The notes below the pieces were generated by a model that was not told where the DNA came from, did no database searches, and worked only from the letters and a program-made list of their open reading frames with translations. From Pseudobdellovibrionaceae bacterium (GTDB lineage Bacteria; Bdellovibrionota; Bdellovibrionia; Bdellovibrionales; UBA1609), in the NCBI GenBank assembly GCA_023954155.1, contig JAMLIO010000003.1:62001-126000 (forward strand): a stretch of DNA of 64,000 bases. The letters run 5' to 3'. The translations under genes and the position numbers were made by a program. How positions within the stretch are numbered: position 1 is the first letter of the stretch; each line of letters begins with the position of its first letter. Below are positions 1 through 64,000 of the stretch, piece by piece.

Positions 1-500
1 CTGACAATAAAAGCAATCGCGAAAAGATCAGAAATCTGAACTGTCTTGTGATTGTGGACTACACGAAAAGTAAAATGGAAAAGCGTTTGCACCTCGTAGA
101 TCTTAAAGACAATAAAGTGCACAGCGTTTACACAGCTCATGGCAAAGGTTCAAATATTGATGGAAACGAGATTGATCTTACAGCCAGCAGATTTTCCAAC
201 ACCTCTGGTTCACTGCAAACTTCTTTAGGGTTTTACCTGTCCGCAGAACCTTACAACAGTTACAAAGACACCTTTGGCCCAGGCCCTCAAAACGGTATCA
301 AACTGGATGGAATCAGCTGCACCAATAACAATGCTCGTAAAAGATATATTGTTATGCACACCGCTAAATATGTTCCCGAAGAGGTCACCGACGAGAAGTC
401 CATTGGCTACAGTGAAGGCTGCATCACTTTCACCTCAGCGCAAAAGTCTCTGATGCACAAGTGCATGCACGGAGCTTTGGTATACGCTCATGGGAATTAA
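1..500 (+). CDS. L,D-transpeptidase-like protein, 3' end (5' end outside window)
   Basis: The reading frame is open to the left edge, so the first GTG (48) is unlikely to be the true start. The visible C-terminal ~165 residues resemble the murein L,D-transpeptidase catalytic family of the YkuD_2 type: a beta-rich segment with an AHGKGS stretch, a GFYLSAEPY stretch, an 'RYIVMHTAKY' segment carrying the likely catalytic-site His, and a 'GYSEGCITF' segment with the expected catalytic Cys near the end. Such enzymes make 3-3 cross-links in peptidoglycan or attach partners to it in the periplasm. The signal peptide, if any, lies outside the window. It converges with pilR. The family call rests on motif recognition; the substrate is unknown. 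Confidence 0.7.
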   Translation, partial: DNKSNREKIRNLNCLVIVDYTKSKMEKRLHLVDLKDNKVHSVYTAHGKGSNIDGNEIDLTASRFSNTSGSLQTSLGFYLSAEPYNSYKDTFGPGPQNGIKLDGISCTNNNARKRYIVMHTAKYVPEEVTDEKSIGYSEGCITFTSAQKSLMHKCMHGALVYAHGN

Positions 501-523
501 AAAAGGCGAACTTCAAGTTCGCC
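498..523 (-). terminator. Rho-independent terminator of the pil operon
   Basis: An 8-bp perfect stem (GGCGAACT / AGTTCGCC, 505-523) has a 3-nt loop. Read on the minus strand, the stem is followed by a run of six T. It lies 35 nt beyond the pilR stop codon. On the plus strand it also follows the L,D-transpeptidase stop, but the T-run there is poor. Confidence 0.75.
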
Positions 524-558
524 CCTTCCTTCTGCTTTTATAAGCTTCTCTCTTAAAA

Positions 559-1989
559 CTATACTGCTTCCTCTTCTCCGTCCTCATGATCTAGGTCGTC
601 TAAGATATCACTCAAGTTATGCTTTTTGGCTCTGTAGCGCATAGATCTAAATGTGATATTTAAAAGTTTAGCGGCACGTTTTTTAACCCCACCAGCTGTG
701 TGCATGGCTTTGATTAAAAGTTCTTTTTCAATCTGATCAATGATCTTATCTAAAAATATACCCTCTTCTGTCACTTCGATTTCATGTGTGGACGCCAATT
801 TACGGCCTTCTGAAGTTTGAACAAAGGGCGGTAAGCTTTCTGGTAAAATGGATGTTCCTGACTCTAAAGCAATAGTGCGCTCAATGATATTTTCCAATTC
901 ACGCACGTTACCAGGGTAAGCATAAGACTTTAAAATCGACATAGCTTCTGCACTTATACCTTGAATGCTCTTACCTAGTCTGTCGTTATACTTTCTTAAA
1001 AAGTGATTAGCTAAAACAGGGATGTCACTCACGCGACTTCTTAATGGAGGAGACTCAATATTGATCACATTCAAACGATAATAAAGGTCTTGTCTAAATG
1101 TTCCTTCATTGACCATTTGCTGTAAGTCTCTGTTGGTGGCCGCAATAATACGAACATCAATTCTTTGATCTTCAGTAGCACCCACTCTACGAATCACTCT
1201 TTCTTGTAAAGCTCTTAAAAGTTTAACCTGGATACTTAATGGCAACTCCCCGATTTCATCTAAGAACAGAGTTCCACCATTGGCCACTTCAAACAGACCT
1301 TCTTTATCTGTCACAGCCCCTGTAAATGAACCTTTCTTGTGACCAAACATCTCTGATTCCATTAAGTTTTCAGGAATGGCACCACAGTTGACTGTAACAA
1401 AGGGTTTGTTTTTGAATTCCCCATTATAGTGGATCGCCTTAGCGATCATCTCTTTACCCGTACCACTTTCCCCTGTGATCAGTACGTTTGAAGGAGTAGA
1501 CGCCACACGTTTAATCATATCAAAGATGTGGTGCATCTCACCCGTGTTCCCAACTAGGTTTTGAAAATTATATTCGCGATTTAATTCTTTCTTTAAAGTT
1601 TTGTTTTCTTTCTCTAAAGATAAGCTTCTTAAAGCATTTGCAATATTGATACGAACTTCATCAATCTTAAAGGGTTTAGTGATATAGTCGTAGGCACCAA
1701 TTTTCATAGCTTCAACCGCAGATTCTGTAGTTCCAAAGGCAGTGATCATCATAAAGATAGTTTGAGGGTAATGATCTTTTACATATTTCAAAAGTTCCAT
1801 ACCTGTCATTTCTGGCATTTGGAAATCTGAAATTACTAAATCAAAAGACTTTTTCTCTAAAATATCTTTGGCTACTCTGCCGTTTTCGGCACAAGTCACA
1901 GAATAACCTTCTTTTTTTAGCATGATCTCAAGAAACTCTCTGATAGACTCTTCATCATCAACTACTAAAATTCTGTGCTTTAAAGACAT
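559..1989 (-). CDS. pilR: Sigma-54-dependent response regulator PilR
   Basis: NtrC-family activator of 476 aa. The N-terminal receiver domain has the acidic pair DDEE, phospho-acceptor Asp55 (in LVISDFQMPEMTG) and Lys105. The central AAA+ domain has Walker A GESGTGKE, the sigma-54 contact loop in the GSFTGA form, and Walker B GTLFLDEIGEL. A Fis-type helix-turn-helix sits near the C-terminus (KKRAAKLLNITFRSMRYR). It should activate sigma-54 promoters, classically that of the major pilin, in response to the kinase encoded just upstream. The start is well supported by an AGAGGAG ribosome-binding site. It is the last gene of the pil block, 28 nt after pilS, and is followed by a terminator. Confidence 0.9.
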   Translation of the reverse strand: MSLKHRILVVDDEESIREFLEIMLKKEGYSVTCAENGRVAKDILEKKSFDLVISDFQMPEMTGMELLKYVKDHYPQTIFMMITAFGTTESAVEAMKIGAYDYITKPFKIDEVRINIANALRSLSLEKENKTLKKELNREYNFQNLVGNTGEMHHIFDMIKRVASTPSNVLITGESGTGKEMIAKAIHYNGEFKNKPFVTVNCGAIPENLMESEMFGHKKGSFTGAVTDKEGLFEVANGGTLFLDEIGELPLSIQVKLLRALQERVIRRVGATEDQRIDVRIIAATNRDLQQMVNEGTFRQDLYYRLNVINIESPPLRSRVSDIPVLANHFLRKYNDRLGKSIQGISAEAMSILKSYAYPGNVRELENIIERTIALESGTSILPESLPPFVQTSEGRKLASTHEIEVTEEGIFLDKIIDQIEKELLIKAMHTAGGVKKRAAKLLNITFRSMRYRAKKHNLSDILDDLDHEDGEEEAV

Positions 1990-2017
1990 TATGTTACTCC
2001 TCTAAGACAATCATTCA

Positions 2018-3622
2018 CTAATCTATCGGCAACTTAATTAAAAAAGTTGTACCTTTTTTCACTTCTGATGAAACTTTTATTTCTCCCGAATGACCTTCGA
2101 TAATTCTATGAGTAATAGCCAGACCTAAGCCCGTACCCTTGGCTTTGGTCGTATAAAATGGTTCAAAAACTTTAGATAAAATTTCTTTAGGGATACCAAG
2201 ACCATTGTCGGACACTTCAATAATATAGAAACGTCCTTCCACTCGACCAAAACCCCTTACAAAAGCCCCTGGAGTGTCTTTTACAGCTTGGAAAGCATTC
2301 ACAATGATATTTAATAGAGCCTGTTTAAGCTTGCCCTTATCGCACAAAATCTCGCAAGACTCGAAATTGTATTCTAAGCTTACATTTTCAATCATTTCTT
2401 TATTGAATTTGATGAGAGTAAAGATATCCTCAACCATATCCTGAATTTTGGTTCGATCGGCTTTGCGCACTTCTGGTCGAACAAAACTTAAAAATTCAGT
2501 GATCAGATTATTTAAACGATCGATCTCTTTAATAATAATAGAAAAGAGTTTGTCGTTTTCTGGACTTAAGCCCTTTGTTGTTTGTTGTAACATTTCCACG
2601 CTACCACTGATACTGGCCAAAGGATTTCTAATCTCATGGGCAATACCACCTGCAAGTTGACCCACAGCCGCTAATTTTTCCTTCAAGGCCAACTCTTTCT
2701 CTAAATTTTTGACCTCTGTTAAGTCTTGTAACAGTACAATCCACCCAGATTCAAAAACATCGTTTCCTGGCAAATAGGTATTGATCATTTCTAAATATTT
2801 TATTTTGTCATCAGCTTTGATCTCTATTTCTTCACGAAAGGTGGCTTTGCTCTTGGGAGATACCTTTTGAAAATATCGTTCAAGAACCGGTAAAGATTCA
2901 CCCACAGTAACTTTAGAAGGCAAAATATGTGCTGCTGCCTGATTATAATAAGAGATTTTATTCTCGCTGTTTAAAGTGATTAAACCCGTTCCCACATTTT
3001 GGACCACAACATCGCTAAAGCTCTGCAATTGCACAAGGTCTTCTTTCGTTTTGATCAACTGCTTGTCTTTATCTAGGTAAAGTTCACCTAGATAGCCAGA
3101 AATTAAAGCCACAATATGAAAACTGGCAATATTAAATAAAAAGGGAACTGACTCTAAACCTGAAAAACTGGGATTGCCTTTAGCAAAACACACGGCATAT
3201 AGCACCGAAGTGAACCCCGCTAACACTAAACTTGTATCTCGCCCATACAGTACTGAACACAGTCCGATATTTACTAAAAATAAAAATGTAAATACAGGAT
3301 ATGAGTAATAGGTGATGTAAATAACGAGTGCCAAAAAACAAGCATCAATAAAAAAACTGAACCTCTCTAACTTTTTAAAGTTCTTATCTTGTAAGAAAAC
3401 AAGACTAGTGAGGTGATAAATCAACGCACAAAAGATCACCATATACACTGGCATCCACACTTTACTGTTAATAAAATACGGATGGATGTACTGTGTTGCC
3501 AAAGAGATCACTATGGCAACAAGGTAGTATCCAATACGAATACACTCTGAGTAAAAAGATAAGCCGTACAAACCTTTTGTTGCAGTTTTGGCAGGCATAG
3601 GAGTGTTGATCACATTTTGCAC
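2018..3622 (-). CDS. pilS: Sensor histidine kinase PilS
   Basis: A membrane sensor kinase of 534 aa. About six hydrophobic helices lie in residues 25-180, followed by a PAS-like segment (about 200-300). The HisKA dimerisation domain has phospho-acceptor His329 in GQLAGGIAHEIRNPLAS. The HATPase domain ends with DNGLGIPKE and GTGLGLAITHRI. In the PilSR family it senses pilin state in the membrane and phosphorylates PilR. The start is GTG: the AGGAGG that serves it lies inside the last codons of pilC, and only 6 nt separate the pilC stop from this start, so translation is probably coupled. ATG nine codons in is an alternative start. Confidence 0.88.
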   Translation of the reverse strand: MQNVINTPMPAKTATKGLYGLSFYSECIRIGYYLVAIVISLATQYIHPYFINSKVWMPVYMVIFCALIYHLTSLVFLQDKNFKKLERFSFFIDACFLALVIYITYYSYPVFTFLFLVNIGLCSVLYGRDTSLVLAGFTSVLYAVCFAKGNPSFSGLESVPFLFNIASFHIVALISGYLGELYLDKDKQLIKTKEDLVQLQSFSDVVVQNVGTGLITLNSENKISYYNQAAAHILPSKVTVGESLPVLERYFQKVSPKSKATFREEIEIKADDKIKYLEMINTYLPGNDVFESGWIVLLQDLTEVKNLEKELALKEKLAAVGQLAGGIAHEIRNPLASISGSVEMLQQTTKGLSPENDKLFSIIIKEIDRLNNLITEFLSFVRPEVRKADRTKIQDMVEDIFTLIKFNKEMIENVSLEYNFESCEILCDKGKLKQALLNIIVNAFQAVKDTPGAFVRGFGRVEGRFYIIEVSDNGLGIPKEILSKVFEPFYTTKAKGTGLGLAITHRIIEGHSGEIKVSSEVKKGTTFLIKLPID

Positions 3623-3628
3623 ACTCAG

Positions 3629-4840
3629 TTATCCTCCTGTAACGGCTCCTGCCATATTAAAGATCGGTAAGAACATCGCAATCACCAAAAATCCAATGGT
3701 TCCACCCAAGAATACAATCATCAGAGGTTCAATCAGACTGGTTAAAGCATCTGCCGTGGCTTCCACTTCTGTTTCATAAAAGTCCGCAATTTTAGTGAGC
3801 ATCAAGTCGATGTTCCCCGTCTCTTCACCGATAGCAATCATCTGTGTCACCATCAAAGGAATGGTCGATGACTTTCTAAGAGGATCGACAAAGTTACGAC
3901 CTTGTACAATAGAATCTTTAGATTTTTTTAGGTCTCTTTCTACCACTGCGTTTCCTGTTACTTCGGCGGCAATATCCACGGCTTCCACAAGCTGAACACC
4001 TGCCTTTAACAAGGTCGCTAGTGTTCTAGACATTCTGGCGATACAACTTTTGATCAATAAACTTCCAAGAACAGGAATGCGAATCAATAAACCGTCAACC
4101 GTAAAGCGTCCAGGGGGCGTACTGTAATAGATGTATAGAATAATCGGTGTTCCCACAACTACGATCAACCCGTACATCCAGCCATCTCTTAAAAGCTGAC
4201 TGATATCGATCACCATTTGGGTCAAAGCAGGAAGGTCTTGTCCTTGATCGGCAAAGATGGTCTGCATTTTAGGAATCACATAAATTAAAATTACAGCAAT
4301 AGCTGCAAAGGCCACCAAAACCGTAATAGCAGGATACCACAAAGCACCTGTGACCTTGGCTTTTAAAGCGTTACTCTTTTCAATATAAACCGCGAGTCGG
4401 TTTAAGACTTCATCTAACACCCCTGCGGATTCACCCGCTTTAATCAAATTCACATAAAGCTTACTGAAAATCCCTGGATACAGCTCCATAGCTTCTGACA
4501 GTTTACGTCCCGCAGTCACCTGCCTAATAATATCTAAAACCGCAGATTTAAATTTTTTGTTACGAATACTGTCAGCAATACTTTGTAAGCTCTCCACAAC
4601 AGGTACACCTGATTCAATCAGTACGGCAAACTGACGACTGAAAATCTGCAATTCCTTGGCAGAAACTCCACCAGTAAGGCGTGTTTCAAACAAGTCATTG
4701 CTCATTCTGACGTTGATCGGAGATAGCTCTTGGCTTCGTAATAAAGTTCGGGCTTCAGCAATGCTTGATGCCTCTACCACACCCGTGACCAATTTACCCG
4801 CATTGTCCTTTGCTTGAAAGCTGAACTTCCCCTTGGCCAT
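3629..4840 (-). CDS. pilC: Type IV pilus inner-membrane platform protein PilC
   Basis: 403 aa, the usual PilC length. It has two T2SSF domains (about residues 70-195 and 270-395), each ending in long hydrophobic helices; the second ends in the segment IVFLGGTIGFLVIAMF. It carries the family features 'FSRQFAVLIESGVPVVESL' and 'LIKAGESAGVLDEVL'. PilC anchors the PilB and PilT motors at the cytoplasmic membrane and transmits their rotation to pilin insertion. A purine-rich AAGGGGG precedes the ATG. It lies between the PilT-like gene and pilS, as in the Myxococcus/Bdellovibrio order pilB-pilT-pilC-pilS-pilR. Confidence 0.92.
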   Translation of the reverse strand: MAKGKFSFQAKDNAGKLVTGVVEASSIAEARTLLRSQELSPINVRMSNDLFETRLTGGVSAKELQIFSRQFAVLIESGVPVVESLQSIADSIRNKKFKSAVLDIIRQVTAGRKLSEAMELYPGIFSKLYVNLIKAGESAGVLDEVLNRLAVYIEKSNALKAKVTGALWYPAITVLVAFAAIAVILIYVIPKMQTIFADQGQDLPALTQMVIDISQLLRDGWMYGLIVVVGTPIILYIYYSTPPGRFTVDGLLIRIPVLGSLLIKSCIARMSRTLATLLKAGVQLVEAVDIAAEVTGNAVVERDLKKSKDSIVQGRNFVDPLRKSSTIPLMVTQMIAIGEETGNIDLMLTKIADFYETEVEATADALTSLIEPLMIVFLGGTIGFLVIAMFLPIFNMAGAVTGG

Positions 4841-4889
4841 ACTACAAAGCCCCCTTTAGTAGATATACTAAAAACTGGGCTAGAAAATT

Positions 4890-5927
4890 CTAAAGCCCTG
4901 ATTTTTTTAGCATATAATCAAGATGACTTGGATCGGGAGCAAGTTCAAATGCTTTTCTTAGGTCTATAGACCTTTTTAAAACCTTAGTATGTAAAGACTG
5001 AGCGATATCTAAGCCGTTTGTCTTAAAGTCACTTATAAAAAACTCTAAAAACTCTGGCGTGGACAGAGAGCAAAACTTCTCTTTGGCAATACTTGAAAAG
5101 GGATAGGCTTCATAAGCGTATTCTTTTTGTCCATCATGAAACCAAGTTTTAAAGGACAATAGCCCCACCAAAGAACGTCCCAGCTTGAACTTGGACTCCC
5201 AGCTGTTGGTATGAGCCATAAGTTGAACTAGACCTTCGGCTACACTCACGCTGTTCACATGGGCCAACACAAAACTTCCCGCGTCCAAGTAGTCCCCAAT
5301 GGCACGAATGTCATTTGCATTTTTGATCTCGCCAAAACGCACCACATCTGAATCAAATCTAAAATCTTTTAATGCGAGTCGCTGTTCTTCTTCGACGTTC
5401 ACATTGAATTTACCATCCACAAAGACGGGCGTTTCTTTACGTGATCGGAAATACAAACCTGATCCCGATTCTAATCCCATTTTTTTGAGATAAATACTGC
5501 GTTCAATTTTATCCAGCTCCATACGCTGTGTATGTGTGGTGATCAGTAATCCCGAAGAGGCTTCAATAAAGGAATCTAAAATCTGTGGAAAGATATAATC
5601 TTGACCCGCAATGGTTTTGATCAATTTGGTCAAAGTGAAGTAAACACCTTCTTCTACCAAAACTGCATCCACATTTACCATTTGGTCTTGAATTTGAATC
5701 TCTGCCGACACTCGTTCTGTTTTTTTAAGCTTATGGGTCAGCTGCGCACCAAACAGACTATGAAAAAATCGAAGCGTGGCCTCTGGGGACAGCACTTGTC
5801 CCAAAAGCTCTTGCTCCTCTTTTTCATTCTTTAGGGCTAGCCTAGAAAAGGGCGCCACATATAAGCTTTGAAATTGAGTTTGCTCTAAATATTTTTTTAA
5901 AAACTGATTTTCATCATTCTTCATCAT
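4890..5927 (-). CDS. Degenerate PilT-like protein without Walker A motif
   Basis: It occupies the pilT position between pilB and pilC. The middle looks like a PilT/PilB-type secretion ATPase: 'SSGLLITTHTQRMELDK' aligns where PilT has GLVLVTGPTGSGKST, 'DVVRFGEIKNANDIRAIGDYLDAGSFVLAHVNSVS' aligns with the Walker B/His-box stretch (VGEMRDLET...TGHLVFGTLHT). The P-loop glycines and lysine are gone, while the Gly-Glu of Walker B is kept. About 345 aa, near PilT length. I therefore infer a pseudo-ATPase, perhaps a regulatory or structural partner of PilB. Starts considered: two adjacent ATGs (5927, 5924) that overlap the pilB stop, or an upstream ATG at 5972; none has a strong ribosome-binding site, consistent with coupling to pilB. 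Confidence 0.65.
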   Translation of the reverse strand: MMKNDENQFLKKYLEQTQFQSLYVAPFSRLALKNEKEEQELLGQVLSPEATLRFFHSLFGAQLTHKLKKTERVSAEIQIQDQMVNVDAVLVEEGVYFTLTKLIKTIAGQDYIFPQILDSFIEASSGLLITTHTQRMELDKIERSIYLKKMGLESGSGLYFRSRKETPVFVDGKFNVNVEEEQRLALKDFRFDSDVVRFGEIKNANDIRAIGDYLDAGSFVLAHVNSVSVAEGLVQLMAHTNSWESKFKLGRSLVGLLSFKTWFHDGQKEYAYEAYPFSSIAKEKFCSLSTPEFLEFFISDFKTNGLDIAQSLHTKVLKRSIDLRKAFELAPDPSHLDYMLKKSGL

Positions 5928-7635
5928 CACGCACCGAACAGTTAAGTACTTCCTCAACCGTTGATACGCCATCGCGAAGTCTTGTGAGTGCTGACATCCT
6001 CAGTGTATGAAATGTCCCCTCTGCCACCGCTCGCTTCTTCATATCCACAGGTGAGTCACCATTAAGTATGGATTTTCTCACCTCGTTTGTCATTTGCAAA
6101 ATCTCAAAAACTGGAATTCGACCTTTATAGCCTGTTCTATTGCATTGGTGACAGCCTTTACCGCGTTTTAAGTTCTGGTACAGATGCAGGTCATCTTCAG
6201 AAACCCCTAGCATCTTTAAATCTTTTTCTGGAACCTGCGCGGGTTCGATACAAAACTTACAGATTCGCTTCATTAAACGCTGTGCGATAACTAAAGAGAC
6301 CGTTTCTGACACCACATAAGACGGAATCCCCATATCCACTAAACGAGTCACAGTTCCCACAGAGTCATTCGTATGGAGCGTAGAAAGCACCAAGTGACCT
6401 GTTGAGGCGGCTTTAAACGCAATTTGCGCTGTCTCTAAGTCCCTGATCTCCCCCACCATGATGATGTCTGGATCTTGACGCAAAAAGCTTCTTAGAGTGG
6501 ACGCAAAGTCAAACCCGATATCAGGATGCACCTGAACCTGATTGATCCCATCTAAGTTGTATTCCACTGGATCTTCCGCTGTAGAAATATTCACATCCGC
6601 ACGGTTCATAGCATCTAAGAACGAATACAAGGTTGTAGTTTTACCACTTCCTGTAGGACCCGTAACCAACACCATCCCTTGGGGACGAGAAATAATATCT
6701 TTAATAACCCCTAGGTCATCCTCATGGAAACCCAGAGTAGCAATATCAACGTTTAAACCCGAAGAGTCTAACACCCTCATCACCACTTTTTCACCAAAAA
6801 GACAAGGAATCACACTCACCCTAAAGTCAATTTCTTTACCTTGGGACATACGAACTTTTAAACGCCCATCTTGAGGTCGACGTCGTTCCGCAATATCAAG
6901 ACGACTCATAATTTTGATACGACTCACGATCGCAGAAGCCGCTCCCTGAGGTGGTTCTAGCTTTTCAACCAAAGCCCCATCCACACGATAACGTATGCGC
7001 ACGCGCTTTTCATAAGGCTCAACGTGAATATCTGAAGCGCCACTGTAGATCGCATCAGCTAACATTTTATTTACGAATTTAATAATGGCACTGTCTGTAC
7101 CAGAATGTTCACTATCGGGATCTTCGTCAGCGTCAATGATATCTGATTCAGCAATAGTGGCTTCACCACCTTCACCCATCATATTCATAAAGGAATCAAT
7201 ATCACCTGTGGGCACATAGTATTTGTTGATGGCTCTTTCAATAGCAGACTCCGTAGCCACGACCACTTCTAAGCGCATTTGCGCCACCGCCGAAAGATCT
7301 TCAATCACAAAAGGATCACCAGGATCGGCCATAGCCAGAATCAGCTTACGCCCCCCTGCTTTTGCAATGGGCATCACTTGGTATTTACGACACACCTGAG
7401 GGTTTAAAGACCCAAGGGCTTCTTTTTTAACCTCAAACCTGTCCAAATCCAGTTTAGGCACTTTAAATCGCTGAGAAAGCAAGTCTTGCATCTCTTCTTC
7501 AGTGATCTTGCCCTCAGCAAGAAGCACCTTTAAGAAGCTTTTTTTACCATCTGCTGCCAGCTTTCGAAGTCTCTTGACCTCTTCCACAGGCATCAAGTTC
7601 TTCTCTAAAAGCACACGTTCCGCACCACTTTTCAC
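5914..7635 (-). CDS. pilB: Type IV pilus extension ATPase PilB
   Basis: 573 aa. An N-terminal MshEN/GSPII_E_N-like domain (about 30-150) is followed by the hexameric motor domain: Walker A GPTGSGKTTT (about 326-335), Asp box 'STAEDPVEY', Walker B 'DPDIIMVGEIRD' (about 389-399) and His box 'TGHLVLSTLHTND'. A C-terminal zinc-binding tetracysteine cluster (CKFC ... CHQC) distinguishes PilB/GspE from PilT. It powers pilus polymerisation at the inner membrane. The start is GTG, with GGGAG about 8 nt upstream. It is the first pil gene, 53 nt after ribF. Confidence 0.94.
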   Translation of the reverse strand: MKSGAERVLLEKNLMPVEEVKRLRKLAADGKKSFLKVLLAEGKITEEEMQDLLSQRFKVPKLDLDRFEVKKEALGSLNPQVCRKYQVMPIAKAGGRKLILAMADPGDPFVIEDLSAVAQMRLEVVVATESAIERAINKYYVPTGDIDSFMNMMGEGGEATIAESDIIDADEDPDSEHSGTDSAIIKFVNKMLADAIYSGASDIHVEPYEKRVRIRYRVDGALVEKLEPPQGAASAIVSRIKIMSRLDIAERRRPQDGRLKVRMSQGKEIDFRVSVIPCLFGEKVVMRVLDSSGLNVDIATLGFHEDDLGVIKDIISRPQGMVLVTGPTGSGKTTTLYSFLDAMNRADVNISTAEDPVEYNLDGINQVQVHPDIGFDFASTLRSFLRQDPDIIMVGEIRDLETAQIAFKAASTGHLVLSTLHTNDSVGTVTRLVDMGIPSYVVSETVSLVIAQRLMKRICKFCIEPAQVPEKDLKMLGVSEDDLHLYQNLKRGKGCHQCNRTGYKGRIPVFEILQMTNEVRKSILNGDSPVDMKKRAVAEGTFHTLRMSALTRLRDGVSTVEEVLNCSVRDDEE

Positions 7636-7688
7636 AAATTAGTCTCCCGAATAACTCTTTATCGGCGGAAATTTAAAAAACGTAACTT

Positions 7689-8639
7689 TTAAATTTGGAA
7701 GGGTTCAAGTCCAAAGTATTGGGCCGCAAGCTCAACATCCTTAGTAATTTGGGCCCGAAGAGCCTCTAAAGAGTCGAACTTTTTTTCAGGACGAAGGTAG
7801 GTATGGAAGTGAACTTTAAGATTTTTCCCATAAAGATCAAGGTCTTCCCCCAAAATATAGGTCTCTACATTGCGATCTAAAATGTCCCAATGGGTATTCA
7901 CCGTGGGTCTTAACCCCACATTGGTGACAGCAGGATAGAGCTTGCCCTCAAGCCCGACCTCAGTGATATAAACACCATTTAAAATGGGGGCCGATATGTT
8001 GATATTCGCAGTAGGAAACCCCATTCCCTGCCCCACTTTATGACCATGTTCGATGGCCCCTTCAAGGGTGAATTTGCGTCCAAGATAATGGGCTACCTCT
8101 TCGACTTTTCCTTGCAGCAGCAACTCACGAATCAAAGATGTTGAAACCCTCTGGTCATTTTCTAGGTAAGGATTAAAAACTTTGATCTGAACAGACTTTT
8201 CTTTGGCCCATTCTAACAGCTGAGGCAATCCTCCAGATCTCTGCTTTCCAAAACGAAAATCGTGTCCCACTAATAAAAATTTAATGTTTAATGGAGTCAG
8301 ATATTTACTGATGAACTCTTCGGGTGCCAACTCTGACAGTTCTTTATTGAAAGTCTCAATCCACAAGCCATCTACATGAAGCTGACTCATCTGTTCTTTG
8401 AGATCCTCAATTGAAAAAAGTCGATTTCTAAAGGGATGATCGGGTTGCAAAATGGCTCTGGGATGGGGGCTAAAGGTCATGACTAAGCTTTTTAAGCCAT
8501 AGCTCTGGGCCGCAAGCTCTAAGTCCTTTAACAGCGCTTTATGCCCAAGATGGACCCCATCAAAGTTCCCTATGGTCAGGGCAAGGGGCTCATCTGTAAG
8601 AGAAGCGCAGACCTCGTTTATGGAATAGAGCATTTTCAT
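7689..8639 (-). CDS. ribF: Bifunctional riboflavin kinase / FAD synthetase
   Basis: Makes FMN and FAD from riboflavin and ATP in the cytosol. The N-terminal adenylyltransferase domain has the nucleotide-binding motif GNFDGVHLGH (about residues 24-33), SPHPR, GHDFRFGKQRSG and 'VSTSLIRELL'. The C-terminal flavokinase domain has 'GHKVGQGMGFPTANI' and 'NVGLRPTV'. The frame stays open far upstream, but those codons overlap the divergent kinase gene. The ATG at 8639 gives about 316 aa, a normal length; ATG at 8633 is nearly as likely. It probably leads into the pil operon transcript. Confidence 0.9.
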   Translation of the reverse strand: MKMLYSINEVCASLTDEPLALTIGNFDGVHLGHKALLKDLELAAQSYGLKSLVMTFSPHPRAILQPDHPFRNRLFSIEDLKEQMSQLHVDGLWIETFNKELSELAPEEFISKYLTPLNIKFLLVGHDFRFGKQRSGGLPQLLEWAKEKSVQIKVFNPYLENDQRVSTSLIRELLLQGKVEEVAHYLGRKFTLEGAIEHGHKVGQGMGFPTANINISAPILNGVYITEVGLEGKLYPAVTNVGLRPTVNTHWDILDRNVETYILGEDLDLYGKNLKVHFHTYLRPEKKFDSLEALRAQITKDVELAAQYFGLEPFQI

Positions 8640-8688
8640 GCCAGACACTCTGCAAGTAATTGATTTGTCTGACAAGCCTTGGTAAAAG

Positions 8689-10581
8689 ATGCGTTGCAGT
8701 ATGACGTGGTTTAAGAGGCTTTCCATCCCAAAGTGGATTTTTTTTATCAGATCAAATAAGGGGCTCCTTTTTAGAGTGCTCTTCTGCTGGATTCTAGGTT
8801 GCGTTTTGCTGGTCAACGATATGGGTCGCAAGAACTACGATCATCGCTTTATCACCCGTGGCCCACAGTACTTCGATCAAGATATTGTGATCTTACATAT
8901 CTCTCAAAGTGAATGGGATGCCTTACTGCAACCTTCTTTTTTTAAATCTCTCATTTATAGAGGCGCACCCGTTACAGACAGTTACTATTGGAACGGTGTT
9001 TTTTGGCTTAAGTTTGTAGAGGCCCTAAAAAAACTCGAACCCCAAGCCATTGGCGTGAGTTTCTTTTTTGGTAGCAATATCCCGCTGAACTGGAAGTTAG
9101 AACGCTACTTCACGGAATCTTCTATTGTTTGGATTGCCCAGACTGAATCTTCAGGGCGTATCATCACCCCCAAATTCAGTGACGCTTTTAATGACAACGT
9201 GGGGCTGAGCTTACTGCAAGCCGATAACGACAGTGTGGTGCGAAGACATTTTATCTCTCCGCTCAATATCCCACAGTTTGCAGAAGCCATCGCAAAAAAA
9301 GCAGGCCTCCCACCTCTGACTCTGGACACTCCCTATTCTATCAACTATCGAGGTGCTCCTGGCACCTTTCATAGCTACTCCATCACCGATGTGGTGAACA
9401 ACAATATTCCTGTCAAATATTTGAAGAATAAAATCTTATTGATTGGACCCGAAGAGGGCAGCGAACACTCTGTACTCACGCCTTTTGGAACCATGTCACG
9501 CTTAGAGTATTATGCCAATCTTATTGATAACATTAAACACAACCGTTGGATCAAACATCTTCCTGTAAATATTTATGTGGCTATCATTTTACTGCTTACA
9601 CTCTTAACGGCGATCGTGATCTTAAACTTTCCTCAAGCTATCTCTACACTCTTACTGATCAGTTTTAGCTTTTTGTATATCACGCTCTCCTTCTTTTTGT
9701 TTGATGCCCTGTACATTTGGATTCCACTTTTTTCAGCGGTGAGCACCATACTTCTGACTTATGTGGTGTTCCTCAGTCAGTTGCTCTTTGATAAAGAGCA
9801 AAACATGTGGCGACTGCAAAAAGAACAAGAGAACTTAAGCTCTATGGAACAACTCAAAACCAATTTTGTAAGTTTGATTAGCCATGATCTTAAAACTCCA
9901 CTGGCAAAGATTCAGTCCTTCACTCATCGCGCGCTGAGTGGCGTTAAAGAGACTCCTGAGAATCAAGAGTTGGTGGAAGACCTGCACAGCATCTACAAAG
10001 AAAGTAAAAATTTGGATCGCTATATCAAATCCATCCTGCAACTCTCCAAAGTGGAATCCAGAGACTTCTTAGTTAAAAAACAGCCTTTGGATGTGAACGA
10101 ATTGATTGAGTCGGCCTGCGACCAACTGCGTTCCACAGCCAGAGCCAAAAATGTAACTTTAGAGCAAGACCTCGAACCTCTTTTTTCTATTGAGGCCGAT
10201 CCTATGCTCATCCGTGAGATCATTGTGAACATCATCGAAAATGCCATCAAATACACCCACAATGACACCAGCATTAAAATTCGCTCTTATGAAGATGAAA
10301 ATAGCGATTTTGTCGTCATTGAGGTCGAAGATAGCGGACCTGGAATTAAAAAAGAACATCTAGATAAGGTGTATAATAAGTTTTTCCGCGCTGACCCAAA
10401 TCATCACACCCAAGGTTCTGGTTTAGGACTTTTTTTAGTAAAGTACTTCCTAGAACTGCATAAAGGGTCTATTCACATAGAAAGTCAGAGTACTGAAGAC
10501 CTCACTGACACTGTGACACCCCCACCGCAAACGGGAACAAAGGTAACAATGAAGATCCCCACAGGAGTAACTCATGGATAA
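8689..10581 (+). CDS. CHASE2-domain sensor histidine kinase
   Basis: One N-terminal membrane segment (about 25-45) is followed by a ~240-aa extracytoplasmic region of CHASE2 type ('DQDIVILHISQSEW', 'NYRGAPGTFHSYSITDVV', 'ILLIGPEEGSEHSVLTPFG'). Three closely spaced membrane helices follow (about 285-365). The HisKA domain has phospho-acceptor His399 (SLISHDLKTPLAK), and the HATPase domain has 'IIENAIKYTH', 'DSGPGIKKEH' and 'GSGLGLFLVKYF'. It is predicted to sense a periplasmic cue and phosphorylate the regulator whose gene overlaps its 3' end. It starts 49 nt from the divergent ribF start; ATG at 8701 is an alternative. The ligand cannot be read from the sequence. Confidence 0.85.
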   Translation: MRCSMTWFKRLSIPKWIFFIRSNKGLLFRVLFCWILGCVLLVNDMGRKNYDHRFITRGPQYFDQDIVILHISQSEWDALLQPSFFKSLIYRGAPVTDSYYWNGVFWLKFVEALKKLEPQAIGVSFFFGSNIPLNWKLERYFTESSIVWIAQTESSGRIITPKFSDAFNDNVGLSLLQADNDSVVRRHFISPLNIPQFAEAIAKKAGLPPLTLDTPYSINYRGAPGTFHSYSITDVVNNNIPVKYLKNKILLIGPEEGSEHSVLTPFGTMSRLEYYANLIDNIKHNRWIKHLPVNIYVAIILLLTLLTAIVILNFPQAISTLLLISFSFLYITLSFFLFDALYIWIPLFSAVSTILLTYVVFLSQLLFDKEQNMWRLQKEQENLSSMEQLKTNFVSLISHDLKTPLAKIQSFTHRALSGVKETPENQELVEDLHSIYKESKNLDRYIKSILQLSKVESRDFLVKKQPLDVNELIESACDQLRSTARAKNVTLEQDLEPLFSIEADPMLIREIIVNIIENAIKYTHNDTSIKIRSYEDENSDFVVIEVEDSGPGIKKEHLDKVYNKFFRADPNHHTQGSGLGLFLVKYFLELHKGSIHIESQSTEDLTDTVTPPPQTGTKVTMKIPTGVTHG

Positions 10582-11983
10582 AGATAAAAATTTAAACGTC
10601 CTGATCGTAGATGATGAAGAAGAGCTGCGTAAATCCGTCCACTCTATTCTTAACACGTCATTTGAAGACACTTCGTTTAACATCAACGAAGCTCCCAATG
10701 GGAAAGTGGCTTTAGACTTTGTAAAACAAAACCCATGTGATCTTGTGATTATGGACGTCAAAATGCCAGAGATGGATGGACTTGTGACTTTAGAAAAGAT
10801 CAAAGCCCACGACCCAGGGATCTGCGTTCTGATCATGACAGCACATTCTAACCTGACCGATGCCGTCAGAGCCATCAAAGAAGGCGCCTTTGATTATCTG
10901 GAAAAACCTGTGGAACCCAGTGATTTGGTAAAACTAGTAAACGAGGCCAATAAAGCTCGTCGTATGGTTTCTGACCTTAAAGTCAACGTGCCCATTTTTG
11001 ATGATGACACTGAAACCAATATCGTAGGCTCTACCACACGTATGCGCGAAATCTTTAGTCTTGTTCACAAACTCGGTAACGTGGACACCACTGTCCTCAT
11101 CCGTGGCGAGAACGGAACAGGCAAAGAGATGGTCGCACGCGCCATTCACTCTTTTTCTACACGTAAAAACGGTAAGTTCATTGCTATTAACTGTGGTGCC
11201 ATCCCTGAAAATCTGATGGAGAGTGAACTTTTTGGACACGAAAAGGGCAGCTTTACAGGAGCCCATGAAAGAAAAATCGGAATGTTCCAAATTGCCAATA
11301 ATGGAACTTTATTTCTGGATGAAATTGCAGAACTAAAACCTGAAATGCAGGTGAAACTCTTACGTGTTTTACAAGAAAAGTCTTTTATTCCTATTGGCAG
11401 TCATCGTGAAGTGAAAACCAATGCCCGCATCATCGCTGCCACCAATCAAAACTTAGAAAAGATGATTGAAGAAAAACGCTTTCGAGAAGATTTATTTTAC
11501 CGCTTAAACGTCATGCCGATTTTTCTTCCCCCACTTCGTGAACGTTTGGATGACATTGAAAGTCTATGCTTACACTTCATCAATAAGTTTAACAAAGTAC
11601 ATAAAAAAAATATCCAAGGACTAAGTGCTGAGGCTATTGCAAATTTAAAAAACTACGATTGGCCAGGAAATATCCGCGAGCTTGAAAACGCCATTGAACG
11701 TGCCTTTGTCATCAGCCAAGGCAGTACACTTACGGTCACTGATCTACCTGAAAACATTATCAATCAGCAAGTTACAAAGATTGAAATGGAAGGTGGTCAA
11801 TACACTGGACCAATGAACTATGATCGCTTTAAAGAGGATATGGAAAAAGAATTTATCATTAAGGCTCTTAAAGCCAATAATGGCAGAATCAATAAAACCG
11901 TAGCCCAGGCTAACATCCCCAAGAATACGCTTCTTAGAAAGATTAAAAAGTATGAAATTGACGTCAAAAAACTGATTGATTAA
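10574..11983 (+). CDS. Sigma-54-dependent response regulator, partner of the CHASE2 kinase
   Basis: NtrC-type regulator of 469 aa: receiver with phospho-acceptor Asp61 (LVIMDVKMPEMDG), AAA+ with Walker A GENGTGKE, contact loop GSFTGA, Walker B GTLFLDEIAEL, and a C-terminal HTH (KTVAQANIPKNTLLRKIKK). It overlaps the kinase stop by 8 nt (ATGGATAA) and has its own AGGAG, so the two are co-translated and almost certainly a cognate pair. It has the same architecture as PilR in this window but is clearly a separate paralogue. Target promoters are unknown. Confidence 0.87.
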   Translation: MDKDKNLNVLIVDDEEELRKSVHSILNTSFEDTSFNINEAPNGKVALDFVKQNPCDLVIMDVKMPEMDGLVTLEKIKAHDPGICVLIMTAHSNLTDAVRAIKEGAFDYLEKPVEPSDLVKLVNEANKARRMVSDLKVNVPIFDDDTETNIVGSTTRMREIFSLVHKLGNVDTTVLIRGENGTGKEMVARAIHSFSTRKNGKFIAINCGAIPENLMESELFGHEKGSFTGAHERKIGMFQIANNGTLFLDEIAELKPEMQVKLLRVLQEKSFIPIGSHREVKTNARIIAATNQNLEKMIEEKRFREDLFYRLNVMPIFLPPLRERLDDIESLCLHFINKFNKVHKKNIQGLSAEAIANLKNYDWPGNIRELENAIERAFVISQGSTLTVTDLPENIINQQVTKIEMEGGQYTGPMNYDRFKEDMEKEFIIKALKANNGRINKTVAQANIPKNTLLRKIKKYEIDVKKLID

Positions 11984-12000
11984 GCTTAATTGGTGATCAA

Positions 12001-12402
12001 TTGTTTATTGACAAAATTTATCTTTTTTTACCTCTTCTGTTTTTTTCTTCTTTAGCTCATGCCAAAGCTAATTTTGAATACTCTGTCACCATGGGCGGTT
12101 GGGGTAAGGAGCAACTCACCTTCCGCAAAGACACCCATGAGATTTATCATCTTGTTGACAAGCTTAAAGGTAAAAAAAAATTTTCTAAATCTGAATACGA
12201 AAAAATATTAAAACAGTTTAGAAGCATCACAAGCAAGGGCGAAGCCTTGCCTGTGATCATTGACTCCTGTGGAAATTACGTCTTGGTTTTTGATAGTCAT
12301 AAATCACAAATCACACACAAAGTCTGTTTTGTTGAAAATCCAAAACTCTCGGGACAACTTGGACGCTTATGGTCTCAGACTCGCAAGCGAGTGGCTCAAT
12401 GA
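12001..12402 (+). CDS. Small secreted protein of unknown function
   Basis: 133 aa with a TTG start at the edge of a GGTGAT ribosome-binding site. An N-terminal signal peptide (about residues 1-22, ending SSLAHA) predicts export. The mature part is Lys-rich with two cysteines (DSCGNYVLVF and HKVCFVE) that could form a disulphide in the periplasm. No family recognised. Its stop overlaps the start of the next gene (ATGA), so it is probably made together with the metalloprotease-like protein and may act with it as a partner, inhibitor or chaperone; that role is a guess from context. Confidence 0.6.
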   Translation: MFIDKIYLFLPLLFFSSLAHAKANFEYSVTMGGWGKEQLTFRKDTHEIYHLVDKLKGKKKFSKSEYEKILKQFRSITSKGEALPVIIDSCGNYVLVFDSHKSQITHKVCFVENPKLSGQLGRLWSQTRKRVAQ

Positions 12403-13622
12403 TGCGACTGACTTGGCTTCTCATCATTCTCTATCCCCTATTAACTCATGCGCAGGAAGCCCCTCAATGTACCTTTGAGGACGTCACCAAAAACTGCAAG
12501 GCTTTAAAAGATCAAAAAGGAACACAATATATTTATCTAGATGACGGAACTTACTTCCGAAACCCTGAATACGATACATCATGGAAATCCTATATTTATC
12601 ATTCCAATGTCCCTCCCGCCAGCATAAGCCCAGAACGTCAAATTGAAGTGAAAAACTTAGTGGAATATGTCAGACAGACTTTAATAGATAAGATCAGGCG
12701 CGGTCGCACGAACAGCAGCCTCTCTGCACTAGAGCGCAGTCAAATCCAACGCCTACAGACTATTGAATTTGATCTAAATATCAGTTTAAACGATCAACAC
12801 CTATGCAGTTCTGCCTATCCCAATGCGGGATACTTTCAAGAGACCCATTCTTTTATGCTTTGCAAATCTGCAATGATGCAGCCCAATTCAGCACTTGTGG
12901 CAGCTATAGCCCATGAAATGGGTCACTCTATAGACATCTGCCGAATGCTGCAACCTTTGCAAAAAAAATATGGCGAATACGGAATAACAGCATTGAACGA
13001 TAAAATTTTATTTAGAAATCAAAATCCACAGACTCAACCTACAATAACAGCCGCTGCCGTTTCAGTAGAGGATATCAAGAAGACTCCTGAGTTTATGTGT
13101 TTGTCACAAAAAGGATTTTTACAAGAGCCGAGTCAAAAAGAAAAAGAAGACCTGGCCAAGCAACTGGTCGATACTCAAAAAGAATCGGGCAAGACAAGTC
13201 TGAGTGATCAAGAACTTCAGGCCCATAACCTAAAACTGATGCAAGAGTATCCTTACTGCTTCAATTCAAAGTCGGCTCACAACACCATCAATGAAGCCGC
13301 CTGTGACATTTGGGCCAGTCACGCCCAAGGAGATTACATCAGTAAACACCCACCCAAAAATGACATCGAACGTATTGCTACATTTGGGGTTTTTATGAAA
13401 AATCTCTGTGGCCCACAAGATGAGCAAACCGCATCAACCTCAGGTGACAGTTCACACCCTGCATCTATAGATCGAGTCAATAAAATATTTTTAACCAATC
13501 CCAATATACAAAGCATGTTTGGTTGCACTCCTGCAGAACCTTCTTGTGATCCTCACGCAAGAAGCCCTCGATCTGGAACTTCTCGACGAGAGTCTTCGGT
13601 TGAAGGTACTGGAATCAGATAA
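12399..13622 (+). CDS. Secreted protein with HExxH zinc-metalloprotease motif
   Basis: The start is the ATG of an ATGA overlap with the preceding gene (12402 is an alternative). A signal peptide (MMRLTWLLIILYPLLTHAQ) exports it. Residues around 165-175 read AAIAHEMGHSID, a canonical HExxH zinc site. About 130 residues later 'NEAACDIWASH' could supply the third (Glu) ligand expected of gluzincins. There are many cysteines, consistent with periplasmic or secreted folding, and a basic Ser/Arg-rich tail. I infer a secreted or periplasmic peptidase of unassigned family. Prey or envelope proteins are possible substrates but nothing in the sequence shows this. Confidence 0.6.
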   Translation: MMRLTWLLIILYPLLTHAQEAPQCTFEDVTKNCKALKDQKGTQYIYLDDGTYFRNPEYDTSWKSYIYHSNVPPASISPERQIEVKNLVEYVRQTLIDKIRRGRTNSSLSALERSQIQRLQTIEFDLNISLNDQHLCSSAYPNAGYFQETHSFMLCKSAMMQPNSALVAAIAHEMGHSIDICRMLQPLQKKYGEYGITALNDKILFRNQNPQTQPTITAAAVSVEDIKKTPEFMCLSQKGFLQEPSQKEKEDLAKQLVDTQKESGKTSLSDQELQAHNLKLMQEYPYCFNSKSAHNTINEAACDIWASHAQGDYISKHPPKNDIERIATFGVFMKNLCGPQDEQTASTSGDSSHPASIDRVNKIFLTNPNIQSMFGCTPAEPSCDPHARSPRSGTSRRESSVEGTGIR

Positions 13623-13793
13623 ACAGAATTAAATTCTCAATACAATAAGAATCTTTATCAAATAAATGGATTTCTATTACTACAAGCGTAGAGATTCGAT
13701 TAAATAGTTTTTTTGCCAAGCAGATCAGAGCATAGGTTCGGGTAAGAACAGAGTTTTAGGCCACCAAAAAGATGGTGACCTAGGATCATGCGC

Positions 13794-14867
13794 CTACTTG
13801 GTTTGAACTTCCACAGTAGTTGTTGTCGCTTCGTTTTTCTTTTTGTAGCTGATCTGTACAAAACTGTTTTCTGGTGGCGCAGGGATCAATCTTAACATAT
13901 TCCCACCCAAAAGTTTCCAATCTGTTTTGATCAGATTTCCTCTAGCATCTCGGACTGAAACCTTGATAGATGAGGCTTTGGCTGGTGGCGGATCTAATAG
14001 AATAGACTGATATAGAAGTCGGGTTTCTAAGTACTGACTGACCTTTTTAAGTTCAGACCCAAAGTTTGGATGACAGATGCTCACGCCAAAACCACCAGAT
14101 AGAGAAGCTAGGGACCACACAAGAGTTCCATAGTTGGCTCCTGTACCAGATCTGCTTTCTTTTCTTTGAGCAGTAAGACAAGCAGAATCTCCTGGAGGAA
14201 TTGCAATTACAAATCCAGTAATGTCTTCAGCATGAAGATTTAAACTACGTTTAACATAATCTAAGAACTCTAAAGGTTGGGTCGCACCCGCAAGACCTGT
14301 ACTTAGCTCATCTTCATCAGTTAAAATAATAGGAACAAAGCTAGCTCCAGGTCTGAAAAAACCAGCGTTCGCTGTGTTACGCTTTTCAATGGCTTTCATT
14401 ACAGCACGCATAGGCTCTTCGTCACACTCCGCTCCTGTGGCTGTACATGGAGAATCCACCTGATTGAGAATCGCACGGCTAAATAAAAGTGGCAAATTAC
14501 TCATATTAGGTGCAAGATACTTTTCCCCAGCAGGACCTACTGCTTTTAAGTTACCATGAAAGCCTTCGTGATCATCATAACCTACTGCTGAGGCATCTGT
14601 ATTGATAAAGCCAATCCTATAGTCAGCTCGTTCAATACTAGAAATGAAGTTTTGAAATTGCACTGAAATATTAGCTTGATCTCTTGCCATGCTTGTTGAG
14701 TTATCAACAACAAATAGGATGTCTACTTTTTTTCTCACTGTAGTCTGTTCAAATGTCGTCACATGTACAGAGTATTGATCTACTGTCGAACTGAATTCTT
14801 TTGAAGAATCACAGCCAAAGACGAAGCTCATCAAAGACAAAATGAATAATGTTTTCTGGATGTTCAT
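13794..14867 (-). CDS. Lipoprotein with von Willebrand factor A domain
   Basis: A lipoprotein signal (lipobox FVFGC, Cys at about 19) is followed by a vWA domain. The MIDAS metal site is visible as DNSTS in 'DILFVVDNSTSMARDQ' (DxSxS), with a later 'ILTDEDEL' segment. The region after about 280 is a short beta-rich tail ('PPAKASSIKVSVRDARGNL'). vWA lipoproteins bind other proteins on the envelope surface or in the periplasm in a metal-dependent way. The start is supported by GAGGGG 5 nt upstream. It stands alone, with ~150-nt spacers on both sides. Confidence 0.72.
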   Translation of the reverse strand: MNIQKTLFILSLMSFVFGCDSSKEFSSTVDQYSVHVTTFEQTTVRKKVDILFVVDNSTSMARDQANISVQFQNFISSIERADYRIGFINTDASAVGYDDHEGFHGNLKAVGPAGEKYLAPNMSNLPLLFSRAILNQVDSPCTATGAECDEEPMRAVMKAIEKRNTANAGFFRPGASFVPIILTDEDELSTGLAGATQPLEFLDYVKRSLNLHAEDITGFVIAIPPGDSACLTAQRKESRSGTGANYGTLVWSLASLSGGFGVSICHPNFGSELKKVSQYLETRLLYQSILLDPPPAKASSIKVSVRDARGNLIKTDWKLLGGNMLRLIPAPPENSFVQISYKKKNEATTTTVEVQTK

Positions 14868-15018
14868 AAAAACCCCTCACAGAGAGGTTTTCGGCTGGAC
14901 CAAATGTCAGGCACAGGTACAAAGGTAGTGAACTAGACCTTTGTCAGATAATGTAAGATCACTAACCTTAGACCTGTCTCCAATATGGTGGATATCTCTA
15001 GAAATCTGTAGAAGTTTT

Positions 15019-16122
15019 TTACGACCTTTTTAAAGAGTGTAGTCGTCCTTTAATAGTACCAATCTTAACTTTGGCTTCAAATCCAATAGGGATTTTGTTT
15101 TCATCGTCTGTAAGCCAGATCAAAACGTCACCGTCTTGCTTCCAATCCCCGTCTATTTGAAATGTGGGTTTCACCACTATCGTGTCAAAACGACCTACAC
15201 GTGTCTTTAAGACTTCTTTGCGTAATACTTTGGCCGTGACCACAATGTCTTTGCCCTTTTCTGCCACATGCATTTTATAGGTTGAGTCGACCTTTAAATC
15301 ATACGTGCGTAATTTATAAAGTGCCGACAGCACATCTTGAGCCACGTCAGAATTTAATTTCCAAGACTGGTCCTCATGTTTTAGGTCCTTCCCTGTCTTT
15401 AATATCTTAGCTTGGTATCTTGCAGTTTTTGTGGACCAATTAAAAGAAGTCTGGATCTCTCTGACGTATTTGCTTTCTTCGCCATAGATTTTCATCAGAT
15501 AGGGTTTCTGATGTTTTACTGACCAAAAAGATTCAGCATAGTCTTTAACAGAATAAAATAGAGAAAAGACTGAACTAGATAATGCCGTCACATAAAAGTG
15601 ATAGGTCTGATCTCCTTGAATCTGTTTAAAGGGCTTCACCTCCATGGTCATCCTGCCTGCCTCTACAGCAAAGAACGCAATGGAATACACTACTTTTTCC
15701 CCTACATTAAAGGGAAACTTAGGAGTCTTACCCTCTGCCACAGGCACTTGAGCGCTCATGGTTTGATCTTTGGGTTTTTCTACAGCCTTAGGAGTGGTCT
15801 CTTTTTTAGGTGTGGTCTTAGGCGTCTCTTGGGACACTGGGGGCTTTGTTGATGATGCCTTCTTGGCAGTGTCTTTAGATGGAGTTCCTACGGGGGGTGT
15901 CTTAGTCTGCTCTGCAGGAGCTTCGACTTTCTTGACCGCAGAAGGTCCCGCCTCTTCTACAGCGCCTCCAGAGTCTTCTTGTGCCCCTTCCACCTGAGTG
16001 ATTTCGTAAGGGCTTTCAATTCGGGTTTGCTTGCGCATCTCTTCCACTCTCTTGCTTTTAGACTGACAAGATACCAAAAGTAAACTCATTGAGATTATGG
16101 GTATTAAAAATATTTTTTCCAT
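15019..16122 (-). CDS. DUF3108-type lipoprotein with Pro/Thr/Lys-rich linker
   Basis: Signal peptide with lipobox LLVSC (Cys about 19), then ~100 residues of low-complexity Lys/Pro/Thr/Glu linker (about 25-130) that could span the periplasm or the peptidoglycan, then a beta-rich domain beginning 'FPFNVGEKVVYSIAFFAVEAGRM' that looks like DUF3108. That family is found beside lipid A genes in several proteobacteria, which fits here: its start overlaps the lpxL-like gene by 19 nt at the end of the lpx operon. Function unknown; an outer-membrane maintenance role is inferred from context. Confidence 0.68.
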   Translation of the reverse strand: MEKIFLIPIISMSLLLVSCQSKSKRVEEMRKQTRIESPYEITQVEGAQEDSGGAVEEAGPSAVKKVEAPAEQTKTPPVGTPSKDTAKKASSTKPPVSQETPKTTPKKETTPKAVEKPKDQTMSAQVPVAEGKTPKFPFNVGEKVVYSIAFFAVEAGRMTMEVKPFKQIQGDQTYHFYVTALSSSVFSLFYSVKDYAESFWSVKHQKPYLMKIYGEESKYVREIQTSFNWSTKTARYQAKILKTGKDLKHEDQSWKLNSDVAQDVLSALYKLRTYDLKVDSTYKMHVAEKGKDIVVTAKVLRKEVLKTRVGRFDTIVVKPTFQIDGDWKQDGDVLIWLTDDENKIPIGFEAKVKIGTIKGRLHSLKRS

Positions 16123-16976
16123 CTTCTATGTATCCACATCCAACTCTCTGGCCGCTCAGTGATCACTTTCTCGATCCAGGTATTATATTTTTGTGTCATA
16201 TAGGACACGTTTTCATTCAAATCCTCAAAAGGAGCCTCTGTCTCAATGGCCTCATCCAAGGATACAATAACTTTCCCCTCTTTTCTATATGAATGAGCAG
16301 GAACAACCGTTGCATTAAACTTTAAAGCAAAATAGGCCAAAGAAGAATTTGTTCCTGTGGTGTGACCAAAAAAAGTAGACTTAATGCCTATAGGTGGATA
16401 CGTGAACTGATCAATCACAAACAATAGTCCCTCATTTCTCTTTAAGGCCCTTACCACTTTTAACGAACTATTACTTGGGTCTAGATGCTGCAATCCTGAT
16501 TTTTCACGAATGGAAAATAGCACATCGTTGATGAATTGATTTTTTACCTTTCTCCCAATGAGATACAGAGGATATTTCTCCATACATAGTCTGTATATAG
16601 AAAGCTCTCCGTTGCCTGTGTGAGTTCCTAAAATCAAAACTCCTTTGCCTTTTTTAAAAGCATTGTCTAAATGTTCTTTTCCCACAAGTTCCGTAATCTG
16701 ATTGAGACGCCGCTGCGAGATATATGGAAAGTACGAATACTCTAAAGCTGAAAAAGCCCAATTATAAAAAGAATCAAAGGCGACTTTATTGATATAAGCT
16801 AAATCTTTATCGGGAAATGCTCTTTTAATATTATCTATCATGGCTAGTTTTCGGTGTGGCCGAATATAGTACCAAACCAGAGAGATGAAATACGCCAGCC
16901 CTCGTTTCATAAATCTTGGCAACAGATAAATAGGAAATAAAATAAGATGAGATAAGACTCTTTGCTCTAGTGACAT
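16104..16976 (-). CDS. lpxL: Lipid A acyltransferase, LpxL/HtrB family
   Basis: 290 aa, inner-membrane peripheral enzyme that adds a secondary acyl chain to the lipid A precursor. The catalytic H(x4)E motif is visible as HTGNGE in 'GVLILGTHTGNGELSI'. Downstream are 'LFVIDQFTYPPIGIKSTFFG' and a 'RPESWMWIHRRWKK' ending typical of the family. It lies 5 nt after lpxK and overlaps the next gene. Acyl-chain specificity (LpxL versus LpxM) cannot be read, so the symbol is the generic one. HTGNGE replaces the more usual H-x-G-x-W-E spacing partners but keeps the catalytic pair. Confidence 0.78.
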   Translation of the reverse strand: MSLEQRVLSHLILFPIYLLPRFMKRGLAYFISLVWYYIRPHRKLAMIDNIKRAFPDKDLAYINKVAFDSFYNWAFSALEYSYFPYISQRRLNQITELVGKEHLDNAFKKGKGVLILGTHTGNGELSIYRLCMEKYPLYLIGRKVKNQFINDVLFSIREKSGLQHLDPSNSSLKVVRALKRNEGLLFVIDQFTYPPIGIKSTFFGHTTGTNSSLAYFALKFNATVVPAHSYRKEGKVIVSLDEAIETEAPFEDLNENVSYMTQKYNTWIEKVITERPESWMWIHRRWKKYF

Positions 16977-16981
16977 AATAG

Positions 16982-18037
16982 CTATTCCTCAAAAAGTTCT
17001 TCTGAAATCTGTAACAGAGTGTCTTCAGGGATATCCACCGTTTGATGAGCCACAAAGAACTCATCAGCACCTTCAAATTTTTTAATCTTAATATAATCTT
17101 TAGTCGTACACACCAATTGAGCTTCATTTTGTTTTGCTAGGCTCAAACACCTTTGTATATCTTTTAAAGAAAAATCATAATGGTCAGGATAATCTTTCCT
17201 ATAAATGTTTTTTACATTGGGAAAGTGTTTTTTTAAATCTTTAAAAAAAGTATCTGGTGCTCCAATAGCAGAGATCATCTGCAAGTGACCGTCATAGTTG
17301 ACAGGTAAGGAGTCATGCTTTTCACTTCGCACGCTAGATATCTGGGCGTGAATTAAAGATATCTTGGCTGTGGGTGCAAATAACTTCAATCTGTTTTTCA
17401 CAGAGTTGACTTTATTTTGTGATAGGTGCTGCCACTTCGTTAAAAATATATAATTCGCCCTTTTTAAAGAACTCAAAGGCTCACGCATCCTGCCCAAAGG
17501 CAAAAGCCCTGGTCTTTGTAGATATTGATGGACATCAAAGACCACAATATCCACATCTCTATGCAAGGCGCGATGTTGAAATCCATCATCTAAGATGAAA
17601 AAATCCAAGTTGGGATTTTGTCCTAAAGCCCAATCTCCTCCGCGTCGCCTTTGACTGTCTAAAATGATCTTCTGTTTGGGAAAACGTCCATAGATCATAC
17701 TGGGTTCATCACCAAATTTTTGTGGCTCCGTGTCCGTATCTACCAACTGCGGATATCTTTTTTTGCGTGCCACTTGTGAGCCGTAACCCCTGCTGAGCAC
17801 TGCAATCTGTTTTTGATTAAAAATGCGCATCAGTTCTAATACCACAGGAGTTTTACCTGTGCCGCCTGCACTTAAATTTCCTACACTGAGAACGGGTTTA
17901 GACAAACTCTTACCTTGGATGAGTTTCAAATCATAGGCGATATTTTTAAAGGCAACAGCAAAGCCCCATAACATGCTTAATGGCGATAAGATCACCCATT
18001 GCAACACTATTCCTACCACATGTCTTATCCATTTCAT
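16982..18037 (-). CDS. lpxK: Tetraacyldisaccharide 4'-kinase
   Basis: Phosphorylates the 4' position of the lipid A disaccharide at the inner membrane. An N-terminal hydrophobic helix (about 5-30) is followed by the P-loop-like motif GNLSAGGTGKTP, 'VLSRGYGS', 'GDEPSMIYGRFPKQKIILDSQRRRGG' and 'DFFILDDGFQHRALHRDVDIVVFD', all diagnostic of LpxK. ATG at 18037 is preferred over a TTG three codons upstream. A 95-nt AT-rich gap separates it from lpxB; no promoter is obvious in the gap. Confidence 0.92.
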   Translation of the reverse strand: MKWIRHVVGIVLQWVILSPLSMLWGFAVAFKNIAYDLKLIQGKSLSKPVLSVGNLSAGGTGKTPVVLELMRIFNQKQIAVLSRGYGSQVARKKRYPQLVDTDTEPQKFGDEPSMIYGRFPKQKIILDSQRRRGGDWALGQNPNLDFFILDDGFQHRALHRDVDIVVFDVHQYLQRPGLLPLGRMREPLSSLKRANYIFLTKWQHLSQNKVNSVKNRLKLFAPTAKISLIHAQISSVRSEKHDSLPVNYDGHLQMISAIGAPDTFFKDLKKHFPNVKNIYRKDYPDHYDFSLKDIQRCLSLAKQNEAQLVCTTKDYIKIKKFEGADEFFVAHQTVDIPEDTLLQISEELFEE

Positions 18038-18132
18038 TCTTATCAACCCGTTTTAAAACTTTTTTTAGCTACAATATTCTTTTCTTCGCCATGTTTCTTA
18101 AACCTATTCATCACTTAAAATATGCTCTTATC

Positions 18133-19311
18133 TTACACCTGCACATCTTGATTCTTTTGTGAGAAATATTGTTTTAAGATCTTGACCACCTCAGTTGTTG
18201 CCGAGGTCTTTTGCATCTCTGCTTCAAGATGACTGTAGTCCTCTAGTAACCGTGTGTACCTCTCCGTCTTTTTCATCAACTCCAACACCTCTTCAGAGAT
18301 CGCCTCTGGGTTGGCATCACCTTGAAATAACTCTGTCACCGCTTTTTTATTTAAAATCAAGTTGATCAAGCTGAAAAAAGGAATCTTAACCACTATACGT
18401 GCTAACCTTGCCGATAAGGGGTTCATTTTGTAAACTACCACTTGTGGTTTTTGCAACAGACCCACCTGCAAAGTCGCAGTTCCCGAAGCCGTGATCAGAA
18501 AATCACATAGATTTATCATGTCCCATGAATCACGCTTAATAAAGTGCAAGGGCAAATCACACTGAGCTGAAACCTGATTTTTAAGTACCTCTTGCGTAAA
18601 AGCAGGAGCCAGCAAAACGACAACCTGAAGATGGGGATGCACCGCTTTGATCTTCTGTGCTGCTTCTAACATTAAATTAAAATGTCGACTGACCTCAGAG
18701 TTTCGACTACCAGGCATCAACCCAAGCACTGGTCCCTCTTTCATATTCAAACTTCTTTTTAATTCTTGTACATCAATTTTTTTATTTAAAAAATCCTGCT
18801 TTTCTTCTAGAAGCGGATGTCCCACAAACGTGGCTTTGACTCCTAGATCTGCAAAAAATTTCTCTTCAAAAGGATGAATAGCTAAAGCATGGTCCACATA
18901 GGCCTTGATCTTCAGAGCCCGTTTTTTTCGCCATGCCCAGACCTTAGGTAAAACATAATACACCACAGGGATGTTTCTCGCTTTTAAGGCTTGGGCCAAA
19001 TGCAGATTAAAACCACCATAGTCTAAAAGTAAGGCCACTTTTGGTGGGTGCTTGTCTACTTCTTCTAAAATGTCTTTTAAAGCTTGTCGGATCAGAGCTT
19101 GAATTTTAAATATCTCAAACAGTCCCATGACGGCCATGTCTTCACTGTGAGCCAGAGCCTCAAAGCCCTGACTTCGCATTTCTAAATTGCCCACACCCCA
19201 AAAGCGCACGTCATGACCTAATTCGTGCCGCAGACCTTGCATGACTCTTACAGCATACTTGCAGCTGGATTCCTCAGCAGCGACAACTAACACTGAAGGT
19301 GCATGGCTCAT
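18133..19311 (-). CDS. lpxB: Lipid-A-disaccharide synthase
   Basis: A glycosyltransferase (GT19) that joins UDP-diacylglucosamine and lipid X. Family motifs: 'EESSCKYAVRVMQGL' near the start, 'LLLDYGGFNLHLAQALK', 'YVLPKVWAWRKKRALKIK', 'HPFEEKFF', 'FVGHPLLE', 'LGLMPGSRNSEVSRH' and 'SGTATLQVGLLQKPQVVVYKM'. 392 aa is normal length. The ATG overlaps the lpxA stop by 4 nt (ATGA), so translation is coupled. Confidence 0.95.
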   Translation of the reverse strand: MSHAPSVLVVAAEESSCKYAVRVMQGLRHELGHDVRFWGVGNLEMRSQGFEALAHSEDMAVMGLFEIFKIQALIRQALKDILEEVDKHPPKVALLLDYGGFNLHLAQALKARNIPVVYYVLPKVWAWRKKRALKIKAYVDHALAIHPFEEKFFADLGVKATFVGHPLLEEKQDFLNKKIDVQELKRSLNMKEGPVLGLMPGSRNSEVSRHFNLMLEAAQKIKAVHPHLQVVVLLAPAFTQEVLKNQVSAQCDLPLHFIKRDSWDMINLCDFLITASGTATLQVGLLQKPQVVVYKMNPLSARLARIVVKIPFFSLINLILNKKAVTELFQGDANPEAISEEVLELMKKTERYTRLLEDYSHLEAEMQKTSATTEVVKILKQYFSQKNQDVQV

Positions 19312-20111
19312 GCTTTGGCAATTCCTCTTTCCGAAGAACGGATAAATTGAAGAAGTTTTTCGATATCCGCGGTCATAGGCACTTCAGTTTGGATCTTTTC
19401 TAAAAGCTCTTCCATCGTGCCACTGCCTTTTAAAAGTATTCTTATCGCTTTGTGAATATTGGACACCTGCTCTTGAGAGAACCCCGAACGCTCCAGGCCA
19501 ATCTTGTTAGTAACAGTGCTTACTGCGTAAAGTTGGCCTTCTAAACAGCGAACAATAGTATAGGGCAATACATCCTTATTCACAGCACTAATCCCTGTAA
19601 TATAACTGTGTTCACCTAACCGAATAAACTGATTAAAGTTACATGCGCCACCAATCTTAACATGATCTTCAACAATAATATGGCCCGCAAAATTAGTCGA
19701 ATTGGCTACGACCACATGGTCCCCAATCACACAATCATGGGCAATATGAACATAAGCCATAAAAAGACCATGACTGCCAATCTTAGTGATGCCAATACCT
19801 GTAGGAGTTCCTAAGTTGACCGTCGTGCATTCACGAAACACGTTATGGTCACCGATCTCCAGCTTGACCTTCTCATTCTTATATTTCAAATCCTGAGGTA
19901 AACCACCGATCACAGAACCTGGATAAAATACATTATCTTGACCGATTTTAATTTCGGCTTGCGCATTTCCAATCGTCACATGGCTTAACAGTTTACAGTG
20001 ATCCCCTATTTCTACATCGCCGCTAATATAACAAAAAGGCCCGACTTCAACATGGGCCCCCAATTTCACAGAATTTTCTACGACTGAGCTAGGATGAATT
20101 TGTGCAGACAT
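19308..20111 (-). CDS. lpxA: UDP-N-acetylglucosamine acyltransferase
   Basis: First enzyme of lipid A synthesis. Repeated hexapeptides of the left-handed beta helix fill residues 5-185 (HPSSVVENSVKLGAHVEVGPF..., 'NVFRECTTVN' with the conserved region near the catalytic His in 'GLFMAYVHIAHDCVIGD'), followed by a helical C-terminus. The ATG at 20111 (MSAQIHPSS) fits the family start and has GGAG about 10 nt upstream; longer readings would run into fabZ. Coupled to lpxB. Confidence 0.95.
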   Translation of the reverse strand: MSAQIHPSSVVENSVKLGAHVEVGPFCYISGDVEIGDHCKLLSHVTIGNAQAEIKIGQDNVFYPGSVIGGLPQDLKYKNEKVKLEIGDHNVFRECTTVNLGTPTGIGITKIGSHGLFMAYVHIAHDCVIGDHVVVANSTNFAGHIIVEDHVKIGGACNFNQFIRLGEHSYITGISAVNKDVLPYTIVRCLEGQLYAVSTVTNKIGLERSGFSQEQVSNIHKAIRILLKGSGTMEELLEKIQTEVPMTADIEKLLQFIRSSERGIAKA

Positions 20112-20115
20112 AAAA

Positions 20116-20577
20116 TTAAGACTCCGATCTGGGAGTAGCATAGGCCCATAACACGGCTTCTGCTGCGATCTTTCCGTCCACCTCGGCCTGACAAGATAAC
20201 TTTTTCATCTTACCTTTTTCAGCAATAATCTCTGAATAAAGCACCAAGGTGTCGCCAGGGGTGACTGGTTTTTTAAATTTTGCTTTTTCAACCCCTGCAA
20301 TCATAAATTGCATTTCTGGGTCATCATCTAACTGATGGCCAATCGCACCCGCTTGAGCCATTGCCTCTAAGATCAGTACACCTGGCATCACTGGGTTATT
20401 TGGAAAATGACCATTAAAAAAATCTTCATTCATTGTGACATTTTTCATGGCTTTAACTTTACGTCCCACTCGTCCACCATTTGCGCTGGCAGAAATAGAG
20501 AGAACTCGATCCACAAGCAGAAACGGATATCTATGGGGAAGAATGTTCATGATCCCAACAACATCAATGTTTTCCAT
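20116..20577 (-). CDS. fabZ: 3-hydroxyacyl-ACP dehydratase FabZ
   Basis: A hotdog-fold enzyme that dehydrates 3-hydroxyacyl-ACP in fatty acid elongation and competes with LpxA for the same substrate. The catalytic region is clear: 'ILPHRYPFLLVDRVL' with the active-site His, and 'GHFPNNPVMPGVLILEAMAQAGA' with the active-site Glu. ATG at 20577 is preferred; a TTG four codons upstream (20589) is the alternative. It sits between skp and lpxA with no lpxD gene, unlike E. coli. Confidence 0.94.
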   Translation of the reverse strand: MENIDVVGIMNILPHRYPFLLVDRVLSISASANGGRVGRKVKAMKNVTMNEDFFNGHFPNNPVMPGVLILEAMAQAGAIGHQLDDDPEMQFMIAGVEKAKFKKPVTPGDTLVLYSEIIAEKGKMKKLSCQAEVDGKIAAEAVLWAYATPRSES

Positions 20578-20607
20578 TTTAAAATCCAATTTTAAAGGTT
20601 AATAAAA

Positions 20608-21153
20608 CTACTTACTTTTTTCGTAAGCTTTTACAATTTGGTTTGTCAGATTGATCTCTTCTTTAGCAAAAAGAACTAGATTATCAGCCTTTTCAAGAAT
20701 GACGGTGTAACCTTCTTTTTTTGCAATAGCATCAATCTGCTTTCTTAAACCTTCAACGATAGGCTTAAGTAAACTTTCTTCTTTCATGCGCAATTCATTT
20801 TGGCTTTGCCCTAGCAGTTGTTGAAGCTCATAGAATTCTTTTTGAAGCTCACCTTGCTTTTGGCGTCTGGTGTTTTCGTCGTAAACGGTTTCTTTTTTTC
20901 TAAAGTCATCGCCTTTTTTCTTTAAAGCCGCTTCTCTTTTTTTAAGATCGTCTTCTTTAGTTTTGGCAATTTTTTCTAATTCTGATTTGGCTTTTTTACC
21001 TGTGCTTGTTTGCTGAATAGCTGCTTGCATGTCCACATAACCAATTTTGATTTCTGCGGCATTGGCCTTTACACTCATCACACCAAATGTAGATACTAGA
21101 GCTACGACAATAATCTTATTTACCACTTTAGAATTTAATGCTTTTAGATTCAT
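20608..21153 (-). CDS. skp: Periplasmic chaperone Skp/OmpH
   Basis: A signal peptide (residues 1-28, ending VKANAA) and a short beta segment 'IGYVDMQAAIQ' are followed by a long Lys/Glu-rich coiled-coil (about 50-150), as in Skp, whose trimer holds unfolded outer-membrane proteins. The ATG at 21153 has an excellent GAGGTG upstream; the frame extends further but without support. It lies directly downstream of bamA, the usual partner. Confidence 0.9.
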   Translation of the reverse strand: MNLKALNSKVVNKIIVVALVSTFGVMSVKANAAEIKIGYVDMQAAIQQTSTGKKAKSELEKIAKTKEDDLKKREAALKKKGDDFRKKETVYDENTRRQKQGELQKEFYELQQLLGQSQNELRMKEESLLKPIVEGLRKQIDAIAKKEGYTVILEKADNLVLFAKEEINLTNQIVKAYEKSK

Positions 21154-21223
21154 TTTCACCTCACAGAAATGTAAATCTGTTAATTTAAACAATCTTCATA
21201 TCATGAAGTTTCGTTAGGGTCTC

Positions 21224-23512
21224 TTAAAAAGTGGAATGGATAGAGAAGTCAAAGTTCATCTTTTTCTCCCCGTATCTCTCATCTGGATCTACTGGGAATC
21301 CCCACTCAAAACGCAGTGGGCCCATAGGCGAAATCCACCGTATACCAGCACCGTAGCTGCTCTTTAAACGGCTGACATTGAGGCTGTCATCGGCATGACC
21401 CACATCAAAAAAGACCACGCCCTTGATGCCTGCTTCTTTGACTAGACCCCACTCAAACTCGGCATTATAGTAAAATTGCTGCGTTCCGCCATAGGGTCGG
21501 TGCGCTAAATACCACGCATTAGGGGTACCCGTGAGCTGCACATAGGCTTGAGGCGAATACTTTCTTTTGGCCACGGTAAAGAAGTTATAACCACGTACAG
21601 AGTTAGGACCCCCAATTCGGTACAGCTGGTTAATGGGCACAATATTGTCTGATCCGTTAGCAAACAGCAAACCGTAAACCATGTTATTTCTAAAGATCAA
21701 AGAGCCATAAATAGGTCTGTAAAAGCGCGCATTCAAAAGTAACTCAGAATAGTTTAGGTCTCCGCCAATACCTGCATATTCAAAAGAGGCACTAGAGTAA
21801 AATCCATCCGTAGGAAACATGCGGTTGTTACGACGGTCATACTCTAAGGTGGCAGTCAAAGAGCTAGTAAAACCTTCTGAAGCCTTTTCAGCGGGGATAG
21901 GATAAATATCTCTTAAAGCATTGTCTCCAAACTCTAAGAAGGTCTTATCAAATTTGTAGCGCATGGAAGTCCGCCAGAAGTCCCCGTATCGTCGTCCTAA
22001 GCGCACAGCGGCTCCTGCACGACGCTCTCTGAAGTCAGGTAGTAAACGAATATTTTGGTACACATCAAATCCAAAAGACCAGTCTGTGTCCAAGAAAAAA
22101 GGATCGGTGTAATTGAGGTTAAATAAACGATCAATATTTTCAGTCCAGTTGATGCTCACGCCAAGACTTTCCCCGCGACCAAATAAGTTGATCTGGTTCA
22201 TAGAACCTTGCACTGAGAACCCTTGCCAGCCCCCAAATCCTACTCCAAAGTTCAAAGTCCCTGTGCTGGTCTCTTCGACTTGAATATTTAAGTCCATTAC
22301 ATCTGAAGCACCGCCGCCCGCAGTAGTGGGTTGCATGTCGACATTTTTAAAGTAAGAAAGTCTATTGATGTTGGCGACAGATTCTCTTTTTTTAGTTTCG
22401 TTATACAGCTCGCCTTCAATCAAACGCACTTGTCTGCGAATGACTTTGTCACGAGTTTTGGTGTTGCCCGTGATTTTGATCTCGCCAATCTTGACCTTCT
22501 CGCCTTTATGAATATCAAAAACAATATCCATAATAGCGTCTTTATCATTCATAATAGGACGAGGAATGATATTGGCGTAAGCGTAACCTTCATCTCCATA
22601 AACAGCTTGAATGGCGGCCATGTCTTGCATGATTACTTGCTGAGAGAAGTACTCCTCTTTGTGCACTTTGATCAGCTCTAAAAATTCATCTCGAGTTTTT
22701 AGAAGGTCTCCACTAAATTCAATTCTACCGATCTTAAACTTAGGACCCTCTTCAAGTCTAAAAACAATCTCAATGCCTTTTTTATCAGGAGTGATATTGA
22801 CTCGAGGAGGATCAATCTTCACTTGAGCATAACCTTCGTTTAAATATAAGAATCTGACCAGTTCTGCATCTCGCTCTAGTGCCTCTTCTTTGAACGCCCC
22901 ACCCATACCAAACCAGCCTGTAGGTTTTGTGAGCATACGTGCGCTGAGGAAACTGTCACTGAGATTCTCATTCCCAATAAAGCGCACCTTTTTAATCTTA
23001 ATCTTACTGCGTTCATCAATTTTGATCTTAAGTTTAACGGAACCTGGAGGCTCTTTAAGTTCTTCCACTTCATAGGTGGCGCGGGTTAAATAGTATCCCT
23101 TTTCTTCGTAGGCCTTTTGGATCTTACTGACCGCTTCATCTAAAAGATTTTTATCCAAGAGTTGAAAAGTTTTAACATTGATCACTTCACTCAGCTCATC
23201 ATTGTCCAAAGACTTATTACCCAAAAATACAAGTTCGCTGATCACAGCTCGCTCGTCCACAATGTAGGTCAAATAGCCGTCGTTAAAATCTACTTTGATA
23301 TGATTGAAAAATTGGGTCTCAAATAAGGTGCGGATGTCTTCGGCAACCTGTTTACGATCCAAAGTCTGACCCGCTTTAGATTTGATCTTGGTTAAAATGG
23401 CTTGGTCTTCGATACGTTGATTACCGTCTACACCAATAGACTTCACCACTTGTGCTTGCGACACAGAGGCCATTACAAATAGAGGCAGTATCAAACCTGA
23501 AAAAATCTTCAT
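21224..23512 (-). CDS. bamA: Outer-membrane protein assembly factor BamA
   Basis: An N-terminal signal peptide (MKIFSGLILPLFVMASVSQA) is followed by five POTRA domains (about 25-420, e.g. 'SIGVDGNQRIEDQAI', 'GEIKITGNTKTRDKVIRRQVRL') and a C-terminal 16-strand barrel. The barrel carries the family VRGY motif in 'RIGGPNSVRGYNFF' and ends in an aromatic residue (IHSTF), as barrels require. It inserts beta-barrel proteins in the outer membrane. ATG at 23512 is chosen because it opens the signal peptide; an upstream TTG is possible. Confidence 0.95.
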   Translation of the reverse strand: MKIFSGLILPLFVMASVSQAQVVKSIGVDGNQRIEDQAILTKIKSKAGQTLDRKQVAEDIRTLFETQFFNHIKVDFNDGYLTYIVDERAVISELVFLGNKSLDNDELSEVINVKTFQLLDKNLLDEAVSKIQKAYEEKGYYLTRATYEVEELKEPPGSVKLKIKIDERSKIKIKKVRFIGNENLSDSFLSARMLTKPTGWFGMGGAFKEEALERDAELVRFLYLNEGYAQVKIDPPRVNITPDKKGIEIVFRLEEGPKFKIGRIEFSGDLLKTRDEFLELIKVHKEEYFSQQVIMQDMAAIQAVYGDEGYAYANIIPRPIMNDKDAIMDIVFDIHKGEKVKIGEIKITGNTKTRDKVIRRQVRLIEGELYNETKKRESVANINRLSYFKNVDMQPTTAGGGASDVMDLNIQVEETSTGTLNFGVGFGGWQGFSVQGSMNQINLFGRGESLGVSINWTENIDRLFNLNYTDPFFLDTDWSFGFDVYQNIRLLPDFRERRAGAAVRLGRRYGDFWRTSMRYKFDKTFLEFGDNALRDIYPIPAEKASEGFTSSLTATLEYDRRNNRMFPTDGFYSSASFEYAGIGGDLNYSELLLNARFYRPIYGSLIFRNNMVYGLLFANGSDNIVPINQLYRIGGPNSVRGYNFFTVAKRKYSPQAYVQLTGTPNAWYLAHRPYGGTQQFYYNAEFEWGLVKEAGIKGVVFFDVGHADDSLNVSRLKSSYGAGIRWISPMGPLRFEWGFPVDPDERYGEKKMNFDFSIHSTF

Positions 23513-23545
23513 AAACTGTGAAATAACATAAGTTCTTACGCACAA

Positions 23546-24238
23546 TTACGCAAAGGTTAAATGCTCCCACATCCCATCTTTCATTTCAATCACCCTGTCA
23601 AAACCAGCGGCAAACTGAAGGTCATGGGTCACGACCACAATAGAAGTGCCATATTTTTGGACTAATTCTTGGAATAAATGCTGTATTTGCTTTGTATTCC
23701 TTGCGTCAAGATTGCCCGTGGGCTCATCTGCAAGAATCAATTTGGGCTTAAGAACCAAGGCGCGCGCAATAGCCACCCTTTGCTGCTCCCCCCCACTCAA
23801 TTGTGAAGGGTAGTGACCCAGTCTATGCCCCAAACCTAAATCTCTTAAAACCTTCTGGGCCTCTTCGGTGGCCTCACTGGTCGACATGCCTCGAATTCGG
23901 CATGGGATCATCACGTTCTCAAGGGCCGTGAACTCTTGTAAAAGATGATGAAACTGAAAGACAAATCCTAAGTTTTGATTTCGAAAGTCTGCCAGAGCTT
24001 GATCAGACCAACCTGTGACATTTTGTCCCTCAAAGATGATCTCTCCAGAAGTGGGGTTATCTAAAGTGCCTAGAATCTGCAAAAAGGTGCTTTTCCCCGC
24101 CCCTGATCCACCCACAATGGCGACACTTTCTGCTTTTCCAATTTGCAAATCCAGCCCATGCAGGATTGTCAAACTTGGTCCCTCTTGTTGCGGAAAACTT
24201 TTACGAATCTGATGAGCTTGCATAAGAACCGATGTCAT
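23546..24238 (-). CDS. lolD: Lipoprotein-releasing ABC transporter ATPase LolD
   Basis: 230-aa ABC ATPase: Walker [11 protein letters not shown]-loop region '[19 protein letters not shown]' (the LolD-type QFHHLL stretch), signature [15 protein letters not shown], Walker [13 protein letters not shown]. It drives release of outer-membrane lipoproteins from the inner membrane together with the permease encoded upstream. The start has GAGGTG close by. It is followed by bamA, linking lipoprotein and barrel export in one transcript. Confidence 0.93.
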
Positions 24239-24256
24239 ACTTTACACCTCAAAACA

Positions 24257-25480
24257 CTAATCATATCTTAAACCCTCCGCAGGCGGAAGTTGCACACTTT
24301 TTAACGCTGGGCTGAGTGTCGCCACAAAGCAGATCAAGAGCGACGCTATCAAAATAAATACTAAATCCAATGCGCTCGGTAGAATCACAAGAGCATTGAG
24401 TTGGTAAACTTCAGGAGGTAAAAACAAACCTGAGGCTAAAATTAAATTTAAAGTCCCAATCAACACGGCACCCAAAATCACTCCCGCAAAATACCCCAAA
24501 AGACCAATGCCCAGCCCTTGCAGTGTAAATATAAAATATATCTGTTTTGCTGTAAGTCCCAAAGTTCTTAGAATGCTGACATCCACCGTCTTTTTAAAAA
24601 CATTTAAATACAGACCTGTTGTCAAATTGAACGCAGCAACAACAGTCATAATGGATAATACTAAAAACAAAACCACTCTTTCAAATTTAAGAGCTTCAAA
24701 AAGGCTACTGTTGGTCGCCTTCCAGGTTTGTGTAAGATAAGACAAATCAGATGCCATCAGCTCTCGTTGCACGCGATCTGCCTCTTCAGGATTTTTAAAC
24801 TTAAATCTAATGCCTGTAGAGGCTAGGGATGAAAAGCCAATAAAGTCGCGCGCGTTCACAATGTCGGTTAAAATATAACGGTTGTTGTAATCATACTGTC
24901 CTAAGTCCAAAAGCCCTGCCACTTTTAAACGCTTCATCTTACGCCTTAACTGCCCATCCTGATCCGAGAAAGGCAAGACAATAGAAAACGAGTCACCAAT
25001 TCCCACACCCAGTGATTGCGCAAGTCCCTTACCAATGTAGGCACTGTTATCTTGATCCACAACCTCTAGGCGGATGCCTCCTCCACCTGTCACTCGGTTT
25101 CCTATTCCTGAAACATTCTGATAAGACTCTGGGTCAAGTCCCTCAATCAAAGCTCCCACCAGTCGCCCTTTGTTCACTGCAAGGATCTCTTTATGCACAA
25201 AAGGAGAATGATGTGTGCCCTTAGGTAAAGTCACAACCTCTTGAATCTTTTGCATCTCGCTTTCAAGGTCATAGATCGGTAAAGACGCATTAGTTACAAC
25301 TAAATGCCCAAAAGCATCAAACACCGAAGACTTCAGTGCGCGTTCATACCCGTTCACAATGGACATTCCTGCCATAAGAGTGGCCACACCCAAAGCTAAA
25401 CTCAAAATAGAAAACAGTGTGGATAGATTAAATATCGCTTTTTTGACCGCAATAGTTCTGAGCACATACCACACTATCAT
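24257..25480 (-). CDS. lolC: Lipoprotein-releasing permease LolC/LolE
   Basis: 407 aa. The N-terminal transmembrane helix (about 15-40) is followed by a large periplasmic MacB-like domain and an FtsX domain with three helices near the C-terminus ('[24 protein letters not shown]...'). A single permease gene suggests a LolCF-like homodimer or a second permease elsewhere. The start overlaps the prfB stop by 4 nt (ATGA). Confidence 0.88.
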
Positions 25481-26596
25481 TGCATCTGACCTAAGGTTTT
25501 AAGGTAACTGTCTACAAACTCTTGAATCTCACCATCTAAAACTCTTTCGGCTTGGGAACTTTCACAACCTGTTCTGTGGTCTTTCACCATTTTGTACGGA
25601 TGTAGAACATAAGAGCGAATCTGACTGCCCCACTCATTGATCTTTTTCTGTGCATTCTGCTCGTCGATTTCTGCCTGACGTTTTTTAAGTTCTAAATCAT
25701 AAAGAGCGGCTCTTAACATCTTCATCGCGCGATCTTTGTTAGAATGCTGAGAGCGTTCCTTCTGGCACTGCACCACTATGTTGGTAGGTATGTGAGTGAT
25801 CCGAACTGCTGAATCTGTTCGGTTGACGTGCTGCCCTCCCGCACCACTGGCTCTGTAGGTATCAATGCGCAAATCCGAGTCTTCAATCTCAATTTCAATG
25901 TCGTCATCAATCTCTGGAGTGACAAACACCGAAGCAAAGCTGGTATGGCGACGTGCATTGGAATCAAAAGGACTGATACGCACTAAGCGGTGCACACCTG
26001 ACTCCGCTTTCAGATAACCAAAAGCATAGAGTCCCGTCACAGAAAAGGTCACGGATTTAATTCCTGCCTCTTCGCCTTCGGTCATCTCCAAGACTTCTAC
26101 AGAATAACCTTGGTCTTCTGCATAGCGAGTGTACATTCTGTATAGCATCGAAACCCAATCGCAAGCTTCTGTTCCGCCTGCGCCAGAGTTAATAGACACA
26201 AAGGCCGCATTCGCATCTGTAGGGCCATTTAAAAGTTTTTGCAGTTCTAATTTTTCAACCAGCTGATCCAGTGCTGACAACTCCGCCTTGGCCTCATCAA
26301 ATGTTTTGGCATCGCCCTCTTCTTGGGCCATTTCAAATAATACTGCTAAATCCTCTGCACGTGACCACGCCTCAGACCATTCGTTAATGGTCTTTCTGAG
26401 TTCTGCCATCTCTTGATTTATTTTTTGTAAAAGGGCTGAGTTCTCCCAGACCTTGGGGCTTTGAGATCGTTCTTCTAGCTCACTTAAAGTTTTTTTCTTT
26501 TTATCAATGTCAAAGGTACCCCCGAAGCTCGGTCAGCTTCTGACTGACGTCTTCCAATATACCTTTTTGTTCTGAGAACTCGGTCTCTATACTCAA
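25477..26596 (-). CDS. prfB: Peptide chain release factor 2 with programmed +1 frameshift
   Basis: Recognises UGA and UAA stop codons. The zero-frame part begins at a TTG (26596) with CGGAGG 6 nt upstream and runs about 28 codons to ...ELRGYL, then an in-frame UGA at 26510-26512. A +1 slip at CUU-UGA-C continues as DIDKKKK... to a normal RF2 C-terminus. The domain has the catalytic GGQ in '[17 protein letters not shown]' and the stop-recognition SPF in '[14 protein letters not shown]'. About 372 aa after the shift. The long single-frame reading from 26409 lacks the first 60 or so residues, so it is not the real product. An ATG at 26611 is an alternative start. Confidence 0.9.
26509..26515 (-). 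promoter_or_regulatory. prfB: Programmed +1 ribosomal frameshift site in prfB
   Basis: Minus-strand sequence CTTTGAC preceded by CGGGGGTAC. This matches the autoregulatory site known from E. coli prfB (AGGGGGTATCTTTGAC): an internal Shine-Dalgarno-like G-run 3 nt before the slippery CUU, then UGA as the hungry stop codon. RF2 shortage favours the shift, so RF2 controls its own level. Confidence 0.93.
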
Positions 26597-26656
26597 GCAC
26601 AACCTCCGCATAACTTCGGGAATAGGCCTTCAGTTTAGAACCGAATGCTCTGAGGT

Positions 26657-27100
26657 TCAAGGCATGAGAGCAGCAAAGAGGGAGTCTTGCAGTTTGAACA
26701 TCTCTTGGGCTTCTAAATCCACCTCATGGTCATAGCCCAGCAGATGCAGTATCCCATGCAGCACCATGTATCCATACTCATGTCGCTGAGACCATTTTTG
26801 TTTTTGAGCCTGTGCCACAATGACCTCAGGGCACAACACCAGTTCCCCGAGCTGCTCTTCAAAAAGATCTGAAAAGCTGAGAATGTCAGTGGCTTTATTT
26901 TTCCCACGATATTGTTTATTCAATTTTTTGATCGTCTTTGCATCCACAAAGACAATGCTTAGATCTTTTTTAAGCATGGAACTAAAATGAGGTCGTAATT
27001 TTTTTTTCTGAATGGCCTTTATACACTGAGGCACCCAAGTCAGAATAAACGCCTGAGGAACGCGATACTGATGTTGAAGATTGGTGATCGTAATTTCCAT
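26657..27100 (-). CDS. ybeY: Endoribonuclease YbeY
   Basis: 147 aa, a metal-dependent RNase of 16S rRNA maturation and ribosome quality control. The zinc-binding motif is visible as HGILHLLGYDH (H-x3-H-x5-H). Upstream is the typical 'FVDAKTIKKLNKQYRGKNKATDILSFS'. The ATG follows the TAG stop of the HD-protein gene with no gap, which implies coupled translation. This neighbourhood (7TM-HD protein then ybeY) is common in bacteria. Confidence 0.94.
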   Translation of the reverse strand: MEITITNLQHQYRVPQAFILTWVPQCIKAIQKKKLRPHFSSMLKKDLSIVFVDAKTIKKLNKQYRGKNKATDILSFSDLFEEQLGELVLCPEVIVAQAQKQKWSQRHEYGYMVLHGILHLLGYDHEVDLEAQEMFKLQDSLFAALMP

Positions 27101-29575
27101 CTATTGATTGACCAGTTTTGCAGCATCAGGCTTATTTCCGTCTGAATCAGAAGATTTTTGTGTCTGACTGGACGTTGTTTTTTTATCGCCACCTTTGTGC
27201 TCATCAGGATATTCAACGCGATGGTGATACACTCCCAAAAGAATGCGGTAAAAGGCCTGTTTCATCAACGACACTTCTTCAAAATTCAAATCACACTCAT
27301 CAAGCTGTTGCGCCACAAACTTCTTCTCGACTAAACTTTCCACCAAATAGTCCAATTTGGCTGCTGTAGGATCTTCCAAAGACCTTGCCGCAGCCTCAAT
27401 GCTATCGGCCAGCATTAAAATGGCCGACTCTTTAAATTGAGGTTTGGGGCCTGGGTATTGAAAGTCAGCCTCTTTAATCAATTCAGGATGCTCAGCTCTC
27501 TGTAAGGCTCTGTTATAAAAATAGAAGACCGTGGTGGTCCCATGATGTTGACGAATCCCATCGGCAATCTCTCTTCCCAACTTGGCTTTCAATGCCATTT
27601 CGATACCATCTTTCACATGAGCCACAATGATGGTTTTACTTAGGTTGGGAGAAATATGATCATGAGGATTTTCTCCTGCTCTTTGGTTTTCCACAAAGTA
27701 TGTCGGATGCTTCATTTTACCAATATCATGAAAGTACCCCATCACTTTATTTAATAAAGGGTTAGCTCCAATCTCTCTGGCCGCTGCCTCGCACATGCTC
27801 CCCACAACCATAGAGTGGTGGTAAGTCCCTGGGGCTTTGACCATCAGTTCCTGCAAAATGGGATGATTCATACTTGCTAAGTCTAAAAGTTTTAAGTTTG
27901 AGGTCACTCCAGAAAAATACTCAAAAACAGGCACAAGTAGAATGGTCAAGATAGAACTGAACACTCCGCCTGCGACAGCCGCAACAAGGACTGTCCCCCA
28001 AATCGAAAGTTCAAAAAATTCGATAGGGTGATTTACAATTCTAAAGGCCATCATACACACACCCGAACACAGTGCTGCAATAAATCCTGCCTTATAAACA
28101 TCGTTTCTATTTGAACAGTAATAAATGGTTCGCAATGCCGCAAGGCCTGCAATAATAGAAAATACAAGTGTAGCAAAATTTTGTCCTGTTAAAAGCGACA
28201 CACTGATGGAATTGAAAATCACATACACAATCAGCAAGTATGGCGAACGCGTTAAAAGACCCGCAATCAAAATAGGAAGCACAAAGGGTAAAGCCAAGTG
28301 CAACAGGTCTGGAGGAAAAACATCACCAAACTTTTGCACCAAGGAGGCATCATAAACAAAAAATAAAATCTTCCAGATCAATAGACTCATTAAAGAGACT
28401 GTAAAAAGCAAATACGTTCTATGGGTTAAGTTTCTTTCAATGTTTTTAAATGAACTTACCAGAGTAGAGGAGACAAAAATAAATAGAAAAAAGACAATGG
28501 CAGCACCAATAGGCAACGCTCCTCGATGCTCGTTGTTTTGTGCCTTACGAACATGATCAAACATGCGCACGTGCATGTCGTTGATGATGGCTCCTTCATT
28601 CACAATAATTTGGTTTTTTTCCACTAAAACTGTAACCGTCTGAATGCCTTTTACAGCAGCTTCTCTGCGGCTTTCTGTCAGCTCTTCATCATACACCACG
28701 TTGGGCTTCACCAGATTCATAGCCCAGTTCACCAATCGGCTTTGATCAATCTTACTAAACCGCGCCAACATAGCTGGCAGTTCGTCTTCTAAAGCACGGC
28801 GTTTATAAATGTCTCTGAGCTGGTTCACAGGTACCGTGATCTCTTCTCGACGTTGACCATTATGAGTGATCAGTAAGCTGACCTTTTTTTGGCCCGTCAT
28901 AAAATGCTTTTCAGGGTGATCAGCAAGGTAGTTGCTTCCCCAGTTTTCAATGATCGTACGCAAAGCCAAACTGATTTCTGGTGAAAACCTATTATCAATC
29001 AACCACTCAAAAAGTCGCTCTGGAATCTCGTAGCCGATTCTTTTGTCAAAGTCCGCTTTTTGTTGCATCAGCTCTGCAGGTCCCAGCCCCTCAGATTGCA
29101 AGCGACGAAAAGATGCAAAAGCATCATATATGCGGTCTAAAGATAAATCGAACTCTCTTTTATCAAATCGAAAAACAGGCAGCACTTGGTTCTTTGCCGA
29201 GATCTTCTTGTTCTCTGTGGCTTCTAAGTCCTCAAAGGTGAAACTTATGGGGGACTTGATATTGCTCGTGGCAATCTCACCCTCTGCAATCGGTGCTTGG
29301 TAATCAAAGCTCGCAAACAAGATAAAAGAATAAATCAATGAAAACGCGGCCCAACTGGCAACATGACCTAAAGAGTATTTTTTATCTAAGGCAATCAAAG
29401 AACCAAAAAAGAAATTGTTCTCAAGCTTAAATTTACGCACCCACTTTTCAAAATTACGCGTTTGATCCGTGGATTCATATCGCTTGCGCCTTACAGTTTT
29501 AGGCTTTGACGTGTTCTTGCCTGTTAAATTATCCATACCACCTTCTGTTGACATCATGTTGCTTCGCCAAGGCAT
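27101..29575 (-). CDS. 7TM-HD family phosphohydrolase (PgpH-like)
   Basis: 824 aa. A cytoplasmic N-terminus is followed by one membrane helix (about 75), a large extracytoplasmic 7TMR-HDED region (about 95-345), seven membrane helices (about 355-540) and a C-terminal HD domain. HD residues appear as 'HHSMVVGSMCEAAA', 'GYFHDIGKMKHP' and 'HHGTTTVFYF'. PgpH of this architecture hydrolyses c-di-AMP in Firmicutes; whether this organism makes c-di-AMP is not known from the window. The Lys/Ser-rich tail is low complexity. Start chosen for an upstream AGG 5 nt before the ATG; later ATGs (29557, 29554) are possible. Confidence 0.83.
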   Translation of the reverse strand: MPWRSNMMSTEGGMDNLTGKNTSKPKTVRRKRYESTDQTRNFEKWVRKFKLENNFFFGSLIALDKKYSLGHVASWAAFSLIYSFILFASFDYQAPIAEGEIATSNIKSPISFTFEDLEATENKKISAKNQVLPVFRFDKREFDLSLDRIYDAFASFRRLQSEGLGPAELMQQKADFDKRIGYEIPERLFEWLIDNRFSPEISLALRTIIENWGSNYLADHPEKHFMTGQKKVSLLITHNGQRREEITVPVNQLRDIYKRRALEDELPAMLARFSKIDQSRLVNWAMNLVKPNVVYDEELTESRREAAVKGIQTVTVLVEKNQIIVNEGAIINDMHVRMFDHVRKAQNNEHRGALPIGAAIVFFLFIFVSSTLVSSFKNIERNLTHRTYLLFTVSLMSLLIWKILFFVYDASLVQKFGDVFPPDLLHLALPFVLPILIAGLLTRSPYLLIVYVIFNSISVSLLTGQNFATLVFSIIAGLAALRTIYYCSNRNDVYKAGFIAALCSGVCMMAFRIVNHPIEFFELSIWGTVLVAAVAGGVFSSILTILLVPVFEYFSGVTSNLKLLDLASMNHPILQELMVKAPGTYHHSMVVGSMCEAAAREIGANPLLNKVMGYFHDIGKMKHPTYFVENQRAGENPHDHISPNLSKTIIVAHVKDGIEMALKAKLGREIADGIRQHHGTTTVFYFYNRALQRAEHPELIKEADFQYPGPKPQFKESAILMLADSIEAAARSLEDPTAAKLDYLVESLVEKKFVAQQLDECDLNFEEVSLMKQAFYRILLGVYHHRVEYPDEHKGGDKKTTSSQTQKSSDSDGNKPDAAKLVNQ

Positions 29576-29687
29576 TCTTACCTAAAAACTCAAGAAAATC
29601 AGCTCTTAACATCATTTTATCGGCATTTTTCTCTAAAAATATCAGCCGTTTGATTTACATTTTCATCAGAATCAGCCAAGTTGAAGC

Positions 29688-30131
29688 ATGACAAAAAAAC
29701 ATAAAAACTTAGACCAAAATCCAATGCAAAAGTCTTTTTCAATAGGCCATGCCCTCAGACACAACTTCGACTGGCCCAATGTCGGGGAAGTTCTTTTAAA
29801 AGTCAAAGAAGAGCTGACGGAACTAGAACAGAGCTTAACACAAGGCCGACCAGAGCAAGTCCATGAATTAGGAGATTTATTATTTACCATCGTGCAGGTG
29901 GCTAGACACCTTGATATCCCACCCGATGATGCTTTGGATCTTTGCAACCAAAGGCATCATCAACGTATGGAGTTTATGAAAAAATTGGCTGAAGAAGATG
30001 GATTGGTCTACGAGTCTTTAACTTTAGACACTCTCGAGACATACTGGGTTAAAGCTAAGACTTTCACAAAAAAAATAGAAGCTCAGCAGATTCAAAATTA
30101 CTTAACTTCTCACTCTTTATCTTCGACGTAA
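29688..30131 (+). CDS. MazG-type nucleotide pyrophosphohydrolase (single domain)
   Basis: 147 aa, about half of a full MazG. It keeps the magnesium-binding pattern 'KVKEELTELEQ' (EExxE) and 'HELGDLLFTIVQVARHL' (ExxD), and a C-terminal helix 'LCNQRHHQRMEFMKKL' like the end of the MazG second domain. It probably hydrolyses non-canonical or excess NTPs. Divergent from the HD protein and convergent with murJ, overlapping its 3' end by 15 nt. Confidence 0.82.
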   Translation: MTKKHKNLDQNPMQKSFSIGHALRHNFDWPNVGEVLLKVKEELTELEQSLTQGRPEQVHELGDLLFTIVQVARHLDIPPDDALDLCNQRHHQRMEFMKKLAEEDGLVYESLTLDTLETYWVKAKTFTKKIEAQQIQNYLTSHSLSST

Positions 30132-31697
30132 GGTGCGTAAAAAACTTTGCGCATAAGAAACTTTAAATAAAAGACCTATAGCAAAATACACCACAACCAC
30201 AGTAAATATCGTGGCTACTAAAATTAAATTTTTAGAGGCTAGGCGTTCCGCACTTTTCCAAAGCTCAAAGCCATACCAGCATAAGGCAAAGGTAGGAATA
30301 TTCAGTAAGGCCAGCATAGGGAAAGACCTAAACATTTGCAAAGGGCTAATGTCTGTAACAATAATCCTAAACATCACAAATACAAAAATTAAGGCGGCCA
30401 AAGAAGAGATGGTGGTCGATAACACCAAACCCTGAACTCCCAAGTGGGACATCAAATAGGGAGCCAAAAAGATATGGATGACAATGGTGAGGCACGAACC
30501 TAAAGCAGGAAACAGGGTGTTCTTCACAGCATAAAACCCAGGAAGTAACAGCTTAGATGTTCCCGATATCAAAAGCAAAACCGCATACACCTGAACAAGG
30601 CTTCCTATGATCTGCATGTCGGCAAAGGTGTTTTGACCTGTCTTGAATAAAAAAGCGACTAAGGCTTCGGACAAGGTGAACAGTCCTATTGCCGCAGGAA
30701 TCGCCAAAAAGTAATAGATTGAAGCAGTTTCATACAACTGATTTTTAAAACCACTAAGATCCTCTTCAGCCCAAAGAGAGGACAGCCTCGATAATAAAGC
30801 GGCTCCCAAACTGATCGCTAAAATAGACTGAGGCAGTTCAAGCAGGCGATCCGCTAAATATAAAAATGTGAGGTCAGACTGATTCAATGAACTGGCAAAT
30901 CTGACGTTGATCATACCAATAAATTGCACAGCACCAATACCCACAAGACTTGGTGCCGTTCGCAATAACACCTTTAAAAAGTTAGGACTGAAAAATAAAA
31001 AATTAGGACGCGGAACAATTCGCATTTGATAGGCTTTAAAAAACACTGTGGCAAATTGTAAGAGCCCGCCCACGATCACAGCAACGGCTAAAACACTTCC
31101 TTTTACCCCTCCCACATCAAAGCCAAATAAAATTGTGAGAATCACACCCACATTGAACATGGCAGGAGCCACCCCTGGGAACCAAAACTCTTCGTTAGCG
31201 TTTAGCAGGGACATAAAAAACGCAAATTGGCTGACCAGAAACAGATAAAAGAACATGATACGAGCAAAGAACAAGGTGGTCTCAAAACGTTCTGTCCCCA
31301 CAGGAAAATTCACTGACGACAAAAACCACTCCAAAAATTGAGGCATAAAGATGATGCCCAAAACTGAAACCACAAAAGACAGGATGAACAAAAAGGAGAC
31401 CATCGCGCCTGCAAGCTCACCTTCTTTATTTTGCTTTTTTTTAAGCTCTACGTAGGCAGGAAGAAAGGCGACAGACAGGGCCCCTTCTCCTAAAAGAATC
31501 CGAAAGAAATTGGGCAACCTAAAGGCCGCAACAAAGATGTCTGTCATGGATGAATCGAAAAGCTGCACCATCAGACGGTCGCGCACAAACCCCAAGATAC
31601 GGCTCAAAAGAGTCCCCATGGACATCAGCCCCGCCATCCTAGTAACAGATTGTTTTTTAAGGGTTTTTGGCAATCCCTGCTGTTGATTCTCCTGCAA
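30117..31697 (-). CDS. murJ: Lipid II flippase MurJ
   Basis: 526 aa with about 14 transmembrane helices across the whole length. N-terminal family signature: 'GLMSMGTLLSRILGFVRDRLMVQLFDSSMTDIFVAAFRLPNFFRILLGEGALSVAFLPAY' region (about 25-85) includes the essential arginines. It moves lipid II across the inner membrane for peptidoglycan synthesis. It diverges from rpsT, with a ~150-nt shared upstream region. Confidence 0.94.
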   Translation of the reverse strand: MQENQQQGLPKTLKKQSVTRMAGLMSMGTLLSRILGFVRDRLMVQLFDSSMTDIFVAAFRLPNFFRILLGEGALSVAFLPAYVELKKKQNKEGELAGAMVSFLFILSFVVSVLGIIFMPQFLEWFLSSVNFPVGTERFETTLFFARIMFFYLFLVSQFAFFMSLLNANEEFWFPGVAPAMFNVGVILTILFGFDVGGVKGSVLAVAVIVGGLLQFATVFFKAYQMRIVPRPNFLFFSPNFLKVLLRTAPSLVGIGAVQFIGMINVRFASSLNQSDLTFLYLADRLLELPQSILAISLGAALLSRLSSLWAEEDLSGFKNQLYETASIYYFLAIPAAIGLFTLSEALVAFLFKTGQNTFADMQIIGSLVQVYAVLLLISGTSKLLLPGFYAVKNTLFPALGSCLTIVIHIFLAPYLMSHLGVQGLVLSTTISSLAALIFVFVMFRIIVTDISPLQMFRSFPMLALLNIPTFALCWYGFELWKSAERLASKNLILVATIFTVVVVYFAIGLLFKVSYAQSFLRTLRRR

Positions 31698-31775
31698 TTT
31701 TATCCCCCACCAGAGCCCTCAAATCCCTTATCTTTTAAGGTCTTAAGGCTTTTTTACGCCTAAAAATAGGAAATC

Positions 31776-31804
31776 TTGCCTATGCCAAGGACGTATGCTA
31801 TCTA
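31776..31804 (+). promoter_or_regulatory. Candidate sigma-70 promoter of rpsT
   Basis: TTGCCT, a 17-nt spacer, then TATCTA, ending 41 nt before the rpsT ATG, which is itself preceded by AAAAGGAAGG. Only a pattern match; the region is AT-rich and could offer other boxes. Confidence 0.4.
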
Positions 31805-31845
31805 CATTATCTTTAATTGAGAGCTTTGAAAAGGAAGGAATTTGA

Positions 31846-32112
31846 ATGGCAAACCATAAGTCAGCTGCAAAAAGAGCAAGACAATCTATCAAGAAAAACA
31901 CAGTCAACGGCAGAAGAAAAAGCATTGTTAGAACATCAGAAAAGAAACTTCGTGCAGCGATTGCAGCCAACAAGTCAGAAGACGCTCTTTCTTTATTAAA
32001 GACTTACACTAGCCTAGTTTATAAAGCGGCAAAGAAAAAAGTTTTCAGCAAAAATCTAGCTGCACGTAAAGTGTCTAGATTGTCTTCTCAGGTAAATTCC
32101 CTGAATTCATAA
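31846..32112 (+). CDS. rpsT: 30S ribosomal protein S20
   Basis: 88 aa, strongly basic. Begins MANHKSAAKRARQSIKKN and has the family 'KAAKKKVFSKNLAARKVSRL' stretch. Binds 16S rRNA during 30S assembly. A strong ribosome-binding site precedes the ATG. Its last 38 nt overlap the 3' end of the convergent holA, so the two mRNAs are complementary there. Confidence 0.96.
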   Translation: MANHKSAAKRARQSIKKNTVNGRRKSIVRTSEKKLRAAIAANKSEDALSLLKTYTSLVYKAAKKKVFSKNLAARKVSRLSSQVNSLNS

Positions 32113-33115
32113 TTGAACACGTTTGAATAATAAAATTTTCCAACCAAATCTTTGAAGAGACAGGCGAGCTCTTCAAAGCCCTGTCTGTGTCTAGCATCAG
32201 ATTAAACACTTCTTCTATCTTCGAAACTGTCCATCGTTTACTTTGGTTTAAATACTCAGCTAAAAAGTAAGGCGACACGCCCACTTTGGTGCTCAGTTGT
32301 TTTTGCGACAAGTTCTGCGCCTGACCTTCAAGTAATTTTTTAAGAATCCGCATGTGTCGCGCAATCAAGGACAAAACTCCAATCTCATTTTGTCCTTGCT
32401 CAATCAATTGCTCAAGATAGTACAGCGACTGCGCCTTGTCCCCAGCCCCCACCGCATTGGTCAGGTCAAAAACATTTTCAATTCGCTTTTTAGAAACCAC
32501 TTTTAAAATGTCATCTATAAACAGCGCGCGGTCTTCTGAGGCATAGTAAGTCTTAAGCTTTACAATTTCATTATTCAGTTCAGAAAGGTTGGCCCCTACC
32601 AAATGCAGCAGCTGCAAGGCTGCGCTTTGATCTAATTTTAAACTCTGTTGAGCCGCCATATAGTGAATCCAAGCAGGGATCTGATTATCATAGGGAGTTT
32701 TAAGCTCCACAATACTTGTGCTTGAAGACAGCCATTTGAAAAACTTTTTTCTCTTGTCGGCTTTGGATTCAAAAATAAAAACCACAACAGTTTTAAGCAG
32801 CCCCTTAGCAAAAGTCTCTTCAAAGATTTGCCAGTCCCCATCCTTTAAAAGATGAGCTTCTTTCACCACCACTAAACGGTGGGGGGCCATCATCGGTAAT
32901 GTTTCAATGATATCCGCAATGTTAATGGCTTTAGTTTCACTGGCATAACAGCAGTCATAATTGAAATCCGAACCCTGCCCTTCGGCAAAAAAATGGTTCT
33001 TGATGGCTTCAGAAGCCTCTTGAATCAAGTAGGAGTCATCACCCATGATGGTGTAGGCGCTGCTAATTTTATTCTGTGCAAGACTCTGCTGTAATGTTCT
33101 TAAGTCCAAAGTCAA
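32075..33115 (-). CDS. holA: DNA polymerase III delta subunit
   Basis: 346 aa, the clamp-loader subunit that opens the beta clamp. 'SSAYTIMGDDSYLIQEASEAIKNHFF' is the typical N-terminus, followed by 'LPMMAPHRLVVVKEAHLL' and the C-terminal helical collar ('LSLIARHMRILKKLLEGQ'). The start is a TTG with GGGGAGAGG upstream. It follows lptE by 78 nt, the common lptE-holA pairing. Confidence 0.9.
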   Translation of the reverse strand: MTLDLRTLQQSLAQNKISSAYTIMGDDSYLIQEASEAIKNHFFAEGQGSDFNYDCCYASETKAINIADIIETLPMMAPHRLVVVKEAHLLKDGDWQIFEETFAKGLLKTVVVFIFESKADKRKKFFKWLSSSTSIVELKTPYDNQIPAWIHYMAAQQSLKLDQSAALQLLHLVGANLSELNNEIVKLKTYYASEDRALFIDDILKVVSKKRIENVFDLTNAVGAGDKAQSLYYLEQLIEQGQNEIGVLSLIARHMRILKKLLEGQAQNLSQKQLSTKVGVSPYFLAEYLNQSKRWTVSKIEEVFNLMLDTDRALKSSPVSSKIWLENFIIQTCSIMNSGNLPEKTI

Positions 33116-33193
33116 AAGTGCCTCTCCCCAAAATCACCAAAAATTTATGACATAAAAATGACTACACTTGGATTGTATCTGAATTCTGAGATT

Positions 33194-33772
33194 TTAAAAG
33201 CTTTCTGTTAAGCGTCCATACAGTTCGTGCATCATCACTTGCGCTAAGTTTTTAAGCACAGTTTGGCGCGCACTATGGTTATAGTTAGTATTGGCCGTAT
33301 TGACCGCTTCAAGACCTATTTGTGGAGCATCATACAGTCGCTCATCTCTGAGCCACTGTTTCCACACCACTTTATTATCTTTAAGCATTTGCACTTCAAC
33401 GGTCACACGCACCAGATACTCTGTGGTCAAAACCGTTCCTCGAGGCATAAACCTGACCCCAGAGTCTTTACTGAGCTGGTCTCTTTCTCTGGCATCTTGA
33501 ATGGTTTGGATGTAGTCCACTCGAACAATACGCCCTTGCAGTTGGGCCTCAGCATGATCGGGGTTCACCACTCTGGCAATCTTTGAACGCACAATCTCTT
33601 CCCTTAAAGCATTGGCGAAGTACACTTCTGAGCCCGTTTCAAAAGTATCGTTGATAAATATAGGAATATAAATGCTCTTTACCCCTTCAGGTAAGGCTCT
33701 ATGACCAAATCCCAACTGGTAGCCACAGCCTGACACTCCCATTAAAAAGATAAAAAAACATATATATTTCAT
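33194..33772 (-). CDS. lptE: LPS-assembly lipoprotein LptE
   Basis: Short signal with lipobox GVSGC (Cys about 16) followed at once by GYQLGFGHRALPEGVKSIYIPIF, the typical LptE opening. 192 aa. It plugs and assembles the LptD barrel at the outer membrane. Its neighbour is holA. It fits with the Lpx, Bam and Lol genes of this window as part of outer-membrane construction. Confidence 0.88.
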   Translation of the reverse strand: MKYICFFIFLMGVSGCGYQLGFGHRALPEGVKSIYIPIFINDTFETGSEVYFANALREEIVRSKIARVVNPDHAEAQLQGRIVRVDYIQTIQDARERDQLSKDSGVRFMPRGTVLTTEYLVRVTVEVQMLKDNKVVWKQWLRDERLYDAPQIGLEAVNTANTNYNHSARQTVLKNLAQVMMHELYGRLTESF

Positions 33773-33817
33773 AGATAAAACTTTATAATCCTACCAACTA
33801 AGGTTAGAACAAAAAAC

Positions 33818-34999
33818 ATGTCGCAAAGCAAACCAAATTTACTTTTTAGCCCAGGGCCCACGCTAGTTTCACCTCGAACGCTTCAGATTTTAAGCCAGCC
33901 CACTGGGCATCACCGCACCGCTGAGTTTCAGGCTCAATTTCGACAAGTTTTAGATTTATTAAAAAAACTTTATCAAACCCAAGAAGGCCATGTTTTCTGT
34001 CTGACCAGCACAGGAACGGGAGCGATGGAAGCCAGTGTCATCAATTTCTTAAACGCTTCAGAAAAAGTTTTGTATTACAACGCGGGTAAATTCGGAGAAA
34101 GATGGGGACAACTGGCACGCTGCTACGGTCTTGAGACCCATGAGCTGAAACAAGAGTGGGGACAAACTTTCCCTTTAGAATCCTTCGAGCAACTCTTAAA
34201 AACAGAAAAGTTCTCCGCCTTCTTCTTGCAAGCTTGTGAAACTTCTACGGCCACTTACCAGCCTCTTGCAGAAATTTCGGTTTTACTGAAAAAGTATCAA
34301 CCCGACTGTCTTTTGGTTGTGGATGGGATTACAGCTGTAGGTGCTTATGACCTACCTATGGACCAACTTGGTATTGATATTTTAGTTTCAGGCTCTCAAA
34401 AAGCTTTGGGACTCCCAACAGGATTAGCTTTTTTAGGGGCCTCCCCTAGAGCTTTGACTAAAATGCTTTCGGTTACACAACCACGATTTTATTTTGATCT
34501 TCGTGCAGAAAAAAAGGCCAACGATCAAGACACCACGAACTTCAGTACTCCCGTAGCCCAGATCCTTGCTTTGAAATTTAAACTGGAATTTCTTTTCACC
34601 CAAGGACTGCAAAAGTACTTTTTAAAAACTCAAGCTTTACAAGAAAGCACCCTTCATTTTTTAAAAGACTTTGGATGCAGCATTTATAGCCAGTCCCCGA
34701 GTCCTTCCTTGACCGCATTTGGTCTACCGCAGGGCTCACCTACTGAGGCCTTTCAAAAACATCTTAAGGCTGATGGACTTTATCTGGCTGGAGGTCAGGA
34801 TCATCTGAAAGGACACGTTTTACGGTGGGGGCACATGGGCGACATTTTGATCCAAGAACAAATCAAAGCCTATAAAATCTTTGCCACTCATATTGCACCT
34901 TTACTCTCCATGACCCCGTCTCAAAGCTTAGAGCTTGTAGATCAACATGCCTCCCGCTTGCAAACCCAAACTCTGATTGATGAGTGCTACCCGCAATGA
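33818..34999 (+). CDS. Class V aminotransferase (possible phosphoserine or alanine-glyoxylate type)
   Basis: 393-aa PLP enzyme of the alanine-glyoxylate/serine-pyruvate aminotransferase branch: 'NLLFSPGPTLVSPRTLQIL' and 'TGHHRTAEFQ' near the start, 'LTSTGTGAMEASV', 'LLVVDGITAVGAYDLPMDQLGIDILVSGSQKAL' with the Schiff-base Lys in GSQKAL, and 'HVLRWGHMGDI' near the end. Its stop overlaps the start of a 2-hydroxyacid dehydrogenase (ATGA). Together they could convert 3-phosphoglycerate to phosphoserine, replacing classical SerC and SerA; this is inference from pairing, since each family has several substrates. Confidence 0.82.
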   Translation: MSQSKPNLLFSPGPTLVSPRTLQILSQPTGHHRTAEFQAQFRQVLDLLKKLYQTQEGHVFCLTSTGTGAMEASVINFLNASEKVLYYNAGKFGERWGQLARCYGLETHELKQEWGQTFPLESFEQLLKTEKFSAFFLQACETSTATYQPLAEISVLLKKYQPDCLLVVDGITAVGAYDLPMDQLGIDILVSGSQKALGLPTGLAFLGASPRALTKMLSVTQPRFYFDLRAEKKANDQDTTNFSTPVAQILALKFKLEFLFTQGLQKYFLKTQALQESTLHFLKDFGCSIYSQSPSPSLTAFGLPQGSPTEAFQKHLKADGLYLAGGQDHLKGHVLRWGHMGDILIQEQIKAYKIFATHIAPLLSMTPSQSLELVDQHASRLQTQTLIDECYPQ

Positions 35000-35994
35000 A
35001 GGCGCAAGCTCCCTGTATCTTTGTCACCGAAGATTATCCGCAATGGGCCTTAACTCTATTGCGTACAGAATTGCCTAACTACAATGTGGTGCAAGGTTCT
35101 CTTGTAACACTGTTTGATAATCAAGAGTTATGCTCTTGTGTAGAGGCGCTACTGGTTCGCAGCACTAGCACAGTAGACCATAAACTTTTAAACTTCACCC
35201 CTCAATTGAAAGCTGTGGGGACAGCCACAAGTGGTTTTGATCACTTAGACCTTAAGGCTTTAAAAGAAAAAAACATTGTGGCTTTTCATACACCAGACGC
35301 CAACGCCGACTCTACTGCGGACCTGACTCTTTGGCATATTCTTTCCGTCTCTCGTTTTCTAAACACTTCGCAACTTAAAAAAGCACAGTGGCGCTCGAAC
35401 CTGCCTCGAGGAAAAAACCTTCACTCTTTAAGTTTGGGTGTGCTCGGTATGGGGCGTATTGGAAGACGTGTGGCCCAACGTGCACAGGCCTTTGGCATGT
35501 CTATTTTTTACCATGACCCTTATATTGAACACGAAGAACTGGGGTCTGCGACATGGAATCTTGCGGCAGCTGAACCTCTAGGACTTTTAGAGCTCTTCAC
35601 TCATTGTGATGTGATCACCTTGCATTTACCACTGACTGGAAAAACTCGTCATATTATCAACGAAAAGACTCTCGAGCATTTTGGAAATGATAAAATTCTT
35701 GTCAATTGCGCTCGCGGAGAACTGATTCAAACTTCTGCCCTATTAAAAGCCCTTGATACAGGAGTTCTTACCCACGCCGCCCTTGATACGTTTGAAGTCG
35801 AACCCCTTGAAGCCCTGTCTCCACTGCGAGAACACCCCCAAGTCCAATGGACCCCCCATATCGGTGCCTACACCGAACAGTCCTTTAACCGTTCTTGCCA
35901 AGAGGCGGTGGAGCTTCTCAGCAAATTTCTAAAATCAAACCAAATCCCACCCTCCACATTACCCCCAACCACCTTATGGGCTGAAGAGCTTTAA
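34996..35994 (+). CDS. D-isomer-specific 2-hydroxyacid dehydrogenase (SerA- or PdxB-like)
   Basis: 332 aa from the ATG that overlaps the preceding stop. 'LKAVGTATSGFDHLDL' starts the substrate domain. The Rossmann motif is GVLGMGRIGRRVAQRA. The catalytic triad is visible: Arg in 'VNCARGELIQ', Glu in 'ALDTFEVEPLEAL', His in 'PHIGAYTEQSF'. Phosphoglycerate dehydrogenase, erythronate-4-phosphate dehydrogenase and related reductases share these motifs. The ATSGFDHLD opening and the absence of an ACT domain allow PdxB, whereas the coupled aminotransferase favours a serine-pathway role. It is followed by palindrome A. Confidence 0.8.
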   Translation: MKAQAPCIFVTEDYPQWALTLLRTELPNYNVVQGSLVTLFDNQELCSCVEALLVRSTSTVDHKLLNFTPQLKAVGTATSGFDHLDLKALKEKNIVAFHTPDANADSTADLTLWHILSVSRFLNTSQLKKAQWRSNLPRGKNLHSLSLGVLGMGRIGRRVAQRAQAFGMSIFYHDPYIEHEELGSATWNLAAAEPLGLLELFTHCDVITLHLPLTGKTRHIINEKTLEHFGNDKILVNCARGELIQTSALLKALDTGVLTHAALDTFEVEPLEALSPLREHPQVQWTPHIGAYTEQSFNRSCQEAVELLSKFLKSNQIPPSTLPPTTLWAEEL

Positions 35995-36036
35995 CTTTCT
36001 CTGATGAGCCTCACCACTCTCCCCCTCCCGAGACCT

Positions 36037-36233
36037 CTTTCTTGGCGTCCGAGTCTGAATAGGATCGAAAATAGGAAGATTTTTTGGATAGAGTTGATCA
36101 AAATTCGAGTTCGGCTTGGCGCAGCTTTGCAACGGCAATGCTGTGCCAAACGTCACTGTCTGAGGATTTTGAATAACTCTATCCAAAAAATCTTCCTATT
36201 TTCGATCCTATTCAGACTCGGACGCCAAGAAAG
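36037..36233. repeat. Giant palindrome A: 59-bp perfect arms around a conserved 79-nt core
   Basis: Left arm 36037-36095 and right arm 36175-36233 are perfect reverse complements. The core, 36096-36174, read on the minus strand is nearly the same as the core of palindrome B (52313-52390): one block of about 31 nt with a single mismatch, a variable tip, then an identical 18-nt block ending TGCGCCAAGCCGAACTCG. The core itself folds (TTTGGCAC...GCGCCAAG). The arms share nothing with those of B. It lies between the dehydrogenase stop (43 nt away) and purA. No T-run follows, so it is not a simple terminator. An ORF predicted across it is an artefact of the repeat. Confidence 0.9.
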
Positions 36234-36337
36234 GGGCCCACTTTGCTGGTTGTGTTATTCCATTTTATTAGTGGCCAAGGCTCAAGATTCGTTTAAAAAT
36301 GAGGGCGCCGAATTTCACACATAAGGGGTAACACACT

Positions 36338-37633
36338 ATGCCAGGTATTATCGTTGTAGGCTCACAATGGGGCGACGAAGGAAAAGGTAAAGTTGTCGAT
36401 GTTTTTTCTGCCGAATCAGACTACGTGGTTCGCTATCAAGGTGGGGCTAACGCAGGTCACACGCTTGTGGTCGATGGCAAAAAGACAGTTTTGCATCTTG
36501 TGCCTTCAGGTGTTTTGCATAAAAATACAAAATGTTTAATCGCAGCAGGTGTTGTCCTTGATGTGGAACAGATGACCAAAGAGATCTCGGCTTTAAAAAA
36601 AGCAGGTTTGCTTGAGGATCACACCCAACTTGGAATTTCTGACGGAGCCACTGTGCTTTTAAGTTTTCATCGCCGCTTAGACATGGCCAGAGAGAAAGCT
36701 CTTAAAAATGAAAAGATTGGAACCACAGGTAAAGGCATTGGCCCTGCTTACGAAGACCGCGCTTCTCGCAGAGCCCTTTTATTTGGACACTTATTTTTAC
36801 CCACCGAAATGTTACGCGAAAAGATTGAGCGCTCACTAAAAGAGAAGAACTTTCTCTTAGAAAACTTCTACGGCGAAGAGCCCATTTCTGTGGAAGAAGC
36901 GCTGAAAGAGGCGCAAACTTTTGCCGAAGAACTTGCTTCCTATCGCTGCAAAGACACCTCTTGGGTGGTTTACAAAGCCCTTAAGGACGGCAAAAAGGTC
37001 TTATTTGAAGGAGCTCAAGGTACTCTTCTTGATCTGACTCATGGAACTTATCCCTTTGTCACAAGCTCTTCGACCCTTGCAGGTTCAGCCTGCTCAGGAG
37101 TGGGCATTGGTCCTACCTTTATTCAAAAGGTCATTGGGATCACCAAAGCTTACACTACACGTGTTGGCTCAGGTCCTTTTCCCACCGAACTGCATGACGA
37201 ATTAGGTGCTGAAATTCAAAGAAAAGGAGCCGAGTTTGGCGCCACCACAGGACGTCCTCGTCGTTGTGGATGGTTAGACCTTGTCGCCTTAAAGTACGCG
37301 ATTCGCACGAATGGTTTAACTTCATTAGCGTTGATGAAAATGGATGTGCTCAGTGGTCTTGATGAGATCAAGGTGTGCACAGGTTATAAAACGCCCTCAG
37401 GCATCGTAGAAGAGTTTCCTATGTCTTCTTGGGGAATCACTGAAGTGGAACCTGTTTACGAAACCCTGAAGGGCTGGAGTGACCACATCGACCAGATTGA
37501 AAACTTTGAGGACTTGCCTCAAACTGCAAAAGATTATGTTAAGTTTATTGCCGAAAAAACAGACACCCCAGTGGGTGTAGTTTCTGTGGGACCAAGCCGT
37601 CAGCAGACTTTATGGCTTAGTCCTCTGTTTTAG
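36338..37633 (+). CDS. purA: Adenylosuccinate synthetase
   Basis: 431 aa. Joins IMP and aspartate using GTP on the way to AMP. The P-loop GSQWGDEGKGK is near the N-terminus, followed by 'RYQGGANAGHT', 'GTTGKGIGPAYEDR', 'FEGAQGTLLDLTHGTYPFVTSS', 'TRVGSGPFPTEL' and 'GATTGRPRRCGWLDL'. The start is well placed behind AAGGGG. It stands alone between palindrome A and the tRNA pair. Confidence 0.96.
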   Translation: MPGIIVVGSQWGDEGKGKVVDVFSAESDYVVRYQGGANAGHTLVVDGKKTVLHLVPSGVLHKNTKCLIAAGVVLDVEQMTKEISALKKAGLLEDHTQLGISDGATVLLSFHRRLDMAREKALKNEKIGTTGKGIGPAYEDRASRRALLFGHLFLPTEMLREKIERSLKEKNFLLENFYGEEPISVEEALKEAQTFAEELASYRCKDTSWVVYKALKDGKKVLFEGAQGTLLDLTHGTYPFVTSSSTLAGSACSGVGIGPTFIQKVIGITKAYTTRVGSGPFPTELHDELGAEIQRKGAEFGATTGRPRRCGWLDLVALKYAIRTNGLTSLALMKMDVLSGLDEIKVCTGYKTPSGIVEEFPMSSWGITEVEPVYETLKGWSDHIDQIENFEDLPQTAKDYVKFIAEKTDTPVGVVSVGPSRQQTLWLSPLF

Positions 37634-37734
37634 CTATAAGTTTAATCATTTCAAAACTTTCTTAGGAAATTTTTGAAAAAAGATGCGAAAAGGGTTGACT
37701 ATTTTCGCTCAAAATCACAATTTAGATTTTCTTT

Positions 37735-37810
37735 GATCCGTTAGCTCAGTTGGTAGAGCATCTCCCTTTTAAGGAGAGGGTCCATGGTTCGAGTCCATGA
37801 CGGATCACCA
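37735..37810 (+). tRNA. tRNA-Lys (TTT)
   Basis: 76 nt with encoded CCA. Acceptor stem GATCCGT/ACGGATC, D-arm TAGCTCAGTTGGTAGAGCA, anticodon loop CTTTTAA giving TTT, and T-arm GGTTCGAGTCC. A TTGACT box lies 35 nt upstream (37695-37700), with an AT-rich stretch where a -10 would fall. Confidence 0.97.
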
Positions 37811-37868
37811 GTTCTACTTGCTGGGCTGTCGAAATAAAAGTTGATTTCGAGAGTATCAAGTTGTCCAA

Positions 37869-37944
37869 GTTCCCTTCGTCTAGAGGCCTAGGACACGTCC
37901 CTTTCACGGATGAGACACGGGTTCGACTCCCGTAGGGAACGCCA
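37869..37944 (+). tRNA. tRNA-Glu (TTC)
   Basis: 76 nt with encoded CCA. Acceptor GTTCCCT/AGGGAAC, D-region CGTCTAGAGGCCTAGGAC, anticodon loop CTTTCAC giving TTC, and T-arm GGGTTCGACTCCC. It follows tRNA-Lys by 58 nt, probably as one transcript. Its 3' end abuts a start-less ORF, as is common where elements have integrated into tRNA genes. Confidence 0.96.
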
Positions 37945-38234
37945 TCTTAAAATACAGCACCCAGAATACCATTAACCGTACCCCGAATACCGACCTGTAT
38001 GGAGAATGGCACGGAGCTAGAGCAAGTCGATTAAATAATCAATGGAGAGTCGTAGGTCATTTTGAATTTAATTGGAACGAAGTCGCATTTGGATTATGCC
38101 CAGAAAGTAAAATAGATGAGTTTGAACAACTTGTGAATAACACCTTTCCATTTATTGATCCTGACTGGGACATTGATAAAATTCGTGAATACTTTCTTAA
38201 AAGGAAGCGTCATGATTTAGCTGAGGCTATTTAA
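37945..38234 (+). pseudogene. Start-less ORF behind tRNA-Glu, probable 5'-truncated gene
   Basis: A frame of about 96 codons is open from inside the tRNA to TAA at 38232, but has no ATG, GTG or TTG until late in the frame. The translated end is protein-like: LYGEWHGARASRLNNQWRV, then a region rich in Glu, Phe and Trp, ending DIDKIREYFLKRKRHDLAEAI. The LNNQWRV part faintly recalls the RINDQWR stretch of RelE/HigB toxins, but this is weak. The stop lies 3 nt before the next gene's ATG, the spacing of an operon, so it once was (or still is) co-translated with it. A remnant left after integration or deletion at the tRNA is the simplest reading. Confidence 0.5.
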
Positions 38235-38237
38235 TTC

Positions 38238-38627
38238 ATGCTTAAACACGCGCTTGCCATTGTGTATTTCTATTGGGCCCAATATTATGCCGCAGATTTT
38301 ATTAACGCCTCGAAAGCTGAAAAAAAATGGGGAGTTAAAAAACTTGATAAAATACTTTTTCGAACAATAGATTCCTCTCAAAGAGCATCTATGGCTGTAG
38401 ATATAATCAAACGCCAGCTATATGTTGGGGAGGATATGCTACAAGTACGCAAAGAACTCGGCACACCCGATAGTTACTTTTTTAGCGACACCATCTACGC
38501 CTATAAAATCATGGCTTTTCCTGGCAAAAATAAAGAGAACTGGCATCTTGTTTTTATACCCGATGAAAAACTTGAAAAAGTAAAAGAAGTCAAAATTCAT
38601 AAGAAGTGCTGTTATAAAACACCCTAA
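38238..38627 (+). CDS. Hypothetical protein with BamE-like motif
   Basis: 129 aa, unrecognised. A hydrophobic or aromatic N-terminus (about 1-22) could be a poor signal or anchor. The segment 'QLYVGEDMLQVRKELGTPDSYFF' resembles the G-M-x-x-x-E-V-x-x-x-L-G-x-P-D pattern of small SmpA/BamE-fold envelope proteins, and a beta-strand-rich tail follows. Two cysteines sit at the end. It is 3 nt after the start-less ORF and convergent with the next gene, so it probably arrived with that fragment. Function unknown. Confidence 0.5.
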   Translation: MLKHALAIVYFYWAQYYAADFINASKAEKKWGVKKLDKILFRTIDSSQRASMAVDIIKRQLYVGEDMLQVRKELGTPDSYFFSDTIYAYKIMAFPGKNKENWHLVFIPDEKLEKVKEVKIHKKCCYKTP

Positions 38628-38630
38628 GGT

Positions 38631-39422
38631 TTACTCTGCACCTACAGCACTTCCACCACGAGCTGCAGGAGCCACCAGCGATCCACTACTAGATTTAATC
38701 ATAGGAGGTGCTCTCATAACTTCATTTCCAATCCCAAATTCTGCACGATATATCTGGCTCACACGCATTCCTTGTCTGACAATTTTACTGGCATTTATGG
38801 TTCGCAAAATTCCACCTGTGCATGCTTTTTCTAAATCCGAAATATAAGAAATGGAGTCCAAAGCTTTATACCTCTGCTCTTGATCTTTTATAGTGATCGC
38901 AAGGTCATCCACCTTTTCTTGGTAAAACTCTGGAATCAAAGCCAAATATTTCGACATCACTCCTTGCACGCGCAAGCCTCCATCATCATCACTGATTTTT
39001 TTGCAACTGATATCTGATCCAAAAACAGCAAGCATACGATTTTCTTTTAAAACATCCACAGAACTATTGCGTAAAGCCCTATCGTTAAAGGTCACATTGT
39101 TCAGGTCTATGCCTTCGCCAATTTTACAAGCAATATAACCCTCTTTAGACGCGATCACTCTGGTTGTGGTTTTCCCATCTTTATTAAGTGAATCCCAAAA
39201 AAAGACATCTTGGGTTGGATGCTTTTGCAGCGAATAACCTTCCATGTGACCCCGCAACCCAGGAACCCCATGATAGGGGGCCATCTCTTTATGGATATGA
39301 GCCAGACATTTTAAATCATGTTCTTTTTGATCGGTTTGTGCCTGAGCATCAGTAGCACATAGGAAAACCCCACAAACCAAAGATAATATTACGCACAAGC
39401 TAGTTCTGTATGTCATTCCCAT
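38631..39422 (-). CDS. Secreted hypothetical protein
   Basis: 263 aa with a clear signal peptide (about 1-28, ending ATDAQA). The mature protein has several cysteines (KCLAH, IACKI, DISCKKI, KACTGG), suggesting periplasmic disulphides, and a C-terminal Ala/Gly/Ser-rich tail. No family or catalytic motif recognised. It is convergent with 38238-38627, with 3 nt between the stops. Confidence 0.6.
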   Translation of the reverse strand: MGMTYRTSLCVILSLVCGVFLCATDAQAQTDQKEHDLKCLAHIHKEMAPYHGVPGLRGHMEGYSLQKHPTQDVFFWDSLNKDGKTTTRVIASKEGYIACKIGEGIDLNNVTFNDRALRNSSVDVLKENRMLAVFGSDISCKKISDDDGGLRVQGVMSKYLALIPEFYQEKVDDLAITIKDQEQRYKALDSISYISDLEKACTGGILRTINASKIVRQGMRVSQIYRAEFGIGNEVMRAPPMIKSSSGSLVAPAARGGSAVGAE

Positions 39423-39553
39423 ATCCTATCCCAATTTTTTCACAACAACGACGTAGTTTTACCTTCGGTATTTATAGACGTGTCCTTAAGTTTTAAGTGA
39501 CTCATTTTGAAATTTGTAGGCACACTTATTGATACCGTAGGCCCAAGTGCTGT

Positions 39554-40660
39554 ATGCTGGCGAGTATGTCAGAATCCTCTTATCAGCTTAAAAACAGTAT
39601 TGACCCTCATTTTGTGGGACAACTTTCTCAAGAACTTCGCAAACACTGCTCTTTGTTTGATGGCACAGCTTTTAAAAAGACCACTCTTCATAAACAGTGG
39701 TCACAACTTGAACTTAAACAACGTATTGAAACTGTGGCCAGAAATATTCATGCACATCTGTCACTGACTTATCCCCAACAGATTGACGTGTTGATGAAAG
39801 TCGCACCGCAGTTTCAGGGATTGCAAGGCTTGGTCTTCCCAGAGTTTGTGAGTCTCTTTGGTTTACAAAACGAAAAAACCTCTTTAAAGGCTCTTAAGTT
39901 CTTCACACACTTTTCTACATCTGAATTTGCCATCCGTCATTTCATTCGCCAGAACACCCCAAGCACTATGAAGCACATGCAGGAGTGGTCTAAAGATAAA
40001 AACGAACATATACGACGCCTATCCTCAGAGGGCTGCCGTCCGCGACTGCCTTGGTCCTTTAAACTGCCCGAGCTGATCGCAGACCCCAGTCGTTCTGTTC
40101 AAATTCTTGAAAACCTCATCGAAGATGGGTCCTTGTATGTAAGAAAAAGTGTAGCCAATCATCTGAATGATATTTCCAAAGACCATCCTGAACTGGCTTT
40201 AAAACTTGCAACACGATGGTTGAAAAATAAAAACGATCACACAAGGTGGATTGTCAAACATGGCCTAAGAACTTTACTCAAGGCCCGAAACCCTGAGGCT
40301 TTAAAACTTTTTGGAGTTCATAATGCCAATCACATTTCAGTTCATAAATTTAAAACCACTAAAAAACAGTTTAAAATTGGCGAGCATGTGGAGTTTTCTT
40401 TTGAACTTAAAAATAGCAGTCAGGCCTCTAAAGACCTGCGCATTGAGTATGTCATCCACTATGTCAAAAAATCAGGCGGCCAGTCGGCTAAAGTCTTTAA
40501 ACTTGCAGAAAAGACTTTTCCTAGTGGCACTCACTCCTTACAAAGACGGCACCCCCTAAAACCCATGACCACCCGTCAACACTATCCAGGGACCCATAAA
40601 ATAGAAATTGTGGTCAACGGGACTCGTTTGACCACAACTACTTTTGTTTTGAAAAAATAA
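39554..40660 (+). CDS. alkC: DNA alkylation repair glycosylase, AlkC family
   Basis: The N-terminal ~265 residues are alpha-helical HEAT-like repeats of the AlkC/AlkD fold ('RRLSSEGCRPRLPWSFKL', 'VRKSVANHLNDISKDHPELAL', 'WIVKHGLRTLLK'). The C-terminal ~95 residues are beta-rich ('FKIGEHVEFSFELKNSS ... IEIVVNGTRL'), matching the extra Ig-like domain known in AlkC but not AlkD. AlkC removes 3-methyladenine and related lesions without base flipping. ATG at 39566 is an alternative start. It is convergent with the next gene. Not obviously part of an Ada-type regulon in this window. Confidence 0.8.
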   Translation: MLASMSESSYQLKNSIDPHFVGQLSQELRKHCSLFDGTAFKKTTLHKQWSQLELKQRIETVARNIHAHLSLTYPQQIDVLMKVAPQFQGLQGLVFPEFVSLFGLQNEKTSLKALKFFTHFSTSEFAIRHFIRQNTPSTMKHMQEWSKDKNEHIRRLSSEGCRPRLPWSFKLPELIADPSRSVQILENLIEDGSLYVRKSVANHLNDISKDHPELALKLATRWLKNKNDHTRWIVKHGLRTLLKARNPEALKLFGVHNANHISVHKFKTTKKQFKIGEHVEFSFELKNSSQASKDLRIEYVIHYVKKSGGQSAKVFKLAEKTFPSGTHSLQRRHPLKPMTTRQHYPGTHKIEIVVNGTRLTTTTFVLKK

Positions 40661-40674
40661 AATATTTTAAATGA

Positions 40675-41244
40675 TTACAGACGTGTGTGACGTGTCCAAA
40701 TCTTAGCTGAACCGCCATTCTTAAAGGCTTCACGAATCCAAAGGTTTAAAGTTTTAGCGTCGTTTCTGCCACCTGTACACACCATGCGGATGCAACCATG
40801 AGACTCTCTACGTCCTGTTACGTGTCCACAGTGAGTCGCGTAACCAGATTTTCCACCACTGCTATTTTTGATAAAAGCCGCCCAAGGCATAGAGTCCCCG
40901 AATCTGTTTTTATAGTGTTGGTGTAAATGACTGGGATGGTAAGAGCGCGCTTCAAAAGCAGGTGTGTAACCACCCACAAACTCAGTACCATAATGTGGAC
41001 GACCTGGTGATACTCTCCATCTAGCAATATGAATATCATTCAAATAAATATCTGCACGGAAGCATTCTGAGTCTTTACAAAGGGATGGAGTCTCACGTTT
41101 CAAATCAAAAACGTCCACCTGTACAGTTTTAATCACAGCAGGAATCAAATCGGGTCTATCCCAAACTGTACTCACATTGGCCCAAGAGTTTTGGACCGCA
41201 AAAAACGCTACAGTCGCAATCATTGCTTTACCGAATAACTTCAT
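40675..41244 (-). CDS. L,D-transpeptidase (YkuD) family protein
   Basis: 189 aa: signal peptide (about 1-22, ending NSWA), then a small YkuD domain with the catalytic motif SHGCIRM in 'GHVTGRRESHGCIRMVC' and an upstream 'YHPSHLHQHYKN' segment. It is expected to act on peptidoglycan tetrapeptides in the periplasm. The second L,D-transpeptidase-like gene of the window. Predatory relatives use many such enzymes on self and prey walls; which role applies here is unknown. Confidence 0.82.
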   Translation of the reverse strand: MKLFGKAMIATVAFFAVQNSWANVSTVWDRPDLIPAVIKTVQVDVFDLKRETPSLCKDSECFRADIYLNDIHIARWRVSPGRPHYGTEFVGGYTPAFEARSYHPSHLHQHYKNRFGDSMPWAAFIKNSSGGKSGYATHCGHVTGRRESHGCIRMVCTGGRNDAKTLNLWIREAFKNGGSAKIWTRHTRL

Positions 41245-41526
41245 GTTTTCTCCTCATTTATTTTATGGCTATTGCCAGCTTTAGTTTAAATGGTCATTTG
41301 CTTCGTATTTGCTTGTTGTGGGCTTGTTTTAAAGGAAAGAGACGTTTTTTGTCAATTTTGATGGCAAGTTGTGAAAAACTTATAGGCCTTGATTGTGTCA
41401 GCATTCCATTAAGTTGTTATTACAAAACCCCTTTAGGGAGTTCACATTTGCACCACATCTTGGTACTAAGCTTGCAAGCTAAAAGAGTCTATTTTTTAAC
41501 ATGTTAGAGGCTTTAAGGAGTTTATT

Positions 41527-42873
41527 TTGAAACGCATACTTGCCCCTTTACTCGTTGCCTGCGCTATGCTTTGCCAGTCCCTTGTGGCCTTCGCACAAAA
41601 TCAACCTTCTGCCGATAACATCAATACGTTTGTGGTCGATGTAGATCCACGCGCAAAAACAAAACTTGTTTTTACAATTCATGAAAGCGACCTGTCTTTA
41701 TCTGCAAAAAATCTTACGGAATTACTTAACAGTTTACCCCGAGCTGCTGAAATCAACCTAGTGCTTGGAACTCAAGAAAATGAAAACGAGATCACTAGAC
41801 GCCTACATAAAGGCATCCAAGATGCAGACAAACGTGGAGTTCGTGTCAATGTTATGCCTTTTGATGTGAACATTGCAGAAGGTGCCATTCGCTCAGACAT
41901 TGCAGCTCCCATCGCTCAGATTGAAATGGTAGAAGAACTCAGTACACGCGAACTTAATGAACGTAATACCATCGTCACCACACGCGCAACTTTAGGTTCA
42001 GTAGCTCGTGACTTTAAGAACATGCAGTGGAAGGGCTTAATCACCGCCACACTGATCACTGGAGCTGGGGCTCAGTATGGGGCCAGCGTCATTGGACCTT
42101 CTTGGGTCTTAGCCGCAGACTCACCCATCAGCTACCAAATCACCTCTGCCTTTGTGAGTACTGTATTGCTGTATTGGATGCCTAGAAAATCCGAGTCCAT
42201 TCATAATTTTTATAAACTCAGCTACGAATACATCCGCTCAGGCCGTTACATTATACCTAGCTTAATTTCTAAAGACTTTAGCCTGCCCAATCCTAGCCCT
42301 AAAGGCCAAATGATCACCACTGCTGTTTTTGGTGGGATTCTCGCACCCGTCGCCATCAACACCCTTACTCATGGTTTAGCCTTAGGGTTCGATGCTCTCT
42401 CCTATCCAGAATTTCAATCTGTGTTGCTGAGAAACTCCCTGATGATAGGAGCCGCCAGCACTCCCTGGAGTGTCTTTGCTTATAACCTGCGGACCAAAAC
42501 TAATATGACAGACGTATGGGCAACAACAATCCGAACCGCCACCATCTTGGGGATTGGCTTTGCTGCTATGAATGGAACTGGAGTTACAGAACACTATTTA
42601 TACGGTTATTCCTTAAACTGGTCTGAGTATATGCTTTTGGCCACTGGAACTCTTGGCATCTTAGCCAATAAATATGGGATTCCATTTTTGAATAAAGTCG
42701 AACACACTTTGTGGTTTCAATATCTCAACCGCAACATGGAGTATTTGGTCAACTTACCAGAAAATGCACTTCGACTTTTAAGAGGCAAAGCTCCCACGCA
42801 CACGTATTGGAACACCAGAAAGATCAAACGCTCTTTAAGATGCGTCAAATTCTTATCCATGTCTGCCCAATAG
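41527..42873 (+). CDS. Multi-pass membrane protein of unknown function
   Basis: 448 aa. The TTG start has AAGGAG 7-8 nt upstream, better than any ATG. A signal peptide (about 1-24) is followed by a soluble extracytoplasmic domain of ~120 aa ('TKLVFTIHESDLSLSAKNLTELL', 'INLVLGTQENENEI') and then about 5-6 hydrophobic segments (165-390). No family recognised. A soluble sensor-like domain ahead of a membrane bundle suggests a receptor or transporter. The preceding 280-nt gap holds a TTGATG ... TATAGG pair near 41358-41386 that might be its promoter; nothing else is evident there. Confidence 0.6.
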   Translation: MKRILAPLLVACAMLCQSLVAFAQNQPSADNINTFVVDVDPRAKTKLVFTIHESDLSLSAKNLTELLNSLPRAAEINLVLGTQENENEITRRLHKGIQDADKRGVRVNVMPFDVNIAEGAIRSDIAAPIAQIEMVEELSTRELNERNTIVTTRATLGSVARDFKNMQWKGLITATLITGAGAQYGASVIGPSWVLAADSPISYQITSAFVSTVLLYWMPRKSESIHNFYKLSYEYIRSGRYIIPSLISKDFSLPNPSPKGQMITTAVFGGILAPVAINTLTHGLALGFDALSYPEFQSVLLRNSLMIGAASTPWSVFAYNLRTKTNMTDVWATTIRTATILGIGFAAMNGTGVTEHYLYGYSLNWSEYMLLATGTLGILANKYGIPFLNKVEHTLWFQYLNRNMEYLVNLPENALRLLRGKAPTHTYWNTRKIKRSLRCVKFLSMSAQ

Positions 42874-42976
42874 AGACCACAATATCTCGTAATAATTCTA
42901 TTATGAATTTTGACGTACTTATACCACAACCGCTATTACAAAATAGCGGCGTCTATGGCTCTGTGAAAATAGAAAT

Positions 42977-43303
42977 TTAATCTATGTGAATGACCTTGTT
43001 CTTATCAGGCATCACAGAAATGCTAAGAGGCTTTTGAGTTTGTTTACTTTGCTCTAGCTTTTTTAAAAATCCATCTGCTTTACCTGCATCTAAGGTGTAA
43101 ATGGCGGCGTGCTTCTGAAATGTGATTCTTAAACTGCCGTCATCTAACATGTCCACGCTGCGAACTACATCTTTAAAATTTATAGACTTCATGGCTTGAT
43201 TCATAATGTGATCTTGTTTTGTAATGCTTCGACCAATCATACTGTAACACACAGTACCCCAAAGGATGGGCAGGATCATGCTACTATAAAATATAATCTT
43301 CAC
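42977..43303 (-). CDS. Small secreted hypothetical protein
   Basis: 108 aa, unrecognised. The N-terminus (about 1-22) is a plausible signal peptide. The mature part is one small alpha/beta unit ('RSVDMLDDGSLRITFQKHAAIYTLDAGKADGF'). Its start overlaps the 3' end of the protein-glutaminase-like gene by 20 nt, so the two are co-translated. An inhibitor or pro-region partner is an attractive but unproven idea. Confidence 0.55.
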   Translation of the reverse strand: MKIIFYSSMILPILWGTVCYSMIGRSITKQDHIMNQAMKSINFKDVVRSVDMLDDGSLRITFQKHAAIYTLDAGKADGFLKKLEQSKQTQKPLSISVMPDKNKVIHID

Positions 43304-44015
43304 TTGTGACCCCCTCTAGCCGAGCACGTTCTAATTCTTTATATAATTCCAAAGTGGTCTCCATGTCGACCAAATCCTGAATCAAATAGTCTCTTAGCTC
43401 TTCAGAATTTGAAATGTCACCAGGAGTGTAAACAAATCTTAAGGTGTTATAAGATTCGCTGACACGTCCTGTGCGGTGCCCCACCATGGCTCCCACCCAA
43501 TCTATATAACTTGCTGGATCATCAAAAAGAGAAGGGTCAAAAATCATTAAGGTCATGTCCTCCTCTGACTCTGTGGACGATGCCGAGGATTTAGACCCCT
43601 CAGCCAAAGGCAGTGGCGTGGGTTTTATATCTTTCACATATAGAGCTGGTGCCACGTGGTACCACCACTCCACCCAACCACGAGGGTGGTTAGGAGTTTC
43701 TACCCTAAGGTCACCAATCACAAAACTTTTAATGGTGAAGATCCCTCTTTGCTCCAGTAGTAAAGACATTTTGTGTGCTCTGGCATAGCAGCCATCATCA
43801 GGAAACTTAAAAGGGATACGCGGGTGGTTCGCCAGCTGGTCAAACAGCTCTTGCATAAAGGCATAAGAGATCACACTGACTTCTGTGGTTTCTCCGTTGT
43901 AAGTTTCGACTTGAGTTTTTCCAATGCTGCGATCAATAGAGGCCCAGACTGTGGTGACACTCAAGACCGCCGATAACACTCCCACCCATGTAGCTCTGAC
44001 AAACAGCTTAGCCAT
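43284..44015 (-). CDS. Secreted protein-glutaminase-like (Cys-His-Asp) enzyme
   Basis: A signal peptide (about 1-25, ending VWA) is followed by a domain with the pattern 'PDDGCYARAHKMSLLLEQRGI' (Cys), 'WVEWWYHVAPALYVKD' (His) and 'LMIFDPSLFDDP' (Asp). That C...H...D order and spacing, and the CYARAH motif in particular, match protein-glutaminase (Gln_deamidase_2) enzymes, which turn protein glutamine side chains into glutamate. 243 aa. A Ser/Glu-rich insert (about 145-160) interrupts the domain. No pro-region is visible, and the co-translated small secreted protein might act as one. Targets unknown. Confidence 0.68.
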   Translation of the reverse strand: MAKLFVRATWVGVLSAVLSVTTVWASIDRSIGKTQVETYNGETTEVSVISYAFMQELFDQLANHPRIPFKFPDDGCYARAHKMSLLLEQRGIFTIKSFVIGDLRVETPNHPRGWVEWWYHVAPALYVKDIKPTPLPLAEGSKSSASSTESEEDMTLMIFDPSLFDDPASYIDWVGAMVGHRTGRVSESYNTLRFVYTPGDISNSEELRDYLIQDLVDMETTLELYKELERARLEGVTSEDYIL

Positions 44016-44175
44016 AATTCCCCCCCTAAGCTTGATAGGTAAGAATTACAGCATTTGATTTAGAAACACACAATAGGCAAAATCCGTACAATATGGATCT
44101 ACACAAAAACTTCAAACTTTTCTTAATGGGGTGGGGATAATGTGAGGACTTTAGAACTCAAAAAGCCACATACTT

Positions 44176-44838
44176 CTATAGTTCTGCGCTCTTTTTGGGC
44201 AAACTGGATTCATCAATGGTGATTTCAATCTCAACTCTTCTATTCTTTTTACGCCCTTCGTCAGTATTGTTGGCCGCAATGGGTTGAGTTTCCCCCATTC
44301 CGTATGTGGTGATGACGTCGGCGGGCACTCCGATTTCCGCCAGTTTACGCTTTACAGCCTCAGAACGTTTACGCGACAGCTCTGCATTCTCTTGAGCATT
44401 CCCTTCTGTATCGGTGTGGCTCACAATTCTCAAACGGCTTTCGGGGTACTTCTTAATAATCTGTGCGATACTTTCAATGCGCTTAGACGCTTGTGGTCTA
44501 AAATTAACAGCGGCAGATTCGAATAAATAATCCCCTTGCAATTCCGCAATGATCCCATGTTCAGTCCGTCGTGTGCTAGCATGCGCAGCAAGCTCCTGAG
44601 CCTGCTGATCTAAGCGTTTACTGGCCAGACTGTCTATGTTGACCGAAGTCGGAGCGTTGCTTTCAGTTGGGCCACTGGGAGTCTTTTCTTTAATACCTGT
44701 AGAGCTTTGGGGCGTAGGCGCCTTGCGCACAGGCGAGGGATTTGTGCTCTTCTTCTCCATCAATATGGAGCACCCAAGGAGAGTCATCAACAAAAAATAA
44801 ACCACAGAAACTGAGATTATTTTTTTCAGATTTGACAT
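44176..44838 (-). CDS. OmpA-family peptidoglycan-binding lipoprotein
   Basis: Lipobox LLGC near residue 23, a Pro/Ser/Thr-rich linker (about 30-85), then an OmpA C-terminal domain: 'YLFESAAVNFRPQASKRIESIAQIIKKYPESRLRIVSHTDTEGNAQENAELSRKRSEAVKRKL' region, ending 'GRKKNRRVEIEI' with the conserved Arg that contacts diaminopimelate. It probably tethers the outer membrane to the cell wall. The start at 44838 has GGGGAGG 7 nt upstream. It is separated from the glutaminase-like gene by 160 nt in which I saw no clear promoter. Confidence 0.85.
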   Translation of the reverse strand: MSNLKKIISVSVVYFLLMTLLGCSILMEKKSTNPSPVRKAPTPQSSTGIKEKTPSGPTESNAPTSVNIDSLASKRLDQQAQELAAHASTRRTEHGIIAELQGDYLFESAAVNFRPQASKRIESIAQIIKKYPESRLRIVSHTDTEGNAQENAELSRKRSEAVKRKLAEIGVPADVITTYGMGETQPIAANNTDEGRKKNRRVEIEITIDESSLPKKSAEL

Positions 44839-44929
44839 AACTTTCCTCCCCAAGCGATATCTTTCTGGGTATTTTAGTTTTTTGTTTATGTAAGAACAAG
44901 TCTCTTAAGCTAAGGAAATTGAAATTTTT

Positions 44930-45541
44930 ATGAAAGACCTGCAAATCAAAGCTCTTTTTTTTACATTCCCACTTGTTCTGCTAGGACTTATCGGCTGTCA
45001 AAATTCCGCCAAAAAAGATTGCGAAGAAAAAAACTGGCGACAACAAGCCTACATGGATGCCCTAAACGGCATTCCCCTTAAAAACTTCAAACAAATACAA
45101 GAGCAATGCCAAAAGCGTTTTGATATCGAAATCCAAAACGAGATCTACAAAGAGGGTTATGATTTAGGTTTAGTTAAACTGTGCACTCGAGAACAAGGTT
45201 TTGAGTTTGGCATCAACGGCAAAGAGTATTTTGGTACGTGTCCAGAACGAGATGAGGACGCTTTTTTAAAATCTTACCGCCTAGGAAGATTAGAATATTT
45301 AAAAAAACTACGCCAACAGCTGAACTCTGAAATTCAGGAGTCCGAAGGACGTGTCTGGCGTAAACAAAACGAATACGAACTGGAGGCTAACAGCAACCCC
45401 ACCGCTGCTCGTGAAGCCTACGACGTGCTTGAATCCTACAGGTCAGAACTCTTAAGACTTCAAGAAGAACAAACCCGCCTCAACAAACGCATCACCGACC
45501 TCGAGGCCATGCTCAAAAAGTTTCCTTCCACTACCCACTAA
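44930..45541 (+). CDS. DUF2799-type lipoprotein with coiled coil
   Basis: 203 aa. Lipobox LIGC (Cys about 23). The domain reads 'YKEGYDLGLVKLCTREQGFEFGINGKEYFGTCPERDEDAFLKSYRLGR', the repeated GYxxGL...C...G..G pattern of DUF2799. A C-terminal coiled coil follows (about 125-195, heptad Leu/Glu/Lys/Arg). Envelope protein of unknown role. It diverges from the OmpA-like gene, with 90 nt between them, and ends 1 nt from the stop of the convergent isomerase gene. Confidence 0.7.
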   Translation: MKDLQIKALFFTFPLVLLGLIGCQNSAKKDCEEKNWRQQAYMDALNGIPLKNFKQIQEQCQKRFDIEIQNEIYKEGYDLGLVKLCTREQGFEFGINGKEYFGTCPERDEDAFLKSYRLGRLEYLKKLRQQLNSEIQESEGRVWRKQNEYELEANSNPTAAREAYDVLESYRSELLRLQEEQTRLNKRITDLEAMLKKFPSTTH

Positions 45542-45542
45542 C

Positions 45543-46040
45543 TTAGTGGCGAGTAACGTTGGTGGGGGTCATGTTGGTAAGAACTTTGCCTCTAATGATT
45601 TCTTCTTGGGCGGCCTCTCTGACGTCTAGGATTTTAACTTCAAACTGTAGGGTTTCACCAGCTAAGGGATGATTTCCATCAACTAAAACATGGTCACCTT
45701 GAATGTCTAAAACATGCAGTGCTAGATGCTCGCCCTTTGGACCACGGGATTCAAACTTCATTCCCTTTTCAATGGAAACGTCTTTAGGAAACTGTTCTCT
45801 ATCCATTTGGATGACAAGTTCTGTACGATACTCTCCATGGGCCTCTTCAGGGGCAAAAATAAATTGCCCCATAAAGCCCTCGGTCTCGCCTAAAATTTTG
45901 TCTTCTAAAACTTGCAGGATTTGCCCATGTCCTACCAAAAACTCAACAGGATCTTCAGGAGACCTGACTTCTAAAAGTCTCCCGTCTTTATTAAAAATAG
46001 AATAGGCCAACGACACCACTTTATTCTTTTCGACTTTCAT
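45543..46040 (-). CDS. SlyD-like FKBP-type peptidyl-prolyl isomerase
   Basis: 165 aa. FKBP domain with inserted flap as in SlyD: 'VVSLAYSIFNKDGRLLEVRSPEDPVEFLVGHGQILQVLEDKILGETEG' and 'VDGNHPLAGETLQFEVKILDVREA'. The metal-binding His-rich tail of E. coli SlyD is missing (it ends TPTNVTRH). A cytosolic folding helper. Followed in operon-like spacing by aat on the same strand, 24 nt upstream. Confidence 0.83.
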   Translation of the reverse strand: MKVEKNKVVSLAYSIFNKDGRLLEVRSPEDPVEFLVGHGQILQVLEDKILGETEGFMGQFIFAPEEAHGEYRTELVIQMDREQFPKDVSIEKGMKFESRGPKGEHLALHVLDIQGDHVLVDGNHPLAGETLQFEVKILDVREAAQEEIIRGKVLTNMTPTNVTRH

Positions 46041-46064
46041 GTTGTCCTCCTAGCCTTGCAGTCC

Positions 46065-46697
46065 TTATTTAAGTGTACCTTTTCCTAGCAGAGATAAAAA
46101 CCGATTTCTGGAAATATATCTGGCTCCCAGTTGCTTTGTAAATGGGGTCACCATTTGTGTATCAATCCAAGACATGCCCTCTTGAGAGAGCACGTTCACC
46201 ATCTGTGACAGTGCAAACTTCGACGCCTCACTGACAGTATAAAACATGCTTTCCGCACTGAAGTAGTGATTCACTTTAACCCCGTACACTCCTCCCACAA
46301 GTTGGCCATCAAGATGGGTTTCAAAACTGTGCACCCAACCCTGCTTTTGCAATTCCACATAGGTGTCTATCAGGTCTTTGGTGATCCAAGTGTCTCGTTC
46401 CATCTTTTTTTTTACCTCAGCACAGAGTTCTATAAAGGCACGAAAGTCATGGTTGATTTTAAGTTCAAAGTTGTGTTTACGAAAAGCCTTATGCGTGGAA
46501 CGACTTAAAGTAAAATCATCAAATTTTAACACGCCCCTTTCTGGTGGACTAAACCAAAAGATGGACTGTTCAGACTCAGGCCAAGGAAACACACCATGAT
46601 GATACGCCTCCACCACCTGTTCGGGGTGAATATAAGGCGTCCATGTGACAATCCCTGACTCATCAATAGGTTCGTAATGCTCAAAATAGGAGCCCAT
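46065..46697 (-). CDS. aat: Leucyl/phenylalanyl-tRNA-protein transferase
   Basis: 210 aa. Adds Leu or Phe to proteins with N-terminal Arg or Lys, marking them for ClpAP (N-end rule). Motifs: 'GVFPWPESEQSIFWFSPPERGVL', 'WITKDLIDTYVELQKQGWVHSFETHLDGQLVGGVYGVKVNHYFSAESMF', 'WIDTQMVTPFTKQLGARYISRNRFL'. Its start overlaps the recQ stop by 1 nt. Confidence 0.93.
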   Translation of the reverse strand: MGSYFEHYEPIDESGIVTWTPYIHPEQVVEAYHHGVFPWPESEQSIFWFSPPERGVLKFDDFTLSRSTHKAFRKHNFELKINHDFRAFIELCAEVKKKMERDTWITKDLIDTYVELQKQGWVHSFETHLDGQLVGGVYGVKVNHYFSAESMFYTVSEASKFALSQMVNVLSQEGMSWIDTQMVTPFTKQLGARYISRNRFLSLLGKGTLK

Positions 46698-48133
46698 CAG
46701 GGTCTCTCCAAAAAATAATCTACGATGTCTTTGCGCATTTCCACACTTCCCAGAGGAGGGTCCAACTCGGATTTATACTTTTCAAACAGCTGAACCAGAT
46801 CAAGCAATCTGAGTTGTGCCGATTTTTTTCTTTTTTCGTGCAAAGCCTTATCCATATCTGGAATTTTTCGTAACTCAGAAATATTTTGAGTCGTGACATT
46901 CCCCAATGTGTCCACCTGCAAAAGGTCCCAACGCTTTAACAGATTCAAAGTGGTTTCGACGCGATAGTCTCTTTTATTATAAAAATTCAGTTTCTCACGT
47001 AAAAAATCAGCCCCTTCTTGCACAAATCGTTGAGGGTAATCTTGAATATGTTGGTACAGACTATAAATAAAGTCAGGTTCTGGATGGTTCCACTTCAAAA
47101 AGTCCATGTGAATGCTAACATCATCGGAATCATAAAAAGCTTCAGCCCAAGACTCCAAACCATCACGTCCTGCACGCCCCACCTCTTGAAAATAAGCCTC
47201 GATAGATTGGGGAATCTCGTAATGCAAAACTGCACGAATGTTGGGTTTGTTCACCCCCAAACCAAAAGCAGGAGTGGCTAGTATCAGAGACTCTTCTTCA
47301 CTAAAAAACTTCTTCTGATTTTTTAATTTGATATGGGAGGGCAGCTGTCCATGATATTTGGTGTGAGAAAACCCTAAAGCTTGCACCTGTTCTGAAACTC
47401 TTTCTAAAGTTTGTACCAAAGAAAAGTAAACAATCTTTGGCCCCTCAAGATTTGTGGCCCAATACGACAGTCGCCTCAGTTTATCCGCCTCTCCGTAGGC
47501 CTGATACACATTCAAATTCAGGTTCGGGCGATCCACAGGAGCTTGATACTCAAACCACTTTGGCGTTGTGGTCCGCCCCAAAACCTCGCGAATCTCTGTT
47601 TTCACCCGAGCAGTGGCCGTGGCTGTCAATGCCAGCACAGGAGGAGCGCCCATCTTAGTGTGAAACTCGGGAATCCTTGTATAGTCAGGACGGAAATCAT
47701 GCCCCCACTGGGACAGACAGTGGGCCTCATCGATGACCAGATACTGCACCCGCGTCTGGGATAAGGCCTCCCATGCCTGCTCCTGAAGCAGTCTTTCTGG
47801 GGTCATGAGGATCAGACGGAAGTCGGCCATGTGCCGCCAAAACTCTGTGCGCTTCTGGGTAGGCATAGCTGAATGAATTTTCCCGACCTTTAAACCCAAT
47901 GCCTTGGCCTGCTCATACTGGTCATCAATCAAAGCCACTAGAGGGGAAATCACCAGAACGCATCCTGTCTCCAGTGTGGAGGCCAGAAATTGATAAATCA
48001 GGCTCTTACCACCCCCCGTTGGCATGATCGTCAGCGTGTTCTCACCTGCCAGAGCAGCTCTGAGAGTCTCTTCTTGGCCAGGGCGGAAGGAGGGCTTATT
48101 GAACTTTGCTTGCAGAATCTGGATTAGGTCCAT
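46697..48133 (-). CDS. recQ: Short RecQ-family ATP-dependent DNA helicase
   Basis: 478 aa. Superfamily 2 helicase motifs are intact: 'TLTIMPTGGGKSLIYQ' (I), 'LVISPLVALIDDQ' (Ia), 'YLVIDEAHCLSQWGHDFRPDY' (II plus the RecQ aromatic loop), 'LALTATAT' (III), 'TKYHGQLPS', 'LILATPAFGLGVNKPNIRAVLHYEIPQSIEAYFQEVGRAGRDG' (V/VI). After motif VI the zinc-binding cysteine cluster of normal RecQ is absent, and there is no HRDC. It is the short RecQ type, perhaps with altered substrate choice. Confidence 0.85.
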   Translation of the reverse strand: MDLIQILQAKFNKPSFRPGQEETLRAALAGENTLTIMPTGGGKSLIYQFLASTLETGCVLVISPLVALIDDQYEQAKALGLKVGKIHSAMPTQKRTEFWRHMADFRLILMTPERLLQEQAWEALSQTRVQYLVIDEAHCLSQWGHDFRPDYTRIPEFHTKMGAPPVLALTATATARVKTEIREVLGRTTTPKWFEYQAPVDRPNLNLNVYQAYGEADKLRRLSYWATNLEGPKIVYFSLVQTLERVSEQVQALGFSHTKYHGQLPSHIKLKNQKKFFSEEESLILATPAFGLGVNKPNIRAVLHYEIPQSIEAYFQEVGRAGRDGLESWAEAFYDSDDVSIHMDFLKWNHPEPDFIYSLYQHIQDYPQRFVQEGADFLREKLNFYNKRDYRVETTLNLLKRWDLLQVDTLGNVTTQNISELRKIPDMDKALHEKRKKSAQLRLLDLVQLFEKYKSELDPPLGSVEMRKDIVDYFLERP

Positions 48134-48264
48134 GCCCTAACCATAACACATCAAATCTTAGTCTAAACCTGATTTTCTTTGCATTGCCTTACTTTTTTTT
48201 TGATGCTAATTAAAATAGTTCAGCAAAAAGCAACATATATAGTTATTAACAAGGAGCACGCCTG

Positions 48265-50370
48265 ATGGCTAAAAAATGGGATATTACAAAGGTCCGAAAT
48301 TTTGGGATCTCTGCACATATTGACTCGGGAAAAACAACACTATCTGAACGTATTTTGTTCTACACTGGTAAAATTCACGCCATCCATGACGTTCGTGGTA
48401 AAGACGGCGTCGGTGCAAAAATGGATCACATGGAACTTGAAAGAGAGCGTGGGATCACTATTCAATCTGCAGCGACCAACGTGCAATGGAAAGATCATGA
48501 GATGAATCTGATTGATACTCCAGGACACGTGGACTTTACTGTGGAAGTGGAAAGATCTCTTCGCGTATTAGACGGCGCGATCCTTGTACTTTGCGGTGTT
48601 GCTGGTGTGCAATCTCAGTCTTTCACTGTGGACCGTCAGATGAGACGTTACAATGTTCCCAGAATGGCTTTCGTGAACAAACTCGACAGACAGGGCGCTA
48701 ACCCTTACAGAGTTTGCCAAGCCCTACGCGAAAAACTAGGTCACAACTCTGTGATGCACGTCCTTCCTATTGGACTTGAAGACAAACACGTAGGTCATGT
48801 TGATCTTGTCACTATGAAAGCCTATTACTTTGAAGGCGATAATGGCCTTGATATTCGTGAAGCAGAAATTCCAGCGGATATGGTCGATGATGCTCAAAAG
48901 TATAGAAAAATCCTTATTGAAGCTGCCGCAGATTTTGATGATGACCTTATGGAAAAGGCCTTAATGGAAGAGGAGCCTACAGAAGCGGAATTGCGCGCTG
49001 CTATTAAAAAAGGTGTTCTTGCACTTAAATTAACACCTGTATTCTGCGGTTCTGCGTACAAAAACGTAGGTGTTCAACGTCTATTAGATGCCATCACTTA
49101 CTATCTTCCTAACCCTACAGAAGTTGTAAACACTGGTCTTGACCAAGATAACAACGAAGCGTCCATCGTGCTTCAACCAGATGCAGAAGCTCCACTTGTA
49201 GCTCTTGCGTTTAAACTTGAAGAAGGTCGCTACGGTCAATTGACTTACATGCGTATTTATCAAGGTACACTTAAAAAAGGCGAATTCATTTACAATATGA
49301 ATGGCAACAAAAAAGTAAAAGTTCCACGTGTTGTACGCATGAACTCTGATGAGATGATTGATATCGAAGAAGCCAGCGCTGGAGACATCGTAGCTTTATT
49401 TGGTGTAGACTGCGCTTCAGGTGACACCTTCACCGATGGTCGAGCCAACATCACTATGACTTCTATGTTTGTACCTAACTCTGTAATTTCTCTTTCTATT
49501 AAACCTAAAGATAAAACACAGACAGCTAACTTTGCGAAAGCTCTTAATAAGTTCACAAAAGAAGACCCTACTTTCCGCGTAAGCCGTGATGAAGAGTCTA
49601 ACGAGACGATCATTTCTGGAATGGGTGAACTTCACTTAGAAGTTTACGTAGAAAGAATGGCCAGAGAATTTAAGTGTGAAGTGGTTACAGGCGCTCCGCA
49701 AGTGGCTTACCGCGAATCTATCTCTATGCCTGCTGAATATGATTACACTCATAAAAAGCAAACTGGGGGTTCTGGTCAATACGCAAAAGTTGTGGGTAGC
49801 ATTGAGCCTATGGACCCCAACTCTGAACAGATTTATGAATTTAGCAACAACGTAACAGGTGGTCGTATCCCTAAAGAATATATCCCTGCCTGTGACAAAG
49901 GTTTCCAAGAGCAAATGACTAAAGGAGCTTTAATCGGATTCCCTATCGTAGGTGTAAAAGTCAATCTTAACGACGGTGCTTACCATGATGTGGACTCTAG
50001 TGAAATGGCCTTTAGAATTTGTGCCATGGCCGCCTTCCGCGAAGCATACATGAAAGCCAAGCCTCAAGCTTTAGAGCCTATCATGAAAGTGGAAGTGACT
50101 GCTCCTGAAGAATTCCAAGGTGCGGTGATGGGTCAGATCAACCAACGTCGTGGTATGATTGCAGGAACTCAAACTCAAGAAGCTATGGTGACCATCGAAG
50201 CTGATGTGCCACTTTCTGAAATGTTTGGTTACTCCACAGAGCTACGTTCTGCCACTCAAGGTAAAGGGGAATTTACAATGGAATTTGCTAAGTATGCTCC
50301 CGCTCCAAGAAACATCCAGGAAGAGCTTGTAAAAGAATATCAAAAGAGACGTGAGGAAGAGAACAAGTAA
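48265..50370 (+). CDS. fusA: Elongation factor G
   Basis: 701 aa GTPase of ribosome translocation. G1 '[19 protein letters not shown]', G2 '[12 protein letters not shown]', G3 '[15 protein letters not shown]', G4 'NKLDRQGAN', and domains III-V to '[13 protein letters not shown]'. A strong AAGGAG precedes the ATG. It is monocistronic here, not in a str operon with rpsL and rpsG, and is closed by its own terminator. This may be one of two EF-G genes, since detached fusA copies are common in this phylum. Confidence 0.95.
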
Positions 50371-50428
50371 GGTTTTTGAGAGGCCTATCATTGGTGTCTC
50401 TTGAATAGGATTTTAAAACTCTAAATGG

Positions 50429-50461
50429 ACGGGGAAGCTTTATAAGTTTCCCCGTTTTTTT
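50429..50461 (+). terminator. Rho-independent terminator of fusA
   Basis: An ACGGGGAA / TTCCCCGT stem continues inward as CTT/AAG around TAT, and is followed by seven T. It starts 58 nt after the fusA stop. Confidence 0.93.
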
Positions 50462-50673
50462 ATCTTCTAGGGGCACCCATCCCCGCTCCGCAAAGCCAGA
50501 CTTTTTTATAACCTAGCCTAATATTCATAAGCTCTAAAACGACAAGCACCCTCACAAGATCTAGTGCCTTAACTGCTTGATATTTCTATATAATTTTCAA
50601 ACATACATCATATTTTAGCTTAAAAAACTGGCGTTTTTGCTAAAAAAACAAAATATTATGTTTCGTCGCTGTA

Positions 50674-50702
50674 TTGACGTATCATTTTGATCAGCTTATT
50701 AA
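50674..50702 (+). promoter_or_regulatory. Candidate sigma-70 promoter upstream of the CNNM-like gene
   Basis: TTGACG, a 17-nt spacer, then TATTAA. The 525-nt gap after fusA otherwise holds the fusA terminator, AT-rich sequence and a possible small ORF. Downstream of this promoter come an AAGGAG and two short start codons before the CNNM-like gene. Confidence 0.5.
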
Positions 50703-50752
50703 AATAAGATACGAGTTATGACGATAAGTCATATAAGGAGTATGAATATTAT

Positions 50753-50908
50753 ATGGACGACGATACGATTCCGCAGATGAAGAGGCTTCTGCCTCCCTCT
50801 GCCAACGATGAAGTCTCTCTTCCCTTTCAATCTTTCCAAAGAACGAATACGGACAATAGCAAAAAGCTTGGACTCTTAACCTTAAGTAGGCATCCATGGC
50901 TTTGCTAA
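50753..50908 (+). CDS. Possible 51-aa leader ORF overlapping the CNNM-like gene
   Basis: ATG at 50753 to TAA at 50906 reads MDDDTIPQMKRLL...SRHPWLC. It ends 11 nt inside the next gene, so its ribosomes terminate at that gene's start. An AAGGAG lies 13 nt before this ATG, which is long; the same AAGGAG sits only 1 nt before another ATG (50742) that encodes 12 codons. Acidic start, basic end, no known family. It could be a leader that couples or regulates the transporter-like gene, or chance. Confidence 0.3.
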   Translation: MDDDTIPQMKRLLPPSANDEVSLPFQSFQRTNTDNSKKLGLLTLSRHPWLC

Positions 50909-51963
50909 TCACTTATATTACGATCACTTTAGTAGCCTCTTTTATATGTTCCATGCTTGAAGCCATGCTGCTGTCTATAAGTCCAGCTCACATCGCTTTA
51001 GTGACTAAAGAGAATCCAAAACTTGGGAACAGGCTTTATAAATTAAAAGATCAAATTGATAGACCTTTAGCTGCAATATTGACCATCAATACGTTAGCTA
51101 ACACTATGGGTTCTATTGGTGTGGGCGTGCAGGTACACAACATCTATGGGGATGGTTTTATCGCGGCAGCTTCAGGAGCGATGACCTTAGCGATCTTATT
51201 TTTTTCAGAAATTATTCCTAAAACGCTAGGCGCCACCTATTGGAAAAAGCTGGCTCCCATTGGTTCAACAGTCATTATCTTTTTTATGCGTATCACCTAT
51301 CCTATTGTTTTACTGTCAGAAGTTATTCGCGATCTTTTTGGTGGACAAGAAATCAAGTCAGTCACTCGTGAAGAGATGATTGTTACTGCTGAACTAGGTG
51401 CTGACGAAGGCGAGATCAACCATAAAGAAAGTTTAGTGATCCGTAACTTGCTTATGCTAGATAAGGTTAAAGTGACGGACATCATGACACCTAAGTCTGT
51501 GATCTTTGCCCTTGAACTGGATTCAACCATTGGCGATGTTTTTAAAGAGCACAAGACCATCCACTTTTCGCGTATCCCTGTTTATAAAGACACTTCCGAT
51601 AATATCGAAGGGATTGTTTTAAGATATAAACTGATGGAGGCCTATTCTAAAGACGAAGACGATTACACTTTAGATAAGTTTATGAAGCCCGTGCACAGTG
51701 TCCCCGATGACATCAGCGTGGCGGCTTGCTTAGATCAGTTCATTAAACGCAAAGAACATCTATTTATTGTTATTGATGAGTACGGAGTCACCGAAGGTAT
51801 CGTAACCCTCGAAGACGTCGTTGAAACTTTACTGGGTGTTGAAATTGTGGATGAATTAGACTCTGTCGAAGACATGCGTAAATATGCCCGTGAACTTTGG
51901 GAGGCTCGCAAAAAAGGCAGGCAAGCCTTAGCAAAAAGTAGACTTAATTTACAACAGGCTTAA
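50896..51963 (+). CDS. CNNM/CorC-type transporter with CBS domains
   Basis: 355 aa: DUF21 membrane domain with about four helices ('MALLITYITITLVASFICSMLEAMLLSIS', 'AILFFSEIIPKTLGATYWKKLAP'), then a CBS pair ('VTDIMTPKSVIFALELDS', 'HLFIVIDEYGVTEGIVTLEDVVETLLGVEIVDE'). The family (MpfA, CorC, CNNM) exports magnesium or related cations across the inner membrane; the CBS pair binds ATP-Mg. The usual C-terminal CorC_HlyC domain is missing. The ATG has TAGG close upstream. Followed 6 nt later by cutA. Confidence 0.85.
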   Translation: MALLITYITITLVASFICSMLEAMLLSISPAHIALVTKENPKLGNRLYKLKDQIDRPLAAILTINTLANTMGSIGVGVQVHNIYGDGFIAAASGAMTLAILFFSEIIPKTLGATYWKKLAPIGSTVIIFFMRITYPIVLLSEVIRDLFGGQEIKSVTREEMIVTAELGADEGEINHKESLVIRNLLMLDKVKVTDIMTPKSVIFALELDSTIGDVFKEHKTIHFSRIPVYKDTSDNIEGIVLRYKLMEAYSKDEDDYTLDKFMKPVHSVPDDISVAACLDQFIKRKEHLFIVIDEYGVTEGIVTLEDVVETLLGVEIVDELDSVEDMRKYARELWEARKKGRQALAKSRLNLQQA

Positions 51964-51969
51964 GATTCT

Positions 51970-52281
51970 ATGCTTGTTGTCTATTGTGTTTTTCCTGATT
52001 TAGAAACCGCACAACACATTTCCAAGGAGGCTGTCAGCAATAAGCTTGCAGCCTGTGCCAATATACTTCCTCAAATTCAAAGTTTTTATATTTGGAATGA
52101 ACAAGTGGAAAGCACTTACGAAACTGTAGTTCTGTTTAAGACTTCACTAGCTAAGTCAGAAGCTTTGCAAAAATGGATATTAGAACATCATCCCTATGAG
52201 ATTCCTTGTCTTATGACATTTAGGCCGCAGGATATCCATGGGGCTTATTTGAACTGGCTCCAAGAAGCCCTCTTTGGGTGA
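51970..52281 (+). CDS. cutA: Divalent-cation tolerance protein CutA1
   Basis: 103 aa. 'VYCVFPDLETAQHISKEAVSNKLAACANILPQIQSFYIWNEQVESTYETVVLFKT' is the typical trimeric ferredoxin-like fold, and 'HPYEIPCLMTF' the conserved C-terminal stretch. Its link to copper tolerance in E. coli is debated. It probably shares a transcript with the cation transporter before it. Its last ~17 nt form the outer part of the left arm of palindrome B, so the end of the gene is duplicated, inverted, about 160 nt downstream. Confidence 0.92.
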   Translation: MLVVYCVFPDLETAQHISKEAVSNKLAACANILPQIQSFYIWNEQVESTYETVVLFKTSLAKSEALQKWILEHHPYEIPCLMTFRPQDIHGAYLNWLQEALFG

Positions 52282-52438
52282 TCTTAAGTTCTTCTTAGAT
52301 TTTATATGATATACTCAAAATGCTCAGACAGTGACGTTTGGCACACTTTTGCGTCGCAAAAGTGCGCCAAGCCGAACTCGCATTTCGACCATATCATATA
52401 AAATCTAAGAAGAACTTAAGATCACCCAAAGAGGGCTT
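52265..52438. repeat. Giant palindrome B: 48-bp perfect arms around a conserved 78-nt core
   Basis: Left arm 52265-52312 and right arm 52391-52438 are perfect reverse complements. The left arm begins inside cutA and includes its stop codon. The core 52313-52390 matches the core of palindrome A in inverse orientation: TCAAAAT-n-CTCAGACAGTG... up to GGCACA, then a self-complementary tip CTTTTGCG/CGCAAAAG, then TGCGCCAAGCCGAACTCG. The arms differ entirely from those of A. No poly-T follows. The rest of the 345-nt gap before pyrE (52439-52626) is AT-rich with no clear gene. Confidence 0.9.
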
Positions 52439-52626
52439 AGTAAGTATATGAAAGCAAAAATTTTGTGAGTAAGAGTTAAGAGCTTAGATCTCCACTGTCA
52501 CAACTCCATTGTGGTCATAGGCTTTAGAGAATGTCGTCTTTGCAGAGAGTCGTCAATATGCTTAGATTAAGTTTATAACAAATTTTTCCTAGAAAAATTG
52601 AGAAAAACAGACTATAGACATGAACT

Positions 52627-53175
52627 ATGAAATTGAAAAAATTGGCTAAGAAGATTTATGAAGTCTCTCACCTTACGGGTGAATTTACGTTGCGCTCAGG
52701 GCAAGTTTCTAATGAGTATTTTGATAAGTATCAATTTGAATGTCGTCCTGAGATTTTAAAAAAAATTGCTAAAGCCATGAAAAAGATGATTCCTGAAGGC
52801 ACTGAAATTTTAGCAGGTCTTGAAATGGGTGGAATTCCTTTAGCCACGGCTCTTTCTTTTGAAACTGGTCTTCCTACAGTGTTGGTACGCAAAGAGGCTA
52901 AAGAGTACGGCACAGCCAAACTTGCCGAAGGCCCAAGCATTGAAGGCAAAAAATTATGTTTGATCGAAGATGTGATCACCACTGGGGGACAAGTCGCTGA
53001 AAGCACCGAAGACTTACGCAAACTGGGTGCAAAAGTAGATGATGTCTTGTGTGTGATCTATCGCGGGCAAAACGAAGGCAAAGAACCTAAACTAGAATCC
53101 CTCGGGTTGAATGTGCAGTGGTTACTAGACAAAAAGCAATTCGACGAATGGTTTGCCCCTGAACTGAAAAAGTAA
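52627..53175 (+). CDS. pyrE: Orotate phosphoribosyltransferase
   Basis: 182 aa. Makes OMP from orotate and PRPP. N-terminal 'LTGEFTLRSGQVSNEYFDKYQFECRPEIL' and 'LAGLEMGGIPLATALSFETGLPTVLVRKEAKEYGT' are typical. The PRPP motif is LIEDVITTGGQ. No attenuator-like hairpin is seen upstream apart from palindrome B, which ends 188 nt before the start. Confidence 0.92.
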   Translation: MKLKKLAKKIYEVSHLTGEFTLRSGQVSNEYFDKYQFECRPEILKKIAKAMKKMIPEGTEILAGLEMGGIPLATALSFETGLPTVLVRKEAKEYGTAKLAEGPSIEGKKLCLIEDVITTGGQVAESTEDLRKLGAKVDDVLCVIYRGQNEGKEPKLESLGLNVQWLLDKKQFDEWFAPELKK

Positions 53176-53198
53176 ACGTAAATTCAATAACAGTGGCA

Positions 53199-53432
53199 TT
53201 AAGACTTGAGGCTTTGAAAGATATAGCCACCCACCACAAATAGCAGTGCTGATACGATAAACCAAAATCCAATGGCTGCTTTGCGCTTCTGTGCGACCTT
53301 GAGGAAGCCGCCTTCAGCTTTAATTTTTTCGCGATCTTTGAAGTAAATACCAATACATATACCAATTAAATAACTCACAAATAGCCCGACGTCTCGCCAT
53401 GAAAGTTGTGATATGTATTCATTTACACTCAT
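53199..53432 (-). CDS. Small two-helix membrane protein
   Basis: 77 aa, unrecognised. Two hydrophobic helices (about 15-32 and 52-72) flank a basic loop with 'KDREKIKAEGGFLKVAQKRKAA'. It starts 2 nt after the methyltransferase stop, hence is part of that operon. Length and spacing support a real gene; function unknown. Confidence 0.6.
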   Translation of the reverse strand: MSVNEYISQLSWRDVGLFVSYLIGICIGIYFKDREKIKAEGGFLKVAQKRKAAIGFWFIVSALLFVVGGYIFQSLKS

Positions 53433-53434
53433 AT

Positions 53435-54223
53435 TTATTTACATCCCACAACATAGGCGATCCAGGATTCGCACTCTTCGCCCTCTTGGGTTTCTGTGAA
53501 AATGCCGTCACCATCACCGTCTTTGTCTGTGCCTTCCCATAGGATTTTTACATCTGAGAATCCGACTTCTAATAAAAGATCTCTAAGTTCAGGTAAGCTC
53601 CACATGCGCCAATCGTAACTGAAAACACGTTCTCTTTTGCGCTTCTCGTGATCCAATTTGAAGTGAATATAAAATTTAGCGTTATTGTTGATAGGGTTAA
53701 AATAGTCTTGATCCCAGTAGTAACTAAAACCTTCGTGCTCGACCTCTTCTTCGTTGCGCTCTTGAGTCGCAGGTCCCCCAAAGCAGTCTAAGAAAAATAA
53801 GCCATCTTTGTTTAAGCTGTCATAGGTATTTTTAAAGTAGGACTTTAACACTTCTCTTTCTTTAAAAATAAAATACGAAAAGTTAAGAGCTGCTGCGATG
53901 TCTGCCTTAGGTAAATCTGGACTTAAAACGTTCTTCTCAAAAATAGAAACTCTTTTCTTTTGATCTTGATTTAATTTTTCTAAATAGTTTTTAAATCCGT
54001 ACTCGATAGGCTCTTGATCTAAATCCAATCCGATCGCCTTTTTTTTATTTCCTAATTTCACCCATTCACAACAGATCATGAATCCACCACAGAAGTCTTC
54101 ACGAAAAGTCAGGGCTTCCGTTTTTCGAAATCCTTTATAGAATTGATTAAAAAAATCCACGTCATTTTCAGCAGATTGAACCGATCTAGAATAATAGTAG
54201 TATTTATCAAAAATCTCAGACAT
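53435..54223 (-). CDS. Class I SAM-dependent methyltransferase
   Basis: 262 aa. The Rossmann fold starts at 'TFREDFCGGFMICCEWVKLG', where motif I is the unusual DFCGG form, followed by 'AIGLDLDQEPIEYG' (motif II acidic end), 'KADIAAALNFSYFIFKER' and 'LFFLDCFGGPA'. The C-terminal part is acidic ('DKDGDGDGIFTETQEGEECESW'). Substrate not identifiable. It follows E1 beta by 3 nt, so it is made with the dehydrogenase subunits. Confidence 0.72.
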   Translation of the reverse strand: MSEIFDKYYYYSRSVQSAENDVDFFNQFYKGFRKTEALTFREDFCGGFMICCEWVKLGNKKKAIGLDLDQEPIEYGFKNYLEKLNQDQKKRVSIFEKNVLSPDLPKADIAAALNFSYFIFKEREVLKSYFKNTYDSLNKDGLFFLDCFGGPATQERNEEEVEHEGFSYYWDQDYFNPINNNAKFYIHFKLDHEKRKRERVFSYDWRMWSLPELRDLLLEVGFSDVKILWEGTDKDGDGDGIFTETQEGEECESWIAYVVGCK

Positions 54224-54226
54224 GTC

Positions 54227-55285
54227 TTATGGAATTTCCTTTAATAGCTCGTTAAGTTCTTCTTTAATTTGATGTTCATAAGGGACCGAAGCCTCTTCAA
54301 GGTCAGGATGTAAACCAATACCAGGAAGGTTTTTACCCGCAAGCACCCTAGGTCTTGCCATCAACTCATAGAACAAATCCTGAGTCGCACGGTAAGCCAA
54401 ATGTTCTCCGAAGTTGGTCACTTCTGTGTCTTCATTCACAAAAAGCACTCGTCCTGTTTTACGAATGGATGTTTTTATACAGTCCCAATCATAAGGATAA
54501 ATGGAGCGTAAATCTATCACTTCCACTCTTTGTCCTGTTTGAGCCTCAAGGTCCTTTGCCACTTTCACACAGATAGGCAGTGTACGACCATAACTTACAA
54601 TGGTGGCGGCTTCTCCTTCTTTCACAATTTTAGCTTTACCAATCGGAACCAGATACTCTTCAATCTTTGGCCAATTGGGTTTCCACTTAGAACGGTCTCC
54701 AAGGGGAGCATCAATCATCTGCTTTAACGTCTTTTCGTCGTGAGGTTCACCAGGAATCAGATCTTCCCCTTTCACTCTTAATAAAGCTTTGGGTTCTAAG
54801 AACATCACAGGATTAGGATCTTTAATTGCAGAAAGCAATAGACCATAGGCATCTAGAGGATTGGAAGGTACAACCACTTTCCATCCTGCAAGACGACTCG
54901 CCCACGCATCAAAACTATGGCTGTGGTAAATAGAGCCACGAATTCCTGCACCTACAGGAGTTCTAAGAACAATCGGCAAATGATACTTACCGCTTGTTGA
55001 CCACGCGGTGTTGCCCGCCATTTTTAACAGATCAATGGTATTAAAAATATAATCACAGAACTGAATCTCAGCCACACACTTTTGTCCCGCAAGCCCTAAA
55101 CCAATAGCCGCAGACACAATCCCCCTCTCATCCAGTGGCGTGTTCCACGTGGTTTTTAAACCTTGTGTGCAAGTGAAGACTCCGCCAAGAGGTGGACCCG
55201 CATCTTGTCCAAAAATATCTTTCAGCTCTAAATTCTCTTCTGCAAAGTGCAGTGCCATACGAATTGCTTGTGCCATGTTTGCCAT
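54227..55285 (-). CDS. 2-oxoacid dehydrogenase E1 component, beta subunit
   Basis: About 352 aa. A transketolase-like pyrimidine-binding domain ('GIVSAAIGLGLAGQKCVAEIQFCDYIF' with the Glu that activates thiamine diphosphate further upstream) and C-terminal domain ('EGEAATIVSYGRTLPICVKVAKDL'). The ATG overlaps the alpha-subunit stop by 1 nt (TAATG) and has GGAGGA 7 nt upstream. With the alpha subunit it decarboxylates a 2-oxo acid, probably branched-chain or pyruvate. E2 and E3 genes are not in the window. Confidence 0.87.
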   Translation of the reverse strand: MANMAQAIRMALHFAEENLELKDIFGQDAGPPLGGVFTCTQGLKTTWNTPLDERGIVSAAIGLGLAGQKCVAEIQFCDYIFNTIDLLKMAGNTAWSTSGKYHLPIVLRTPVGAGIRGSIYHSHSFDAWASRLAGWKVVVPSNPLDAYGLLLSAIKDPNPVMFLEPKALLRVKGEDLIPGEPHDEKTLKQMIDAPLGDRSKWKPNWPKIEEYLVPIGKAKIVKEGEAATIVSYGRTLPICVKVAKDLEAQTGQRVEVIDLRSIYPYDWDCIKTSIRKTGRVLFVNEDTEVTNFGEHLAYRATQDLFYELMARPRVLAGKNLPGIGLHPDLEEASVPYEHQIKEELNELLKEIP

Positions 55286-56388
55286 TAGAAGTTCCTCCAA
55301 TCTGCATTCTCACCTTGAGCATAGGTGTGATCCCAAATGGAATCCGCCGTAGGTGCTGGCTCTTTTCTGACCTGTTCCATCGCCATACGGGCCTCTTCAT
55401 CAAAACCTTTTTTCATATCTTCAATCTCTTTGCGAGTGTAAAGACCTTCAGCCACTAACTTGTCAGCAAAAGAAATAAGGCAGTCCTCTTCGCCCTCAAT
55501 AAAATTGGCTCCAGAAGCCGAGGAGTGACCATAAAGTCGAGACACATAGGCCTCAAGAAGAACGGGTTTTCTTTCCTTACGGATGTACTCCATCTCTTCT
55601 TGCAGAGCTAAATAAGTTTCAATAGGGTCATTGCCGTTGATCACTCGTGTACGAATGCCAAAGGCCTTACCACGATCGGCAATCGTCTGTTCACCATGTT
55701 GAGTGTCATAAGAGGTGGATATACCCCATTTGTTATTTTGAACTGTAATCAAAATAGGAAGTTCGGCTTGAGGACGACTAGCCCAGATCAAACAACTGGC
55801 AAAATCCCCTTCTGCAGTGCCTGCGTCACCACCTGTGACGATACTGATACCTTTTTTACCTTTTGCTCTTTTCTGTGCGATGGCTGTGCCTATCGCAAAC
55901 CCGTATTGCACCTCAATGGGCGAAGTCACAGGCACAACGTTCCATTCAGGAATGCAATAGTGGTTACTAAAGTTTCTGCCGCCTGTATTAGGATCAGTCA
56001 CTTTGTTCATGATCAGACGAATCGAATCAATCATGGGCATGCCCATAGCCACTAATGTGGGAGTTCCACGATAGTGCAGATGCAAATAATCATAGTTTAC
56101 GCCCTGGCCCTTTTCTGTAAGTAGACCCAGTGGCACACCAAAGGCCTCTTCACCAGGTGCTCCAATCCAAAAGAAAGCTTCACCCGCTTTATAAATTTTG
56201 ATTAAACGCTCTTCTAAAGCTCGAGATTTTAGCATTAACGTAAAGATGTTCTTAACCGTATCCTCGGCTAAGCCTCCAAAAGGCGATGTGTTTTTGCCTT
56301 TGACCTTTCCGTTCGTGGGCCTTTTTGCAGTAGGTTGCATTTGCCCTTTCTTCTTTTTAGAAGAATTTACTGAGACTGAAACAGCCAT
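55285..56388 (-). CDS. 2-oxoacid dehydrogenase E1 component, alpha subunit
   Basis: 367 aa. Thiamine diphosphate motif 'GGDAGTAEGDFASCLIWASRPQAELPILITVQNNKWGIST' (GDA...NN in place of the usual GDG...NN). Other features: 'YLHLHYRGTPTLVAMGMPM', 'HYCIPEWNVVPVTSPIEVQYGFAIG', and a phosphorylation-loop-like 'LYGHSSASGANF'. A basic low-complexity N-terminus of ~35 residues precedes it. Strong GGGAGG before the ATG. First gene of a four-gene operon (E1 alpha, E1 beta, methyltransferase, small membrane protein). Confidence 0.87.
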   Translation of the reverse strand: MAVSVSVNSSKKKKGQMQPTAKRPTNGKVKGKNTSPFGGLAEDTVKNIFTLMLKSRALEERLIKIYKAGEAFFWIGAPGEEAFGVPLGLLTEKGQGVNYDYLHLHYRGTPTLVAMGMPMIDSIRLIMNKVTDPNTGGRNFSNHYCIPEWNVVPVTSPIEVQYGFAIGTAIAQKRAKGKKGISIVTGGDAGTAEGDFASCLIWASRPQAELPILITVQNNKWGISTSYDTQHGEQTIADRGKAFGIRTRVINGNDPIETYLALQEEMEYIRKERKPVLLEAYVSRLYGHSSASGANFIEGEEDCLISFADKLVAEGLYTRKEIEDMKKGFDEEARMAMEQVRKEPAPTADSIWDHTYAQGENADWRNF

Positions 56389-56486
56389 AGATCCTCCCTA
56401 GTCATGCTCACTTAAGTGCCATGAGATTATCTATTCTTAGGGAAAAAATCACCCCATCTTGACGCGTCAAAAGAAAAAGATAGTAT

Positions 56487-56518
56487 AAAAAAACCCCAAA
56501 CTTCAACAGCTTGGGGCC
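56487..56518 (-). terminator. Rho-independent terminator of the ctp gene
   Basis: CCCCAAa ... cTTGGGG stem, followed on the minus strand by seven T. It is 57 nt beyond the protease stop and ahead of the E1 alpha start, so it separates the two transcription units. The plus-strand reading also ends in five T but has no gene before it. Confidence 0.9.
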
Positions 56519-56573
56519 TTTTTGTCTTTATAGGAGCAAACCCATTGCCCCCAACCATTTAGGTCTGTTTGGG

Positions 56574-58613
56574 CTAGTTTTTCACAGCCTTTGCATCCGT
56601 ACTTGTGGCACTGGCTTGGGGAGCACTACTGGGTACCATAGTTAAGGGGATCTTTTTTTGTAAAGCCGCAAGGTCCGTGGCCACATTGATGGCTTCTTGA
56701 ACCTCAGCACGCTCTGTATACTTTTTAAGCTTCTCTTCTTTCGTGAGGACCTTATCTTTATTTTTGTCGTCTTTTTTGTCCTCTTCTTTTTCTTTCATCA
56801 CTTCAGCCAGATCAATCACTTTGCCACGCTTTTGATTCTTTTCTAAGTCTTTAAGAACTTCAGCAAACTTATCATTAGCCGCAATACGCTTGTCTGATGC
56901 TGTCTTTAACTGCGCAATCGTCTTTTTATCCAAAATAGTCCATTGTGATGACCCTTTGTTCACAAAAGCAGAAGACGATACAAATGAGTCAATACGCTTT
57001 GGCGGTAAAGAATAATCGTAGGTCTTCTCACCAATGTCATCAGTAGCTAGCACACTAGGGAAAGCAATGTCAGAGATCACACCACGATGTTGGGTAGAGT
57101 ATCCACCCGCCGTGAAGAACATTCCCACAGTCACCTTAAGTGCACCAATAGAAGCGAGTGGAACTACAGATTGGATAGTCCCTTTACCAAAAGTATGATC
57201 GCCACCCACAACTACAGCTCTCTTATAGTCTTGTAAGACACCTGAAACAATCTCAGAAGCAGAGGCGCTCACACGACTCACAAGCACAACTAGTGGACCA
57301 GAATAGTTCACCTTAGGGTTGATATCAGCTAACACGGTCGGTGGACGAGCAGGATCACTTGTAGACTGCTTCACCACATTTCCTTCTTTAAAAAATAAAC
57401 CTGAAATTTTAACGGCATCGTCTAAACTTCCACCACCATTACTAGAAAGGTCTAACACAATCCCTTCCACACCTTTGGCATTGGCTTCATCTAAAAGTTT
57501 AGCCACATCGGCTGCTGCAGAAACACCATTACGTTTTCCATCAGAATAAAATGAAGGTAAATTGATCAAACCAATCAGTTTTTCTTCGTTGCCAATGGTT
57601 CTCTTGTGATAAGTGATCGAAGCAGCTTCGTCTTCTAGATTGATCTTTGATCTTTTTAGTTTAACCACAACTCTTTTTGCCGCATCTCCATCTTTTCTTA
57701 AGATCGTCAGATGCACAGGAGTGTCTTTTTTACCTCTGATCTTTTTGACCACATCACTTAAATCCATATCAATCACGTCTTCCATAGGTTTACCTTCACC
57801 TTGGCTGACCGCAATGATCTTGTCTTTAGGTTGAACTTCACCACTCTTAGCGGCCGCTCCACCTTCAATCAGACTTTCTACAACTGTGAACCCATCTTCA
57901 CTTTTTAAAGTGGCACCAATGCCCTCTAAAGACAGTTCCATAGAAATTCTAAAGTTGTCCATCGCATCGCGAGAGAAGTAGCTGGAATGAGGATCCAAAC
58001 TTCTTGCAAAAGAATCCAGATAATCACTCAATTTATCTTCTTCGCTTAAACCAGAAAGTTTCTTAGTGACTCTTTCGTAACTCTTAAGCACCTTTGATTT
58101 GGCTTCATCTAGTGTCATATCTGAAGCTAAATAGTTAGAGACTTGAAAGTGGATATAGTCTTTATGGAAATTGTTGATCTTATCCACCGAAGAAAAGCGT
58201 TTACGCTTGTCAGAATCTAAGTTGATCTTTACGTTTTTATTGAACTTATACTTGTCACCCAAAAAGGATTTCACAAAGTCTGCTCGTTGAAGCACCCTTT
58301 TGCTGTAAATTTCATAGGACTTCATAATCGGTGAACAGTCGTTAGTTTGAGTGCGTTTTAAAATTCCCTTCATCAAAGTGGAAATCTCTTTGGCATCGCC
58401 CGCAGTCAGATATAATTTTGATGGGTCCAAACGCTTAATGTATTGATCCACCAGTCTTTTTTCCAACGTTTCATTATAATCGTTGTAGTTAATATGCTGA
58501 CTCAAAAATCCCTTTTGGATGATAGGAACATGTTTACAAGCCAGTCCCTGTTGAGCTTGTGCATAACTGGTCATTCCAAATGTCAGTAGCAATGGAAGTA
58601 GTATTTTGATCAT
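56574..58613 (-). CDS. C-terminal processing (tail-specific) protease, S41 family
   Basis: About 679 aa, the long Prc type. Signal peptide (MIKILLPLLLTFGMTSYAQA), an N-terminal helical region (about 25-200), PDZ domain (about 230-320, 'LEGIGATLKSEDGFTVVESLIEGGAAAKSGEVQPKDKIIAV'), and a catalytic core with Ser in 'SRVSASASEIVSGVLQDY' and Lys in 'GDHTFGKGTIQSV'. A Lys/Asp-rich tail follows. In E. coli Prc trims periplasmic proteins and peptidoglycan hydrolases. The ATG at 58613 is preferred, but a TTG at 58619 is closer to the AAGGAG. Confidence 0.9.
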   Translation of the reverse strand: MIKILLPLLLTFGMTSYAQAQQGLACKHVPIIQKGFLSQHINYNDYNETLEKRLVDQYIKRLDPSKLYLTAGDAKEISTLMKGILKRTQTNDCSPIMKSYEIYSKRVLQRADFVKSFLGDKYKFNKNVKINLDSDKRKRFSSVDKINNFHKDYIHFQVSNYLASDMTLDEAKSKVLKSYERVTKKLSGLSEEDKLSDYLDSFARSLDPHSSYFSRDAMDNFRISMELSLEGIGATLKSEDGFTVVESLIEGGAAAKSGEVQPKDKIIAVSQGEGKPMEDVIDMDLSDVVKKIRGKKDTPVHLTILRKDGDAAKRVVVKLKRSKINLEDEAASITYHKRTIGNEEKLIGLINLPSFYSDGKRNGVSAAADVAKLLDEANAKGVEGIVLDLSSNGGGSLDDAVKISGLFFKEGNVVKQSTSDPARPPTVLADINPKVNYSGPLVVLVSRVSASASEIVSGVLQDYKRAVVVGGDHTFGKGTIQSVVPLASIGALKVTVGMFFTAGGYSTQHRGVISDIAFPSVLATDDIGEKTYDYSLPPKRIDSFVSSSAFVNKGSSQWTILDKKTIAQLKTASDKRIAANDKFAEVLKDLEKNQKRGKVIDLAEVMKEKEEDKKDDKNKDKVLTKEEKLKKYTERAEVQEAINVATDLAALQKKIPLTMVPSSAPQASATSTDAKAVKN

Positions 58614-58814
58614 TGGCAATTATCTCCTTCGAATAGAACGTCATCAAAAATATGAGAATAAAAAACACGGGCCAACACGCGAGTCCATCTCTCTAAACTC
58701 TTATCCTATATTATATCGGGGCATAAAGTAAGAATGTTAGACCAAATCTACACAAATCACGAAGACTAGTCTTTGATGTAAGACCCTTATGTGTTTCATT
58801 TTGAATTAAAAAAT

Positions 58815-58850
58815 CAAATTAAAATGGAGCAGAGACCACTCCATTTTTTT
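58815..58850 (-). terminator. Rho-independent terminator of topA
   Basis: ATGGAG / CTCCAT 6-bp stem with a 9-nt loop, then on the minus strand TTTTAATTTGATTTTTT. It starts 14 nt from the topA stop. On the plus strand the same stem is followed by seven T, so it may work both ways. Confidence 0.8.
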
Positions 58851-58857
58851 ATAGATT

Positions 58858-61605
58858 TTAAGATTTCTTTCTACGCACAACGACTTTCTTCTTCGTTGAC
58901 GCAGGCGTCTTGGACTTTGATCCAGCACTAGCAGCTGACTTCGCAGATGTAGATTTCTTTGAGGTCTTCTTGGCACTAGACGTAGTTGTTTTCTTGGAAG
59001 TCGCCTTCTTTTTGCCTGCCTTTTTAGATGATTTTTTAGCTCCCGCCTTATCATCCATTCGAGACGCTAGCAGTTCAATGGCCTTCTCAAGAGTGATGCC
59101 ATCTATACCAATATCTTCTGGAATTGAGACATTCGTCTTACCACATTTGATATATGGTCCGTACTTTCCATTAAAAACATCTACACTTTCTTTTGTGGCA
59201 GGATAAGTGCCCAAAGTTTTAAGAGACGTGGCTCGTCCTCGACCTTTTTTGGGTTGAGACAAAAGCTCAAGGGCCTGCTTTAAATCAATAGAGAACAAAT
59301 CTTTATCCTTAGGAATAGATCTAAAATCTCCATCGCAAACTACATAAGGGCCAAAACGTCCCAAACTGGCTTTGATCTCTTTTCCTGATTCAGGGTGATG
59401 TCCTAAACTGATGGGCAAGCTTAATAACTTTAAAGCCTGTTCAAAACTGAGATTTTCATGATCCATTTGTGGAGGAACAGAAACTCGTTTGGGTTTGCTG
59501 TCCTCACCCTCCATATCACCAAGCTGAACATAAGGACCATAACGTCCATTTAAAACATACACAGGTAAACCTGTTTTCGGATCTTTACCTAAAGAGTCCG
59601 CCCCATTGATCTTTTGAGCAATAAGACTCTCCGCCTCTTCGGCAGAGATGTCCGCAGGAGCTTTGTCCTCAGGCAAAGAAGCACAGACTTCTCCGCCGCC
59701 TTCATCTTTACGGCACACATAAGCTCCATACTTACCAACTCTGAAGCTGTACTTTTCCAAACCATCAATATGAATGGCTCGGGACTCGTCAGGGTTGATG
59801 CGGTCTTCTTTATTTTCGACTTGGTTCTTTAAACCTTCATCACCGAAATAAATCTTTTTTAAATAGTCATTCCAATCCACATCACCTGCAGCAATTTCAT
59901 CTAAAGAGTTTTCCATCTCGGAAGTGAAATTGAGATCCACATAATCAGGGAAGTGCTTTCTCAATAAGTTGGACACAGCCAGAGCCGTGAACGTAGGTTG
60001 GAGCTGATTTCCAGTCTTCTTAACATAACCACGATCTTGAATCGTACCGATAATAGAAGCGTAGGTCGAAGGACGTCCCACGCCTTCTTTTTCTAACTTT
60101 TGCACCAAAGAAGCTTCGGTGTATCTTGCGGGAGGTTTGGTTTCGTGATCGTTGTATTCATAATTTTTAACCTTGATCTGCTCTCCTACTTTAAGTTGAG
60201 GCAGATGAACTTCACGATCAGATAAAGACTGCTCGGGATCATCATGACCTTCGACATAGGCTTTTAAAAAACCTGGAAAGGTGATGGTCATACCTGAAGC
60301 GGCCCACTCTGTATCCCCTTTGACAAACTTAATACTGACTTGTTTTTGTTCCGCGTTCACCATTTGTGAAGCCACCGTTCTTTTCCAAATCAAGTCATAC
60401 AATTTATACTGTTGCGCCGATAAACCTGAATCTTCGGGTTTTACAAAAGACGTTCCTGCAGGGCGGATCGCTTCGTGAGCCTCTTGGGCTCCTTTCGCTT
60501 TTTTACTTGCATAGTCCCGAGGGGCATCAGGCAGATACTCTTTGCCATACAAAGACTTAATACAGGAACGAGCAGCATCAATCGCTTGGTTTGATAAAAA
60601 CGTAGAGTCTGTTCTCATATAAGTGATCAAACCCTGTTCATAAAGCTTCTGTGCGACCTGCATGGTCTCTCTTGAAGAGTAGCCCAACTTTCTGTTGGCC
60701 TCTTGTTGCAAAGTAGATGTGATAAAAGGAGGTGCGGGCTTACGGCTGACGGGTTTTTCTTCCACTTCAGACACGGCTAAGTCTTGTCCTTGAAGTTGAG
60801 ATTTGATTTTGTCAGCCATATCAGAATTTAAGACCACCACTTTGTCTTTGCGCTCTTCTCTTAGTTTGCCATTAGTCTCATCAAAGTCCTTACCAATAGC
60901 TAACTTCTTATCTTGATAACTTGATAATCTGATTTGAAAGTCAGAAGCTCCTTTAGCGGCATTCCCCGTTAAGCTCCCATATTGGGATTTTACAAAACGA
61001 ATGCGCTCTTCTTCCCTTTCTGAAATGAGCCTGACAGCGACGGACTGCACACGGCCCGCAGAAAGACCATAGGCAATCTTTTTCCAAAGAAGAGGGGAAA
61101 TCGTGTATCCCACAAGTCGATCTAAAATACGACGTGCTTCTTGAGCTTTGACCATATCAAAATCAATTTCACGGAACTCTTTTAAACTCTTTTGAATGGC
61201 CTCTTTAGTGATCTCGTGGAACACCATTCTTTTGGCTGGAATTTTGGGATTGAGCACTTCAAGCAGATGCCAACTGATACTCTCCCCTTCTCTATCTTCG
61301 TCCGTTGCCAGTATCAGTTCATCAGCCTCTTTGACTAATGACTTTAGGGTCGAAACCACTTTGGTTTTGTTTTTAGGAATACAATAGATAGGCTCAAAGT
61401 TTTTATCTACATTGACCCCCAACCTAGACCATTCTTCTTTTTTATACTTTTCGGGAATGTCCTTGGCGGATTGAGGTAAATCTCTGATGTGTCCCATGCA
61501 AGATTCCACCACATAGTCCTTACCTAAAAACTTACGGATGGTTTTTGCTTTTGTCGGAGACTCCACTACGACTAATTTTTTGCCTTGGGTGGACTTTGCT
61601 GCCAT
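58858..61605 (-). CDS. topA: DNA topoisomerase I with histone-H1-like tail
   Basis: 915 aa, type IA enzyme that relaxes negative supercoils. TOPRIM domain 'KKLVVVESPTKAKTIRKFLG' to 'ATDEDREGESISWH'. The catalytic Tyr is in 'GLITYMRTDSTFLS'. Instead of zinc ribbons, the C-terminus has four GxYGPYV-type repeats ('GKYGAYVCRKDEG', 'GRYGPYVQLGD', 'GRFGPYVVCDG', 'GKYGPYIKCGK'). The last ~55 residues are almost only Lys, Ser, Thr and Ala, like histone H1 tails, and should bind DNA without sequence preference. Start 61605 has GGAG 7 nt upstream; longer reading unsupported. Confidence 0.95.
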   Translation of the reverse strand: MAAKSTQGKKLVVVESPTKAKTIRKFLGKDYVVESCMGHIRDLPQSAKDIPEKYKKEEWSRLGVNVDKNFEPIYCIPKNKTKVVSTLKSLVKEADELILATDEDREGESISWHLLEVLNPKIPAKRMVFHEITKEAIQKSLKEFREIDFDMVKAQEARRILDRLVGYTISPLLWKKIAYGLSAGRVQSVAVRLISEREEERIRFVKSQYGSLTGNAAKGASDFQIRLSSYQDKKLAIGKDFDETNGKLREERKDKVVVLNSDMADKIKSQLQGQDLAVSEVEEKPVSRKPAPPFITSTLQQEANRKLGYSSRETMQVAQKLYEQGLITYMRTDSTFLSNQAIDAARSCIKSLYGKEYLPDAPRDYASKKAKGAQEAHEAIRPAGTSFVKPEDSGLSAQQYKLYDLIWKRTVASQMVNAEQKQVSIKFVKGDTEWAASGMTITFPGFLKAYVEGHDDPEQSLSDREVHLPQLKVGEQIKVKNYEYNDHETKPPARYTEASLVQKLEKEGVGRPSTYASIIGTIQDRGYVKKTGNQLQPTFTALAVSNLLRKHFPDYVDLNFTSEMENSLDEIAAGDVDWNDYLKKIYFGDEGLKNQVENKEDRINPDESRAIHIDGLEKYSFRVGKYGAYVCRKDEGGGEVCASLPEDKAPADISAEEAESLIAQKINGADSLGKDPKTGLPVYVLNGRYGPYVQLGDMEGEDSKPKRVSVPPQMDHENLSFEQALKLLSLPISLGHHPESGKEIKASLGRFGPYVVCDGDFRSIPKDKDLFSIDLKQALELLSQPKKGRGRATSLKTLGTYPATKESVDVFNGKYGPYIKCGKTNVSIPEDIGIDGITLEKAIELLASRMDDKAGAKKSSKKAGKKKATSKKTTTSSAKKTSKKSTSAKSAASAGSKSKTPASTKKKVVVRRKKS

Positions 61606-61635
61606 GTTTTTTCTCCAAAAGGTTTTTCTCATTCC

Positions 61636-61657
61636 ATATATGTTTGCTAACATATAT
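61636..61657. promoter_or_regulatory. 9-bp dyad in the topA / HAD-phosphatase intergenic region
   Basis: ATATATGTT-TGCT-AACATATAT is a perfect dyad, 30 nt before the topA ATG. On the minus strand TTGTCT lies just upstream with about 17 nt to CATATA, so the dyad would overlap a topA promoter spacer and -10. Operator or supercoiling-sensitive promoter; sequence pattern only. Confidence 0.35.
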
Positions 61658-61714
61658 ATAGACAAGCTATTTCTTCCTTAAACTTAAAGATGTGATACAA
61701 ACCAGTGAGGCGCA

Positions 61715-62509
61715 ATGACTCGTAGCAAAAATATCTTAGCCCTAAGCGAACTTCCCACAACTTCTCTTGAATTTGTCTTGTGCGATATTGACGACACCTT
61801 AACCACCCACGGTCAACTTCATGGCGAAGCTTATCAAGCCCTATGGAATTTGTCCGATGCTAATTTTAAGGTCATTCCTGTGACGGGTCGACCAGCAGGC
61901 TGGTGCGAAATGATCGCACGCTTCTGGCCTGTGCATGGTGTGATCGGAGAAAATGGTGGATTCTATTTTTATTTTGATAAAAAAATGCAGCGTCACTATT
62001 TGCAAGATGAGCTCACCCGTATTCAAAACCAGAAAAAACTTTCTGTGATTCAAAACGAAGTTTTAAAAGATGTCCCAGGTAGTGCTTTGGCTTCAGACCA
62101 ATTCTGCCGAGCCATAGACCTAGCTATCGACTTTTGCGAAGATGTGCCTGCATTACCCAAAGCCGACATACAAAAGATCGTTTCTATTTTTGAAAAACAT
62201 GGAGCAACGGCCAAGGTCAGCTCTATCCATGTCAATGGTTGGTATGGTAACCACGACAAGCTCAGCACCTTTCTGGTTTACGCCAAAGAACGCCTAGGAC
62301 TGAGCGACTCTCACGATTTACAAAATAAAACGGTCTTTATTGGTGACTCTCCTAATGATGAACCCATGTTTAAATATTTTAAAAATTCTGTGGGAGTTCA
62401 AAACGTCGCACCCTTTCTGGATGAGCTGAAGTCTTTGCCACAATACATCTGCTCACAAGAAGGTGGAGCGGGTTTTGTCGAGTTTGCTAAGCATCTTTTA
62501 AAAAAATAA
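61715..62509 (+). CDS. HAD-superfamily (class IIB) phosphatase
   Basis: 264 aa. Motif I 'VLCDIDDTLTTHG' (DxDxT), motif II 'VIPVTGRPAGW', motif IV 'VFIGDSPNDEPMF', and a large cap (about 85-190) as in Cof/sugar-phosphatase members. It acts on a phosphorylated small molecule in the cytosol, with substrate not readable. Divergent from topA and convergent, 3 nt apart, with the next gene. Confidence 0.83.
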   Translation: MTRSKNILALSELPTTSLEFVLCDIDDTLTTHGQLHGEAYQALWNLSDANFKVIPVTGRPAGWCEMIARFWPVHGVIGENGGFYFYFDKKMQRHYLQDELTRIQNQKKLSVIQNEVLKDVPGSALASDQFCRAIDLAIDFCEDVPALPKADIQKIVSIFEKHGATAKVSSIHVNGWYGNHDKLSTFLVYAKERLGLSDSHDLQNKTVFIGDSPNDEPMFKYFKNSVGVQNVAPFLDELKSLPQYICSQEGGAGFVEFAKHLLKK

Positions 62510-62512
62510 GTT

Positions 62513-62962
62513 TTACTCGCCGAAAAGTTCCTTTTCTGAAGCAGCTTGTTCTTTAAGTTGTTCTGCAATGACCTCTGGGGACTTCAGAGACTTTTTAGTT
62601 TTCACACTGGCTCCAGGACAAAAATTGATCACATCTCTTTTCCATGCTTTAGGATTCATATTTTCTGGCCAAAAGGGCCATGTTCGACACTGAGTCGGGC
62701 GTCCTTCGTACACACTGCACCGATTGTCTTGTAAAAAAACGCAGTTGATCGAATCTTCTGGCTGAATCAAGTGCAACACTCCACCTGTGACTCGGCAGTA
62801 CTGCTTTTTAAATTCAGCCACTGTGAGTTCTAGAACCTTGGCCATGCGTTTGGCATCAGACTTCGTCAAATACACATAGCCGTATTCACCACGGGACAGA
62901 CAGCATTTGCCTGATCCTTGGCATTCAAAGTGTAAGCCTTTTTTATAAAAGTTTTTTGACAT
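62513..62962 (-). CDS. YkgJ-family cysteine cluster protein
   Basis: 149 aa with eight conserved cysteines: 'CQGSGKCCLSRGEYG', 'CVFLQDNRCSVYEGRPTQCRTWPFWPENM', 'FCPGA'. The CxxxxCC ... CxF ... C.IY.. RP..CR..PF pattern is that of YkgJ/CxxCxxCC proteins, thought to bind a metal or Fe-S cluster. Function unknown. Convergent with the HAD phosphatase. Confidence 0.82.
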   Translation of the reverse strand: MSKNFYKKGLHFECQGSGKCCLSRGEYGYVYLTKSDAKRMAKVLELTVAEFKKQYCRVTGGVLHLIQPEDSINCVFLQDNRCSVYEGRPTQCRTWPFWPENMNPKAWKRDVINFCPGASVKTKKSLKSPEVIAEQLKEQAASEKELFGE

Positions 62963-62994
62963 GTCTTAAGTATAAAGCATGAAACCTTAATGAC

Positions 62995-63015
62995 CAATTC
63001 TAATCTTTAAGATTC
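62995..63015. repeat. 21-bp direct repeat, downstream copy (tex 3' end)
   Basis: Identical to 63109-63129, which covers the last codons and stop of tex. The 93 nt between them have no gene. On the minus strand they hold GCAGTT...AACTGC and AAGGT...ACCTT stems. Confidence 0.7.
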
Positions 63016-63108
63016 TTAAAGACCTCTTCCTAATACCAAGAGCAGTTCTGCCTCACAGACACAACTGCAATCGAAGGTGTCTCCAACCTTGTCAATGCTC
63101 TAAGGACT

Positions 63109-63129
63109 CAATTCTAATCTTTAAGATTC
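63109..63129. repeat. 21-bp direct repeat, copy within the tex 3' end
   Basis: Minus strand GAATCTTAAAGATTAGAATT plus one base; it encodes NLKD and the TAG stop of tex. The same sequence recurs 114 nt downstream (62995-63015). Confidence 0.7.
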
Positions 63130-64000
63130 AAATCGCCGAGAGCTGCAAATGGGTTATTAAATGGAGACTGCGGTTTTTTATCACCACGATCCCTATTGGT
63201 TTTGGGTTTGCCACCACCTGATCGTGGTCCCTTGCCCTTATGGCCCTTAGCTTGCTTTTGATCTTTTCTGTCACCCTTGTAAGGTCGTTTGTTTTCAAAA
63301 CGGCCACGCCCTTCAGCTTGTCCTTCTGAACGCTCTGCGCGTGTAGAACCCGCTCTATCCTTAGAGGTTTTTGCGTTTCTTTCTGCTTTGATCTTTGAAA
63401 GGGAGAGAAGTTTTTTGTCTAAATTAAGATCGATCACTTTAACATAAATCCACTCACCAATGCCCACGGCTTTACGTGGATCAGAGACAAACTGTGCAGA
63501 CAGTTCTGACAAGTGCACTAAACCATCCTGACCAATTCCAAGATCCACAAAAGCACCAAAGCTGGAAAATCTAGTCACTAAACCTGGATAAATGGCGCCG
63601 ACTTGCACATCAGCTAGAGTTTTGATTTTATCACTAAATCCAAAAAATCTATAAACTCGTCTTGGGTCTTTACCTGGGGTCTTAAGCTGTTTGATGATGT
63701 CTTGTAACTCACTGGCTTCAAAAATATCTTTATACTTTGAAGATAGGATTTTTTCGGCATTCGCTTCACTTAAGGGTTCTGCCAAAGAAATGTCTAAATC
63801 CTTAGCCATATCCTTGATGGCTGCAAATCTAAAAGTTCTTAAGTTGGTTTTATCTAAAATAGATTTGGATAAGGCCACACGCACAAATCCTGTGCATGCA
63901 CGTAAGGTGTCATCATTAAATCCTAACTCTGTACTGAGTTGCGCTTTCTCAACAAAGCGACCTTTGGTTTGACGGTACCCTAAAATTTTAGTGACATGCT
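63114..64000 (-). CDS. tex: Tex-family S1 RNA-binding protein, 3' part (5' end outside window)
   Basis: The frame is open to the right edge and reads 'KILGYRQTKGRFVEKAQLSTEL ... LRACTGFVRVAL', the HhH part of Tex, then the S1 domain 'VGAIYPGLVTRFSSFGAFVDLGIGQDGLVHLSELS', so the GTG at 63884 is not the start. About 295 C-terminal residues are visible. A basic Arg/Gly/Lys-rich tail (last ~95 residues) should bind RNA. Tex acts in transcription and RNA handling. The end of the gene is duplicated downstream. Confidence 0.92.
   Translation of the reverse strand, partial: HVTKILGYRQTKGRFVEKAQLSTELGFNDDTLRACTGFVRVALSKSILDKTNLRTFRFAAIKDMAKDLDISLAEPLSEANAEKILSSKYKDIFEASELQDIIKQLKTPGKDPRRVYRFFGFSDKIKTLADVQVGAIYPGLVTRFSSFGAFVDLGIGQDGLVHLSELSAQFVSDPRKAVGIGEWIYVKVIDLNLDKKLLSLSKIKAERNAKTSKDRAGSTRAERSEGQAEGRGRFENKRPYKGDRKDQKQAKGHKGKGPRSGGGKPKTNRDRGDKKPQSPFNNPFAALGDLNLKD

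What the first reader, a model, noticed from the sequence alone, without database searches (positions are those of the whole stretch)
36037..36233. A new class of giant palindrome: conserved core with locus-specific inverted-repeat arms (copy A)
Seen directly: 59-bp perfect arms around a 79-nt core. A second palindrome in the window (52265-52438) has almost the same core in the opposite orientation but completely different 48-bp perfect arms. In MITEs the terminal repeats belong to the element; in REP/BIMEs the whole palindrome is conserved; in terminators the stem is short and followed by T. Here the core is the conserved part and the long arms are not. The likely reading is a mobile or self-copying core that makes an inverted duplication of its target flank, or a structure maintained by hairpin-primed copying. 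Arms of this length are normally unstable, so perfect identity implies recent formation or active repair.
Basis: partly seen in the sequence, partly recalled or inferred. Interest (0 to 1): 0.9.

Follow-up and report, generated by a model that had tools for sequence, protein, structure and literature searches.

The report
Giant hairpins with self-rewriting arms
A family of bacterial DNA repeats keeps only a small central motif, while the long mirror-image arms around it are rewritten, apparently by copying one arm from the other, so that they stay perfectly matched although their sequence differs from place to place and from species to species.

Summary
Copy A has 59-bp perfect arms around a 79-nt core; copy B has 48-bp perfect arms around nearly the same core, reversed. 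The genome holds about 40 copies. Of 33 with measurable arms, 25 are perfect; 1400 arm pairs hold 14 mismatches. Core copies differ by 5.6% outside the apical stem; arms beyond about 10 nt are nearly unrelated. The family occurs in many genera of one order and was not found elsewhere in the phylum. What is conserved is an internal-loop motif, CTCRGACA / GAACTCG; apical stem and arms vary but stay paired. In one genome the two arms of a copy differ by 1.3% while copies differ by 22%. At orthologous sites in related species, flanks and core are conserved while arms can be completely different, each still palindromic. So arms are rewritten in place and matched by copying, best explained by hairpin-primed template switching. 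How the core reaches new sites is unknown; no IS200/RAYT transposase match and no target-site duplication were found.

The parts
36037..36095 (+). Copy A, arm nearer the 2-hydroxyacid dehydrogenase gene (59 bp, perfect complement of 36175-36233)
36096..36174 (-). Copy A core, 79 nt, read on the minus strand (apical stem plus conserved internal loop)
36157..36164 (-). Copy A, conserved half motif CTCAGACA
   Evidence: sequence; order-wide motif
36106..36112 (-). Copy A, conserved half motif GAACTCG
   Evidence: sequence; order-wide motif
36175..36233 (+). Copy A, arm nearer purA (59 bp)
52265..52312 (+). Copy B, left arm (48 bp); contains the last codons and stop of cutA
52313..52390 (+). Copy B core, 78 nt
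52323..52330 (+). Copy B, conserved half motif CTCAGACA
   Evidence: sequence
52374..52380 (+). Copy B, conserved half motif GAACTCG
   Evidence: sequence
52391..52438 (+). Copy B, right arm (48 bp)
34984..35994 (+). Gene ending 42 bp before copy A: 2-hydroxyacid dehydrogenase family (best NCBIfam match PGDH, below its cut-off)
36338..37633 (+). purA, adenylosuccinate synthase, about 105 bp after copy A
51970..52281 (+). cutA (divalent-cation tolerance protein family); its 3' end lies inside the left arm of copy B

Best explanation
This is an order-wide family of dispersed intergenic giant hairpins. What is inherited is a small asymmetric core: two half motifs, CTCRGACA and GAACTCG, that face each other as an internal loop, with a self-complementary apical stem between them. 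The long outer arms are inherited as pairing, not as sequence. SHOWN: the core is conserved, and arms are unrelated between copies yet perfectly complementary within each copy. At orthologous sites arms change on both sides together, sometimes completely, while flanks and core stay. INFERRED: during replication the strand folds at the core, the 3' arm is primed and re-copied from the 5' arm (intrastrand template switching), and this both restores matches and spreads any change in one arm to the other. INFERRED: the core spreads to new sites, mostly gene and tRNA 3' ends, by a route not yet identified. GUESSED: the hairpin serves as a two-way transcript-end or insulator structure, the internal loop being the recognised part.
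For: About 41 core matches in the own genome; 33 with arms of 24 bp or more, 25 perfect, 14 mismatches in 1400 pairs. Core divergence outside the apical stem 5.6%; arm nt 11-30 61% (shuffled 67%), nt 31-45 74%. Within-copy against between-copy arm identity: G000 0.988 vs 0.551, G029 0.991 vs 0.845, G013 0.861 vs 0.744, each 0/2000 permutations; sequence further out shows no such match. Arm mismatches are not biased to G-U: 6 G-U type, 9 A-C type, 8 other, which favours DNA-level copying. Orthologous locus II (G053/G065/G068): left flank 80-93%, core 81-93%, arms at shuffled level, yet paired 23/24, 29/29, 18/18. Locus I: two mirrored double changes between G053 and G068. Locus IV: arms 0.64-0.68 identical, both palindromic. 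Own-genome arms are rich in T over A (31 loci to 2) and G over C (22 to 5) on the 5' side, the asymmetry that PMC8794818 predicts for intrastrand template switching.
Against: The T/G excess of the 5' arm is clear only in the own genome (G over C also in G092/G093) and is absent or reversed in several others. The source of wholly new arm sequence is unexplained: 15 arms of the own genome match nothing else in it beyond three marginal hits, and phage records give nothing convincing. Template switching is inferred from patterns, not seen. Left arms abut gene 3' ends more closely than right arms (convergent pairs 32 vs 9), a polarity that the model explains only with extra assumptions. The CutA reading frame says the left arm is native, whereas locus II says left arms are not conserved.
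Confidence: 0.62

Rival explanations
1. Functional RNA hairpins at transcript 3' ends: selection on the RNA keeps the arms paired, and arm sequence drifts by ordinary compensatory mutation.
For: Core pairs covary (16 pairs with changes on both sides, 0/500 shuffles). Sites are mostly gene 3' ends: 42 convergent, 40 co-directional, 7 divergent. Arms hold terminator-like stem plus T tract in 13/32 against 11.6% of shuffles. Some relatives have a bidirectional terminator as apical stem (L367, L369).
Against: Arm mismatches show no G-U preference on the sense strand. Arms change in blocks at locus II while staying paired, and 30-80 bp of perfect pairing exceeds what RNA stability would need.
Confidence: 0.18
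2. A transposon-like element (MITE-like) moved by an unknown transposase, each insertion bringing or creating its own arms; arm differences at orthologous sites are repeated excisions and re-insertions.
For: Multi-copy, recent core copies; presence/absence between relatives; in G029 the element ends are conserved outside the arms.
Against: No target-site duplication: mean 1.36 against 1.40 shuffled. No Y1 transposase (PF01797) in the own genome. At loci II and IV outer flanks and core are retained while only the arms between them change.
Confidence: 0.12
3. Product of a reverse transcriptase or retron: core RNA copied into DNA and inserted with self-primed second-strand synthesis.
For: Genomes with the element more often hold an RVT_1 gene (23/45 vs 23/96, Fisher p = 0.002); one copy lies about 2 kb from the only RT of the own genome.
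Against: That RT is a type VI retron RT beside its HTH partner, a known defence system. 22 of 45 element-bearing genomes lack any RT, and no element lies beside the RTs checked in nine other genomes apart from one poor match at E = 0.49.
Confidence: 0.05
4. Assembly artefact: false palindromes made by the assembler.
For: Several contigs of the own genome end inside copies; two chimeric-looking junctions.
Against: The same core with long arms recurs in many independent assemblies, including single-contig genomes; arms differ by a few mutations between sister species at the same sites.
Confidence: 0.01

Closest known systems
REP / BIME / REPIN elements with RAYT transposase
   Same: Dispersed extragenic palindromes, many copies, favour gene 3' ends
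   Different: In REPs the short palindrome itself is conserved and a Y1 transposase moves them; here the arms vary, are 30-80 bp and perfect, and the own genome has no Y1 transposase match
MITEs
   Same: Short non-coding dispersed repeats with inverted repeats
   Different: MITE terminal repeats belong to the element and target duplications flank it; here arms differ per copy and there is no target duplication
Quasipalindrome correction by template switching, including its proposed role in making and keeping RNA hairpins (PMC8794818)
   Same: Perfect stems, mirrored changes, predicted G-C/U-A asymmetry that is met in the own genome
   Different: Known as a mutation mechanism at scattered sites; not known to me as the upkeep of a dispersed element family with a conserved core
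Perfect coding palindromes of Nematomorpha mitochondria (PMC6649704)
   Same: Nearly all-or-none perfect long arms, rapid turnover, arm conversion by template switching proposed
   Different: Within genes, mitochondrial, and the abstract and the passages retrieved mention no shared core
Intrinsic transcription terminators
   Same: 3' ends of genes, hairpin, T-rich tracts
   Different: Far longer stem, conserved internal loop, multi-copy core

Membership tests
REP/REPIN-RAYT | Conserved palindrome sequence shared by all copies | tested here: not met
   Arms diverge 61-74% beyond nt 10 while the core diverges 5.6%
REP/REPIN-RAYT | Y1 (IS200-type) transposase in the genome | tested here: not met
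   PF01797: no match at E <= 1e-6 in G000, which holds about 41 core matches
REP/REPIN-RAYT | Extragenic, near gene 3' ends | tested here: met
   42 convergent, 40 co-directional, 7 divergent sites
MITE | Terminal inverted repeats conserved among copies | tested here: not met
   Not met in G000; conserved outer segments do exist in G029 and, by reading, G092
MITE | Target-site duplication | tested here: not met
   No excess over shuffled flanks in G000
MITE | Related autonomous transposon | not tested
   No candidate transposase was identified
Intrinsic terminator | GC stem followed by T tract | tested here: inconclusive
   13/32 arms have such a feature against 11.6% of shuffles
Intrinsic terminator | Ends transcription | not testable with these tools
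   No expression data
Retron-derived | Element lies at or derives from a retron ncRNA locus | tested here: not met
   In loci around RTs of ten genomes the model finds only the copy about 2 kb away in G000 plus one poor match at E = 0.49
Template-switch (quasipalindrome) product | Perfect arms and two-sided mirrored changes | tested here: met
Template-switch (quasipalindrome) product | G-C and U-A asymmetry from copying the 5' arm | tested here: inconclusive
   Met in G000 (31:2 and 22:5), not in all genomes
Known RNA family | Match to Rfam at gathering score | tested here: not met
   Only two tRNAs in the window; no family at gathering score on the elements

The most novel reading that the evidence does not exclude
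A mobile or domesticated element whose heritable information is a folding pattern: a conserved internal loop that makes the replication machinery rewrite both arms of the hairpin together, possibly with a dedicated protein that binds the loop, so that arm sequence is continually and perhaps usefully diversified while perfect pairing is kept.
Probability: 0.3. Interest if true: 0.96.

Novelty: categorically new. Interest (0 to 1): 0.87.

Why it matters
Repeats are normally recognised because sequence is copied. Here the conserved thing is a small loop motif and the fact of pairing, while tens of base pairs of arm are replaced at fixed sites on both sides at once. That gives natural, many-copy replicates for two open questions: how long perfect palindromes are made and kept in bacterial chromosomes, and how paired stems evolve without mismatched intermediates. 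Closely related species already hold the same sites before and after arm replacement. The literature search was limited to open-access papers, so an earlier description elsewhere cannot be excluded.

Tried and rejected
REPIN/RAYT: no Y1 transposase match in the own genome. Retron/RT origin: the RT is a type VI retron, not linked elsewhere. MITE-type target duplication: none. Terminator on one side only marking the native arm: a first print seemed to show a left/right energy difference, but it compared an energy with a z-score; redone properly there is no difference. Foreign source of arms: phage records give only marginal hits; phage and plasmid searches with the core give nothing useful. One phylum-level hit outside the order, G273, is a plain hairpin without the core motif. 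Orientation bias of the core relative to transcription: weak in co-directional pairs (22 vs 18), clear only as closeness of the left arm to gene ends. Flank search in G137/G028 with G013 loci was dropped because the flanks are themselves repetitive. Alignment A2 mixes both strands and was not used.

Full report
Observation. The two palindromes exist as described. Copy A: 59-bp perfect arms around a 79-nt core read on the minus strand. Copy B: 48-bp perfect arms around a 78-nt core on the plus strand. They are the only long close inverted repeats in 64 kb, and fold about 20 standard deviations better than shuffles.

Copies in the genome. The window lies in a 2.44-Mb genome of 15 contigs. The 18-nt block has 38 places at up to three mismatches, against 1 for the reversed control; the core gives 41 matches. 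Printed in register, nearly every copy is a giant hairpin with its own arms: 33 copies with arms of at least 24 bp, median 40, longest 78, 25 perfect, 14 mismatches in 1400 pairs. Core copies in register differ by 10% overall and 5.6% outside the apical stem, whereas arms differ by 41% at nt 1-10, 61% at nt 11-30 and 74% at nt 31-45 from the core; within-copy shuffles give 67% for nt 11-30. So the cores are recent copies, and the arms beyond about 10 nt are local. A few copies share 8-16 nt of inner arm (ATATAT or ATAGAGTT; read). A degenerate copy (C6:50.8 kb) has decayed arms and core.

Not an artefact. Several contigs end inside copies. For one locus the two halves are the starts of contigs C2 and C8, arms matching 34/34; another pair is C10 and C2:58.9 kb. 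Independent genomes, one of them a single contig (G042), carry the family.

Range. A covariance model of the core (16 pairs changed on both sides, none of 500 shuffles as high) found matches in 45 of 141 genomes of the order, up to about 30 scored per genome, and none outside the order in the phylum-level search except a plain hairpin without the core motif. Weak hits showed a wider family: the shared part is two half motifs, CTCRGACA and GAACTCG. The gapped pattern for them hits 71 of 141 genomes; some single hits are chance, as the control column shows. The arm test separates them: of 30 loci taken one per genome, 19 have arms of 16 bp or more and 11 have 7 bp or less. So the conserved thing is an internal loop; the apical stem and the arms both vary but stay paired.

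Arms match within copies. In G029 (some 40 copies) the two 30-nt arms of a copy differ by 1.3% while copies differ by 22%. Permutation tests give 0/2000 in G029, G013 and the own genome, while sequence further out shows no such match. Mismatches are not biased to G-U (6 G-U type, 9 A-C type, 8 other), so pairing looks restored at the DNA level rather than tolerated at the RNA level.

Arms change in place. Congeners were first searched for the flanks of elements: 20 homologous places at roughly 70-80% identity had no element, so presence differs between species. Orthologous sites that do carry the element in several species were then found. Locus II (G053, G065, G068): left flank 93/84/80% identical, core 87/81/93%, arms no more alike than shuffled sequence, yet paired 23/24, 29/29 and 18/18. 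Locus I in the same three species: arms nearly identical, with two mirrored double changes and a few one-sided ones; G075 and G076 at the same site have different arms. Locus IV (G075/G076): arms 64-68% identical, still palindromic. G042 and G102 share an element after the same tRNA-Phe gene with diverged arms. Change is therefore partly gradual with mirroring, partly by replacement.

Mechanism. The pattern is that of hairpin-primed template switching: the 3' arm is recopied from the 5' arm. PMC8794818 states that intrastrand switching favours G-C and U-A pairs. In the own genome the 5' arm has T over A in 31 loci against 2 and G over C in 22 against 5, while sequence after ordinary stop codons shows 13:9 and 12:10. 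The signature is absent or reversed in several other genomes, so it supports but does not prove the mechanism. New arm sequence has no source in the own genome (three marginal extra hits) or in phage records.

Place and function. Elements sit at gene 3' ends: 42 convergent, 40 co-directional, 7 divergent. The left arm lies closer to a gene end than the right (32 vs 9 convergent pairs, p = 4e-4), and in four cases it runs 3-5 nt into a tRNA 3' end. In copy B it contains the last codons of cutA, through the aligned end of the CutA family, which says that arm is native there. Arms hold terminator-like features more than shuffles (13/32 vs 11.6%), and some relatives have a bidirectional terminator as apical stem (L367, L369). 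A two-way transcript-end role is likely but untested. Spread of the core is inferred; no transposase was found, Y1 transposase has no match in the own genome, and there is no target duplication.

Comparison. REP/REPIN and MITE fail tested defining features; retron origin is not supported. Nearest in behaviour are template-switch hairpins and the coding palindromes of Nematomorpha mitochondria. No description of such a family turned up in the open-access searches.

Noticed in passing
L308:2981-4268 (G000:C2, about 213.5-214.8 kb): Type VI retron: RT (RT_VI, E 2e-65) preceded by its HTH partner (HTH_VI); the only RVT_1 match in the genome.
   Followed up: yes
L121 around 760-840 (G000:C5): A junction where the core has its right half on both sides and the flanking arms do not match: looks like a rearrangement between two copies, or a misassembly.
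   Followed up: partly
G000:C2 start / C8 start; C10 start / C2:58.9 kb: Matching arms (34/34) at different contigs suggest how the contigs join in the real chromosome.
   Followed up: partly
L273-L302 (G029): Elements are flanked on both sides by a conserved sequence TATACCRATCCGGTTTGA, which also seems to occur alone in neighbouring flanks: a possible separate REP-like repeat.
   Followed up: partly
L367, L369: Relatives whose apical stem inside the conserved half motifs is a classic bidirectional terminator (A tract, GC stem, T tract).
   Followed up: no
L185, L186, L199, and G000:C2:58.5/58.9 kb: Pairs of elements in opposite orientation a few hundred bases apart recur in several genomes.
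   Followed up: no
window 37735-37941: Two tRNA genes downstream of purA.
   Followed up: no
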